The notes beneath the pieces were generated by a model, which saw only the letters and a list, made by a program, of their open reading frames with translations, was not told the origin of the DNA and searched no databases. Below are positions 1 through 64,000 of a stretch of DNA of 64,000 bases, in pieces. This DNA comes from Straminergon stramineum (taxonomy: Eukaryota; Streptophyta; Bryopsida; Hypnales; Calliergonaceae): the NCBI GenBank assembly GCA_963920665.1, contig OY987268.1:10232501-10296500 (forward strand). Reading direction: 5' to 3'. The translations under genes were made by a program, and so were the position numbers. How positions within the stretch are numbered: position 1 is the stretch's first letter; each line of letters begins with the position of its first letter.

Positions 1-540
1 CTAAACTTGAATTTTAGATGCCGGAATTTTAGGGTAGTTCTTTTTCCAATCTGCCGCAAGTTCCACTCCCTTGCAATATTGACAATAAAATCCCTGATCC
101 AGACATCGATCCCACCCTAGTGAGTGCCGTCCGGTGGATCTACAACCTCCCGCATTGATCGATCGACACAGAATTGAAGAAGCTTCCCTTTTATAATATG
201 ACCTCGATCGAAACATGCTAACTTACTACGGTAGTCGTTAAGAGCAACTTCATATGATGTGAAAATGGAGGGCAAATTCAAGCTAGCTGGACCTGCAGGA
301 GTTGCACGAGTCGAGAGCTTTATTGCAATAGTGTGGGTTTCAAGTCCTTCCCACTTGAGCCTCGAGAGTTTGCAACTGGCATGGCATGCCCCGACACAGA
401 GCAAGCGTGGGAACGAGGAGGCTCAGGAATTGTAATGATCTGTAAATCCACATACGTGGTAAACCACTTCAATTCCTGACACGAGTTGCAAGTCAAAATG
501 TACGTCCTGCCATCGCAATTGATATCAATCACTGCCTGTG
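1..540 (-). other. possible gene fragment, unresolved
   Basis: Three short minus-strand open frames overlap here (320-532, 117-404, 1-216), with richer composition than the AT-rich sequence that follows. The frame at 320-532 has a CNSC pair and the frame at 1-216 has a CQYC pair, so a small metal-binding protein split by introns is conceivable. I could not join the pieces with convincing splice sites and recognise no family. The gene, if real, runs off the left edge of the window. It could equally be chance coding capacity. Confidence 0.15.
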
Positions 541-1920
541 AGTAATTTTAAGCTTCGATTGCAGATCGATGATCGAAGGTCTGCCTGCTGCCTGCACGGA
601 CTCCATGGCTAGCTAGCTATGGTCTATGGACGTTGATAATCTTCGGATCGGTGGATACAGGGCCTTGCTTTATTTCCGCAGCTGCCAATGCAGGCTCCTG
701 GTTTAACTGCAGAGGACCGTACGTACAGGGCTTTTTGAGTAATTTTTTTTATGTTTTATTTTTATTTTTTGAATTGTTTGGTTTGTTTTCTTTTCCAGCT
801 GCAAGCTTTTACTTGATTGTAGGCCTGTGGGTTCGGTACTTCTGTCCTTTGATTATAGTTTGACTATAAGAAGTTGTGCAGTATAGTACCGGACTACCAA
901 TCTTCCAGACTGACGAAGTTTCGTCGTGGCACATTTGCTGCAACGTCAGTTGCTGTCGAGCTTGAGTGGCCTTTCACTTGAGTATAAGCTTTAGTTACAC
1001 AGTGTAGGCCAGAGCTAGACACTACGGTACATCTGGTCTCGTGGAATGTTTAGTCCTGATGGGAAATGCAGAATTTTTTTATTTCTACGGGATGATAAAA
1101 TTTGAAAATTTGGAATTCATATTCGGATTTTGAGACCTCGAATTGGAAAGGAGAGGTCCGTGATGAAATAAAACCTAGGATCTCTCCACAAGAAATTTAC
1201 AGTTATTTGCTATGTGAAAGACTAGATGTGGTGTAGCCTAGACTGGTAGGAGGCCCCCAACAGTGGCTAACGGATGCCAAACAATTCTATTTCACAATGA
1301 AGAGCGGATAGTTTTCATATTGGCTTCTTTGTGTAAAAACATTCAAAAATTAGAATAAAAATAGTCCATTTTTAAGAGCTTTATGGGGGATAAGATTCTA
1401 CTAGAAAATAATGTGATGGTAAAGTGTTTCCAAATGTCTAAAATTTTCTCTCAAGGGAGCCTTCTTTGTAACTATGTGGAGGATTTAGATTTTTCTATTT
1501 TCAGTTGTTCTTTTGCTTCTTTAGTAGATATATGACTTTTGTGGGAATATATCTCGAGAATATCTCTTCTACCCAAAGATCTCTTCAACCCTAAAAGACC
1601 AAGTATTGGTTCAATGGACACTTGAAAATTCAGGTAAATTAATACAAAGTCAATTTTCATTAAATGTTCAGGAAATTTTGACACATGGTAGAGTCCCCTC
1701 CTCCATTGCCTTAAAAAATGATTTTGCAATCCAAGGGCTAGATAAAAATATATCTTGGCCATTTATTTTTGGGAAGGTAGGGAAGTTGCAGGGCAAACCA
1801 AGACATGTAAGGCAAGCGGAGGGACCAAGGTTAGCTTGGGAGCTTGCAACTAGGCTGCATGCTTGTAGAAGAACCTTGAAGAAGGGGGCTTGTGGTGGGA
1901 ATGGATGTGTGTGTGTGTTC
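541..1920. other. non-coding stretch, nothing identified
   Basis: The plus-strand frame at 633-863 is hydrophobic and low-complexity and shows no family signature. From about 1030 onward the sequence becomes AT-rich and frames are broken by stops. I see no RNA gene, element end or regulatory motif that I could defend. Confidence 0.3.
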
Positions 1921-2849
1921 TTAACCCCTAAAGGACCAAGGTGTCTTTTTTGGCAACATAAAAATTTTGGGCAGGTACATGTAACTAGAGATTTCAATAT
2001 TTTTGGCCCAAATTTTAGTAGAAGGTGTGGACAAGGAATATCTTTCATGTGAACTAAATTTCAGGACATTTTGAAATACGAGTCAAAAGTTATGGCCTAA
2101 TATGTAGTTTGTTTCTCAACTCAAGCAGTCCAAGCAAATCTGAATAAATCACTATTTTTGAAAATAAAAACTTGAAATTGGTTTTCTAGATTTGTATGTA
2201 CTTAGAAAGCTTTGAATCATTCCATTCTGATCAATGATTCAAAAGTTATGAGATGTTTTAGTTTGAGGACAAGTATGGATTCTCTATTCTAAAATAAACT
2301 TTGAAGTCCCTTATTTTACTCAATTTTCAATATTTTTGGAATTAAAATAAAGAAATTAGGTGTAGATTGTTTATTACATCATTACAACAATTGGAATTGG
2401 CATTTTTCAATTCCATTAATAAATTCTTAACAATGTAGTATTGGGAATCATTCTCTACATCTTTCTACTTACTTTATTTTTCCTATATGTTGCACAATTC
2501 CAAATGATCTCAAAATTTTCAAGCATATAGACAACTTGCCTTGAAGAATGAATCCAAATAAGCACCACCATTTTGGACATTTTTTCATACAAATAAAACC
2601 TTGAGAAGTGCAATTCCCCAAGTTTTCACAGGGCCAAAAAAAGGATTTCTATCAAATGCTAAAATCTTGCAATCTACAAGGTGGAAATTTCTGAAATTTT
2701 TTCCACGTCTTTTCTATCTAGTGTACTACTAGATCCTATAGTTACATGTGTCCAAAAATGATATTTTTCAAAAAAATTCTACTTGTATTAGAAATGGCAA
2801 TTTTTGAGAGTTTTTGGTGACAACATAGTTAAGGAACCTTAGGGGTTAA
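1921..2849 (+). mobile_element. piggyBac-like non-autonomous element, family A, copy 1
   Basis: A TTAA at 1921-1924 is followed by CCCCTAAAGGACCAAGG. The other end reads CCTTAGGGG and is followed by TTAA at 2846-2849. The body (1925-2845, 921 bp) has no coherent coding frame. The same sequence recurs in the same orientation at 47809-48732 and inverted at 10587-11506, so the ends are defined by three copies. A TTAA target duplication and CCC...GGG termini are the classic signature of the piggyBac superfamily. No transposase of that type is in the window, so the superfamily call rests on the ends alone. The frame at 1606-2052 crosses the left end and is not a gene. Confidence 0.8.
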
Positions 2850-5800
2850 GAGCATGCAAGGAGCTTAGGGGGGGAGATTCGGTGGCAATGCAATGGCTTA
2901 TAGGGAGCAAGTGCGTTGTGTAGTACAACCCTCTCAATCAACAATTTGAGGGATTGCATCACTTGAAATTTTGTTTTTTTATTCAAATTTTGCACAATTG
3001 CTCAGAAATAAAGCCTATCATGTTGGAACAATCTATTTCTTGGATTATATAATTACATGTTTACAATATCAACTTGAATTTTCAAAAATAACATCTCAAA
3101 AAAAAATAGGCAAATCCAATGAAAACCATAATTAAAAGCAATTAAGTGTTGTACCAAAATAGAAGCTAAAAAATTGTCATTACCAACTACTTCACATTCC
3201 TACACTCATTCATTCAATGCAAGACACTTATTTAATAACAATTATGATAGCATCCACTACAATTTCAAGATAAATTGTCAATGCATGTTCTAGGTCTAAA
3301 TTAGAAGACCATATTCATTATATTGAGACTTTTTGCAGATTTTGAGATAGAATGCTAGTTATTGAAAAATTCATTTAAAAAAATAGAAATTGAAACCAAA
3401 AATAAATAATGCTCAAATAGTGATCCTATAATGAAATTCTAAAAGTTGGTGTTGTTACCTAATTTTTAAAAAATACTAGTAAAGAGATAAAGCGGTTTAT
3501 CTTCGGGTTGAGGATAAAAATGAGACTTCGAAAAGTCTCAATGTAACGAATATGGCCTAATAGGTACAAAGAAGCATTTAGTACACTAAGTCAAGCCCCA
3601 TTTTTCAAATACCAATGTCTACATACACCTATATTCAACTATGAGAACCTCCTCTACAACCTCAAGGCAAAAGGAAAATGCAATTTGGATTCCACAATTA
3701 GAAGTTACAAAAGTGTTTAATGCACAAAGTCAAGTCCTACATTGCAATTAGAGCCTACTACATGCACTTGCACTCACTAATTCAAGGTGTATCTCCTAAA
3801 TTCAACCAAGATAACCTCCACTACAATGCTAAAATTTGGTGCCCATATAAAGAAATGCACCTCCAAATCTAGTCTTCTTTCAACGCTCTCTTCTCCACCG
3901 CAATTCCCCTTCCATCCTACATCTACTTCTTGCAATAGCCAAAATAATGGAAAGTCGCTTAGAAAGCTTTGCTAGAAAGTTGGAAGGTTGGATTCATCAC
4001 ACTCTTACAACTTCAATTCCAAGCAAAATGACCCAAAAGAGAAACCATGTGCTATGTTGGAAGGGAAAAGGGATATATTCTCTCCTCTCATTACTATTCT
4101 AGAATACTAGACTTAGACTATGAGCAATTTGTTTCCACTTTCTATGAAATTCAAATTCTTATCTTGTACTTATTGTTTTTACTTCTTCATTTCTTTGACA
4201 AATGACCTCTTACCTAGAGGTTCCAGACCACACTATAGGTCTTTGTTGCAGTTAGTGGATGGATCTTAAGTAAAGCATTGACTCTTCTACATTCTACAAT
4301 ACCCAAAATATTTGTGGATGCACTTCCTCCAAGGGATTCCTTCCCATTACAATATTGTCCCTACCAAGTATAGTGGACTCTACCTAACCTACAAGCAATA
4401 CATAGATTCTTGGCTACTACAATCTAATTTTTTAACAATCAAGAATTTGTAAAAAGGAAGGGAGAAAGTCAAGTTGTGAATACTTTTCAATAGATAGTTT
4501 TTGAGAGAATGAGAATGGAAAAAGTGAAGGATGGACTTTAGAGGAATAGTAGTGGCCTAAGGAATTTTTGTAGTTGTAATGCAAACACATGCACATTAGA
4601 AGAACAAGGGGATTCCAATAAGGCCCCCACATTTGGACCAATAGTGATATCGCTACTGTACCAAAAAATAAATAAATAAAGGAAGGAAGGACAATCTTCA
4701 TTGGTTGAATTTTCACTACTAGGGATTGTAATTATTCAATTATTAAAAGAGAATTGATCTTTTTTTATCATTTAAAAAAATGCAACAAGTAACAGTAGTG
4801 CCAATCCAATTTCATGTCCCTCTTCAAGACCTATTTTTCTTTGAATGACTACAAATCCAAATCCAAAAAAATGAAAGAGGGAGGAATCATCTTGTTAATG
4901 GACCGCTTGGAAGAGTTTGTAGTTAAGGCAGGGAAAAGGATACTTAATGGAGAAGTCAAGGGAGAGGAAAATGAAGCATAAATTCAAGGAAAGGCGTTGC
5001 TTAGGGCTAGTTTGGTGGAAGAGGGGGCAAATGTACTCACTTTGGAAAGCTAACTGGATTAAGAGTAATATGTAGCATGCATGCTAAAAATGACAGTTGT
5101 CTTGTCTACCTTCAATAGAGGAAAGAGAGGTGGACTAGAGGGATGGGAAGAAAGGAGGTTACAAAAAAATCAGCTTAGGTGGCAAAGGAGGTTGATTGCC
5201 AAGGGAATCACTATGGAAGGGGAGGAATGGGAAGATGCTATTGTACTAGGCTTGAATTTTGTTTTTGCGGTCTTTCTATACATGGGTATGATATATCAAT
5301 CAAGTCAAATGACTTCTTAGTATAAAAGGGGTCTATCTTCCAAAACCTGTCTTAAGTGTGAATTATATATAACCAATCTACAAATTATATACATGTTAAG
5401 AATCTACTGAGATATGATAAAAATAGAGCAAGTCTAGTGGTTGGTATATTGCATTTGGAATTGATGTATAAGGATTTGTCACTTAGGGAAGCATGCAAAT
5501 ATAGATGAAATGATGATAAGATCTCTTATTGTCCTCAAGACAATTTTTGCCAACCTCCCCCTAGAAGTGGGGTATAATGGTCTAGTGCATTGTCAATTAA
5601 GAGTCCAAGTTTGTTTCAAATTTTGAAATATACTATGGTCAAACCGTACTATTTAAGGGAATGCCTTTAGTTGCAAGTAGGGAGTCTACATTAGCTTGCC
5701 GTGTGGTTCTAAATTTGTGAGGAAATATAAAGAAAAATGACATGTTATAACAATTGACAACTATTTCATTTGTATTGGGCTTTTCAAATCTTTACTAGAG

Positions 5801-7089
5801 AGAGGCATTTATGCTACAAAAATGCTACGTATATACCAAGTGGGCATTCTTTTAGTTTTGAAGAATACAAAATAATTTAGTAGAAGTGATCAAGGGCCTT
5901 AGAATAGCACATGCACAAGTCTAAGCCCATGAGTTATTAGTGTAGATAGACATATGATTGGTGCTTCTACTACCTATACATTTGCAACTAATACTATTTC
6001 CACTTGCATTTCTATTGGTACTTGTACCAAAGAAGAATCGGCTATAAGGGAAAACATCTCTAGTTTACCTTGAGCACATTATACATTTGATGTGGCAGAC
6101 CTATTGTTGCTTTGTATTGCCCTCAAAATTCATCTTATAATTGATGACATCATGTGTTTATCTTTGTACAATGCATGTCTATTGTGAATGCGTATGTCAT
6201 GTATATTAGTGAATGCATAAAGGTGAGAGTCCTAATGACACATCTAAAATTTTGTATGGAGTTGTATGAGTATCTTCTATATCATTTGAATGGAGGATAT
6301 ATTTGGAAATGAAGTAAAGGATATTGTTATCAATCATCTTCAAATTTGGAGGGACTTTGTGTGGTTTGCTCTAATTGTATTCAAAGGCCTTACACTTGTT
6401 GTTGCAATTATGATGGAAAATACATGTACATATGTAGTAGATGTTTTGAACACCATCACAATGCTCTTGTATGAGGAAGATAGTGACATGTGAATTCTAA
6501 AATGATATTGCACTTGTATTAATTATGATAGTGAAGTAATTGCCAAAAATAATAACATTTGTATTGAAAATTAAAAGCTGCATATACCATTCTTGAAGGG
6601 TGCCATAACAATGTATATTTTGTTCAAACACTTTATAGTGACACTAACAAAAAAAGATTGTGTTTTTGACCAAAGACACATGAATGTTAGAAGCATAAAC
6701 AATTTTTTATTGGTAGCTTACATTCACTTCAAAGAAGTTACAAAGAGCTTGGACAACATGGAAGGGGAAATAAGCCTAAGTCCATGTAATTACTTTCTTC
6801 CTTATTAAAAATCATTACTTGTAGAAGGTTATGGGACCCATATTTTTTATGCTGAATTTTCTAAAAACAAAATTCCCAATGCTCAAGAAATTATCAAAAA
6901 TTGACTAGTGAATTGTTGGATTTGTAGACCTCCTTGTATTTGTAGACCTCCTTGTATTTAAGGTGATTTAGAGTAAGCTAGATTTTGTGCTTTCTCCTAA
7001 AATTTTGGTGATCATACCTAACAAGATATAGAAATCAATGGTGGAGAGGTTCAAATTCTTGCAGAGCAAAGGTTTTACTCCAAATGGTC
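2850..7089. other. AT-rich stretch with faint duplications, no gene
   Basis: The open frames here (3787-3975, 4432-4716, 5081-5320, 6290-6493, 6593-6808) are short, low in complexity and match no family I know. Two diverged, similar segments lie at about 3560-3660 and 3705-3825; both contain a CAAGTC/CAAGCC stretch followed by ACCTCC, suggesting an old local duplication. I see no element ends or RNA genes. Confidence 0.3.
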
Positions 7090-7334
7090 TTGAAGTTTGT
7101 TGTCCTTGTTAGGAAAGGATGAAAAATATTTTCTTACGAACTCCAAACGTTATAATTTTTCAATCCCCATAGTCAAATGGTCTAAAGTTTTTTACACACA
7201 TTTCTATAATAGTCTAATACACTTTCTATAGTTAATTATGTTAAATTTTTTTTTATTGATTTTGGTCAACAAAGCAAAGTATGGTAAGTTTTGACAACTT
7301 TTCTTAGAAAAAACTTGGGTCCTTTAGAGGTTAA
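7090..7334 (+). mobile_element. right-end remnant of a family B piggyBac-like element
   Basis: The segment ends GGGTCCTTTAGAGG followed by TTAA at 7331-7334. Its body, especially the part around CGTTATAATTTTTCAATC, resembles the right part of the family B element at 9574-9791. A matching left end was not found, so this is a truncated or heavily diverged copy. Confidence 0.45.
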
Positions 7335-7486
7335 ATCATAAAAGCTTAATGTGTAAAACATTATAAAAAATTCTTCTTAAAAAGTAAACTATTCTTTCAA
7401 AATCTTTCAAAATGAACATTACAACCTAAGAGGTTCTACACCATTTTTTATTTTTTATTTAATTTAAGATTCATTGGCCCTACACT

Positions 7487-9795
7487 TTAACCCCTCATCG
7501 CCCAAGGGGACAAAAAGTGTCCTCACATTGTCTGGCTGTCATCTTCAAAGTGTTGTTACTTTTGCATTCAATGTCCAAATTCAATAAAAACTTGTCGTAA
7601 ACGTTGCGCATATTATTCTAGTTTCATTGGTAAAATTTTCAGATCAATCCAAGATTTAATGAGTTTTTGAGAGCCCTTCAAAGTTCACAGGTTCAATTTG
7701 AGTTCACCACATTGCATTCTAATGGCTGCAACTTTGGGGGCTTGTAACTTTTTCATAAAATGTTTGTTTTCAATATAATTTGTTGGGTTTTGTTCCTCTT
7801 AAGGTCTAGTTATTGTGGTAAAATTTTCATGTCAAACCAAATTGTTTTGAATGTTTCAGAGCAATTCGAAGTTCAAAATGCAGACATTTTTGCATTCCAG
7901 TGAACTTCAACAGCTTATAACTTCTTCATACATGGTTCGTTTTCAATAATTTTTGTTAGAAAAGTTTTAAATACTAGTCTAGATTGTGTGGTTAAAATTT
8001 TATATCAATCCAAGAGGTAATGAGTGACTAAGAAGCATTTTAGTAGAGGGAGGTTCAACCTTAGATGTGATTTTTTGCTACTTTTTTCACTATTTTTTGA
8101 CATTTCAAAACAATTTTGCAGACACAATGAGTCAATTGAATGATATATTTTTTCACCAAAGTGTTTGTCTTTGGGTTTTGAATCACTTTGTAGTTTAATT
8201 TTTTTTTCATTTGAGTAGGTTTAGAAATTGAATTTCACCTCCAAATGTGTCATGCCCCTATTTCATTGGAGTGCCCGAAGTGCCTTAGTGAGCATGGGGG
8301 ACCTTGGAGGTGACTTACCAAGCCTTGCAATAGGCTAAGAAGGGAGAAATGAGAGACTCCTGAGCAAACATAGCACAATAGCGCCTTGTTTAAGAAGGGC
8401 ATAGTGACATGTCATATATGCTTGGAAAGCTCTTGAGAATAAGCTTCTAACCGTCTAAAGAATGCGTGATTTGGAGTAGTAGGCTAGAAGTTATGGCCGT
8501 TCAAAGTTGGGGGTGTCCCGGCTGCACTAGGACACTCAAAGGCTAGGTGTGAAGGGGTTCCTAACAAATCACTCAACAAAGCATGGCATGTAGCATATCA
8601 TTGGAAAGCTACAAAGACAAGGAACCTAGACTGCTAAGCATTATGAGGTTCTAAGGCATGAGCGAAAAGTTATGGCCAAGAGAAGGGCCGTGATGAAGGC
8701 ATGACGCCACTTACGATGGACCCGAATCTTCGGAGGGCCATAACTTTGTGAGAACTTGTCCAAATGAGACAAGTGAGTAGTACATCGGCATCTACTCGTC
8801 GCATAGATATCCAAAATGGGATTGTATGTGGAATTTAAAGCCATGACAACAAAGTTACACCGTTTGGAAGTTTGGAAGTCCAAACGGAGGTAGAACTTGG
8901 GGATTTCGGTTGGAAATGGGTGGTCTTCCAAAACCCAAGGGGGTTTGGGAAGTCCCTTTGACCCACAGGGGAGGGGGGGAGGGGCTACTGAAGACTATAG
9001 AAAGTACTATAGGAGAGGTTGGTCTCCGTCCTCACTCCCTTTTGGAGCTTTGGTGAGTCCCGGTGATTCATAGGTGGTGATGTAACTTCACCACCGGCTT
9101 CAAGGCTCCTTGGAACACTTGTGTGTGTGTCCCGGGGCACCGGTTGGTTGGAGTCCCATTCCTTGCTAGGCCTTTGGTAATGTATCCCAAAATGTGAGTC
9201 CCAATTAGTGTTGGTGTGAGAGTAGCAAATGCACAACGGGCCTAATATGAAGTGGGGTGACAACCAAGGGCGGTTAGGACCGTGGTGAGTAGTGCCACCA
9301 TGAGTCCTAGCATAGTAAAATGGAAGTTCCGCCCCATGTCACCAAGTGACATGCCAAGTGCCACGAGTGGAGTGTTTGCTAGAAGTCCTGGGCACCAGGA
9401 CTTAGCAATGTGAGTTGGAAATAGAAACTAATGTTGTGAGTGCGTGGCATGTGTAGTGTTAGTTAGTTGGGCCTAAGTGATACCGATATTGGAGAGTGGT
9501 GAGTCCTAAAAGCTTGAGGGGCTCTTGAAGTCTGGTTGGAGTTGTAAGGTGTTACTAGAGCCACGACAAAATGTGTTTTTAAGAAGATTTCTACATCTTT
9601 TTTCAAGACTAAAACATTATAATTTTTCAATCTATATGGTCAAATGACCCTAAATGTTTTTCACACCATTTACAACATGCACACTACAAGATTGTATGGT
9701 TGAGATTTTCATACTTCACTAAAACTTAGACTTATAGCACTTGAAAAGCAAGGATGCTTTTACTCATGTTAGCTCTTTGGGCAATGAGGGGTTAA
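7487..9795 (+). mobile_element. piggyBac-like non-autonomous element, family B, copy 1 (split by a solo LTR)
   Basis: TTAA at 7487-7490 precedes CCCCTCATCGCCCAA. The right end TTGGGCAATGAGGGG precedes TTAA at 9792-9795, giving imperfect terminal inverted repeats of about 15-16 bp. Subtracting the inserted LTR (1321 bp) and one copy of its 5-bp duplication leaves 975 bp. That agrees with the 974 bp of the uninterrupted copy at 56076-57049. Both copies share the internal phrase AAAAGTGTCCTCACAT close to the left end. No protein is encoded. Confidence 0.8.
8248..9568. mobile_element. solo LTR of an LTR retrotransposon
   Basis: The segment begins TGTCATGCCCC and ends GAGCCACGACA, with the TG...CA termini of an LTR. 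It is flanked by identical 5-bp direct repeats AAATG at 8243-8247 and 9569-9573. Its length is 1321 bp. It sits inside a family B element, and the sequence on its two sides joins up smoothly when compared with the intact B copy at 56 kb. No gag or pol sequence is present, so this is the product of recombination between two LTRs. The frames at 8641-8931 and 8985-9263 lie inside it and are not genes. Whether it belonged to a Ty3 or Ty1 element cannot be told. Confidence 0.88.
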
Positions 9796-10582
9796 GAGTT
9801 ATGGTAGAAGACATGATGGACACATAGAATATAACATCATAATTTTATCAATGTTTCTTAAAATTCCTCGGGATGTCTTTACTAAGTACTTTAGACTAAG
9901 AAGTTATAAATTTTCAAAGTATTCTTTTTAGGTGTACCAAAAATTGAAACTAGGCTTTCATTTTAAAATTGTATAAATGTTGTGTCATCTGTATCTAGGT
10001 TTTAGGTTTACTTTTTAGTCCAAATGTTGGTGTCGCACTTTGGACAATGATGATTATGGGTGTATGTAAGGTAACTACTCTCACTTGTAACCCATTCTAA
10101 AATCAATGCGTCTGTAGATTCTTGACTAAAACTTACTATCTTTATTCATGAAAGCTTGAGGTTGCTTTTGGATACCCTTATTTTCGACACTTTGAGAATT
10201 CATAATTTATTCATATACTGTCTAGAAAAAGAGAATACAAAATACTCTTTTTACCTTTAATAAGATCCAACCCATATTTTCTAGCAATTCAATAATAGGA
10301 ACATTACTCAATTGCTTTATTCAAATGCAATTGGGTGTAATTGTTTAGTTACCTTACCTTATATGATTAGATGCTAGTTTTTTCAAGGCCAAGTATAACC
10401 CTTAAAGGACACAAGGTAATAGACTCAACTTCAAATATAAATGCTTATTTTTAGGAAACTTTCAAAAGTTTCAAGTGTAATAGAAACTAGACTTTAGATC
10501 TTCATTTTGTTAGTATTGCTTGAGAGTATATGAAATATTTTTGAATGTTAAAATCAAGTACTTAGAAAAAGCTCAAAGTCCT
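9796..10582. other. AT-rich intergenic stretch, lone TIR-like motif
   Basis: Nothing coding is visible. At 10396-10412 the motif TAACCCTTAAAGGACAC resembles the left end of the TTAA-flanked elements in this window, but the preceding bases are TATAA and no partner end was found. Confidence 0.3.
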
Positions 10583-11510
10583 TTAACTCTAAAATTCCTT
10601 GACTATATTTTCATCAAAAATGCTCCAAAATTGTTATTTCTAGAACAAGTACCAAATTTTAGAAAAAAACCCATCTCAAACACATGTAACTATAGGATCT
10701 TGTAGTATGATGGTTTAGAAAGATGTGGAATAAATTTCAGAAATTTCCACTACATGGATTGCAAGATATTAGTGTTTGAATTGACAAAAATCCTTTTTTT
10801 TGCCTTGTGAAAAAGTATGGCAATTGCACTTCACAAGTTTACATTTATATGAAAAATGTCCAAAATGGTGGTGCTTCTTTGGATTCATTCTCAAAGGCAA
10901 GTTGGCTACATGTTTGAAAATGTTCAGAGCATTTGGAATTGTATAACATATAGGAAAAAAAATAGTAAGTAGAAAGAAGTAGAAATTGATTCAAAATACT
11001 AAATTATTCATATATTAGTTATGAAATTGAAAAATGCCAATCCAATGTTGTTATTTTGTAATAAATAATCTACATCCTATGCTTTCATTTTTTTCTAAAT
11101 TATTCAAAATTGAGTTAAATAAAGAACTTCAAAGTTTATTTTAGAATAGAGAATCCATAATTTCTTGCAAACGAAAACTCCTCATAACTTTCATCTCATT
11201 AATCAAAATGGAATGATTCAAAGCTTTCTATGTATATACAAATCTAAAAAACCAATTTCAAATTTTAGTTTTTGAAGAAAGTGATTTCTTTTTATTTGCT
11301 CAAATTACCCAGTTTAAAAAAACAACTACATATTATACAATAACTTTTTAACCATGTAGTAAAAAATTATGAAATTTTTTGGGCTTAAAAGAAAAACTTG
11401 GTCCCCATGTTGTGTGAAAATCTCAAAGAAAAAAAATTAAAATTCTAGTAGTGAGATGCCCAAAATTTCTATTTTGCCAAAAAACTGGAGTTCGGTCTTC
11501 TAGGGGTTAA
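10583..11510 (-). mobile_element. piggyBac-like non-autonomous element, family A, copy 2 (inverted)
   Basis: TTAA occurs at 10583-10586 and 11507-11510, and the body (10587-11506, 920 bp) is the reverse complement of the family A element at 1925-2845. The conserved block about a protein-free stretch GTCCAAAATGGTGGTGCTTC makes the match clear. The left terminus (CTCTAAAATTCC) has decayed more than the right (CTTCTAGGGG). The frame at 10520-10705 overlaps the boundary and is not a gene. Confidence 0.75.
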
Positions 11511-11586
11511 ATATGATGCATAGGTATACCATTTTTACATATACTACCCATTATAAAATAAGAACAAAAAATAAAATGACTTGAAC

Positions 11587-12163
11587 TTAACCCCTAAATG
11601 TGTCGACATCCATTTCCTAGACGATGAACAGATTGAAACTCCAGTTTCATCCTCCTAACTACTTGAATGAAAATTATTTTAATTTGTGAAGATATGTTAT
11701 CAAGTTTTTGTTCTATCTAAGGTTTGGATTTGGTGTTACTAGAGTTCATATTTTTCTAAAATTACAAATGTGCAAATATGTCAAGTGGTCAAACTGCATT
11801 GACTTTAATTCAAAATTGGATTAGCCAAAATGAGGTCATAGATAGGAAGAACGCAAAAATTTCAAAAAATCACTATGTGAAGAGAACCTCATTTCAAATC
11901 CATTCCAAGAAATTTTACTCAAAAAATGATAATATTTTACTTGCAATCGAATTTTGAAGGAATTTTGGAATTTCTCTTTCAAATTTCTAAAAAAAAGATT
12001 GATGATAGCATTGGTGAATCCAACCGTATCGATGGAATCTACAAATCAGAATCTACAACTTTTATTTGTATTTCAATTCCAAAACATGCTTCCAAATAGC
12101 ACTTTATAATGATTTTTCTCAAATTGTCAATTTTGAAGATGAATCTGGATGTTTAGGGGTTAA
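11587..12163. mobile_element. piggyBac-like MITE, family C
   Basis: TTAA at 11587-11590 is followed by CCCCTAAATGTGTCGACATCC. The other end GGATGTTTAGGGG is followed by TTAA at 12160-12163. The element proper is 569 bp. Its outer bases CCCCTAAA are shared with family A but the interior differs. It starts only 80 bp after the right end of the inverted family A copy. No coding sequence. Confidence 0.7.
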
Positions 12164-12194
12164 CTCAATGATTTGGATATAACATTGCAAGAGC

Positions 12195-14195
12195 TACATC
12201 GGGAAACACCCCCCCCCATTGCAACAATACTACATCAATACTAACGCACTTTCCCAACTACGCAGTATTGATGCAGTACACAATGTATACGTATTCAATA
12301 TTAGAAAATTAGGTGTTCTTGTAGTACTGTTGTAATACAAATTATGTAGCCTCTCAATTATGAAAAATTAGCTATTGTTGCAATATTGCAACAATTGAAA
12401 TTGTTGTAGTACTGATGCAATTCTAATATTTTACAATATTGGTGCAATATTGAAAGTGTACCTAAACAATACTGAAGAATTTGGTACTGTTGCTATATTG
12501 CAACAATTCAAAAATTTAACTTACTAATGCTTTGGATACTTATTGAAAAAATACAATTTAAAATAATAAATTCACATTAAAACAATATTGCTTAAGTATT
12601 GCAATTGCTCAAATCTCACCTTTCAATTATTCATTTTTTGTACTACTATTTCCCTTATGTAACTTCTTATAAATATTGTTGGTTGGCATGAAGAAAATGG
12701 TATCATTTTAAGAATACTCTATCAAAACTATCCTATTCAATTTATTATTTTATACAATCTTGATCAACACACCAAATTTCAATTTCAAAAAAAAAATTTT
12801 AATTTTTTTAAAAACTATCTTTTGTGCTCTTCATTGTGTTACATAATAATTGATTGAAAAATGTTGGTGATGGATTTTTCAAATTTTATTGTGGAAACAT
12901 TTAAGTAACATCAGTGTACTCATCTCCCTTTGTGGAAAAAAAATTCAAGGTACCTAAAAGAAAATTTACACTAGAGAGAATTCAATGTCAAGGTATTGCC
13001 TTCCCAAATTCTATTAAATATATTTTTAGATAATAATTATATTTTACTAATAAATCCTTGTATTATGACTACTTCTATATGTTTGAGCATGATGGTTCAA
13101 TTGGTTTGCCAAACCAATTATAATTGCTAATTATAATTTTGAGAAATTTTTGTTACATTTTTTTTTTGACTTCATAATAGGGTTGCAAGACTTCTTAGAG
13201 GGTATTAAGCAAGGTATTTTTTTTGTTTTAAGCTTAATCATTCACAATTTGGTGTTTTTCTAACTCAATAGACTCTGGTGGCCATTTTGGCATAGCAAAA
13301 TAATTTTTTTCAAAAAACTTTGAACTATGTAAAGTTTTAATGTCAAGCTAAATTTCATCTCCAAAAATCCATTTGAGATTTTGGGTCTTCAATCAAAATT
13401 TATGGCAAAGTTCAGAGAGGGGTTGAAAAGGACATTTCTTTTGGACATTTTCAAACATCCTCTTTGAATTTTGTCCATAACTTTTAAGTGGAGGCTCAAA
13501 ATCTCATACGGATTTTTGAAAATGAATTTTTGCTAAATTTTACAACTTTTCATAGTTCAAATGTTTTTTGAAAAAATTGTTATACTATGTCTAAGAGGCC
13601 TCTAAAGTATGCTGATTTTACAAAGCAAGCGAAAAATATTTTAAAAAACTAGTTAAATAAAATTTTATGTCCTAAATTAACGTCAACTCTTAGGTATGGT
13701 GAATTGGCTCACTCCTTCCAACCTCCCCTGCGAGGTCCTCGGTTCGAATCCAGGGGGGTGACTTCTGTGGTCCCAGTCCATTTGGGAGGGGGTACTTGCT
13801 TGGCTCCGGGTAATCCCTGTCCGGGTGGTGACTGGGGAGAGGGTACTTGGTGGGCCTCGGTGGTCCCTGTCCAAGTGAGGTGGGGTGCGTTGGGCTTGGG
13901 TGGTCCTGAGTGGGGGCTACTTCATTGCGGGCAACAATTTTTCTTTTTATAATTTTTTTTTTTTTTTTTTCCAATAACTTTCAGTATTGAAATAAAATAG
14001 TTTCATTAGCATTATAGTACTGTTTCCTAAGCTTCTTTTCAACATTTATTTTGTATGGTTGCAGTATTGCAAGCACACACCTATTTTTCAATATTGCTTC
14101 AATATTGCATCAATACTCTACTGTTAAGCGTCTGCAGCAGTATTGAAAGTGATCCTCATCAATACTGTTTAGAGGGGTCATTTTTTCCCGATGTA
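12195..14195. mobile_element. 2-kb non-autonomous DNA transposon with AGTATTG subterminal repeats
   Basis: The left end TACATCGGGAAA at 12195 and the right end TTTCCCGATGTA, finishing at 14195, are exact inverted matches. If TA is the duplicated target, the terminal repeat is CATCGGGAAA. Inside both ends, roughly 12.2-12.6 kb and 13.97-14.18 kb, the heptamer AGTATTG or its complement CAATACT and related CAATATTG strings recur many times in both orientations. Clustered subterminal repeats like this are typical transposase-binding arrays in several plant DNA transposon superfamilies. No transposase is encoded, and a SINE lies inside the right half. The superfamily is left open because the target duplication is not decisive. 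Confidence 0.6.
13691..13970 (+). mobile_element. tRNA-derived SINE with T-rich tail
   Basis: A GC-rich 280-bp island in AT-rich DNA. It begins with a tRNA-like head: an A-box-like TGGTGAATTGG at 13697-13707 and a perfect-looking B box GGTTCGAATCC at 13741-13751, spaced as in tRNA genes. The body after the B box is not tRNA. The segment ends in 18 T residues (13953-13970). Plant SINEs of the Au type end in poly(T), so this is an independent polymerase III retroposon. I did not find a clear target-site duplication. The open frames on both strands here (13683-13974) are by-products of its composition. Confidence 0.7.
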
Positions 14196-14346
14196 CATAT
14201 TAAAAAACTGGATGATATTAAAAATCATCCGTTCTTTGATATGGATATTTTTTTGTTTGACCATCCAAAGGACACTCAGCTAAGTTTAGTCCTTCCAGAT
14301 GAACTCGATCCTTCCACATGCAATTTTTCAACGTGAAGATGTCATG

Positions 14347-14354
14347 CCACGTGG
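14347..14354. promoter_or_regulatory. G-box (CCACGTGG) upstream of MCEE
   Basis: A perfect palindromic CCACGTGG lies 564 bp before the chosen start codon of the epimerase gene, in the non-repetitive sequence between the upstream transposon and the gene. G-boxes are bound by bZIP and bHLH factors in plants. Its functional use here is inferred from position only. Confidence 0.35.
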
Positions 14355-14917
14355 AGATAAGCGCCGTCTGCAGTTCTGGCATCTGGGCAACACGGTCATA
14401 GGGAAAACATTCGCACGGTCGTAGGAAAAACTTCGTCTCCCCATCTTCCCTCCTGCCGTTGCATTCCCACTCCCTTCGCCTTCTCAGCAATCACGTATCC
14501 ATCTTCGACGATTTTCGCTTCCACCAGAATTCTTCCATTTTGTGCGCTTCCTGCGTATCACACTTACATAGTTTGGGTTCTTTCTAAGCCTTCAATCGTG
14601 CACTTATGCTCCCTTTCTCAGTAATCTTGTGGTTGCAGCAACTGTAGGTAGAGTTTGGGAGTAAATACCACTGCGTATTCACCCGGAAACGAAGTGCATG
14701 TCCAAAGACCCAACAGCATGTTCCTGCTTGGAATGGCGCAAGCTTGTTTGAGAATTGGAGCATAAACGATCTTGTCCTGTAGCAGCATTGGTGTTGCAAT
14801 TGGATGTTGCAATTGAGCACATTGGGAAAGTGCTACAACTGACATGTTCAAAAGCTTCCTCGAATTTATTGGACGGTCGTTTTTTAAGCTTTTTTGGGTG
14901 AAATTGGAGGGGGAATT

Positions 14918-17415
14918 ATGATGTCACGGTTAGCATTGCGACGGTCATGGGGACAGGCTGCATTGATGTGGGCTAGGAGAGGTGGATCTTGCCCTGCCAC
15001 AAGGGTACGTTGACAACCCTATTGTTGAATTCCACCTCAAGTCTGCAATAGAAAGGAATGGAGTCTTATTATGCATCAACTTTTTTGTTTTAGGGATTTA
15101 GGTCAAAAGCTCCAAGGCTTGCAGTTAAGATTTGACATTGGTTTTGTTTGTGTAAATTTTTTAATCTCTTAGGTGCCTGACGATGTGCAGATACTGTGCA
15201 CACATGTGGGAGCAGGCAGTGGAGGTCGAAGTGGGGGAGTGGTGGTGCGAGGCCCTCCAGACGACTTGCCTTACACTTTGAAAGGCTTGAAGCACATCTC
15301 CATTGCAGTTCCGGATCTGGCTTCAGCTGCTGAGCATTACCGGTGCGCCTTCGGAGCGCAAGTTAGTGCTCCTGTGGTATGTATGACATCTTCTTATTTA
15401 ATGTTTAGTCTTTCAGGGAGGCTTATGTCCCTCATTCCCTTACCAAAATAACTTAAGTTTTATCCTTTTATTAGGAAAATGGAATCTCTTCTGTTATGTC
15501 TACCTAATTCTACTTGCTTGAGTTTTCTTTTTCAACCTCATTATTGCGTGTTTCTTGTCGCTTATTCAACTCGCTTTGGATGTTTAGAGTCATTGACTGA
15601 GCATTTTGAGATGTTGGAAAACGTTTAGAATTGTTTTATAACGATGTATTCAGAGTCACTTAACCCTTCAAGGACGAAGGATTCTTAGTTTTATAATGAT
15701 TGTTTTGATCGATCATTTCCTGAAAAGTCTAATTTGAGTGGAGAAGATTTTTGTATCATTAAATTGAATGAAGAGCATTGTGTGCTGGTAAATCAAAATG
15801 CCTTTTTGAATGAATAAAAAACTATATATAAACTCCTCAGAACTGCCAAACTAACATGAGTCCAAATGTGAGTTTCCTTGTCCTTAATTCTGTTAAACTT
15901 AATTATGGCTCATTTGCTTAGAATTTTGCGTTTCATCTCCTATTCGTTCCCAACCTTTCTCTTTTGAGTCTCAAAAAAGATTGGGGAAGCCTTCAGTAAC
16001 TTCAGAGAGGTTCAAAGTGGAATGTGCATATGGATTAGGGTAGTGGGGGTTTCATTTTGTTTCCTTAGTAACTGTAAAATTGGATGGATTCAATATCATG
16101 TCCTGACTTCTGTATCGCTTGTTGTATACCTCTATCGACGATGAAAACTAGTTAAAGGATTTCTAAAATAGAATCTATATTACGTGGCCAGTCTTATGAT
16201 ATACCATTTTTCTGCTAGCTTGTCTTCAGAAGTTGATGCTTTTTCTGAGAGACGGATCGCCTGAAAGAACGAAATCTTGTGGTAGTAAATTCACTTGTAT
16301 TGGGGATGTTCCTGCACACATGTGACATTTCAGGGTACTTAGAAAGTTATGTCATGTGTAGTTTGAATGTGTGAATGCAGGACCAGCTTGAAGAGGGTGT
16401 CAAAGTGGTGTATGTGAAGCTGCCAAACGTAGCCATTGAGCTTCTGCATCCACTAAAAACCAACAGTGCAGTAGCAAAGTTTTTAGAAAAGAATCCGTCT
16501 GGTGGGATCCATCACCTTTGTTTTGCGGTACGTTTCAACCTAAAAAGCTTGAGACCCATGTCTAAGGCTTCCAAATCCATGAGAGCAAGTGCGGGGCATT
16601 GTCATAACTACACTGATACGAAGTCTTTGATATCAGTTTCCTTTGAAGGAGCTTGCCTTGATGAAGTTTATGCACATCTATGTCTTGAAACTGTTACCAA
16701 AACCCTCACAGTTTCAAGACAAGTTTTCTGATAAGTTTCAACAAACATGGTTTTCATTAAGATTAGATTGTTTCAGGAACTTTTAGATAGCTTCATAAAA
16801 AGGATCTTCCCTATAATTCGTGGGGAAGCCACTGTGATGATATGAAGACCTCGGGGAGGGCAATGAATGGAAGATTGTAAAACTAGGGGCTCTAAGTAAC
16901 ATGCTTAAAATAGAAATATTCTAGGATATACCTAGAATATCCTAATAATCCTTTCTCATATGAAATTTGCGGCCCCTATATTACTTCTGCAGTTTATAAA
17001 TTTTTACGTGCCTAGTATAAAATGGCACCCTATGTTTGGACTTTCCTAATTTTCTAAGACTTGCGCCAGTGGGTCCCCCGAATAAAGACCTCCCTGTAAA
17101 TCGCAAGGAAGATTTTCTTTATGATGATGATTCCTGAAATTCCTGAAACAATCTTACTGAAAACATTGTGAACTCGTTAAAAACTCAACTTGGTTGTGTA
17201 GAATGAATTTTCATGTGTTATAAGAATATCAGACTCCCTCATGACGTTGATTTTCTTTTCTGCAGGTTGACGACTTGAATTCAGCATCACGGTATTTGGA
17301 GGACCTTGGTGTGGAGCGCATTAACGACGAAGCAATCCTTCAGCAGCAACCAGCGCTCAATCTGCACCCTAAGAGCACAATGGGGGTTCACGTGCAGCTC
17401 CAGCAAGCTAACTAA
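14918..17415 (+). CDS. MCEE: methylmalonyl-CoA epimerase-like protein (VOC/glyoxalase fold), 4 exons
   Basis: Exons 14918-15004, 15173-15376, 16381-16527 and 17266-17415 join in phase 0 at GT-AG introns of 168, 1004 and 738 bp, giving 195 residues. Residues 1-29 are Arg-rich without acidic residues, as in a mitochondrial presequence. Residues 66-192 form the two-half epimerase domain: LKHISIAVPDL (His70), EEGVKVVYVKL (98-111), AIELLHPL (115-122), GGIHHLCF (138-145) and HPKSTMGV (180-187). The family racemises (2R)/(2S)-methylmalonyl-CoA in propionate and branched-chain amino-acid breakdown, using a divalent metal. The position of the C-terminal Glu, which in the bacterial enzyme is a metal ligand and catalytic base, is Gln190 (CAG at 17395-17397), so activity may be altered. 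ATG 14918 is used because the tandem ATG opens the presequence and no upstream in-frame extension is convincing; the second ATG at 14921 is equally possible. Confidence 0.88.
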
Positions 17416-17507
17416 AGCGACGGTATCAACTGCCGTTGTTAGATGTAGAGACTACTGCAGCAAGAAAATTTAATAATACAGAGAATCTGATTCAATTTAT
17501 GCTTCAA

Positions 17508-17590
17508 TTATCCCCTAAAGGACCACAAGGCCACAGATGACTTCTGCAACATGGTTTTTTGCACCTCGGTCCTTTAGGTTCAGGGGTTAT
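17508..17590. repeat. short inverted repeat with TIR-like arms in the MCEE 3' region
   Basis: CCCCTAAAGGACC at 17512-17524 faces GGTCCTTTAGG at 17569-17579, extended by TTCAGGGGTTA. The arms are the same phrase found at the left end of family A piggyBac-like elements (CCCCTAAAGGACCAAGG). Only about 45 bp separates them. It starts about 95 bp after the stop codon and so probably lies in the transcript, where it could fold into a hairpin. It may be a minimal ends-only derivative of a family A element. Confidence 0.6.
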
Positions 17591-17814
17591 GCATGATGAA
17601 TCTTATGCCTACTTGAATTTCGTTTCATTTCATAATCCCATGCTGATTTATATTTTTGTTCATTTTATACATCGGTATCACACCAATCTAGAATGCTATG
17701 CTTTGTGTTTTGTTTCACTTCATTGATCACTACAGTAAAACTTCTCAAAGGCAATTACCTCTCTAAGGTGATGGAAAGTGATGGAGGATTGATAGCCCAA
17801 TCTTGCACTAGGCC

Positions 17815-18247
17815 CAATTCTAGAGAAGTTCATTGAGATTCTTGAACATGGGGATTTAAAGCCCGGTCGTAGGGCTATTACTTTACAAGAGTTCTATTGT
17901 ACAATGCCACTTTAGCTTGGCTCAACCTCAATAAGTGAGACTTGAATTATTGTTGGTCTTAAATTCATGAATAGGTATAAGATGGGTAGATCCAAAACTA
18001 ATTCTAGAGAAGTTCATTGAGATTCTTGAACATGGGGACATAAAGCCCGGTCATGGGGCTGTTATTTTCTATTGTATCATGCCACTTTAGTTTGGCTCAA
18101 CTTCAATAAGTGAGACCTGAATTACTATTGGTCTTTAAACTTGGTCTTTAAACTCTTAAATAGGTATAAGCCAAAATCACACCTCAATAAGTGAGACTTC
18201 AATTATTATTGGTCTTTAAACTCTTGAATAGGTATAAGCCAAAATGC
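17815..18247 (+). repeat. tandem repeats at the left flank of the large element
   Basis: A unit of about 184 bp containing CTAGAGAAGTTCATTGAGAT is present twice, at about 17818 and 18002. Each ends with a sub-repeat reading CAATAAGTGAGACTTGAATT, then GGTCTTTAAACTC, then GAATAGGTATAAGCC. The sub-repeat occurs again alone at about 18183-18245. The same sub-repeat in the same direction appears on the far side at 33817-33990, which is why it is treated as flanking or subterminal sequence of a large mobile element. Confidence 0.65.
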
Positions 18248-18784
18248 CGAATTAGACATTCTTGCATTTGGCCAAGTGCATTGACCATATGTACTATTAT
18301 TCACTCAAACATTGTTTTCACAAAAGTTGGACCCTCCCCCCCTTGCTATTTCAAAAACAATTCCCTCTCATTTATTGTGTTTTACTTCAATTGTGCATGC
18401 AATTTTCAGAGAGGGATGTACTTTTCAATACTTCTAAATACAACAATTAGGAATGTGCGCTTTATTAATCTCCATTACCCTTACTATTTATTTATTTTAG
18501 TCACCAGATGCATTATATATTACAATTCTCTTGATATCATATTCTTTTCGTACCAATATCACTTGAAAAGTAGAAAATCACTATAATCATTGAAAAATTT
18601 ATTTAGAAAATTGAAATGAATTCGAAGAAATGTCCACTACCTTCTCATTTTTGATATACAATCCACACAACACAAGAGAAACCCACTCTAAAATCTCCAA
18701 ACATTTTGCTTAGAAAATAAAAACTTCTATACTTCCACACATGGTTTATTACCGTCACATGTACTACTATTAAATATTCAAGAA

Positions 18785-21700
18785 CTACTGTGTTGCATCT
18801 GGTGTCTCCAACACTCGTGAAGATGATTGTGTCAAGTCTTCTACTTCCCTTCCACCAACTGTCTCAATTTCTTCAACTATACTTGGTCTACCTTTAGGAC
18901 TGAGTGGGGGTGGAGAGGCATACTCTAATGCCTTGTCCACCATAACACTCGTAGTGGATGTTGACCCCCCCTCCAAAAAAGACGATGATTGAATAGGTTC
19001 TTCCAAAATAGAAAAATCCCGATGAAAAATGTAATGCCCTTCATTTCTTGTCTGAACAAATCATACATTTTCCTTATTGTAGAAATACCCATCCTCCTTC
19101 AAAGTCAAGCTCATAGAGTCCAGAGATGTGAACACTGACAAGGCGGACATGGATTCTATTTCTATTGGTGTACCTTCAAGCTCTCCCACATGAACTTCAA
19201 CATCTGTTGTTGTTGCCGGTGTACCTTCAAGCTCTCCCACATGAACTTCAATATCTCTTGTTGTTGCCGATGTACCTTCAAGCTCTCCCACATGAACTTC
19301 AACATTTGTTGTTGTTGCCGGTGTACCTTCAAGCTCTCCCACATGAACTTCGACATTTGTTGTTGTTGCCAGTATACCTTCAAGCTCTCCCACATGAACT
19401 TCAACATTTGTTGGTGCTACATTCTCTACATTATTCTTTTGTACTGTTGGAACATAATTAGGATCTTCTTCTATTTCTTGCAAGTCCTCCTAGTCTCCAT
19501 AGGCATCACTTTCAATATGAGTGTCAACAAATCCCAAACATAGGCCATCGCCACGTAAATCATCAGAGTTTGTTTCCTTAGAGTCCCTTTCATCTCCGCT
19601 TGATGATGAAGCTCCAGAATCAATTGCGGTCTCTTTCCCCTTCTACTTCTCCCTTTCAACCCCTTCAACTATGTCTTCTGTATCCGATGAGTCACTTGAT
19701 GATCATAATACCCTCTCAAGCTTATTACGTGGTATACTTGGTCCTGCTTCAAAAGGATCGTAACTAGGCGATTTCTCTCCTATACTCAACACTTGCGAGG
19801 ATCTTCGTTTAGCTAATGTGTTGACACTATTTACCATCACCATTTTATCTCTATACATCAATTGCAATGTATTGTATACAAATTGTGTGTGTATTGTGCC
19901 TCCTTCCATGATGATAATTTCATTGCCCACAAAGCCACTCTCTAAAATCCCTAGGATAGCCATTGTAATGCCTAATGTCACTAACCCCCAATTCTTCAAT
20001 AAATACATCTGCACCATCTTCTTTAACTCCATTAGTGTCCTCTCTAGCTTGTCTTCGGCTCGTGGCATCACTTCTCCACTCCAGGTGTCTTGAAACACCA
20101 CATCTAACTCCTCTATGTTGTGAGGAAGGTTCTCCATAGGTCCACTTTCCTGCGGATATTGCATAATGATGGTGATGTCCTCCACTGCTTATACTGCACA
20201 TTGGAGTTGCTCTCCACGACGTAGATCATGCACATATGATAAAACTGTTTGTCTTTTAAATATCCACAAACCCTTGAAGGAATGACTATTCGCTAACAAG
20301 GATATCCTCGACTGCATTGCTTCATCAAAGTATACACTTGGTGGAAAAAGAAATATGGCAGTCCATCATAGAATTGAAGACATCCACTTCTAAATTTGAT
20401 CTACCACCTTGTTGTAATCTTCACTTGACCATTCGTCGTCTAAGCTTTCTGAACCTCCATGTTTACAATTGAAAATCTATAAACACGGTTTTTCCCAATT
20501 CAATGTAATCATCCTCAAAGAACTTTGCTCTACACCTCACGTGTACTGATTTTTCTCTCTCTTGGTGTTGGACTATCGACAGTGCAACTTGCTAGTCCTA
20601 TCGAGCATTAGAAACATCATCAACATCCCAATTATAGCCTATATTACCTCTGCAACTAGCTCTGACATCTATAAAGTCTTGCCTAACAAATGCTAGAATC
20701 AAATGATCAATACTACTCAATGATTGAACCATCTTCACAGTTGGAGAACACTACAAAGACTTTGAATCAGTATCCAACGTCTTCCCCATCAATGTGAATT
20801 GCCTTCCTCCATCAGATCTATATTTGCTTGCATCTATTGCCAAAAAATCATTCATAGATAATGGATTCTCATTCCTTGCTTTTACCATTAAAAATCGAAT
20901 TTAATTCCTCACTGCATCCTTTCGCTGCATACGATCCACCGCATAAGCTACAATACCTTTAGGAAGATTTAGAGACGTTGCATTATTGAAATAGTATTGT
21001 TGTGAAGGTCGGCTCCCATCAACCACATCCTTTGTTGCCATTCGCTTGACCACACATAAATATGTCTCTTTTGAGACTCTACTCAAAGGTCTCAACCATG
21101 TTTTCTCCATCCTCTTCCTCTTAGAATTCCCATCCATTGTTACATCCAAATTCTACTCCTTTGCTGTTTTCTTCCACTTCTCCTCTGACTTCTTTCTGAA
21201 GAACAACTTCCCTTCTTCATAATCATTACACACTTACAATATCGCCTGAAATGCCTCTTCATCTTCATTCCAGGCATGCCTTGTGTAGTCGATTATTTTT
21301 TTGGACAATTCCCCCAATGACATACATTGCGGTAAGTCTTGACTCTAGTGCAATGCACTCGCTGCCATTGTCAATGCCTTCTCTCATTATGCATCATCAA
21401 CTCGTGCAGCAACACTAGAATTTCCACAAGCTTTCCAAATATCATGCAGCTTGATTAGATTTTCGTAATACGTGGTGTAAAATATCCGATCAAACTCCCT
21501 TGCATTTATTCTAACCAACGCTTCTATGTAGAATTGTAGATTGTTGTAGACCACGAACTTTGCTTTCCGTCTTGCAAATCGCATCAGGTACTCTTCCTCA
21601 AAGATATTACCCTCTTGATAATCGCGTTGGCCTCGTTTACAAGCACTTACAATATATTGCCCATCTACTAGCTCCCAAACAATATTATTCTCCAACCACT

Positions 21701-23265
21701 AAGTCCATACCACACTCCTCGGGGTAGATGGATCTATTGGACAATGCGTCAATAATGCTACATCAAATTCCTGTGCAGCACCTTCATGACTAAAAAGAAC
21801 CTCCACTACCTCTTTCTTTCCTTCATCATTGGTATGCTCATAATGATATGCAATTGGACAAAGTGTAATTGCACTAATTCCTTCAGCTTCAAATCCCTTC
21901 AAATGTTGGTACATCTTAGACACTCGCCATTCCATTAGTGTCCTATGGTTTGTCTCCGCATTCAATACATTACGGATACTATCAATGTCTGCATTGAAAA
22001 ATGTAACCTGCCCTTAGATATATCCCACCTTGTACTTCATCTCTATAGGGAAAACCACTAGTAGGTTTGCTACACTTCGTAACGGTAAGCTAATATGTGT
22101 TTGTTTAGGCTTGTCCTCCTTAGAATCATCATCATCCCCATCATTGCCTTGAGGAGGAGGACCTCGTGTTGCAGCTCTTTGACAATGTCGTTGAACTGTA
22201 CTACGAGTGCACAAGCTCTGTTCTTCTTCAGCCCCTATTTCCATTGTATGAATCCTTCCTTGTTCTTTTGAAATGTTCTCTAATTTAGAACAAGGTTGGG
22301 CTACGGTGCGACCCTATACTCTACAAGCACCTCTTCCCCTACCAACTCCTGTCCTATTTGTTTGTTTTATAAGGCCAACTCTTCGAATTCTTGACCTTGA
22401 CCCAACTTCTGTAATTGTTCTTGGAACTCCAATGTCACTTTCAATTAAAATGCTTGGGGCACTCTATTGTGGTTCTATAGATTCTTCTCCAAGCTCCTCT
22501 TCCACTAATGGTGAAATAATTGGTGCATTGCCTTCTAATAATGCCTCCTCTTGCCTTACTGTTTCATTCTCCCTCACAGGCTCAAATACAACCTCTATTG
22601 TTGTTGATACAAGACATTGACGATATTTTCTTTGTCTTTCAGAAGCCCCCCTTCCTCTGAATGACGTGCACTTTGTTCTTCAATAGCACGCTTCCTGTTT
22701 CGTTCAGCCACTGGAATCCAATTCACTTTCAAAAGAGCTACATAAAGGCGATATAAATCATCCATATCCTCAAGTTCCCTAGGGGAGGAATCTCTTCAAC
22801 AGCAGTAGGCTTAGTCATTCGAAGCTCTTCATAACTTCGAATCTCCAAATACTGTCAATGTGATTCAAACAATTGCTCAGGGGTTGAGTTCTTGCATTTT
22901 TGAACAAATTCTTCTCTTGGAATCTTCAACTGAACATCCAAACTGTTCTAGAATTTCACCAACGTCTTCAATCCATGAATAGGAGATAGAACAAGAACAA
23001 GCTCTGGTGGAATTGGTGCCATCGTGAGTTGCTTCCTCAATTTGTACTTTTCAAACACTGAATCACTATTCGTTACTCCCACAGTGAGTCCATTATCAAC
23101 AGTGCCTGCAAGGCTCTCAATGACTCCATACGAGGTTCCCAAAGCACTCCAATATCGCCCTTTTTCAATTGGAAAGTTTGTGATCCTTAAAATGGGCTTC
23201 TCTGCACCATTCGCTACTATCCACCATCCATGCTCCAACCACTTTGAATGTACCTTTGGTGCCAT
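18785..23265 (-). pseudogene. decayed long gene for an acidic repeat-containing protein, unknown function
   Basis: Reading from 23265 leftward, coding-like sequence can be followed for about 4.5 kb through at least two frame changes (near 22.8 and 20.5 kb) and more than ten in-frame stops. The first block (23265-22948) begins MAPKVHSKWLEHGWWIVANG and looks like a small folded domain. The middle (22244-20900) has basic and aromatic residues and a nuclear-signal-like KRKRMEK near 21.1 kb. The last third (20185-18785) is acidic and Ser/Thr-rich and carries five 17-residue repeats. Stops such as TAG and TGA in otherwise smooth frame suggest C-to-T decay of CAG and CGA codons, common in methylated plant transposons. 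I do not recognise the family. Its place opposite a transposase-like gene suggests it was the second protein of a large transposon. Introns could explain the frame changes but not the stop density. Confidence 0.6.
19154..19408 (-). repeat. 51-bp tandem repeat, 5 copies, encoding 17-residue units
   Basis: Five consecutive units encode variants of NVEVHVGELEGTPATTT on the minus strand, with few differences between units. The last unit changes into TPIEIE. Because the period is 51 bp, all six frames stay open or nearly so, which creates spurious frames on the plus strand. The units are acidic with a hydrophobic VEVHVGEL core and look like spacer or protein-binding repeats inside the decayed gene. 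Confidence 0.85.
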
Positions 23266-23299
23266 GATGTTCTAGAAATACACAAAAAAGTTCAATTCG

Positions 23300-26200
23300 T
23301 AAATTACTAGGAGAAAAAAGCATCTTCTATAAGACATGGTGACTACTTTAAAACTATGAAGGTAATTCACAATGGACTATGATAGAATCTCAATTTCTAA
23401 CATTGAAAACCAAATGTACAATTCCTTGAATCTTTTTTTCTTCAAGGCTAAGGAGCAAAGTTTTTTGGAACAATATGGACTTAACATTGGCATGTGTTAA
23501 AAGACAGTTATATGACAAAGACCTTTGATGAAGTTCTTTGTTTAAAAAAAAGAGTACTATGTGAACCTTCGAAGTAAAGTTAGAATTTTATAAAGTTCAA
23601 ATGATTTGGTCATACTACTAAAGTAATGAAATTGAAAAAACTATTAGACATTTGAATATTCAACATAATTGGCATTGCATTTTTTTTAAAAATAAAACAA
23701 TTAGAACCGGCTTAGGCATTCCTAAACAGTGGGTACCATTTTCCATAGCAAAGAATGTTTTCCACAACTTTCCAATATGTACTAAATCAAACTAGAAAAA
23801 AAAAATAAAGCATAAAATCATATGCATTTCTAAATGTGTAAGAAACAAGGTTGTTCTGTCGAACACATTTTGGGGTTGGGTGTCGAGTTGTTCGTCTGAT
23901 GTCGCGTGTCGTACAAGACGAGTGTCGTGTATACATGACAATTTTGACGAATAAAGCCTTATCCTAACAACTGAGATAATTTGAAATCTCATTTTATTTA
24001 TGATCCATAATTAAGAATGGAATAAGTGATTATTAAATTGAGACACTTCAATAAAATGAAACTCAAATATGTCAAGATTGGAAATAGAAAGTGTTTTATT
24101 TGAAAGTCAACCTTAAAGTTGATTTTATTAGACGGACAAGGGGGTCTACTAGACGTGTTGGATGTCGTGTTCGTCGTGTTGTCGAGTTGTTTAGCCGAAC
24201 AACCATGGTAAGAAATGTTTCTTTTCTTGTACCACATCGTAGTACATTTGAATTTGTTGTTGATTCAAAATTGACTTAGACATTTACAAAAAAATCTATT
24301 AATAATCAAATCTATTTTTCAACTTCAAAAATATTGAAATGACGTTCTCTACGACCAACATTTTAGGTTCAATTCCATAGATGCGAAAAATAGAATTTAC
24401 ACGTCACTTGAAATAATCTCTCCTTTTTATTTTCCATTGTTTTCACTATAAACTTACGAAGTTATTGACACCCAATTTTGTACTACTTCATTGCAACATC
24501 ATATGCTTCTATAGGTTTTGAAGATTGACATTCACAAGTGTAACCCATAATATTTCACATGCAATTTTTTAATGTTACTTCCTATAAAAATAGTTTCTAT
24601 CATGTATGTTTTGAACAAAAACTTTGAGTAGTAAAATGCCGTCTTAAAAAAACGGCACTTCCCTAGACGACAATGATTTCAGTACCTTATGATCGAGTGT
24701 TGATTGTTGTAGAGGCAGTCCGTTGGCACACACCACAAGTAATCCTATTGGTACCTCTCTATAACTCTGTCCTTCACCCCGTTTACACCTTCTCTACAAA
24801 AAAAAATAGCCTCATTCATTATAAGCATCTGTAGCATTATTTGCTATGTAAGCAATGACTTACATATCGAAAGCAAATTGTATACAAAGTCACAAGTCTT
24901 TGCTACTACACAATTACCTTCATGAAATACTAGCATTTCTAATTTTGAAACCATCGAAGACAAATTCTCTAAATGAAATTGATAGCACACCTACTTCATA
25001 GAGGTGCAAACAAATTTAAAATATATAAACATCAAAGAAGTGAGGAAACAAAAAATTTCAAGTACTAAGTCACTAAAGGGACTAGTCTCACAAATCATCA
25101 TTGAACCTTAGGTGCCACGATGTTCTAAGCGTGCAAATTGACATCACATTTAATAATTAAAAGAACATTTACATATTTTAAACAAAACAACAACTACTAA
25201 GAAACTCTAAAGGTAATTTGTAGTTACTTGTGTGAGAATCTCAACTTCTAACATACAAAACCAGATGTCCAATTCATTTTGTTTTTCTATTGTTCAAGAC
25301 TTACAAGTGAAGTTTTTATGAATTGTAGGGACCTAACGTTCAAACTGCTACTCCAAACTTCTATAAAACAAAACATCCAAAAAGTACAATATTAACAAAT
25401 ATGAAATGCATTTCATCCTTTCAAGTGAATATATAATAACGTAAAATTTAAATGAGGTCATTTTCTTGAAGAAGGAAAAAAATGGAATAGAAAGTACTCT
25501 AGTTCGAACCCTACGAAGACATCCTCTTCTTTCCTACATGAACTAATTGCATGATTTGCATCTCCTAACTTTCATCATGAATGAGGATTGCATCAAAGTA
25601 CATGATAAACTTTCATTTGAAGAAATCAGTCCTTGTTGGTGCACCTTAACATCAAATATAAAAAATTAAATGAATTTGAAAAACTATAAAACTTACTTTT
25701 CATAACAAAATTTCCATTACATTGTAAGGTATTTAATGGACATTAGAATAGGAGAAAATTAAATTAAATAGAAAAAGAAGAAATTCAAATAAATTGAAAT
25801 TACAAAAGCTTTAAATAAATACCCAAGTAACTAAAACAATAATACAAGAAGAATAAATGGAATTATAATAGTTTAAAATTAAAATTAAATATAGTAATTG
25901 GGGAAAAAATACAATTCTAATATAATATAAAACATTGAAATTCGAGTAGAGAAAAGTATTGACATAAATTCAAAATACTTCACTTTTAAAGACTACTTTT
26001 TCAACTAGTCAGACATAAGTATTGAAGATATTATTTGTATATTTCCATTTTCATTGTTTTATGCTATAGTACCTTTCAATTTTGGCAAAGACATTCAACT
26101 CCTTTGCAAGAGTTAGTGGACTGAAGAGATCACCGTTCTTGATTGCACTATCGTTGGTATTGACAGGTGTACATCACAATTTGAAATGTCTAAATACTAC

Positions 26201-28030
26201 CACTGCGCATGTTTGACCTTTGCGTACCAATTAGGGTGGTCATAATATATAGGACTATCATCTAATAAAGTTCTGAAATTAAAGTTGTGGATCAAAGTTT
26301 GTAAGACAACGCTCTTATTTCTTAGATGTTTTCCATGGCATTCTTCGTCATTCCACTTACTTCAACTACATCTTACTGGACAGTCACTTTCAATTAAAAT
26401 AAGGATTGTGATGATGTTCATAAATACTACATCTACTCAAAGGTTAGTAAATAGTGTTGCATCACTAGAAGTCAATGTTATTTAAATTTTAAATTATATG
26501 TACACTTATGAGATTATCTATGGAATTCATAGCCACGTTTTCGTGCATTTATGAACTAGGTTTTTAGGAAGTTTAATAAAAGTTTGATTTCTCCAGCAGA
26601 CACGGCTACATAGTTTATTCATGAAGTGCCTGAGTGGCAAATCTGAGCTCTTGCCGCAACTTTGTGCATTGAAATGGAGGATAGGTAACGCTGTCGTACA
26701 CGGGAAGTTTGCATGAGTGTTTGCAATACTTCTACTACCTTTGCCATATACTCACCTAGACACACATGGTGGCGTTCATGGGTGGGAGCGTTCACTGTTC
26801 CCATTCGGAGCACAGAAGACCAGTCTGTACTGTCTGGAGTCAACATACATGATTGCAAAAGGAAATTGAAATCCTACAGGTGAAACTAGTAGCCTAAGTA
26901 CATCCCTGTTGTTATAGATTCTCAGTGTCATTGCTACTAATGTTCTTTTCTAGATGTTTATCTCAGAAGTTATGCTTCTTGTACAGTAATGTAGGAGGAA
27001 TTGCACAACATCAATGTTGATTCTTTAAAAACGGTCAGGAAGGGAAAGCTTAGGAAGGTAAGGCAACTATCATAATCTTTGAGTGCAAATTACAACAACT
27101 GATTCCTTCGTCAATAGCATGGAAGCAAAATACAAGTTCTTACATATAGACATACTTTGCTAAAGTCCGCACCTTCTAATTGAAAATCAATTGTCTACTA
27201 CCCAATTACATTGTAATTTCACAATTGCACTCACTACTCTCTTGCTGAAGTATCACATTACATGTAAACAGGAAGAAGTCTATAGCGAAAGGGAAATTCG
27301 ACCTTCACAGATGTGGTAATCCAAAATCAGATTGAACAAAGCAACACCGAACAGAGAGAAGAAGAAATTCGATGACCATACAAGGTGATGATCAAAAGAG
27401 GAGTGAATGCTTGAACCAAGTCTGCTGGAATCCTCCCTCTCCTAATAACGACAAGCATCCAGGAAAAAGAAATGCAATAGAAGACAGGTATGTGAAGATT
27501 AGTAGCAGAAAGAGATCTTATGATTAGCAACCGATAAAGAAGGTCTTCCAATTTCAATTTTCGCAACACTGAACTCAAACCAGCAAAGAGAGGTTCAAGA
27601 AGACAATTCAATCAACAGGTAAGCCTGCTAATTGCAATAGTTGTAGCTAAACGTCATTCCAAATTCGTCCTATTGTAATACTAATGCGAGAAGTGACGTC
27701 TGTAGGATACAAACAACAAGAAGAGATTAGAGGATGGAAGCAAAAGAGACCTCAACTAGCCCAAATGCGGTGGCAGATTGCGAGGAGCGCTCGACGCGTT
27801 AGGAGGAAGAGACAGAATTGCAAAAAGGTGGTGTGTGTGGCGCACCAGAAATTAGGGCTCCAAATCAAAGTCTAGGTAATGTAACATGTACCTCTTTCCC
27901 GATTTTCCCTGTATGAGTAAAGTTCCACGAAACTGCCATTGTTCAAAAAGGGCATAGAACCTATAGGGAAGCTCTCACAAACCTATGGGGAACCTGCAAG
28001 CACAATTCTACAATGCGGAACTGAAGTAGA
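23300..28030. other. AT-rich central region, no gene recognised
   Basis: Mostly AT-rich and stop-filled. Two GC-richer patches at 23860-23940 and 24130-24210 share TGTCGAGTTGTT and several TCGTGT strings, pointing to an old duplication or element ends. A small hairpin GCCGTCTTAAAAAAACGGC lies near 24640. Between 26.6 and 27.9 kb the composition is closer to normal, but the short frames there (26619-26858 minus, 27327-27611 minus, 27684-27875 plus) have no recognisable domains. Confidence 0.35.
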
Positions 28031-28040
28031 ATGAAAGCTT

Positions 28041-28084
28041 AATGAATAGTGACCCTCCACGCATGCGGAGGGTCATTGTTCATT
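28041..28084. repeat. imperfect palindrome, 18-bp arms
   Basis: AATGAATAGTGACCCTCC (28041-28058) is matched by GGAGGGTCATTGTTCATT (28067-28084) with an 8-base loop and two mismatches, both of the kind tolerated as G-U pairs in RNA. It is a relative of the perfect palindrome 90 bp downstream, sharing the GTGACCCTC core. Confidence 0.85.
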
Positions 28085-28132
28085 TCGAAATTGTAATTCA
28101 TCTCGAAATTAACGATTGAAGTCAATTTTTTT

Positions 28133-28192
28133 GGAGCTCTGATGAACAGTGACCCTCTGTGCGCGCGGAGGGTCACTGTTCATCAGAGCTCC
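28133..28192. repeat. perfect palindrome, 25-bp arms
   Basis: The left arm starts GGAGCTCTGATGAACAGTG and runs 28133-28157. It is the exact reverse complement of 28168-28192. The 10-base centre is TGTGCGCGCG. On RNA this would be an uninterrupted 25-bp stem, and on DNA it could be a cruciform or paired binding sites. It is one of two related palindromes in the non-coding centre of the large element, within a CT-rich leader-like sequence on the minus strand. Confidence 0.92.
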
Positions 28193-28299
28193 ACTGTCTA
28201 TCTTCCGCTATGAAATTGGAGATGGAGAGAGATTGAAAATTAGAAGATAGCATTGACGAAAGGAGAGAAGAAAGGATCGTTTAGGATTACCTGCGAGAG

Positions 28300-28800
28300 A
28301 GACAATGCTGCGACGGCGACCTAAAATCGGACCGTTGTTCGAGCTTTGAAAGTGCTACGATAGTGACCTGAAATCAAACCAAATATCGACCTTTGATAGC
28401 CTCTGCAGATTGAATGACAAATTCATTAGATGCCTAAGAAAATGGAAGTGCGGTGAGATGAGTGAATGCAACAATTTTGCAGCGATTGAGATTATAGAAA
28501 AAGAAGGCTTCCAGCCTCTGCAACAAAATTGATCATCTGCAACCGAAGCGATAATCTGCAACGAAAGAGATCAACGAAAGCGAAAGTGATGAAGACATTC
28601 ACGTACCTAGTTTACACTAATGGAGGGATTCTCTCTCACATAGTGACGCTTCAATCTATAGGTTGAACAAACCCCGACGTCAGTATTGTAGTAATCTGAA
28701 GAATAGCGTGCACTACGAGGTGGCAAGAGAGTGACATTAATCTGGTTTTCGAAAACTTAGGGTTTCGTCTTCCTGTCTCTTCCCTAGCATATTAGGCTGT
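28300..28800 (-). promoter_or_regulatory. leader/promoter-like region facing the minus-strand gene
   Basis: Read on the minus strand, this stretch is pyrimidine-rich with several TTGCAG acceptor-like strings and a CTCGCAG followed by GTAATC donor at about 28290, which resembles a plant 5' leader with an intron. The strand opposite reads CTTAGGGTTTCG near 28758, also leader-like. It could be the start region for transcription of the decayed minus-strand gene, but no transcript evidence exists in the sequence. Confidence 0.2.
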
Positions 28801-28910
28801 CCAAGTTAAGATGAGCTCATATCCAGTATTGAAGTTTCTGGATGATTGTCTCTAATCCATTTGTACTGAGGCCATCATCCAAGAGTTTGTTTTAAATTTG
28901 TTTTAAATTT

Positions 28911-28956
28911 GGTTTATTTGGTTTTATTTGGTTTTATTTGGTTATTTGGTTATTTG
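28911..28956 (+). repeat. TTTGGTTTTA-type microsatellite
   Basis: About five successive variants of GGTTTTATTT / GGTTATTT form a short simple repeat. Confidence 0.7.
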
Positions 28957-28959
28957 TGT

Positions 28960-30400
28960 CGCCATTGGGGTTTGAAACCTGGTCTCCACTACTAAAATGG
29001 TGAGTCTTAACATTCAATGAACCTACTTCCCTTCAATGTTTAATGCCACCTTTTTATTCCATTAATATCCTTCATATTCCTTGTTCAATGATGAGAGCAT
29101 GTGCTGCAATTATTTTTCCAAGGCCATTTTTGACTCCTTTCTCATGTTTTTTAAACCTTTTGCTTAAAAAAATTGTCACATAGGTGACTATTCATCGAAA
29201 ATTTCAGAAATTGGATGGAGAGAAAAGATAGAAGTTGAAAAATTGGAATAGGTTTGGACTTTGGGCTTGGACTTGGGACTTTGGCCTTTAGAGGCTTGAC
29301 ACTATGGCTAGTTGAAGGCTCCAATTCCTAGTTTTTTGGCCTATTTATTGCTCATTTCCTTGGACTCTCACCGAAGTTTGGCCACTCAATCACATGGCCT
29401 CTTGACTTGGACGGCCATAGTGTGAAGAGGCCCTTAATATGTTACCATTAGAGTTTCATATCAAGTGACAATTTCGAAAAAAAATTAAAATAAGTAAGGA
29501 AGTTAGAGAATAGTAGAATAATTTTTAGTACCAGAACTTAAAATTGTATTAATGGAAGAAGTACGTTGATTTCTTTTTGTACACTTTATTTGTTGCAAGT
29601 TGTATGCCTATTTGAAGAACTCATGAAACAAAATTCATGAAGTCATTATACTTTGAAAATAGAATTGGTGGAAACATGAAACTTTGATATATTTTAGATC
29701 TATGTAGAGTAAGTTTCAAATTTTGGTCTGTGGAAAGCAATGTCATCTACAAACATTGACCTTTAAACTTATAGGGTATTGTAATATTCAAAAATTTCAT
29801 AAGTTGGTGATTAGAAGGAATGCAATAGTTCCCATGTTTTTAGTTTGACTTCCAAATACTTGAAGAGAATGAGTGCACTGTCTTACAATGTCCGTAACCA
29901 TGTGGACATTAGATAGTGTGTGCAAGATACCATACATAGAGTAGTTACATTTGTAAAGAAAAGGAAGAAGAATGTGAAGATAGGAGGGAGTAATAAACTC
30001 TCGACAATGAAAATCGTAAATGCAACTTGCAAGGATTGATTAAGTTTCATTTGGTCCTAGGTTTGCACATAACATTTGACAAGATGTAAGAAAATCAAAA
30101 AATCATTATTAGTTTGTTTTTTAAGAACTTTATTTTGTTTCAATACTCTATGGTGTTCTCAAAGGTTTTTTCCAAAGCATGGGAGCTCAATTTTAACTTC
30201 TTTGTAATCATTTGGAAACAATTGAAGACACATAAACACAAAAAGAGGGCATTTGCACGGTGTATGACCATGTGAACAGTAGTTGTACGAAATTGACTGA
30301 AGTTAATTAGAATGGAAGCATTTGGGAGTCCTGTGGCCTTCAATGCCATCGGAAGTTTGGTGGTTGCAACAAAATGAAGGACTATAGGGGAATGACTAAC
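28960..30400. other. non-coding stretch before the transposase-like gene
   Basis: AT-rich with no usable frames. The minus-strand frame at 30140-30427 overlaps the start of the plus-strand coding tract and has no recognisable features. Any promoter of the plus-strand gene should lie here, but I see no motif that I could assign. Confidence 0.3.
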
Positions 30401-30404
30401 GCAC

Positions 30405-30872
30405 ATGTTACAAGCAAGACTTTTCAAAGAAGAAGATCACGTCGCTCCAAATGTAGTCTCACACGCTACGAATGGGATGGTGCAACTTCTTGGGAAGGAT
30501 GGGAATCTCGTAGGAGTTGGAGTGGTGGATACGGGCTTTTCATGTGGTGATGAACTTCATCATTTGAAGTTACGTCCATTGGAAATTGCAGTTCGTGTTA
30601 CACATGCCCTGAATGAAAGAGAATGGGTTGGTGAAGTAGTGGGGAAACTTCTCATCGATTGTCTAGATAAGGTCATACGGTGGGGGCGATCTTCAATCCA
30701 TTGGGCACATCCTTCGAAAGTCAAAACAACGAGTACTACTGGAGTTAAAGGACAAAATTTATCCTTTCCTCCTATTTTAGCACCAGAATTTGATTTTCAT
30801 GACATAGAGGATAGCCCTAGCACCTTGAATGTGATGTTGAAAGTAGTACAATGGAACAAAGTTCTCCTGTGA
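30405..30872 (+). CDS. small ORF ahead of the transposase-like gene, unknown; faint DUF8039-like pattern
   Basis: A 155-residue frame starts at ATG 30405 and overlaps the next frame by 22 bases. The central part contains the string VGVGVVDTG followed by LRPLEIAVRVTHAL and a later CLDKVIRW. That order resembles, loosely and from memory only, the domain DUF8039 found in proteins carried by plant CACTA elements. It may be the N-terminal part of the transposase-like gene after a frameshift, or a separate accessory protein of the same element. No stop interrupts it, unlike its neighbours. Confidence 0.35.
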   Translation: MLQARLFKEEDHVAPNVVSHATNGMVQLLGKDGNLVGVGVVDTGFSCGDELHHLKLRPLEIAVRVTHALNEREWVGEVVGKLLIDCLDKVIRWGRSSIHWAHPSKVKTTSTTGVKGQNLSFPPILAPEFDFHDIEDSPSTLNVMLKVVQWNKVLL

Positions 30873-33448
30873 CACAAGAATCTGAAGCTAGTGCTCATGA
30901 TGTAGTAGAAGTACAAAGAATACCTATATATGCACGAAAGAGGAGGTATTCAATGACAAATCGGAGGGCAAGGGTGAGAAGTCCAAGAGAGCGAGGGGAG
31001 TCAGCTAATGAGAAAGTTACCCTTGAAAGTATGTTATGTGCGAAGGAGAGAGGAGCATGTAAACAAAATTGTTTACATGATGTCGATGCAAAATACATTT
31101 TGGATCAACGTTACATGGCATGGGGTCAGAAGTACGAAGCTAGGGCTACATGGATAATGCAAATGCTCAATGCTTTCTACACTCACACTGAGGGGCAAAC
31201 AAGAGACAAATATGTGACAAAATTAGATGATAGAGTCATTTGCAATGCTTGCTTCGTAGTGGCATTGGGTTATTCCCAAAGGCATTTCAAGCAGTTGAAG
31301 ACATCACAGAACGTGTATGGAAGAGTGTCAGCTATTCATGGAAACACATGTCAAGGGAGGGAAAGTGCAAAAATGTCAGCAGCTAGACGAAGCCTAGACG
31401 TTTTCATGAATGAAGTTGGATGCCAGCAACCCCATCAATCAGTATGAAGGAAGAAGGACAATGCAGTGTTACCATTGATTTTGTTGCCAATGAATACAAG
31501 CGAGCTAGATGTGTTTTGGTATGTGAACGAAGAAGTGAAGAAATTAGTGGATGGGTCTGAATTGTCGATGAGCTCATTTCGTCGTCTTTGGCAAAAGGAG
31601 TTTCCACATATGCAAATTCCACCATTCTTAAGATTCTCAATGTGTTATCATTGTTGGGAGTATAAGTGTGGAATGGAATCTACGACAAACGCAACAGCAA
31701 AGGTGAAGATAAAACAATTGTACATTATGCACATTCGAATTCAAATGGAAGAAAGGCGAGATTATTGGTTGTTCAAGAGATCTGCAATGATCACTCCGGA
31801 TATATTTATGTGTTTGATTGTGGATGGTATAGATCAGAATACAACCATGATAGCAAAGATGAGGTAGTCCATGAAGAACATCGAATCTTGATTCATGAAG
31901 ATGCATCTTTGTGGTGTCTTGGTACATGGAATTGGCATGTATGCAAACATGTGGATAGATGCTCACCACAAGCATGATAGCAATCAAGTCATCACATCAA
32001 TGATGAACGTAATATGTAATGTGAAGTGCAAAAAAGGTTCATTGCCACCAACGTTGAGGATTCAAGTGGATAACACTACGAGTAAGAACAAAAACATCTA
32101 CATGTTCAGCATGTGTGCTGCACTTGTTGGGCTTGGTTTTTTCAAGGAAGTTCATCTTTGTTTTCTGATTGTGGGACACACCCATGAGGACATTGATCAA
32201 AGATTTAGTGTGATTTCAAACGTCCTCAAGAGGAGAGATATAGATACATTGGAGGAAATGTTACAGTTGGTTGAAAAAGGGACATCGTATACTAAGGCTT
32301 TTATGAGTGCTCGCAAGCTTGAACATATTCGTGATTGGAAGGCATTTATCACACCTCATTTGCTACGAGGTGGGGATCAATTGACAAGCATAACATTTCC
32401 ACACCATACGAGGTTCTACGTGGAAAATGGGTTGGTCTGCGTGCAACACAAACATTTCAGTTCTGATGAGTGGGGTCCATCAAATGGACATTTATGTTTG
32501 AACTCACTACCAAGTGTAACAAACAAACCAAACCTCGTGGAGGTGTTTGCGGCTGATCAAAGAGAATTGAAAGCACTGGACGAGTTCATTGCATATAAAC
32601 AGAAGTTAATATTGAGAGGTGTAGACCAGATGAAGAACATGGAAGTTGTAGACAAAATGAACGAATTCAAGGATTATCTCAGAGATTTTCCACAATGGAA
32701 TAGAGAAGGGGCCCGTGATTTACCGTTTTGGCCGAGTGATATCTTCAACGAGAGTGAGCATGGCAATGTTGTTCCAAATGTGGAAGAGGAAGGTATAAAT
32801 TCTAGTATATCTACAAATGCAGATGGAAACACAACAAGGACTGCAATTTTAGACTTGATAATGGCAACAATGCCTAATCCAGAGAGGAGGGGGTACTTAG
32901 GACCACACAGGGATAGACCCCCACAAGAAGTATCTCGAAGAGTGACTAGAGGGAGGCATAGAGTTGGAAGTCATCATGGAAGAGCAGAAACTGTACAAGA
33001 TGCAAATGAAGATCCTTTTCCTCCCTTCAATCCAGAGAATGACATTGTCGTAGGCCAATTTGTGGCACTTACTGTGGAGTTGAGGGAAGTAAGAGGAGGA
33101 ATACTTTTTTATATAGGAAAGGTATTGGAATTTGTTCAAGGGAGGTGGGCCTCAGAGATGAAAGTGCTATGGTATTGGCCTTCTATGAGATCTGGAGCAG
33201 AAGTAGAAGCAGGTAGTAATAGATTGAGGTACACAAATTGCATAGAATCCACATGGGAACCCTCTGGAGAGAGGTTCGCTTGGATTGAGAAGGAAGCTGC
33301 TATATATTCATGGATGGATGTTCCTCATCGAAGTAGAACTGGTCATGTAGTAGTGTTTAACATCAAAGTGCATGGTGTACAAACAAAAGAAAAATTGATC
33401 ATTCCAACTAAGGCTAAACCGCATCTTGTGGAATACATGGCAATGTAG
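30851..33448 (+). pseudogene. DUF7869-like putative transposase, three in-frame stops
   Basis: One continuous frame of about 865 codons is broken by TGA 31445, TAG 31865 and TGA 31889. The N-terminal half has a cysteine cluster CAKERGACKQNC (about 31050) and VICNACFVVALGYSQRHFKQL-like sequence (about 31240), then CYHCWEYKC (about 31640). Three acidic motifs follow: DGIDQNTT (Asp at 31823), QVDNTTSKNKN (Asp at 32069) and GHTHEDIDQRF (Glu 32186, Asp 32195). They have the spacing expected of an RNase-H-type DDE/DDD core. From memory this set matches DUF7869 proteins of animals, oomycetes and some plants, usually thought to be transposases. The C-terminal part (about 33030-33330) has VGQFVALTVE and MKVLWYWP, resembling a chromatin-reader or SH3-like fold. 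All three stops could be CGA or CAG changed by C-to-T, and catalytic motifs are intact. Confidence 0.7.
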
Positions 33449-33786
33449 ATGGAGGATCTAGATGACGAACGTCTACAAAATGATTTGAATATGTACTAGA
33501 GAAGTATCATGTCATATAGTGTGTTGTAGACCTTCTAGTAGTAGGCGTGTAGAAGTACTTCAATGTGAAGTGCACAATAATTTGAAGCATGAGTAGTGTA
33601 GATTGAAAAGTGTATGAGTTTTTTATGAAGTAATAGAATTTTCAGAGCAATATGACGATTATTCTCTGAACAACTTTTCCTACAAACATGAAATGATTTT
33701 TTGGAAAATCCTCCCCCCCCTAATATTTGAAATTGTCTATTTTATATGGCATATGAGCCAAGTGCAACATCGCACCTTCTAGGTGC

Positions 33787-33995
33787 AAAAATGCCTAATC
33801 CTATTATAATTGCACCTCAATAAGTAAGACTTTAATTACTCTTGGTCTTTAAACTTATGAATAGGTATAAGCCAAAATCACACCTTGCCTAATTTAAACT
33901 CATGAATAGGTGTAAGCCAAAATTGCACCTCAATAAGTAAGACTTTAATTACTCTTGGTCTTTAAACTCATGAATAGGCATAAGCCAAAATTGCA
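33787..33995 (+). repeat. direct repeats at the right flank of the large element
   Basis: Two copies of a roughly 60-bp unit containing CACCTCAATAAGTAAGACTT and GGTCTTTAAAC(T) then GAATAGG(T/C)ATAAGCC lie at about 33816-33880 and 33925-33990. Each is followed by a CTTGCCTAA string (33888, 34000), and a related TGCCTAATCC precedes the first. The unit is the same, in the same direction, as at 17.93-18.25 kb. Confidence 0.7.
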
Positions 33996-33999
33996 ACTT

Positions 34000-36070
34000 G
34001 CCTAAAAATACCATCACAACTCTGTGTAAATCTCCAAAGTCAATACGCATTGTATGTATGTTGAAGAAATGATTTTAGAACATTTACCAAAAAAAACTTT
34101 GACCCTTCATAAATTTTGCTTAGGATAGCCACATGTCGTGTTCTTTTGTACATTAGAATCTCCTTTCATTTTCCAACAAGAAAATATGAAAATTTAAAAA
34201 TTTAAAAATTTGACCAATCTAATGATAGCAACTAGGCAAAATAGCAATAACTAGGCACAATAGGGAAAAGTGGCAATCTTCGGGATTTTAGAGGTATCCA
34301 CCTTATTGATTGCCAAAATAATAACTAAGATATATGGAGCATTATAGTTGATTGCATTCCTTTTTAGATATGCAAACCTCCTCTTTTGAAATTCAAAAAA
34401 CTAGAGTATTGCTTGAAAAAAGGATTGGCATAACTCTCCTACACTTTTAACCCCTAAATGTCCAAGGCCTTTTTTAGGCTTCTTGGCATTTGTTTTAAAT
34501 TGAACAAAGAGCCAACATTTTGATAAGTTTTATCAATTCTTTTGGAATTGTAACCATACAAATTTAAACTATACATGTTAGAGCTTATATGAGAAAAAGA
34601 AAATAGAACAATATCTCTTCTAGATTGAAAGATTATAATGTTTAATCATAAAGGTGTTAGAATTGTGGAAGTAACTTAAAGTCTTTTTATCCTCTTTTCA
34701 CATGTCAAACCTAAGAAATTGGTGACCAAAAAAATATGAGCTTATTAAAGAGCATAACATGGGTAATCCCAATCAATTTGTGGCTACTCAATATCTACAA
34801 TACAATTTGTTTAAGTAAACTTTTGATGTAATTTTTTCTTTCAGTTCTAGTGTGATTGAGGCTCATTTAAAAGAGCCCTAAATTCTAAAAAATCATGATT
34901 TGCAACCAACTTGGGATGGTTCAGTATCAACTCTGAAAATGTACCAAAATAATGAACCTAGAGTGATGAAGATTATATATTCCTGCAGTTTTATATCTAC
35001 TTTATGGGAATTGTTAAAATTCACATTACACACTGAAGGGAACAATCACTGCAATATAGAATACCAAATGTTCAGGGCAAACGACCTATCCTACATGAAA
35101 TAGTCATAAGGTAAGGACACCAATAACCATCATTGTACCCATAGTTTGAGAGTAGAATTCCCTCAAAGTGTTTCCAAAAGAACCTTGAAACCATCTTCAA
35201 AGTACCTTGAAACCATCTCCATATTCAATTGTGGTTGGTGAACCCTGATTTTTTCAGATTTTAGTACTAGAATCAAGGTAGAATTAGTAGAGTGTGCTTA
35301 TGGGTGCCCTAGGCAATTCTACTTTGAAAATTCGTAGAAATTAGATGCCTTATCCCCAAATTCTTTTTTTATTTTCAAAAATTCACGATTTTCAATTGCT
35401 AATATTGAAAAAATATTTTTTCTAGAAAAATTTGACCCCAACCATGCTGAATTGCTTAAATTGAAGGTTACGGATGTTCCTACCTTGCAAATTCATTACT
35501 TTTTAAATGAAAAACTTTAAACTTCAAAAATAGTTTTACTATGAAAAGATGATTCATCTCGACAATAGTTTCTAGAAAAAGAGAATTTCTTGAAGACAAG
35601 ACCACAGGTTTGACCCCAGATAAGCAAATGCCATCACAACTGTAATACAAAAACACCATTACTAGTAGTGACGAAAACGGACCACATCAAATTATACTAA
35701 TTATACCAAAAAAAAATACTTAAGGCAAAAGAAACAGAGAAACTAAATAGGTTCATAACAAACATCAGATTATTTCGCATAACCAAGCAAAACTAACGCA
35801 TTCATTCATAAGTAGGATCAGAAACAGTTGCATGGCTAAAGATATTTTACAAAATTCTCCATGAGGCAATGTTCTGAAGGGATGCATTTTTGAGGAGAAA
35901 TATGATCACCTGCCAGACCTTCACCCACACTCGTTACGATTCAACTTCTAATAAAAATTAGAGCCTCCAAAGAAGTTCAATTACAGCCTAGACTACCGAC
36001 TCAAGATGCATCATGCATACCATCATGAAGGTAAATCCGAGTGCCGAACAAAACTGATAAATTTTAACAA
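34000..36070. other. AT-rich intergenic stretch with one lone TIR-like end; DRP3 3' flank
   Basis: TTAA at 34447-34450 followed by CCCCTAAATGTCCAAGG looks like a left end of the TTAA-flanked families, but no matching right end is visible downstream. The frame at 34900-35103 shows no features. The last few hundred bases should contain the DRP3 3' untranslated region on the minus strand. Confidence 0.35.
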
Positions 36071-36079
36071 AGAAGTCGG

Positions 36080-39000
36080 TTAACTTTTGTCAATGGTTGG
36101 GTATCGCACACCTCCGGACGCTGCAACACCGAAGTCACCACTGTTAGAGACGAAGCCATTGGAACCCATGGAGGGATCGGAGCTTGCTCTTCTTGATTTG
36201 GACGATTTGGGGGAACTCATGAATGCTGCTCTAGGCGACTGTGCAGTCATCCCAATGTAATCACCGTGAGAAAGCCCATGCAGGGCTGCAGAGTTGGAAG
36301 CTGCTTTCGCAGATGGTGGTGGCGGCAAACCCGTTGCGTCGATGCTAGATTGCAACTGCCTAGACGACACCTCGGAATCAAGGGGCAGTTCTTCCAAAGT
36401 CTGGTCACAATTCCAAAAACACCCACAACTCATACATTCTGCGAACCCTCTCTCAGCATCTGAATAGCTCTGTTTACCATCCCAGCACAAATAAATGCGC
36501 AGTTTCAAATCTAGATATTAATTCATATTATATAGCCTTGTAAATACAGAAAAGATTACTAAGCTACTCACTATGTTCCAACGTATTATGTTCATGGTGG
36601 AAATAAAAGGCTGCAGTTATCTGATACAAACTATTCAATATGCAAACAAACTTCAAAAATAGAAGGAATAATAACAATGAGAATTCAGTGAATTCTGGTC
36701 GAAACAACATTAAATTAAATAGGCTTCATGAAAATGCATTGCAGAAACTGACTTAAAAGATGAAGGCACAGTCAGTTTAGTCAGATATGTGTAAGAGCCA
36801 GAAGGTACCCAAGCAGCTTGTTGTAGCACACGCAGAATCTCTTTACACCGCTTCCTCTTTGCTGCTATCTCCTCTTTTTCTTGAAGCATCTCCTCGAACA
36901 TGTTCTCCCTGTACGATTGAAACACAACTGCTTATTCCAGGAATTCCATTGTAAAACGGTTAGGAAGTGGCAAATCGAGGGCACGAGGGAAATTACGGTA
37001 TGTGACGTTAAGAAATTATCAAGGCTGGAAATAAACTCCATATGACGTATGGGGCCAACTGCGAGAAGAAATGCAGATAATAGTGACAACGAACAAAATT
37101 TGACAAGTACCTTAGCAAGTGTCTTAGTCCAAAAGCCTTTTCAATTTAAGGAACAGGGTTGCAACCAACTATACTTCCACCGCATGTTCCACACTTAAAA
37201 AGGCATAAAATTCAATATAGAATATAAACTAACTAGCCTGGGTGTTTGGAGTATTACTCAACAATACCCAACTCAATTTGCAAAATCAGAATGATACTTC
37301 AAAAATAATACTATCCAGTTGCATTCTGCACTATTGATTACCTGTACAACTTCCTGATGAAGACACTTTGAAGTTCCCGCTTTGAATGGTTCACCTATTC
37401 CGAACACATACATTGAGCAATAGAAAGTGCAATTAAAAACCAGTCAGAACTAATCATATTACAAAATTGTTACCAAAGTCAGTGTTATGTGAGACATCAA
37501 GAAAATCAACCAACCACATGGTGCGAGTCTAAAGCTTGCAAGCACATCTCAATTGGCTTCTGAACAGCTAAAACAGAGTAAAGACGATAACTGAGAAAAG
37601 GCGTACAATAAAGTCGAACAAAAACGATCTTACCAAAAAGTGCATGATGGCTTTCGGAACAGAATCCTGGATGTTCTTTCGCACAATGTTGTAATAGGAC
37701 TTCAATAGCAACCGTGTCACAGCGATTTCTACATACTCTTGCTCGGTCTGGGCATCATTTGCTCTCAGCACTACAGGCGGCTGTTCCAGACCACAGATTT
37801 ACAACTTGTCAAAAGAAGAAATAACGGAAGGACCGTCTTCACTGAGGATGCAGTAATCTCACATTGACCAGAGTATTATCCAAAAAGATCATAAATCTCA
37901 ACATATCTCCGGTATCTCTCAGGAAAAGGTGTTATCTCAGACGTACCTCACGAAGCTGAATACTGGCATACGATGACTCCAAACTTCCTTGGATGGGTTC
38001 ACTGTGACCACGGTTTAAAACATGTTCCTTGCTGCTCACATTACTTGAACTTTTTTCAATATTTCCAAATATAGATGGTATACCCCAACTTCCAACAGGT
38101 CCAGCGCTTCCTGTTGGTAAAAACATTCCAAAAATTTGAATGAAAATAATGAAACAAGAAAAAATATTTAATGAAATCTGCAAGAACTGCCCTCATGCTG
38201 TCTGCAAGCCAAAAATAGAACAAAAGCGCTCGCTACCAAGAATACTGTTTTGATTTTCTCCTGAATTTCTCCCCACTCCAAAAAAATGTCGATAGGTATA
38301 TCGGCATTGGAGAATCACACAAGATTACAAGTATTAAAAACACATGAAAATAGGCTTAAGAGAACAAAGATCCTCGACTTCTAGACTGCACCTGATGTAA
38401 TTGGTTTCTCCAATTGAGAAGCTGAAGGTTTTCCATTCTGCATTTGCGAAAAGAGGAAAAGCTTTAGGAAAGAGAGAATTTCTAAAAATATCAGAATTTT
38501 TTTGTAAATGAATGAAACTACTGCAAGATTTTCAAAAGTCTGTTCCCTGTCTAAGCTTCTCAAATTGTAGGAGTGGAACTGAATTGTGAGATTCAGAGAC
38601 CATATGATATGAAAAACAATTTAGACAGTTAAACTCTACAAGTGGTATGGCACCGTAGTCCATGTCCCCAAATTGCCATAGAACTCAATTCTAACAACTT
38701 GTTAGACTCTAGATGATGTATTGGCCAATCCAGTCATCCAGTGAACAAGCACTGGATGATTTGGATTGGCACGCATACACGATCAGGAAAAACAACTGTG
38801 GATACATTGGAGCGAGCCAAAAATGCCCATGCCTTCGTAGGCTTCTCTGAAATCATCAGTCTGTCCGTCCCAATTTCTTTCCAGTCATGAGCATCCTGCC
38901 ACCAACACCTACGGTCAGCATAGGCCAGAAAACATAGCATAATCTGGAACTTGTAGATACTACACATGACTCGAATTTGACAACACAGCAATATGAAAAT

Positions 39001-42000
39001 CAAGTTTAAGACCTGATTGAAACCTGGAACAAGAACTATAAACAGGACTTGATACATATCCTGTGCAGAAAAGTCATTCACTCCGAGGATAGCGACGTTA
39101 ATTTGTTGTTGATCGGAAGAAATCACAAAGTAGAGCGAATCACGTCAAGACAGTACACTAGAAGCCAGATAGAGCAGAAAGATTATGGGCAATAACCTTG
39201 GCTTTTATATTGTTAGAGGTTGGAACCTTGGAACTCCGCTGCTGCTGAAGCGCAACTTCAACAGCCTTACTACCGCCAAGAAAGGCAGGATGGGAAGTAT
39301 TTATGTAGTCCATCTGCAAGTGTCAATTAACTACTCAGATGCCATAGCAAAAATATAAAATACTACCTTCAAAATTAAAGTATCAGATTTCTCGCATGTC
39401 GGGCATGGAACTTGCTGACAAAAGTCCTAAGGCACGAAACTTTTGCAAAAGGTATCTACAATTGCCTCCAAGAGCATACAATCATCATTTCGCACTGGCT
39501 TCCACAAGGAAGCTTAAATTGGAAAAGTTAAGACCCGCAAATAGAGCGTATGTGCTCCGCGGGACATTTTCTAGCACCTAGGAAAAAATCATCAAAGATC
39601 CAAGACACATGCCCGAATTTGGGGGAATATGAAGTCCTACTCAAAGATGGATTCATATAATACTCAAGATGGAAGATTAGAGCACCAGGAGGCACCTCCA
39701 TTTCAATAAGGTGACCAATCATAGTTTCCGCAGGAGCCAAGCCATCACGTAAGAAACTTGCTACCACTTCTTCAATGCGACGCCGCAAAAGAGGGAACCG
39801 CTGCAACTCGTACGATTCACATCTATGTGAAATCTGCAAAATTCCCCAAGTATCCATTCAATTATTTAGACAATCTGGTAGCAAGCTCCGGAAAGACAGG
39901 ATAAAACGTGGTTTGAAAACTATGGGTTTGTTGGCTGAAATTATCAGTTTATTATTGCTAGAGAAATAGTAACAGAGACAAGGCAACCTCCACAAGGTCG
40001 AATGGCAAACTAGCTTACCCAAACAGGTACCACACCCATTCTCAGCTACCTGTTTTACTCTAAATAAACGGTTCCGTCTTGACAAATACAGAATATTTGA
40101 TACTACAAATCGCTTGTTTAACAATTCCCAGGGTTGTGAAACTTAATCATTCCCTCAAAATTTGAAAAAGATGTTTAGAAATTTCACACGGAAAAGACGT
40201 TTCAAAAAACCAACAAATAAGCAAGATCACAAAAGAATACATCCAAAAAAAAACAATGAGCAATATGCCATTATGTTACCTTGACAAGCTCATCATAAAT
40301 AAATCGTGCACATTGCAAACTGGGCTCAAGCAATCGAGCAATCTGTCGACGCACTAAAACCTCGAAAGGTACCTGTTGCAATAGCACAAGCACAGCATCC
40401 TCAAATTATTTACACCGGCATATTATTAAAAACCACGATCAAAGCTAATAGCTGTTTAACTACCCATCCAATATGATTCTGCAGCTTCACCAGACGCTGA
40501 ATCGAAACAATGATTTTGTAGTAAAAAGATCACCCACTGTGCAGATCAAACCAGAGAGCAAATGCAACAAGAAGAAAATGATGTCCTATTTCCATAACTG
40601 ATCACGGTTTTTCAGTGTAACTACACCAGGATTACAAGGGGAGTACCGTTTTGAGTTGTACCTCAGGGACAAAGAGCACATTTTTGGGTCCCGTGGCATT
40701 TTGAATTGCGGTTCGAATATCCTCATCAGTTAAATCATCACATGGGTCTACCTCCTGCAACAGCTCCGAATGCATTAAGTGTTTATTTTTGAATCGACGT
40801 ATCAATACGATTAACCCCAAAAAAAATTAAGTCAATCATGCACCTCTAAGCTCCTGACGAAAATAGTTTGGAAAATGTAGTGCATGCGAGCTCCTCCAGC
40901 AAGTTCAGTAGTAGACATCTCTTCATATTTGCCATCCACAATTGCTTGATAATCTGGAATCAGCAGTGCAGAGCTCTTTAATAGGAATCTACCCAATTGA
41001 GTTTTATAGAACTCAGGAATAATCATCAAATTATGCCATGCAAAATGGTTACAAAGAATATCAAAGCAAAAGAAGCGAAGGAATTCTTCGTCGTGTGTGT
41101 ATTTGTGTTGCGGTGAAGATGGTGTAAATTTGGCAGGAGGAGGGGAAGGTTTAAGAAACTCACCAGACGAATACTTGGTGATGATGCCAAGCAGCAGTGC
41201 CCCTTGTCCTGACTGCAAATTTCACCAAAACCACGATGATTGATTCAAGACTTGGAACGGAACCAAAATATATAATTATGAGAACAAGATGATAACTAAC
41301 TGCAAGGAGGAAAGAGTTTGTTAACATCTTGAAAGACATAAGTAACCAGACAACAACGTGAAAACCTAATGATGCAGGTACCTTCGAATCCATCAATTCC
41401 CCATAGCTGGCCAACTCCTTCTGCAAAGCAACCATTTGGTTGCTAATCCGAGATTTAAGATCCGGAAGTATTGACTTTATGTGTTGAACCAGAATCTGCA
41501 AGCCAAACATATGTCACTTCTATTGATAGTGAAAGCAACAAGCATTATTTACTGGTTTAAGAAGCTGTTAATAGAGGATATACAATTTACTAAGCTCAGA
41601 TGGCATTGTGCATGTTCATGTAAGGTAGATGGTGGATAAACACGAATATCAAGCCTCACAATAGCTGCACTACCATGTTCAATTTTTTTGCCAACTGGGG
41701 AACCCCACATCGATCTGAAAGATTGTGATAAACCTGCAAAGAACCCAGGGAAAGGTGCCACACCACACCCAAATATAAATTCCTGAACACATGATTTCCA
41801 TAAATAAAATTAATTTCTAGTTATCAGAAGGAGTTCTGCAAAATTTTGCAAGAACATGTAATTCAGCATTTTCTGATGAATGGAATACACACGGACAGCA
41901 AGACCCTCAGGTACATACACAATGTACGCAAGTTTGATGTTCGACGCTGCCTTGATTTGTACAAGAAATGTTTGACACTTACAGGTCTGTTGTGGAAAAA

Positions 42001-44331
42001 ATTCTCCTCATAGATGAGTGCATCCCGGATACTTTTTTGGGCACTAATATCCTGGTACACATCAAAAATGTTAAATATAAAGCTCACGAAGGCTCTCAAA
42101 GCGACAAGCGTATCATCATGGCTGGATATAGTCCGCTTCTTCCAATCCAGTATTACGAGTTAACCATTGAAGCGAATTACTCAAAACCAGATACAACATC
42201 AAAGAACTAACCTCTTGACTCCTGTTGACCACACCAATATATCCAAGACGTAGAGGAATGATGTTTCCCAACAAAAAACTGCGGGCATCTGTTCCTCGAT
42301 CCATGATATCCAGCTGCATTAACCCAACACACAGGCATCAGATGAATGTACTATGCATTGGAAAACTGGCTAAGTAGTGCATCACATTCCTAAATATTGA
42401 GCATAAATACAGGCATAACGATGAAGCAGTCAAAAGTCTAGCGACATATTAATCGCCAGAATTGCTAGACTAGAGTTGCGATACTTCATGACAAATAATT
42501 TACAAAAGCGCGTATGAAGCAGCCAAAGGTTGCACATTTGTTACCTTTGAGATTACCCCAATGGTGCGAGATCCTGCAAAAGTGAAAGCTCTGAATAAAT
42601 TTGTGCCAAGAGGATCGCGATATAGTGAGGATCAAGATCGTTAGCCAATTTCATGTCCAGATTTTTCGTTAAAATTGAAAACCAAAAGGCAGGTGAGGTC
42701 TTGCTAACCATTAGGATCGGCTATCCTTGCCATTTGAAGAGCATCAGAATTAGCCAGATCAGCATTGGCAGGCGAGACTGCCAGAATGATGCAGGTCTCA
42801 TGCTTAATGTAGGATAAGATCATAGTTCTAACGCGTGCTTCAATGTCCGTGGGTTGGTCCCCAACAGGCACTTTGGTAATGCCAGGCAAATCAACCAAGG
42901 TAATGTTCAACACATTTGGAGAAAATATCTTCAACCGAATCTGCTTTTCGGAAATTCCTTTATTTGTCCCCAACTCCCTTTCCGTTTCCGACTGCATCAC
43001 AAAAGTCACCCAAACCATAATCATACCAGTCATGTAATCAGACAGAGATTTTGAGCACAAGAAGGACGTCGAAATTTGGTCGCGATTGGCATCCTTCAAT
43101 TGAGTGATACAAATAGTTCTCTAAAGTTGGAAAGATCCAAACCAAGGTAATGAGGCAGTAACTACAGATGAGAGAACTATGCGTAATTTTTTTCATCAAA
43201 TTGGACAATTGGTCTTCACGATCTTCAATGGCTACTGCCAAGTTTTAGCCACAAAAACCGCACCTGTATTTCATTGCGAATTGCAGAGAAATCTGTGAAC
43301 CGGTGACCAGGAATGTGGAGAAACTCCCCCCATTCCACAAGCTCAGACTTCTCCTCGGGTCTCCGATGTGTTTGGACTAACTGCAAAACCAACGGGCGCC
43401 GTGTACAAATGTCTGAACCTCTCGGTAGGAAGTCTCTACCAACCAATGCTTCCAGAACACTTGATTTTCCACTACTTTGGCTACCCACGACAGCCACCTG
43501 CACAAAATAAGTTTGCAAGATAAACTGTTAATCTGGTTGACAGTGGATTCGCAACAAATTGTTACAGAGGTGAAAAAACAGCTGATTTGGCAAACCTGGA
43601 CTAATCTTGATGCAAGAATTTCACTACGTAATCCTACACGTAAGAGAAGGAAAACCAGAAGACATGCATATATAATACTGTACATCAAAGCACGTCGACA
43701 TGCACTTCACAGAGGATACGAACACCCTGTGAATATATTCAGTCTAGTTAAATCCTTCGCAGGACTTGAGACTTGTCCAATAGACACCAGGACTGGAGTA
43801 TTCATGAGATGAAGAGGATAATATGAGAGCATCCTAGAAATGCTTTATTTAGGCTACTACTCATATATTGCGTATCTTGAGCCTATCATTTAATTTAGAA
43901 GATGGAGAGTGAAGAAAGACGTCATGGTACTCCGTTCCCACGAGATGTTGAGTACACTGGATATCCACGTAGACATGCCTGGAACACAATTAAATATTCC
44001 CAATTTGACTTGGCATAGTTGAAGTCGGCAACAAATTAGAAAAAACTCATGACAGGAACGAGAGAAAGCTTGCAGGCCAAGAAGTGGTCCGACTGTTGTA
44101 CACAGAAAAGTAGATCTGTGGTCAGGCGAGTGAGTCTGAGGGTATCAGAAATTTCACCTGAGGCAGGTCGACAGTAGAGGCGCTTCCTAGCTGGGAGAAG
44201 ATATCTTGAAGCTTGTTGACGAGAGGAATGACAGACTGGCCCAAAAATGCCGCCGAAGGTGGTGAAGGAGTTCCAACAGATGGAGATCCTGGAACCTCTG
44301 ATGATGGAGAACCCCCCCTGGACTGAGACAT
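36080..44331 (-). CDS. DRP3: dynamin-related protein 3 (organelle-fission GTPase), 21 exons
   Basis: Exons, 5' to 3': 44331-44158, 43497-43264, 42991-42709, 42573-42545, 42313-42212, 42051-41983, 41733-41674, 41495-41382, 41212-41164, 40953-40844, 40754-40662, 40372-40280, 39833-39696, 39313-39197, 38895-38779, 38437-38392, 38110-37947, 37780-37634, 37394-37342, 36908-36809, 36400-36080. They total 2613 bp, or 870 residues plus stop, with GT-AG introns and matching phases. The GTPase has G1 GSQSSGKSS (63-71), G2 Thr90, G3 DLPG (170-173), and G4 SKLD (239-242) rather than TKLD. The middle domain spans roughly exons 7-13 and the GTPase effector domain exons 18-20. No PH domain is present. Plant DRP3 proteins polymerise around mitochondria and peroxisomes to divide them. 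Exons 15-17 code the variable linker and exon 21 a Ser/Pro-rich tail; both are less conserved. Length is slightly above the roughly 780-810 usual for the family. Confidence 0.95.
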
Positions 44332-47300
44332 GGTGGCAATCTACTAATGGGATTTCCTCCGTCCTACGCCAATACTTTGCTTCGTTGCCAGCTACCTAGA
44401 ATTCCGTAAATGAACGACCTTGGAGCTCTTGCGTACTCCCGTTAGCAAACCAGATTTGGTTAGGACCTGCGAACACTGAACAGCGTACCAATAGTCAAAA
44501 AGCCAAACAAATATATATTGGAACTACCAAAATGAACTGTTGATCTCATTAAGCGGTCCACTAAATTAGAAGAAGAAGACATAAAAGGTGTGAGAATGTA
44601 ACTCCCCACACAACCATAGAAGAGAGATATTGAGAGATGCTCAACTCAACTGTATCTCCTTCATCCTCATAGCTACGTAAGATCCCGAGTAAGATACTAC
44701 CTAGATGTCTTTCTGTATACCATAGAATGTGTAGAGACTCCCTAGGTGCATTTTGCACTTACTGGTGTAGCCTACGTCCCATGGTGCTCTGGCCACCATT
44801 GTCCTATGGTGCTCTAGGTACCTCCAAGTCCATAGACTTAACGTGAATTAAATTACCGTAAATTAATTCAATTTCAACAGTCTACTCCAAGCGAAGGTCG
44901 CATTGCCATAGACTAGTAAGAGACCCAAGATCAAACATCAAATTCCGGAAAGGAAAGGATAATTGCGTGAAGCACAAAGACATAAGGGAATTGGATGTGT
45001 AACGACTAAGAAACTGCGCGCTAGAGAAGGAGCATCCCTAAATACCTGGTGACACTCCATCAATTATTCGATAGTTCCAAACGTGACACAACTCACAAGT
45101 GCTCTTGGTGCTAATCTGAAGAAGGGAAATCATGCAACAATTTCCAGGTATTTCAAAAGTAGGGAACTGGTTTATGTCTGCCTGGTTCCAATTCTTGTAG
45201 GCAAGAGGAAATATGTTATCCAGTAATTCAGAGAGTTGTTTGCTTGATCAGCTCTTAAATACAGAGGATGAAAAGGATCTACCAGTCATTGGCATGAACA
45301 GGACAAGGGCATTGCAATGTCTTCTAGCATTTTTGAAAATCAGCAAGTCTCCAAAGCCAGACCTCAGACATTGATATACAGGAGCAATTTCATCGAGCGG
45401 AAGAGATTAATGACCAGAATGAAATATGTCACGCACGCAAACCTAATGAAGACCGATGCAACTTCAATAAGGATGAGACTTCTCACGTTGATGAGTAAAC
45501 AATAATGCCCAAACAATTCAGGCGACCAAAGCCATTGCACGGAAACTACTGGCGCTCATCACTACATCTGCGCATCAAATAGATAGCTATTACAAAGAAC
45601 TTATCATGAGTGAAGAAATTGCCAGCGAGACTCTTAACGCAAGGGTAGTCTAAGAGACGCAATAATAAAGATGGGTTACCAAAAAAGCAGTGAGCAAATA
45701 TCCAGGAGATAATGGTTTTACTGTAGACCTGAAGGACGATTTTCATGGAGAGTGAAATCCTTACTATCAGGAGGTAGTCCAAGACCCGCACTCACAAGTT
45801 TGAGCTCAATTTCGAGTCTGCTCACCAGTCGAAATGCAAGTCCTATAATGTGACGCCAAAACCTGACCGTGCTCCTCCCTGCTGGCAGAGAGTTTCTGAG
45901 AAAAAACAAAAACTTTGTCAAATTCAAGAGTTGAAAAGTCTTCTAGAACAATCTGCCACGCTGTCTCGCAAAATCGTAACTGTCGAAATCAAGTGATCAG
46001 ACCCGGAGCCGAATAACGACGCAGTTACACGCGAAGAAGCACTCTAATAACACAATCTAAAGTGCCAGTAACAAGAATGTGCCGCGTCAAGAAAGCCTAT
46101 ACACTTCCTAACGCCCTGTATAAGCCTCCTCGGCGAAAATCACAGCCAATTCCTGTAACAAGAAGACCGGGAGCATGCTAAAATGTCTGAAATGTCTGCA
46201 GCATTATGAAATCCAAGAGTGTAACTGGATCATCCGAATATTACAACAACCAACACCTCCAACGTCCTCAAAACTCACAATGCACAAAAATTGACGGAAA
46301 ACCCGAACCTGCACAAAACAGAAAATTGACTGAAGGTTTGCTTAATCGCAATCCGTTCAGCTTCGAAAGTGCGAGTGCAATGCATTGACAAGAATGAGCC
46401 GCGTCGAGAAAGCCTAAACACTTCCTAGCACACTTTCCAAGTTCTTGCCCGAAATCGCCGCCAACCCCCGTTACACTTGTAACAAGAAGGCCTCCCAGCA
46501 TAATGAAAATGCCTAAACTACGTACAATGTCACCCGAATTATGAAAGTCCAAACCACCAATGAACGTAACAGGATCATCCGACCATAAAACCTACCACCA
46601 GCACCTCAATGTCCTCAAACCTCACAATGCACAAAAATCTGAAGAACAGGATCTGCAATGAACTGAGAAATGACCGATGTTCAGAATAGCGCATCAGGAT
46701 CAGCTCCAGACAACCTTACGCACTCTTCAATATGCCCGGCTTTCTAAGCTTCCAAGGCGAAAATTGCCGCCAATCGCTGTTAACAAGAAGACCCGGAGCG
46801 TAATTAAATGTCTAAAATACCTCCCACATATTAAAATTCCAAACAACGAAATAAAGTAACTGGATCCTTCAACTGTAACACACACCTCCATCGTCCTCAA
46901 AACTCGCATTGCACCAAAATTTGAAGAAGAAACCGGACCTGCATGGGACTGAGAATACGACCGAAATTCGGAAAATCGCAACCGTTCCAGCTCGAGAAAG
47001 TCTAAGGCACTCCAATTTCGTCCGAGATCCGCCTTAAGCCTCCCGATCGAGAAATCGAGAACAGAAAACAAGCAGGCACACGAGATCGGAGTGCAGGGGA
47101 GGCAAATGGAGGCCAAATAAGGCGAGCAAGAGCTCAAATCAAGCGGGACGAGGCGGGAGACGAAGTGCGACGGGGGATGACGAGGGGCATGGGGGAGGAG
47201 ATTGGGAAGTCGGGGAGATGGCAGCAGGTGTCCGAGGGTCTGGCGAGAGCTCGAGAGGAGCGAGCGCAGACAGAGCTTCGCATTAACTTAAACTTTCTCA

Positions 47301-47400
47301 GAACTTGCTTGGCCTGGGCGAGGCAAAGAAAGGCCTCGAACTCCGTGCAGGTTTTCAAAACTCATTGGATGGATGAAACTCCTCCGGATTGCTGGTAGTC
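44332..47400 (-). promoter_or_regulatory. DRP3 upstream region (5' leader and promoter, extent unknown)
   Basis: No coding frame of note lies here; the short frames are not conserved-looking. Composition is closer to balanced than the flanking transposon DNA and becomes GC-rich around 46.9-47.35 kb, which would suit a transcription start far upstream with an intron in the leader. A small local duplication of TCC(C/T)ATGGTGCTCT occurs at about 44778 and 44802. A string of degenerate 300-bp repeats occupies the far part (separate entry). Confidence 0.3.
46080..47010. repeat. three diverged tandem copies of a roughly 300-bp unit upstream of DRP3
   Basis: Landmarks recur in order. GAGAAAGCCTAAACACTTCC-like strings occur at about 46090, 46400 and, weaker, 46995. 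GTAACAAGAAG-like strings occur at about 46156, 46478 and 46779. CCTCAAAACTCACAATGCAC-like strings occur at about 46265, 46612 and 46895. Spacings vary from 280 to 350 bp, so the copies have gained and lost bases since duplication. No coding function is apparent. Confidence 0.7.
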
Positions 47401-47800
47401 GTGGATGATAAAATCTCCACAAATCAGTTACCATATTCTTTCTTTCAGTTGAAACCGGGGCTCTTTTGGAGGAATGAACATTCAGGTCCGTTTGTCAGAC
47501 GGAGATTTGAAACCTTTTATTAACAATACCTTGGAATTAACTTAGTTGCATGTGTGAAGGCCGCCGGTAATTAAGGTAGAGGGCTTATTCCGACCATTTA
47601 AGAATTTTGGTCCATGAAACAAATATTCGAATTCGGAAAATTTAAGCATATACATGATTGACTTTATCACAAAAAACATTATAAATGCACATAGCAAATT
47701 TTTTTTTAAATACATAAATCAAATTTAAGTAGAAATTTAAAACCAAATTTCTCAATGAGCCCTACTTGGTGACTAAATATGATCCCAAACAAGAATTTTA
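47401..47800. other. intergenic, nothing identified
   Basis: Transition from the GC-rich DRP3 upstream region to AT-rich repeat DNA. No element end, gene or RNA visible. Confidence 0.4.
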
Positions 47801-47804
47801 CAGG

Positions 47805-48736
47805 CTAACCCCTACAGGACCATCATAAGTTTTTTGGTTACATAGCAATTTTGGGCAAGTACGTGTAACTAGAGATTTCCATATTTTTGGCCCAACTTTT
47901 AATAGAAGTTGGGGACGAGGAATATCTTTCATATGCCCTAAATTTCATGACATTTGGAAATATGAATCAAAAGTTATGGCTTGATATGTTACTTTTTTTC
48001 ATAACTCGGCAGTTGAGGCAAATCTAAAAAATCAGTTTTCTCATAAACAAAAATTTTAAATTGATTTTCTAAAATTATATCTATGTGGAAAGCTTTGTTC
48101 CATTCCATTTTGACCTATGAGTCAAAAGTTATGAGGATATTTTGATTGCAAGCAATTATGGATTCTCCACTCTAAAATAAACTTTAAAGTCCTTTATCTT
48201 ACTCAATTTTCAATATTTTGGAAAATAAAATAAAATCATAGGATGTAGATTGTTCATTATAACATTGCAACCATTGGGATTGGCATTTTTCAATTCCACA
48301 ATTAAATTCTTAACAATTTAGTATTTTGAATCATTCTCTACTACTATCTACTTACTATTTTTTTCTTATATGTTGTATAGTGCCAAACGATCTAAAAATT
48401 TTCAAACATGTGGCCAACTTGTCTAGGAAAAAGAATCCAAAGAAGCACCACCATTTTGGACATTATTTCATAGAAAAGTGAGCTTGTGAAGTGCAGCTGT
48501 CCTATTTTTCGCAGGGCCAAAAAAATGATTTTAGTGAATTTGAATGCTAATATCGTGCAATCCATGCAATAAAAATTTATGAAATTTTTACTACATGTTC
48601 TCAAGTCAAAATACTACAAGATCCTATGATTACATGTGTCAAAAAAGTTTTTTTCAAAAATTTGGTACTTGTACTAAAAATGGCAGCTTTGAAGCATTTT
48701 TGGTAAAAACATAGTCATGGAACTTTTAAGGGTTAA
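47805..48736 (+). mobile_element. piggyBac-like non-autonomous element, family A, copy 3
   Basis: The left end CCCCTACAGGACCATC follows CTAA (a TTAA with one change) at 47805-47808. The right end TTTTAAGGG precedes TTAA at 48733-48736. The body (47809-48732, 924 bp) is collinear with copy 1, for example GTGTAACTAGAGATTTC and TATTTTTGGCCCAA close to the left end. No coding sequence; the minus-strand frame at 48392-48604 lies inside it. Confidence 0.75.
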
Positions 48737-48739
48737 TGC

Positions 48740-51190
48740 ATTTGGATTGGGGATTGAACACAAACTTGAAAGGGATAGTTTGAGTGCCAACTTTCAAGGG
48801 AAGGAATTGCGATTAGGAAAACTAGTACAAAACCAAATAATTTTTGAATGAATAACACTTCAATTTTTGGCACCTAAAGATTATGCTTGTTGGATATATT
48901 TCATAAAACATGTATCATTTCCCCAATTTTCTTTAAACTACCAATGACAATCATTTTAAAATGTTGAAAGTTCAATGCCTTCAAGTCTTGAAACCTATGA
49001 TTATACAAGTTTTTTCTTTAGTAATTTAAATTGTGATTTTGAAATTATAATTGTAAATTATTAGTTTAAATCTAACGAATTTAAATCCTATAATTATATT
49101 AAAAATCGCCCAAAATTGTCATCTCTTGTGCAAATAACTTCATAGAAAATAAACTATTTTCTTATATACCTAACAATAGAAACTTAAATGACAATATGAG
49201 GAAAAAAAATTTAGAAACTATGACCCAATGCATGTTAGTGTTCACAATAAAATAAATTTTATTTGCTACCTATGACCAAATACATATTGGTGTTCAAAGG
49301 AAAATGAAAAGTTTTTTAGTACCTTACCATGCTTGATTTTCAAACTTAAAATCCTATTAACTTTGAAATTTTGCACTATAGAATTTAGACTTGTATAGTA
49401 GAGATTTGAGTTGAAAATCTAAGAGAAAATTTCAAAAACTATATATAATTTCCAATCCAACAGTGCTAGTGTGTGAACATGGAAATGCGAGCATGTGAGC
49501 CTTGAACATATGTATAAGTAGATATACTACAACCATAGAAGGTACTCATGACATAAACACATATAATATAGGTATCTATAACATAGCTACATTATAATCA
49601 TAGAAGGTTTCTATTATATGAAGAAAAATATAAATATTTTGTATTTTTGCATTTTTTATTAAACTCAATTGAGTATTTTATGCTTATGAGTGCATAATAT
49701 TTTTTTCCCAAGCATCAATTGAAATCAAAATCATGTCCTTAGAAAGCTAGTGCATTAAGTTACTTTTAAAAATATTCCAAAAATTTAAAAATAACCAGCT
49801 TAAAATCCTAAAAAACTATTACCAGACTTTCAACCTTTTGGAGTTAACTTAGAAGTGTATTTGTCTATCAAGAAATATTTGTTTTTTCAAACTGAACATG
49901 GAATTTTGAATTTTTGAATTTTTAATGTTTTCGATTCTTAAATTATTTTTTGAAATTGGATTTATTAAAAAAATTATAATGTTTTATAAGTTAATAATAT
50001 TGTAAAAGACAAAATCTCTTGTAATGGAATGAACTTTAGACAATTATAACCTAACACATCTTCAATAAAAGCAATAGAATTCACACATATTCAAGATGAG
50101 TTTACAAATGAAAAGAATGGCAAAGCCTAAAAGAATTGTTTCTTCAAAATTAGGAATCTTCATTTGTGGTGGTTTCATATAAACATGACTTCAGTCATGT
50201 TGCCTCAAATAAATATTGTTCATTTCAATCTTAAGAGAACTCTACTATTGCTCAAAATTTGACAAATGGACATTTAATACGTCAATTTGTATATCATCTT
50301 AGACTTAAAGATTAAGCATGGAAGTAGAAAAATAGTAATGCTAAGAATTCATCAAATAATTGATATGTAGATAACTTAAGAATAATTGATAATTTTCAAA
50401 AATTAAAGGCATGAAATCATAAAATTTCATTTAATACTAAGTTTCTCAAATAGTTTTCAATAGTTTTTGAGTTTCAAATATCAATTTAAGTTATTCTTTG
50501 TTGATTTTCTAAGTGGAACTAGTAAAATTAATGATAACATCATTGATTGTACCATTAATCTTCAAAGAGATTTCGTTTATTGTACATTTCAATACTATAA
50601 ATTTTATAGAAACATCTTATAAATAAAAAACTTAAAACTTAATATTGATGTTGAAACAAAAATGCCACAATCCCTTGCTTACAAACATATATTTTGATCT
50701 ATTAATTTTATCAATAGGTATTACTAATAAAAATAATTTTTAAACATGATTTTTAAAAATATCCTATAAATAGAATATTAATGATTTTTTTTGTGATGTT
50801 GCTTTTACATATATTTGAAGTCTAAAATGATATTATGAATTTTTTTGAAATTATATATTATATCATTGACAAAGTCGATTTTTAAATTGTTCTGATTTGA
50901 TTTCAAGAAACTATTTTTTAATGTAATATTTAAATAAAATTTATTGAATATTTGATATTATAGAACAAGAATATATTACAATACAAAATCGCAAATGATG
51001 GAAACCTAACACATTTACAACCAAATTAGAATCCATCATTATATATTTGTACCTATAGTTTATAAAAAGAAGAATTCCTATTTTCTTTGAACATCTTTCA
51101 ATCAAATTACATCAAATTTATAACTGATGAGAATGAAGAATGTCAAAATACAACATTAAAAAGTAATTTGCATAAATTTGTATGATTGAT
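48740..51190. other. very AT-rich stretch, nothing identified
   Basis: Strongly AT-rich with frequent stops in all frames and no recognisable element ends, genes or RNA features. Confidence 0.4.
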
Positions 51191-51191
51191 A

Positions 51192-52113
51192 TTATAATTG
51201 AGCTTTTGTAAAAGAATTAGATTCTATAATGGTATGCATGTTGTGGGAATTTTTAAGGCAAGTAACTCTTCCAATTGACTTGTTTTGTTTGTGTGCAAAT
51301 TCAATTTTTTTTCTAAATCCAACTTGCCTACCCCTATGATTATACATTTGTGTCAAAACTTTACCAAGTCTATTTATTTCAATTTCTCCTTTTTCCATCT
51401 TTCCAAAAAATAGACTTTTCTTTTGAATTGCTTGATCATAGAGACATTGTTGAACATTGAAAGCTTCTTTGATCTATTTAAACATATGATTTTATATTTC
51501 TAACTCTACAAAAGTATCCTAAATTATGATTCAATAAAATAAAAAGACATCTCAATTATGCAATTTGAATGAATTTTAGTATTTTATAATGTTTCAAATT
51601 TTAGATGTTCATTATTGATTGAACTACAATAAATCGATTTAAATATAGTTCTTCAAAAAATATGTTTACATAGTTGTTGATCACTACCTTTGTGTGAGAG
51701 GAGACCATAAGTTGATGTTGTTTTGAAACTCTATCCAAGCATTTACATTGGTGATCAAATTTCTTGTAAATATTGTTAAGCTTGTGTCCAGCTTCTTCTC
51801 TCCGTTTTTTGGCTTTTTTAAGATTTATTTTTGTTGCACATATTTTGTTTGCAATAGCCCATTTCTCTTCTAGAAGTTGTTCTTTTAGCTTGTTTTGTAC
51901 AATTATCAATGGATCTTTTATAGTGATACAATTTCTATTTGTTTTTTCAAATCTTTCCTTCTCCCACTCTTCTTGTGTAATAATGTCTCGTAAAGATTGC
52001 AATATCAAGGCTTTGCTTTCACTAAAGATTTTGGATTTGCAACATGGAGACACACCCATTTTCATTGAAAAGAATCCAAATTCACATTTCTCATTATGGC
52101 ACACATCACTCAA
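51192..52113 (-). CDS. uncharacterised Lys/Glu-rich coiled-coil-like protein, possibly two exons or decayed
   Basis: A 170-residue frame (52113-51601) opens MSDVCHNEKCEFGFF and includes CC and CxC pairs (CCKSK, CKCLD) and a heptad-like charged stretch around LKEQLLEEKWAIANKICATK. Downstream on the same strand, another frame ending at 51192 can be extended upstream to a TAG acceptor-like site at about 51474. A donor-like GTAAACAT lies within the first frame near 51669, so a two-exon gene is possible. Such a long frame is unexpected in DNA this AT-rich, which argues for a real or recently decayed gene. I recognise no family. Confidence 0.35.
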
Positions 52114-52119
52114 TTTTTA

Positions 52120-55100
52120 AAATTTGATAAAATTTTCAAATCCAATAGCACAAAAAATAGAAGACTATTGATACTCCTAAATGATATTTTCATGCATCCA
52201 TTTAAGATATGTGTTATTGTACAATATAAGAGACATTGTTTTTTAGAATTTGATTTGTTATTATGTGTAAAGTAAATCATATTTTTTTGTACTACCACAT
52301 ATGCCAACAATTAAGTTAAGCCTACTTGTGTTGATTTGTATCAATAGTGTCACTATGTCGTAGAAGTGTGTATGTTAAAGTTTTTAAATTGAAATTGCTA
52401 CATAGTAGCATAATTAAATAGGCTAAACTAAATTTGTAGTTTACAATAGGATGCCAACTTATTTTAATCACTGTCCAAAGTCATTGTATGTGTTAGTGGT
52501 TGTATAAGTCAAGTTGAAGTGATAATTTTTTTGGATTTGAGTCAAATAAATCTTGGATACTTTGAAATTCAAAATTCAAAATTTACATTCTTGCTTGAAG
52601 TAATCCTAATTCCTAAATGCCATCCAAACATTTTGTTGCTAAACCATAGACATAAACTTAATAAATTATTGAAATCAAACACTACCAAATTTGGGTATAA
52701 CATTAATTAGCTATTTAGTCCCAAAGCCTTCATTTTCTAGATAATGAACAAATTTGAATGTGTTCTTTATTCATTGAAAGGTGCACTTATCATTCATTCA
52801 TTCAAGCTTTGACTGCTAGTTTTTTCTTGTCTTACATATATTTCCAAACTTATTTGAAGCTATATTTTTATAAATATTACTAGTATGTCAAACCAAAGAG
52901 CTAAAACAAATTCACTACAAATAAGTTATTCACATTGACATTATTTGAAATACAATCAAAGTTTGAATGAATTTTGAGTATATGGTTTTTGAATTTTTAT
53001 TGGTCATAATAGATCGAACTAACTAACTATATACACACACAAATATATATATAACCAACATCAATAAGAAAATAAAATAAGCATTGAAGACATTTAGGAT
53101 TTGATAGACCTAAGGATAAAAACATTTTTAAAGACAATCCTTAAAGGCAAGACATTATATTTCAACCAATGCATGTATTTTGAGAATTTTGCAATGTGAT
53201 TTGTCAAAATTTGACTAGAATTTTCTTTATTAGAATATAATAGAAATTCAAGATACCTCCAATATTATAAAGTACAAGAAACCATGTATATGACAATGAT
53301 ATATTTTTAATTTAGTTTGATGATGAAATAAATAGTAAAATAATAAATGATGAAATAACAAATTATTATTATTATCAGCACTTCATTGCTCTTTGTGCTA
53401 CAAGTGACACCTAACTGGACTTTGGGGGGCCCCATTTTTGGTTAAGTGACCTTGTGAGGAGAATTTTTACATGGATATTGGAGATTGGAAATCATTAGAT
53501 TTTACTAAAAAGATATTTTTGATTGATATTCTATGGTTACTTATTTGTAATTATATTTAAAATATATTTAATTTGCTAAAATATCAACCAAAAAATTTGA
53601 AAAATGAATTTGCAACTATGGAGTGTTGTTTTTCTAATTTTAGAATGACATGATAAAAAATGCACCATGATGTTTTACGCAATAATATAAACCTATACAA
53701 AAAATTTCAAATTTTTTGAGCATATATTGCATTTGATAAGAATTTGTCACATAACATGGCATCTAGGATTAAATCACATCACAATGTGTTATTTAATGGG
53801 CTAAGGGTGATTTAAGTAGCCCATGTTATATTTTTAGGGAGTCTTCATTCACTAAGAAACCCATGTAGAGTTGAACCATTTGATTTGGTCAACTAGGATT
53901 TGGGGTATTTAAGCAAAGAGGCTTCCTTGACTTGACATTCTTGTCAAATCAAAACTTTCTATGTGTTCTAGAGAAAGAGAACTATTTTGTTGTGAGTATT
54001 GACGCCATGGTATTTTCATTAGCCTTCTTATAAAGCTTTAAGTTTTCTCTTAGATGCATGCATGCTATTGGATTCTCCTATCATGGAGTGAGATACTTGA
54101 CTATCTTGTATGAATAGGACTTCACTTGACAAGAATTTGTTTTTTCATGAGTTTTGTGGATAAGAACAACTTAAAGTAAGAAAATTATAAATTTCAAACG
54201 TTTGGATTGTCCTATGTATGCTTAATTGAGTTTGAGCACAAGAAATTGCATCTTTAATTAGGTCAAAAATCCATTTTTCAAGTTCTAGTGGTTATGAATT
54301 TTGAGTTTAAGGACAAAATTTAAACTCCTATTTAGTTTCTTATATTTGAGTTGCTAATAGAAGAGTTATAGGTAAATTTTGTGGGTCAAAATTGTAAAAT
54401 TTGGGTGATTTTTGTTTTCTACCACTTCTTGGCTCAATCCTTAGCCTAAAGCATCAGTTTGCTAAAGTCGAGCGATCAACAATTGGCTACAAATATTCAA
54501 AGGTGGGAAACAAATGTTTGGGAGTAGAATTAGACAATGGCGAGTGGTCGTAGAGGTGAGGTGATGTGGCATTTTTCATTCGTCTAGATTTCACCCATCA
54601 TCAAATTTTTCATCCTATTTTCATCCAAGTTTTGAAATTGAGAAATTGAAAGATTTCTAAATTGAAAAATCTAGATACATTTTGAAAAATCCAAAATCAT
54701 GTAAATTTGTAAAATCAAATTTTTCTATAAAAAAACAATACAAAACTAGTAAAGTGGAGAAATTTGAGGCTTCATTTTGGGGGCATTTGATGTTAGATTT
54801 CAACAAATTTTGAGTTTATTCTACACTTCAAACATCAAGGAAGGAAGAGGTGCAATTTTTGAGAAAATGTTTTATCATTTCATGATCTATTTTGCTCCTT
54901 TCATATGTTGAACTATGACATTTAGGTCTCTTTTCACTTGTATTGGTTGCCATCTTCACTTCTCAATTTTAGGGGAACTATTTATCGGTTTAGAACAAAT
55001 TTTGAGTGTACTTCAAGTGCCAAAGCTCAAAGAATCCACTCTTGTAGTTTGGGAGGGCATTTAGTGGAGGTTTAGGACATCTAATCATCATAATACTTGG

Positions 55101-56070
55101 ACCAGATTATTTTGGTGCCATTTTGACACTAAAGGCCGCAGAGGTCATTTTAGTGTCATTTTATCCATACTAGGTTGGTATGGAGGTTGGCACCAAATTA
55201 ACTTAACTACATTTCAATGCACCATCATGGCACCATGTTCACATGCCTTCAAGTTCGTGATGATAGGACAATTTTGAAGACTATAGAGATTTTGGGCTAC
55301 GCATTTAGTCCATTTTCATATTTTTCTTTGTTCTATTTGGATTGTATTCAATACTTTTCAATTGAAGGGGAATTTTTATTTGTTTTCACAATTTGTTATT
55401 TGGAGAAGAAGATCCAAATTGGATTTCTTGGATTTTTTGCTGGCATCTTTTCCTTTTATGTGGACATTGCTACCAAAGGTTGTAGGTGTTATCTCATTTT
55501 TGTTTGTGGATAAGTTTTCATTTCCATTGATGTATCATAGTAATGAAGTTGGATTAATCATTGGAGGGACAATTTTGTGTACACCAAGTGGTTTGTGCTT
55601 GTTTTTATATAGTAAGGCTAGAGTAATGACTAGTAGACTACAAGTTTGATGGTGATTGAAGGTGAAAGTTGCCCCTAGCCTTTAGATAGTTGTAGGCATG
55701 TGAGTAGTGTTGAAAGACTTAAGACATCTAGTTTCAAATCTAAATCCTAGTGTGAAGTTCACTCAAGGAGATTTTAACAACTAAGCTTGCTACAAGATGA
55801 TCCAATTTAGTGAACACAACTATACATTGAAAGAATTTCTTCCAATTAGGCAAAAGCTAAATTCCTTGCCATTTGGCTAATTATACAATTTGGCACTCCA
55901 CTCTAAATGGCCACAAAGGTTAAGAATCTCCCCCCTATTAGGATTCATCGATTTTGTTCTTCCAAGTTTGCTTAGATTGCACTACAACTTGGTTCTACTC
56001 TCCTCATGATTACTTAAATGCTTGTTCACCAAATTAGCTTTACAATTCTTGGAATTCCAAACCACCTTTG
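52120..56070. other. AT-rich stretch, no gene supported
   Basis: The frames at 52519-52710 (plus) and 55217-55649 (plus, two overlapping hydrophobic frames) are made of low-complexity T-rich codons and show no family features. I found no element ends. The sequence between 54.4 and 55.7 kb is somewhat less AT-rich and may be old repeat DNA. Confidence 0.35.
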
Positions 56071-56071
56071 G

Positions 56072-57053
56072 TTAACTCCTAAGCGCCCTAGATGACCAAA
56101 AGTGTCCTCACATAGTCTAGAAGTCCAATTTGAAGTGCTTTAACTTTTGCATCCAATATCCAAATTTAATAAAACTTGCTGGAAAATTTGCGCTTCTTCT
56201 TCTAGTTTGTGTGGTAAAATTTTGAGATCAATCTAAGATGTACTAATTTTCTGGATTCCATTTGAAGTGCATGGGCTGAATTTGAATTCTCCAAATTGAG
56301 TTTTGATGGTTGCAACTCTGGGGCTTGTATCTCCTTCAATCACTATTTTTTTTCCAAAAAAAATTATTGCATTATGTTTCCCTTGAAGTCTAGTTGCTGT
56401 GGTAAAATTTTCATATCAATCCAAGTCGTTTTGAATGCTTGGAAGCAATTTGAAGTTCAAATCTAGACATTTTTGGACTACAATACCGATGAACTTTGGC
56501 GGCTTATTTCTTCTTTGTAATGTGTTTGTTTTCAATAAATGTTTTTGGAAAAGTTGTACATACTAGTCTAGTTTTTGTGGCTAAATTTTGTATCAAACAA
56601 AGAAGTTATGACGAATTGAGAAGAATTTTAGTAGGAGGTTCAACCATTGATGTGTTTTTTGCAATTTTTTTGGGTTGTTTTTTGACATTTCACAACCATT
56701 TTATAGACACAATGAGCCTATTGAATGATGTTTTCTTTCAACAAGGTGTTTGCATGTTGGTTTTGAAGCACTTTACAAATTAAAGTTTTCATTTGAGTAG
56801 GATTAGAAATCAAATTTCACCTACAATTGTGTTTCTAAGAAAATTTCAAAGTCCTTTTCAACACTCAAACATGATAATCTTGCAATCTATGAGGCCATAT
56901 GACTAGAAATCTAATTTACGTCATCTACAACACATACACTATGAGATTGTATGGTTGAGAATTCTATACCTTAGTGACATTTAGACCTATATATAACACT
57001 TCAAAAGCAATGATGTTTTTAAACCCCAAATGGCCTTAGCCTTCAAGGGTTAA
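56072..57053 (+). mobile_element. piggyBac-like non-autonomous element, family B, copy 2 (uninterrupted)
   Basis: TTAA at 56072-56075 precedes CTCCTAAGCGCCCTAG. The right end CCTTCAAGGG precedes TTAA at 57050-57053. The body (56076-57049, 974 bp) aligns along its length with the B copy at 7.5-9.8 kb. It shows what that copy looked like before the LTR entered: CATTTGAGTAGGATTAGAAA runs straight through the insertion site region. The frame at 56496-56783 lies inside it and is not a gene. Confidence 0.75.
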
Positions 57054-57059
57054 TCATGG

Positions 57060-58590
57060 TGTTGACTAAAACTCACTCCTTGTTTTATGAGCCTGGCCCC
57101 ATTAAACTCCTGCTATCTTGGTTGGGTCTCTCGCCTGACATACAAGTACACGTTCACCTGGTCCTTTTTCCTCCCCATAGTACTCCCCAAATTAACTTTG
57201 TAATGTTTTGAACACAGTGTTTCAATGCATTCACAATGATGGGAAGATCATGTATGGACCATGCGGACAAGTTGGGACATAGCCCATGACTCCATGGGGA
57301 TTATGGGACATGGAACACGCATCATGGAATATGTCCTCGCGATTAGCATCAATGTCAATGTTTCAGTCTCAAATTCTACTCCGGATGAATGTGCTGGAGT
57401 TCTATTCTATGTAGTCGTTAGGATTTAGGGCGGCTAGGGTTAAGGCGGCGGTTGATATGAGGCAGCTTTAGGGCTACATTTTCACTTCTCTTGAATTTAT
57501 TCTCTTAGTTTTGCTTCTGCAATGTAATGATACAACAATTTGGGGTAATGTGGAAGTTGCACGATGAGTGCAATTGTGTGCAGGTTGTTGATGGAATGTT
57601 GGAGGGAGATGCTGCAAGGTTTAGAGTGTATTTGGATGTGCTGGTTTTAGGTTTAGGAGGCTATGGATTATACTCTATAGTTTAGAAGTAGAAAATTTGA
57701 TAAGAATTTTGGTTTCAAGGTACTTTCTACTTAGGATTGTTGTCATTTTATGGTTTAGGATCGCATCTTAGAGGCATTGCAAGAAATGTGCATTTGAGAG
57801 GTTTAGTGTAGTCACTCAATTGCCATGGTGAATTTAGAGGGTTCATGTGTAGGTTTTGCCCCATTTTTAGACGTGAAGAGAGACTCCACATTGAATTCCA
57901 AAGATATTGTTCATTGGGCCAAGTTTTAAAAAGACCAGATCAAAGTGGAGCTACGTTCTATTGAACTGAAGGTGCAATGGCTACTTGGAAGGTTGATCCA
58001 GAGAATAGACATGTTGTGGAGGTTGTGGGAGACTCACCTTATCCGTAAATCACATGGAAGTTAGAAGAAATACCATGTAGTCGCTTAGTAGTGTTTCATC
58101 TCGATTGACAGGGTGGAGGACTTCGTATGGGGGATGGAAATAATCAACGGAGAAGTCACCTGGAAGTATGTGAAGATCCGCACATAGCAAGGCAAGAAAC
58201 TCAGGACTTTTAAGGCTATTGCAACTATGTTAAAGGAGATCATCCGATACATGTTTTTTTTCCCCTCTATGTGCTTAGACTCCTTTTTGTCTTGTGATTT
58301 GTACAGACATTACACTCTTTCTAACTATCCTCATCTATTTTTGAATCTGAAGCTACCATTGTCAATATGGTCTTCAAGACGATAGTGGAAAAGTGAAGGT
58401 AGTTGGCTTGTTGTTGTTGCCGAAACACAGACCGATGTTGAAAGTTGCGTCAACTGCAAAGACCGATGTCCACGAAATACTATAGATATTAGTGTAAAGG
58501 CCAAGAAAAAACAAGATACCAAGAAAGCCACCCTTGTAGACATTGAGGGACTTTAGACTTGCCTATCAAAGTGCAGGTGGAAGAAGCAAC
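57060..58590 (+). other. intergenic with decayed ORF-like tracts
   Basis: A short reading frame from ATG 57825 continues about 35 codons before a stop, and further open tracts occur to about 58550 in changing frames. Codon composition is less AT-biased than the surroundings. This could be the wreck of a retroelement ORF, but I see no reverse transcriptase, zinc knuckle or other diagnostic motif. The sequence AGGGCGGCTAGGGTTAAGGC at 57428 looks like plant leader sequence. Confidence 0.2.
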
Positions 58591-58594
58591 ATCA

Positions 58595-58845
58595 GAGGAG
58601 TTTTGGGGGGTTTGGAGGGCTGCGTATTCCCTTGGGTTCCTAGACCCTGGGATTTGCCCCGCAACAGCTGTCTAACATGGCACAGCGATTGTCATGTCAC
58701 TTCTTTTTAAATTAAAAAAAAATTCAACTTTCTCTTACATTTAAAAAAAATTTGTTTTAAAAAAAAAAAAAATCTGACAACGGCCGTTCCCGAATTGCTG
58801 GGGGAACAGCCTCAAAACGGCCCTCCAGACCCCCAAAACTCCTCT
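58595..58845. mobile_element. 250-bp MITE with 26-bp terminal inverted repeats
   Basis: The left end GAGGAGTTTTGGGGGG then TTTGGAGGGC faces the right end GCCCTCCAGACCCCC then AAAACTCCTC. The arms match over about 26 bp with one indel and one or two changes. The interior contains a run of A residues and no coding sequence. Flanking bases are TCA on the left and TAA on the right, which could be a decayed 3-bp target duplication of the Tourist/PIF type, but this is not decisive. Confidence 0.75.
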
Positions 58846-58846
58846 A

Positions 58847-59206
58847 ATGGTGGCCTCAAACCCTACTTGTAGTGAAAGAAGCATTCTCAATATTCATAGA
58901 GAAGGTCTACAGCTAGGCCTCCAACAAGTGTTTCATGACATTGAAGAACTTGTGGCCAATAATATTAAGCTACCATGTTGCAGGAATGTGAATAACATGG
59001 GAGGGCTTGCTCCATCTATAGCTGAAATCAGAGCCTCCCTTTGTAGTTTTGTTGTCTTGAATGACATTCGCGTGGAAATCGACTTAAACTCACTTCTAGA
59101 GAATTTGGAGGTAGAAGAACCCCCTCCTCCTCCAAGTGAAGCCAATATTGTTTCACTTGTCGAATCCAAGTCACGTAAGGCTCCACAAAACAAAAGGACA
59201 GTTTAG
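58847..59206 (+). other. 119-residue ORF next to the MITE, unknown
   Basis: The frame includes ILNIHREGLQLGLQQVFHDI and a Pro-run VEEPPPPPSEA, with an acidic segment before it. Its start codon overlaps the right edge of the MITE, so the real reading frame, if any, was interrupted there. Not recognised; possibly the tail of the decayed ORF tracts to the left. Confidence 0.25.
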
Positions 59207-59209
59207 TGC

Positions 59210-61920
59210 AAGCAAAGACAAGCTCCATGTGAGCACCAAATTACCCACCCTTGGTAATTCGCGAATACAATTAGGTTCTGGGTTTCGACTAAGTGACTTC
59301 TACTTTTGGGTGTCTAAGCGTGGTCCACTGTGCCTTCCAAGTAATGGATCTTTTTACTAAGTGCCTAAGTGACCCCCAATTGCAAGATTCGCTTAAACTA
59401 CTTCCAATGTTTTAGGCCGACCACATGGAGGGTCTGCTGTATGATCTAGGTGAAACCTAGGCCAGGGCAAAACTAACCTATGAAAACTCTAGTTCATCTT
59501 ATTCCATTTTTAAAAACGTAAAACTCGACCCTATCCGACCTTCCTAGCCAAAGTTATGGGTGGATGAAGTTTGACCGCTACTCGGTTCCTCAAACTTCAT
59601 CCATTGATTGCACCTAGCTCCACAATTCGAAAAGACCCGAAAATTTTAGGGATTGTTCACAAGAATTTCTTCCACGTAGGTTTGGAGTTGGGCCTTGATC
59701 GGGTATTCCTTCAAAATTTTCATCCAAGCCTTACCTAAACTTCATCTGCTAATTTCTCCTAACCTATACTTCAAAATTAACTTTTCTTTTTGGCCTTGGA
59801 TCCTAATTGGTAGCCTCCTCCTAACCTACTTAGTTCTCTGTCAACTTCGGAGTTTAGCTATTCTTCATCCAATTTGACTCTAACCTTCATCCGGCGATAA
59901 CTTTCTCAACTTTGACCCAATTTGGGCATGCCTTAGGGTTTTGGAAAGCTATAGCCTCCTTCTTTAAGTTTATGTCCCTGTAAATGACCTGACTTATAGT
60001 CCTAAGGGTCTGACCTAGAGGTAGGCCTCAACCCAAGCTACTAGCTTCTAATTAGGGACCTAGGGAAGTTTGGAAAGGTTTAACTCATACTGCGGACCTT
60101 GAGTCATTGATCGCGCCCACTAGAAGCTCTACCCCCTCCACCATGAACTCCCGTGCTGTGAGACAACGAACCACCATTCTAATCATAAAATAAATTGGTA
60201 CAAGAGTTTAAATGTTGATTTTATCCTATTTCTTTCCTCCTCCCTTCTTTTCTTTCCTCCCACATTCTAAGGTGGCCCAACTACCCTTGCTCCTACCTAC
60301 TAAGTTAATCCTAAAGATGTGTCATACCATCCTCCAAGGTTGAGCTACTTTTTACGTTCTATGTCTTACATCCTATACTTACGTCTCACGCTTAATCTCA
60401 TAGGATTCTCCTAATTCTAATCTAAGGGCTTAAGTAAGTATTTGAGGATTTCACTTCCTCTCTTATCTATTCTTCCTTCTTTCCTTCAAATTGCCTCTCC
60501 CTTCGGCATTCTCCCATTCTTCCGGCCTTCCACCATCTCAATTTGATTTGTTTTTCATGTCTTTATGTTGGTTGGAGGAGACGGGGTGTTAGATTCTCTA
60601 CTCTGTTTATGGTATTAATACAAGGGCCACACTCTACTTCCTTCACACCCTCTTCTTCCTAACCCCTGGATTTCTCACTTCTTTCCTCCCTCTTCTATCT
60701 AGCAGCTGTTGCAGAATCCCCCCCCCCCCAGCCCAACACTATGAACCTCGAACCCCTCCACACCCCAACACGAAGAATCCCAAACCCCCAGAGCCCAATG
60801 CTATGAACCATGAACTCCAAAGCCCAACACTATGAACCCGACCCCCTTCAACCCGATATTGGGCCTTCGACTCCCTACCGATATTAGAACCCCGACCTCC
60901 TATGACCAATATTGGGATTCTACCCCCTCTGTACCCGGCCCTACTCCATCGGTCCACCTGTAGTACCCAACCCAGCTCCTTTCTAGGTATCGAGGTATTA
61001 GGTTGACTAGGGTATTGGCTGCAGCCTTTCTTTGGTAATTTTTGGTGTTTCTTCCTATGGAAGGCTTGGGTGGTCATGTCTATGCTAGTGGGTGGTGAAT
61101 TAGGTTCATCGAGGCGAAGGCCCCTCCCTATCTCACATTAGTCACTCCTTATTCTCTTATTAACCTCTCATTTTTATTTTTTTGGACCTAAACTTCAATT
61201 GTTCCCAACACGTTTTGGGAACTAAACTTTATGGGGAGAGGGACCATATGGTCTTATGGTTCTCCCGTGAGGTGGTTTTAACACACCGCTAAGACTTTTC
61301 ACCCCTAGGAGGTTTAAAGCTTCGCCGTCGTTCCCTCTTTTAACATACCGTTGTCGCATTGTAAATGCATTTATTATGTGAAAATATATAATTGTTTGTC
61401 AAATTGGAGTTGTTTTTTTCTAGAGTCTCAAGAAACAAATGGGGTCATACTCCACTTGAATTCCTTTCTTTTTTTACCTCTATTTGATAAACATTTAGTT
61501 TTTTTATTTTTATACTTGAAGATGTTTTAATATTTTAATTAGTTTTTTTGAAATTGTAAAAAATAAAAGGTAAAACTTGTTTTACTTTTTTTTGGTTGTT
61601 TTTAATGGATTAGAAGTCCACGTAGATGATGTAGACAGACTTATCGAGGATAGGAGGTGGCCTACGGGTGTATTATGTCCCATGTGGCATCTTAGTGGTC
61701 AAAATCCACTAGCTTAGGTAGATGGCATGGAGGTTGAGGTGGTGGATGAAGTGGAAGGTCATCTTCTTCATCCTCCTTGTTTGCTTGGGGAACTTGTCAC
61801 TTTGAGAAGGCATTGCACATTGTACATGAAGGTTTATGCAATGAAATTTCGAGAGCTTATGTAATTTGTTTTTGTGTTTTCAAAAAACTATCATTCACTA
61901 AATTTGGAGGTAGTATTTGT
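59210..61920. other. repeat-like intergenic DNA, no gene
   Basis: Moderate GC, resembling retrotransposon LTR or untranslated DNA in style, but without recognisable ends. At 60720-60910 the phrase CCCAACACTATGAACC and variants such as CCCGATATTGGG recur as a loose low-complexity array; the minus-strand frame at 60739-61077 is produced by it. A segment ACTTTTCACCCCTAGGAGG (about 61295) has a diverged partner at about 62900. Confidence 0.35.
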
Positions 61921-61930
61921 AAATTATGAG

Positions 61931-62610
61931 TTTGGGAGTGAAGTGTTGTGGAGTTGCCTCAAACTTTCAAGAGAGTGAGCTTTGATAGACTATAAAAGGT
62001 GGAGAATATTTTGGTTTTGAGTGAAACCTAGAGATGTTGTAGATACTTATGTTAGCTTTTCAAAATGATATTATTTGTTTGATTTCGAGCTAGTATGTAA
62101 AAGGGTGAAAAGCTACTTTCAATTTTTAAAAGAGTGAACTTTAGAGGGCTATGAAAGTTGGATAGTATTTTAGATTTAAGTGAAATTGTAGATAATTTTT
62201 TTAGCTTTCTAAAATGGGTATATTTTCTTGGTTTGCAATTAGTATGTAAAAGTTGTGGGCTTGAGAATGAAAGGTTGAAAAGCTACTTTCGGATTTTTCA
62301 AGAGAGTGAACTTTGAAGAGCTATGAAAGGTGGACAGTACCTTAGTTTTGAGTGTGACTTGGAGAGGTTTTAGATATTTATGTTAGCTTTCCAAAATAGT
62401 TTTATTTTCTTGATTTGGAGTTAGTATGTTAAAGTTATGTGCTTGGGAGTGAAGTGTAGGGGAGCTGCCAATGAGTTGGGAAGGGTGAACTTTGACTGAC
62501 CATAAAAGTCGGATAGTGGCTTAGCTTTGAATGTATTTTGAAGAGGTTGTAAAACTTTTTGTTAGCTTTTCAGGGACATATCACACTCTTAGTTTAGAGT
62601 TGTAGAGCGT
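61931..62610 (+). repeat. four-unit tandem repeat, about 170 bp per unit
   Basis: Units begin near 61931, 62104, 62272 and 62445. Each contains, in order, a GGGAGTGAAGTG- or GAATGAAAGG-like start, GAGTGAACTTTGA, CTATGAAAGGTGGA, a TTTTGAGTG stretch, ATGTTAGCTTTCCAAAAT and TTAGTATGT. The copies are perhaps 70-80 percent alike by eye. No frame runs through the array, so it is non-coding. Confidence 0.75.
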
Positions 62611-62619
62611 CCATGACAC

Positions 62620-64000
62620 TCATTTGTCTATGAGACACTTTTCAAAAGGGAGTTTATGGAGGATATGACTTTTTCTACTATCTTTCATCACATATGATGC
62701 ATATTCAAACTCCATGACATCTTTTGAGGGGTATATGGAGATGTGATAGTATTTTGATTCATATGGCATCATCCGGGGGTTTATTATTATGTTTGTGATT
62801 TTAAATGACCATGGAATCTTCCATTATTTGGACCACATCTAGTTGCAGCTAGAAGCCTCACGTTTTTCAAGGCAAGGCCTCTCTACTTGACACCAGTAAA
62901 ACTTTTCACCCTTAAGAACTTCAAAGCTTTGTCGTATGGGCGGGACCCACTATCGTCACACCCTCATGTCTCTCAACAAGGAATAACACGTCACCAGTTA
63001 GGGACAAGGACAAAAGACAAAAAAAGGCCTTGGATACTCAAAGGCTAGCAACACGGGTTAGTAATATCAATAACATAAAATTGAAGGCCCTCCAAAGGGA
63101 TATCGCCAATCATATAGGGGGTTGCTCTAGGGTTAATACACAACAAAACAAGGAGAGTGACCAAAAGGGTCTTTCAAAGGTAAACATCCACAACTCTAGC
63201 AACCTCGGAAGTTAGTAAAAGCTTCCAAGCTTAAGTTTGGAAGAGTTAGTACCACACTCAATTGAAAGAAAAGGCAAGGGACCCATAAAAGACCTTGCAA
63301 ACTCCAAAAACAACATCATTGGCCAAAAGTGCCCAACAAATACCGTTGTAAGGCTTGTGGCTAAATGCCACAATTTCCAACATCAATTGGACCCAACAAA
63401 TCCAATTACACAAAAAGGGGGTGGTGAGAGAGGAGAAGGGGTGCCCTTTTATACCCTTTCCCGGGCACCCACCTCTCCCCGTTCATCTAAGTTAACCTTA
63501 TCTTCTTGGATTTTCATCCAAACTCAAGGTTTTCATCCTATGCTAGCCCACTAAGCTAAATTTTGGAGATTAACTCCGAATCACAAATGGATTGTGTCAT
63601 TGGCTTTAGAAGGCCATTTTTAATCTAAGGAATCCTCCTCCCCCTTTACTATTTTCAAAATCACAACGAAACCTAACGCCAACTTAACGCCAAAAATTGG
63701 GAAAAATCCCAACTTTTGGAGGTTGACTTTTCTAGCAAAAGTAACTATCATAGACTCCTAAGTAGGTATGGAGGAGTGAGGAACGACCTATCTTGTGTTC
63801 CATTCCACTTTCGTATGCTCCCACTCTGTTAGTTAAACCCGCCGTAGACTTCAAAATTCGTTAATTGTCGAGGAAGTTGGCAGGTTCATGGACTTCTGAC
63901 TATCGGAATGTTGTGAAACTTGTCGGGGCAACTTATTAACGTAAAAGAAGATATGGTAATTTTTAGTGGGAATTTACCACCACTTGGAGAATTTTTAGGA
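62620..64000. other. intergenic, nothing identified
   Basis: The frames at 63030-63215 and 63237-63554 are short and show no domain features. A segment near 62900 reading AAAACTTTTCACCCTTAAG is a diverged repeat of one near 61290. No element ends could be defined before the window ends. Confidence 0.3.

Follow-up and report, generated by a model that had tools for sequence, protein, structure and literature searches.

A decayed DUF7869 transposase gene in a probable giant Sola-1-type transposon of Straminergon stramineum

The 64,000-nucleotide stretch of Straminergon stramineum DNA analysed here (the window) contains what is very probably a transposase gene in decay, belonging to a giant DNA transposon that moves by cut-and-paste and is of the Sola-1 type. 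The name is used as a strong working label, based on the structure of the element and on printed descriptions, not on sequence comparison with Sola proteins. Alignment of two complete relatives (16,769 bp; 17,914 bp) to the window demonstrates that the element is held end to end, from 18243 to approximately 33807, so that the feature delimited in the initial annotation, 30851-33448, falls well short of it. The element and its surroundings are organized as follows.

18243..33807, plus strand as oriented by the transposase gene: whole transposon copy of 15,565 bp, from alignment to the ends of the complete relatives e16 and e11 and from the joined flanks
18153..18242, plus strand: left flank, a unit of the target tandem repeat, from joined-flank alignment
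18243..18291, plus strand: left end, AATGCCGAATTAGACATTCTTGCATTTGGCCAAGTGCA..., the inverted repeat proper being about the first 27 bp; 6 mismatches in 49 positions against the left ends of relatives
18785..23265, minus strand: gene B pseudogene of about 1490 codons, from tblastn of gene-B pieces of relatives and genome-wide linkage
28042..28083, no strand: first central palindrome (TGAATAGTGACCCTC...GAGGGTCATTGTTCA), matching palindromes of e16 and e11
28141..28184, no strand: second central palindrome (TGAACAGTGACCCTC...GAGGGTCACTGTTCA), an inverted repeat and one of 42 genome sites
30312..33499, plus strand: transposase pseudogene of 1066 codons, from tblastn of the open copy L019
33781..33807, minus strand: right inverted repeat of about 27 bp with the last 8 bp (33800-33807) degraded, from the 3' ends of 21 copies and comparison of both ends
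33808..34005, plus strand: right flank, the same tandem repeat as the left flank, whose units show the empty site, from repeat analysis and joined-flank alignment

The initial annotation described a nearly complete plus-strand frame broken by only three stops. The stops it named (TGA 31445, TAG 31865, TGA 31889) and the motifs DGIDQ, QVDN and GHTHEDID are all present in the frame 30851-33448. The search for stop-free copies in the host genome that it proposed yielded the open copy L019 of 1066 codons, and measured against this copy the frame covers 865 codons and leaves out some 184 initial codons and the final 17. The damage is also heavier than described, amounting in the tblastn comparison with L019 to six in-frame stops and one frameshift, and the stop at 33446-33448, where the frame was thought to end, is a premature TAG located 17 codons short of the end of the gene. 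Codons 1-176 occupy a separate frame, 30312-30839, with two TGA stops. The details of the gene are listed below.

30375 (TGA), 30393 (TGA), near 30839 (frameshift), 31445 (TGA), 31865 (TAG), 31889 (TGA) and 33446 (TAG), plus strand: lesions of the transposase gene, from tblastn of L019
31823..31825, plus strand: first conserved acidic residue, D of VDGIDQ, the invariant column D505 of alignment A1, at the end of model strand 1
31886..32467, plus strand: DUF7869 domain (PF25273), residues 346-539 of the frame
32069..32071, plus strand: second conserved acidic residue, D of QVDN, column D587, conserved at 90% or more, after model strand 4
32174..32197, plus strand: GHTHEDID motif, containing the third acidic residue; E626 conserved at 90% or more, both D627 and D629 invariant

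The attribution of this gene to a DUF7869 transposase of a DNA transposon is supported by the Pfam match and by the predicted fold. Residues 346-539 score 166 bits with the PF25273 profile, for which the cut-off is 26 bits (E 9.7e-49), and at E up to 1 the transposase has no match to any further Pfam family. The protein database contains 59 relatives, the best being 73% identical over the whole searched region and some reaching 77% over a part of it; taken together with the 43 matches that residues 1-197 have within this genome, they indicate that the frame is not a product of chance. In the initial annotation the family was described as best known from animals and oomycetes. A single relative, P0033, has its organism named, and it is a protein of Branchiostoma. 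The conserved DG.DQ, Q.DN and GHTHEDID are common to the family and the window protein, and among 38 diverged proteins (alignment A1) D505, D627 and D629 are invariant and D587 is retained in at least 90%. We infer that the third acidic residue is one of E626, D627 and D629. The predicted topology fits the anticipated arrangement of the acidic motifs: it follows the RNase H-like order, in which the first motif falls on strand 1, the second behind strand 4, and the third where the helix following strand 5 begins. In structure comparison the predicted core matches the cores of retroviral integrase and Mos1, while a Foldseek search with the transposase model returned nothing at E 0.001 or better (best 0.017, to Argonaute-type proteins) and a sequence search of the PDB with the transposase profile gave no match. 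The DUF7869 profile found no matches in 14 control genomes, none of the 21 stretches of viral contigs carrying the peptide pattern was confirmed as a relative, and the name DUF7869 was not found in the literature searched. The Pfam entry gives no function for the family, to which the present element adds ends and target duplications.

Copies were sought in the genome of 326 Mb in 59 contigs, and since only the best candidates were scored, the counts of transposase, gene-B and DUF7869 matches are lower bounds. Residues 1-197 have at least 43 matches, which merge to at least 39 transposase loci. The DUF7869 profile as a whole finds at least 152 matches (862 candidates, 150 scored); the first 31 of those listed reach at least 148 bits, and the later ones lie between 126 and 146 bits, almost all of them beginning no earlier than profile position 30. 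These lower-scoring, late-starting matches suggest that other, more numerous DUF7869 families seem to exist in this genome.

What are the boundaries of the mobile unit? The initial annotation had mentioned possible element ends nearby, and these are indeed found: the right end, in which the last 8 bp are degraded, lies 0.36 kb beyond the frame, and the left end lies 12.6 kb before it. Alignment of 21 copies places their common right boundary approximately 0.3 kb downstream of the gene; it is sharp, and the sequences outside it differ between copies. The reverse complement of this boundary, AACACNGAATTAGNCATT, occurs in the genome at 23 forward and 22 reverse sites, among which there are ten convergent pairs, and its reversed control has no genome site. 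The true left ends were obtained by a pattern search of the genome with the right-end reverse complement; a left terminus at the AACCTCGAATT breakpoint of L018 had been considered and was dropped, as the frame of L016 runs on through that point. The two ends agree with each other over approximately 27 bp, and the termini begin with AACAC, CAC occupying positions 3-5. At up to 18 mismatches, the left-end pattern has 18243..18291 as its sole match in the window.

Both ends were read at 14 of the 39 transposase loci, of which ten were identified by name and two through their end pairs, the others being the window copy and an element of a second lineage. Flanks were compared for 13 elements with both ends read, 12 of them with a transposase locus and one a copy of 10.7 kb in which residues 1-197 find no match. 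The 4-bp flanks are identical in 12 of the 13 (ctaa, ttgg, atat, caaa, aata, taag, taac, aata, ttta, taat, cttc, atta), and those of L015 agree at three positions of four. The window copy measures 15.6 kb, the shorter transposase-bearing end pairs 16.8-19.1 kb and the second-lineage element 20.7 kb. No target duplication is visible at the ends of the window copy, but its joined flanks align gap-free across the junction to a unit of the tandem repeat, with 93.8% identity over 113 bp. This restoration of the repeat unit argues that the insertion is real and that its duplication has been lost. Outside the element, a repeat of about 0.85 kb occurs in the window at 1921-2849, 10582-11344 and 47806-48725, and also in e11 at 10998-11865, with 73-81% identity.

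The ends and insertion footprints suggest that the DUF7869 protein is the transposase of this element. The protein might conversely be a passenger or a domesticated host protein in an element moved by another enzyme, given that its transposase activity is a prediction and that the HEDID motif is altered in the open copy L019, where K replaces E. We consider this highly improbable: DUF7869 is one of only two long genes in two complete elements, the other having no transposase match; it adjoins the right end in all 21 copies compared; its acidic residues are conserved across the 38 diverged proteins; and the copies decay independently, unlike a host gene.

The decay itself was followed by whole-protein comparison of 21 copies, 20 fetched and that of the window. 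One copy has no stops and the others have 1 to 14 each, 74 in total, of which 63 are TGA or TAG; four copies, the window copy among them, are split across two frames. All 21 copies retain the first D and 20 the second D; within HEDID, the E survives in 17 copies and each of the two D residues in 20, the exceptions at the aspartates being L023, without the second D, and L026, without both last D. Substitutions, scored relative to the column majority of the 21 copies with both strands pooled, are dominated by C-to-T changes at CG (12.9%, 191/1485) and CHG (12.5%, 141/1129), against 3.5% at CHH (636/18420) and 1.45% for A:T to G:C transitions. Such a spectrum is the expected trace of plant-type CG and CHG methylation and fits the excess of TGA and TAG; the earlier remark that each window stop lies one C-to-T step from CGA or CAG agrees with it. 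Several groups of copies are close, with nearest members at 97-98.5% identity and good tree support (L009/L013/L014/L016/L018, L011/L015 and L020/L022), and it therefore seems that transposition continued until fairly recently. The nearest relative of the window copy among the 20 is L024, at 89%, and the window copy looks older than the close groups.

The second long gene, gene B, lies at the left end of the element on the strand opposite to the transposase and is transcribed outward. In the window, tblastn matches extend from 23271 to 18788 in several frames, with 0-8 stops per piece; in e16 the gene is mostly in one frame with four stops, and the second-lineage copy is open over 1550 codons. 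Gene B is found within 60 kb of 31 of the 39 transposase loci, in the outward layout in all 31, leaving eight loci without a gene-B match within that distance and ten gene-B loci without a nearby transposase match. The protein database contains four gene-B relatives. For one of them, P0062, the contig is 673,695 bp long, exactly as for the DUF7869 relative P0004, which suggests that the two genes may be linked in another genome. A blastp comparison of P0004 with gene B revealed no relationship. The C-terminal part (window 19160-19420) contains a degenerate tandem repeat in an acidic tail, the extent of which varies between e16, e11 and the window.

Gene B might encode an active N4-cytosine or N6-adenine methyltransferase marking the DNA of its own element, as suggested for the Sola1-1_Ec32 transposon of the brown alga Ectocarpus, a reading that we regard as unlikely. 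Sequence searches supported neither this reading nor the derivation of gene B from a ParB/amino-methyltransferase fusion that is considered below. There was no convincing match in Pfam, PHROG or NCBIfam, and its profile did not match nine bacterial and phage amino-methyltransferases, a weak test with so shallow an alignment (Neff 1.6), in which the transposase alignment used as a control had no match either. Gene B alone had no sequence match in the PDB, the three PDB matches of its profile (E 0.19-7.9) were taken for chance, and Foldseek with the gene-B model found nothing at E 0.001 or better (best 0.0057); the model has an overall pLDDT of 45.8, with confidence low at the ParB-like motif too. 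The motif VDGQH..ACK, as we take it, resembles ParB. At what we presume to be the place of the amino-methyltransferase [DNS]PP[YF] site gene B reads DCRR, and the glycine-rich motif is presumably replaced by GIT.

Near-perfect palindromes of the form TGAACAGTGACCCTC-N10-GAGGGTCACTGTTCA occupy the region between the two genes. The window and e11 have two each, and e16 has three, of which one is imperfect. The core pattern GTGACCCTC-N10-GAGGGTCAC has 42 sites in the genome and its control none; 36 of the sites have a transposase, gene-B or end match no more than 25 kb away, and the remaining six have none. Seven sites at four places adjoin an end with neither gene matched, indicating that the palindrome may persist in deletion copies. 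The simplest reading of the palindrome is that of a candidate binding site. A further possibility, which we also regard as unlikely, is that gene B is a former ParB/amino-methyltransferase fusion which lost catalysis and became a sequence-specific partner of the transposase, binding the central palindromes in a private protein-site system. If true, gene B and the palindrome could act in expression, in bringing the distant ends together or in shielding the element from silencing. A region of about 0.3 Mb (C7:21050298-21352967) contains three gene-B fragments, each about 3.5 kb from a central palindrome, and one further palindrome cluster, with no transposase match within it; it looks like the local duplication of a deletion copy.

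To which superfamily could such an element belong? Sola transposons are described as having a DDD transposase, 4-bp duplications and variable inverted ends, and as present in the moss Physcomitrella, most being 2-9 kb long and some exceeding 15 kb (PMC10741241, PMC3627910). The 4-bp duplications in 12 of 13 elements and in the second lineage (ctaa) agree with this definition (PMC10741241), whereas the sizes, 15.6 kb in the window and 16.8-20.7 kb elsewhere, differ from those of most Sola elements. Closer is the giant Sola-1 element Sola1-1_Ec32 of 21.5 kb, whose accessory product of 1104 aa is described as ParB-like with a DNA amino-methyltransferase, in a work that also calls pseudogenised transposases frequent in giant families (PMC12477816). 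There, as in 31 of 31 linked loci and the window copy, a long accessory gene lies on the strand opposite to the transposase; by comparison of descriptions, the brown-alga system differs in the length of the accessory protein (a 1550-codon frame here) and in its methyltransferase, the motifs of which are not recognisable in gene B, library profiles having no match.

The ends also invite comparison with EnSpm/CACTA, likewise large TIR transposons with CAC within the ends. CACTA elements have CACTA termini and 3-bp target duplications. Here the termini are AACAC, CACTA termini were not found, and the assignment was rejected on duplication length (4 bp in 12 of 13) and on profiles. A broader alternative places the element in some other DDE/D superfamily with 4-bp duplications, be it Academ, Chapaev (within EnSpm) or one as yet unnamed. 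Its resemblance in layout to Sola1-1_Ec32 would then be convergent or reflect a gene common to several superfamilies. Chapaev makes target duplications of 4 bp and Academ of 3-4 bp, and the CAC of the ends would suit such a placement, as would the derivation of the Sola label from structure and descriptions. ParB-methyltransferase proteins are, moreover, mentioned for green and red algal transposons, with no superfamily given in that passage (PMC12477816). We consider this alternative quite improbable, as no further Pfam family matches the transposase, and length, duplication, occurrence of Sola in moss and the opposite-strand accessory gene agree with the printed descriptions of Sola and Sola-1.

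On the preferred reading, the transposase would bind the inverted ends, its acidic triad (two D residues and one D from HEDID) would hold the metal ions for cutting both of them, and the cut ends would be joined to target DNA with a 4-bp stagger. Gene B would be an accessory protein that binds DNA, perhaps at the central palindromes, and that descends from a ParB/amino-methyltransferase fusion. As for the copy in the window, it inserted in the tandem repeat, probably became silenced through CG and CHG methylation, and its genes were lost to stops, mostly of the type that C-to-T changes produce, and to frameshifts. A large uncharacterised Pfam family is thereby connected with transposon ends that are defined, with a known length of duplication and with an arrangement of genes, which can guide annotation and testing elsewhere. 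The plan of the algal giant Sola-1, with its odd prokaryote-type accessory gene, appears in a genome still holding open copies, and an element-specific palindrome is offered as a candidate binding site.

The more distant second lineage has 63% identity to residues 21-196 of the transposase, and its 20.7-kb element is flanked by ctaa on both sides. Its ends were picked by a shared block, TAATTTTTGCACTYGGCC, which agrees at 18 of 20 positions between left and right and resembles the main-family ends, together with the fitting duplication; the outermost bases score 12 of 18 each against the search pattern, no better than nearby chance sites. The flanks L052 1082-1290 and L053 (reverse complement 1058-1260) display inverted similarity, 17-18 of 20 in several blocks, and the element may thus sit within another inverted structure. 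A 32.9-kb end pair (the L010 element, C3:17473043-17505988) contains a gene-B relative of 36% identity with an open frame of 847 codons, and is perhaps a nested second-lineage element.
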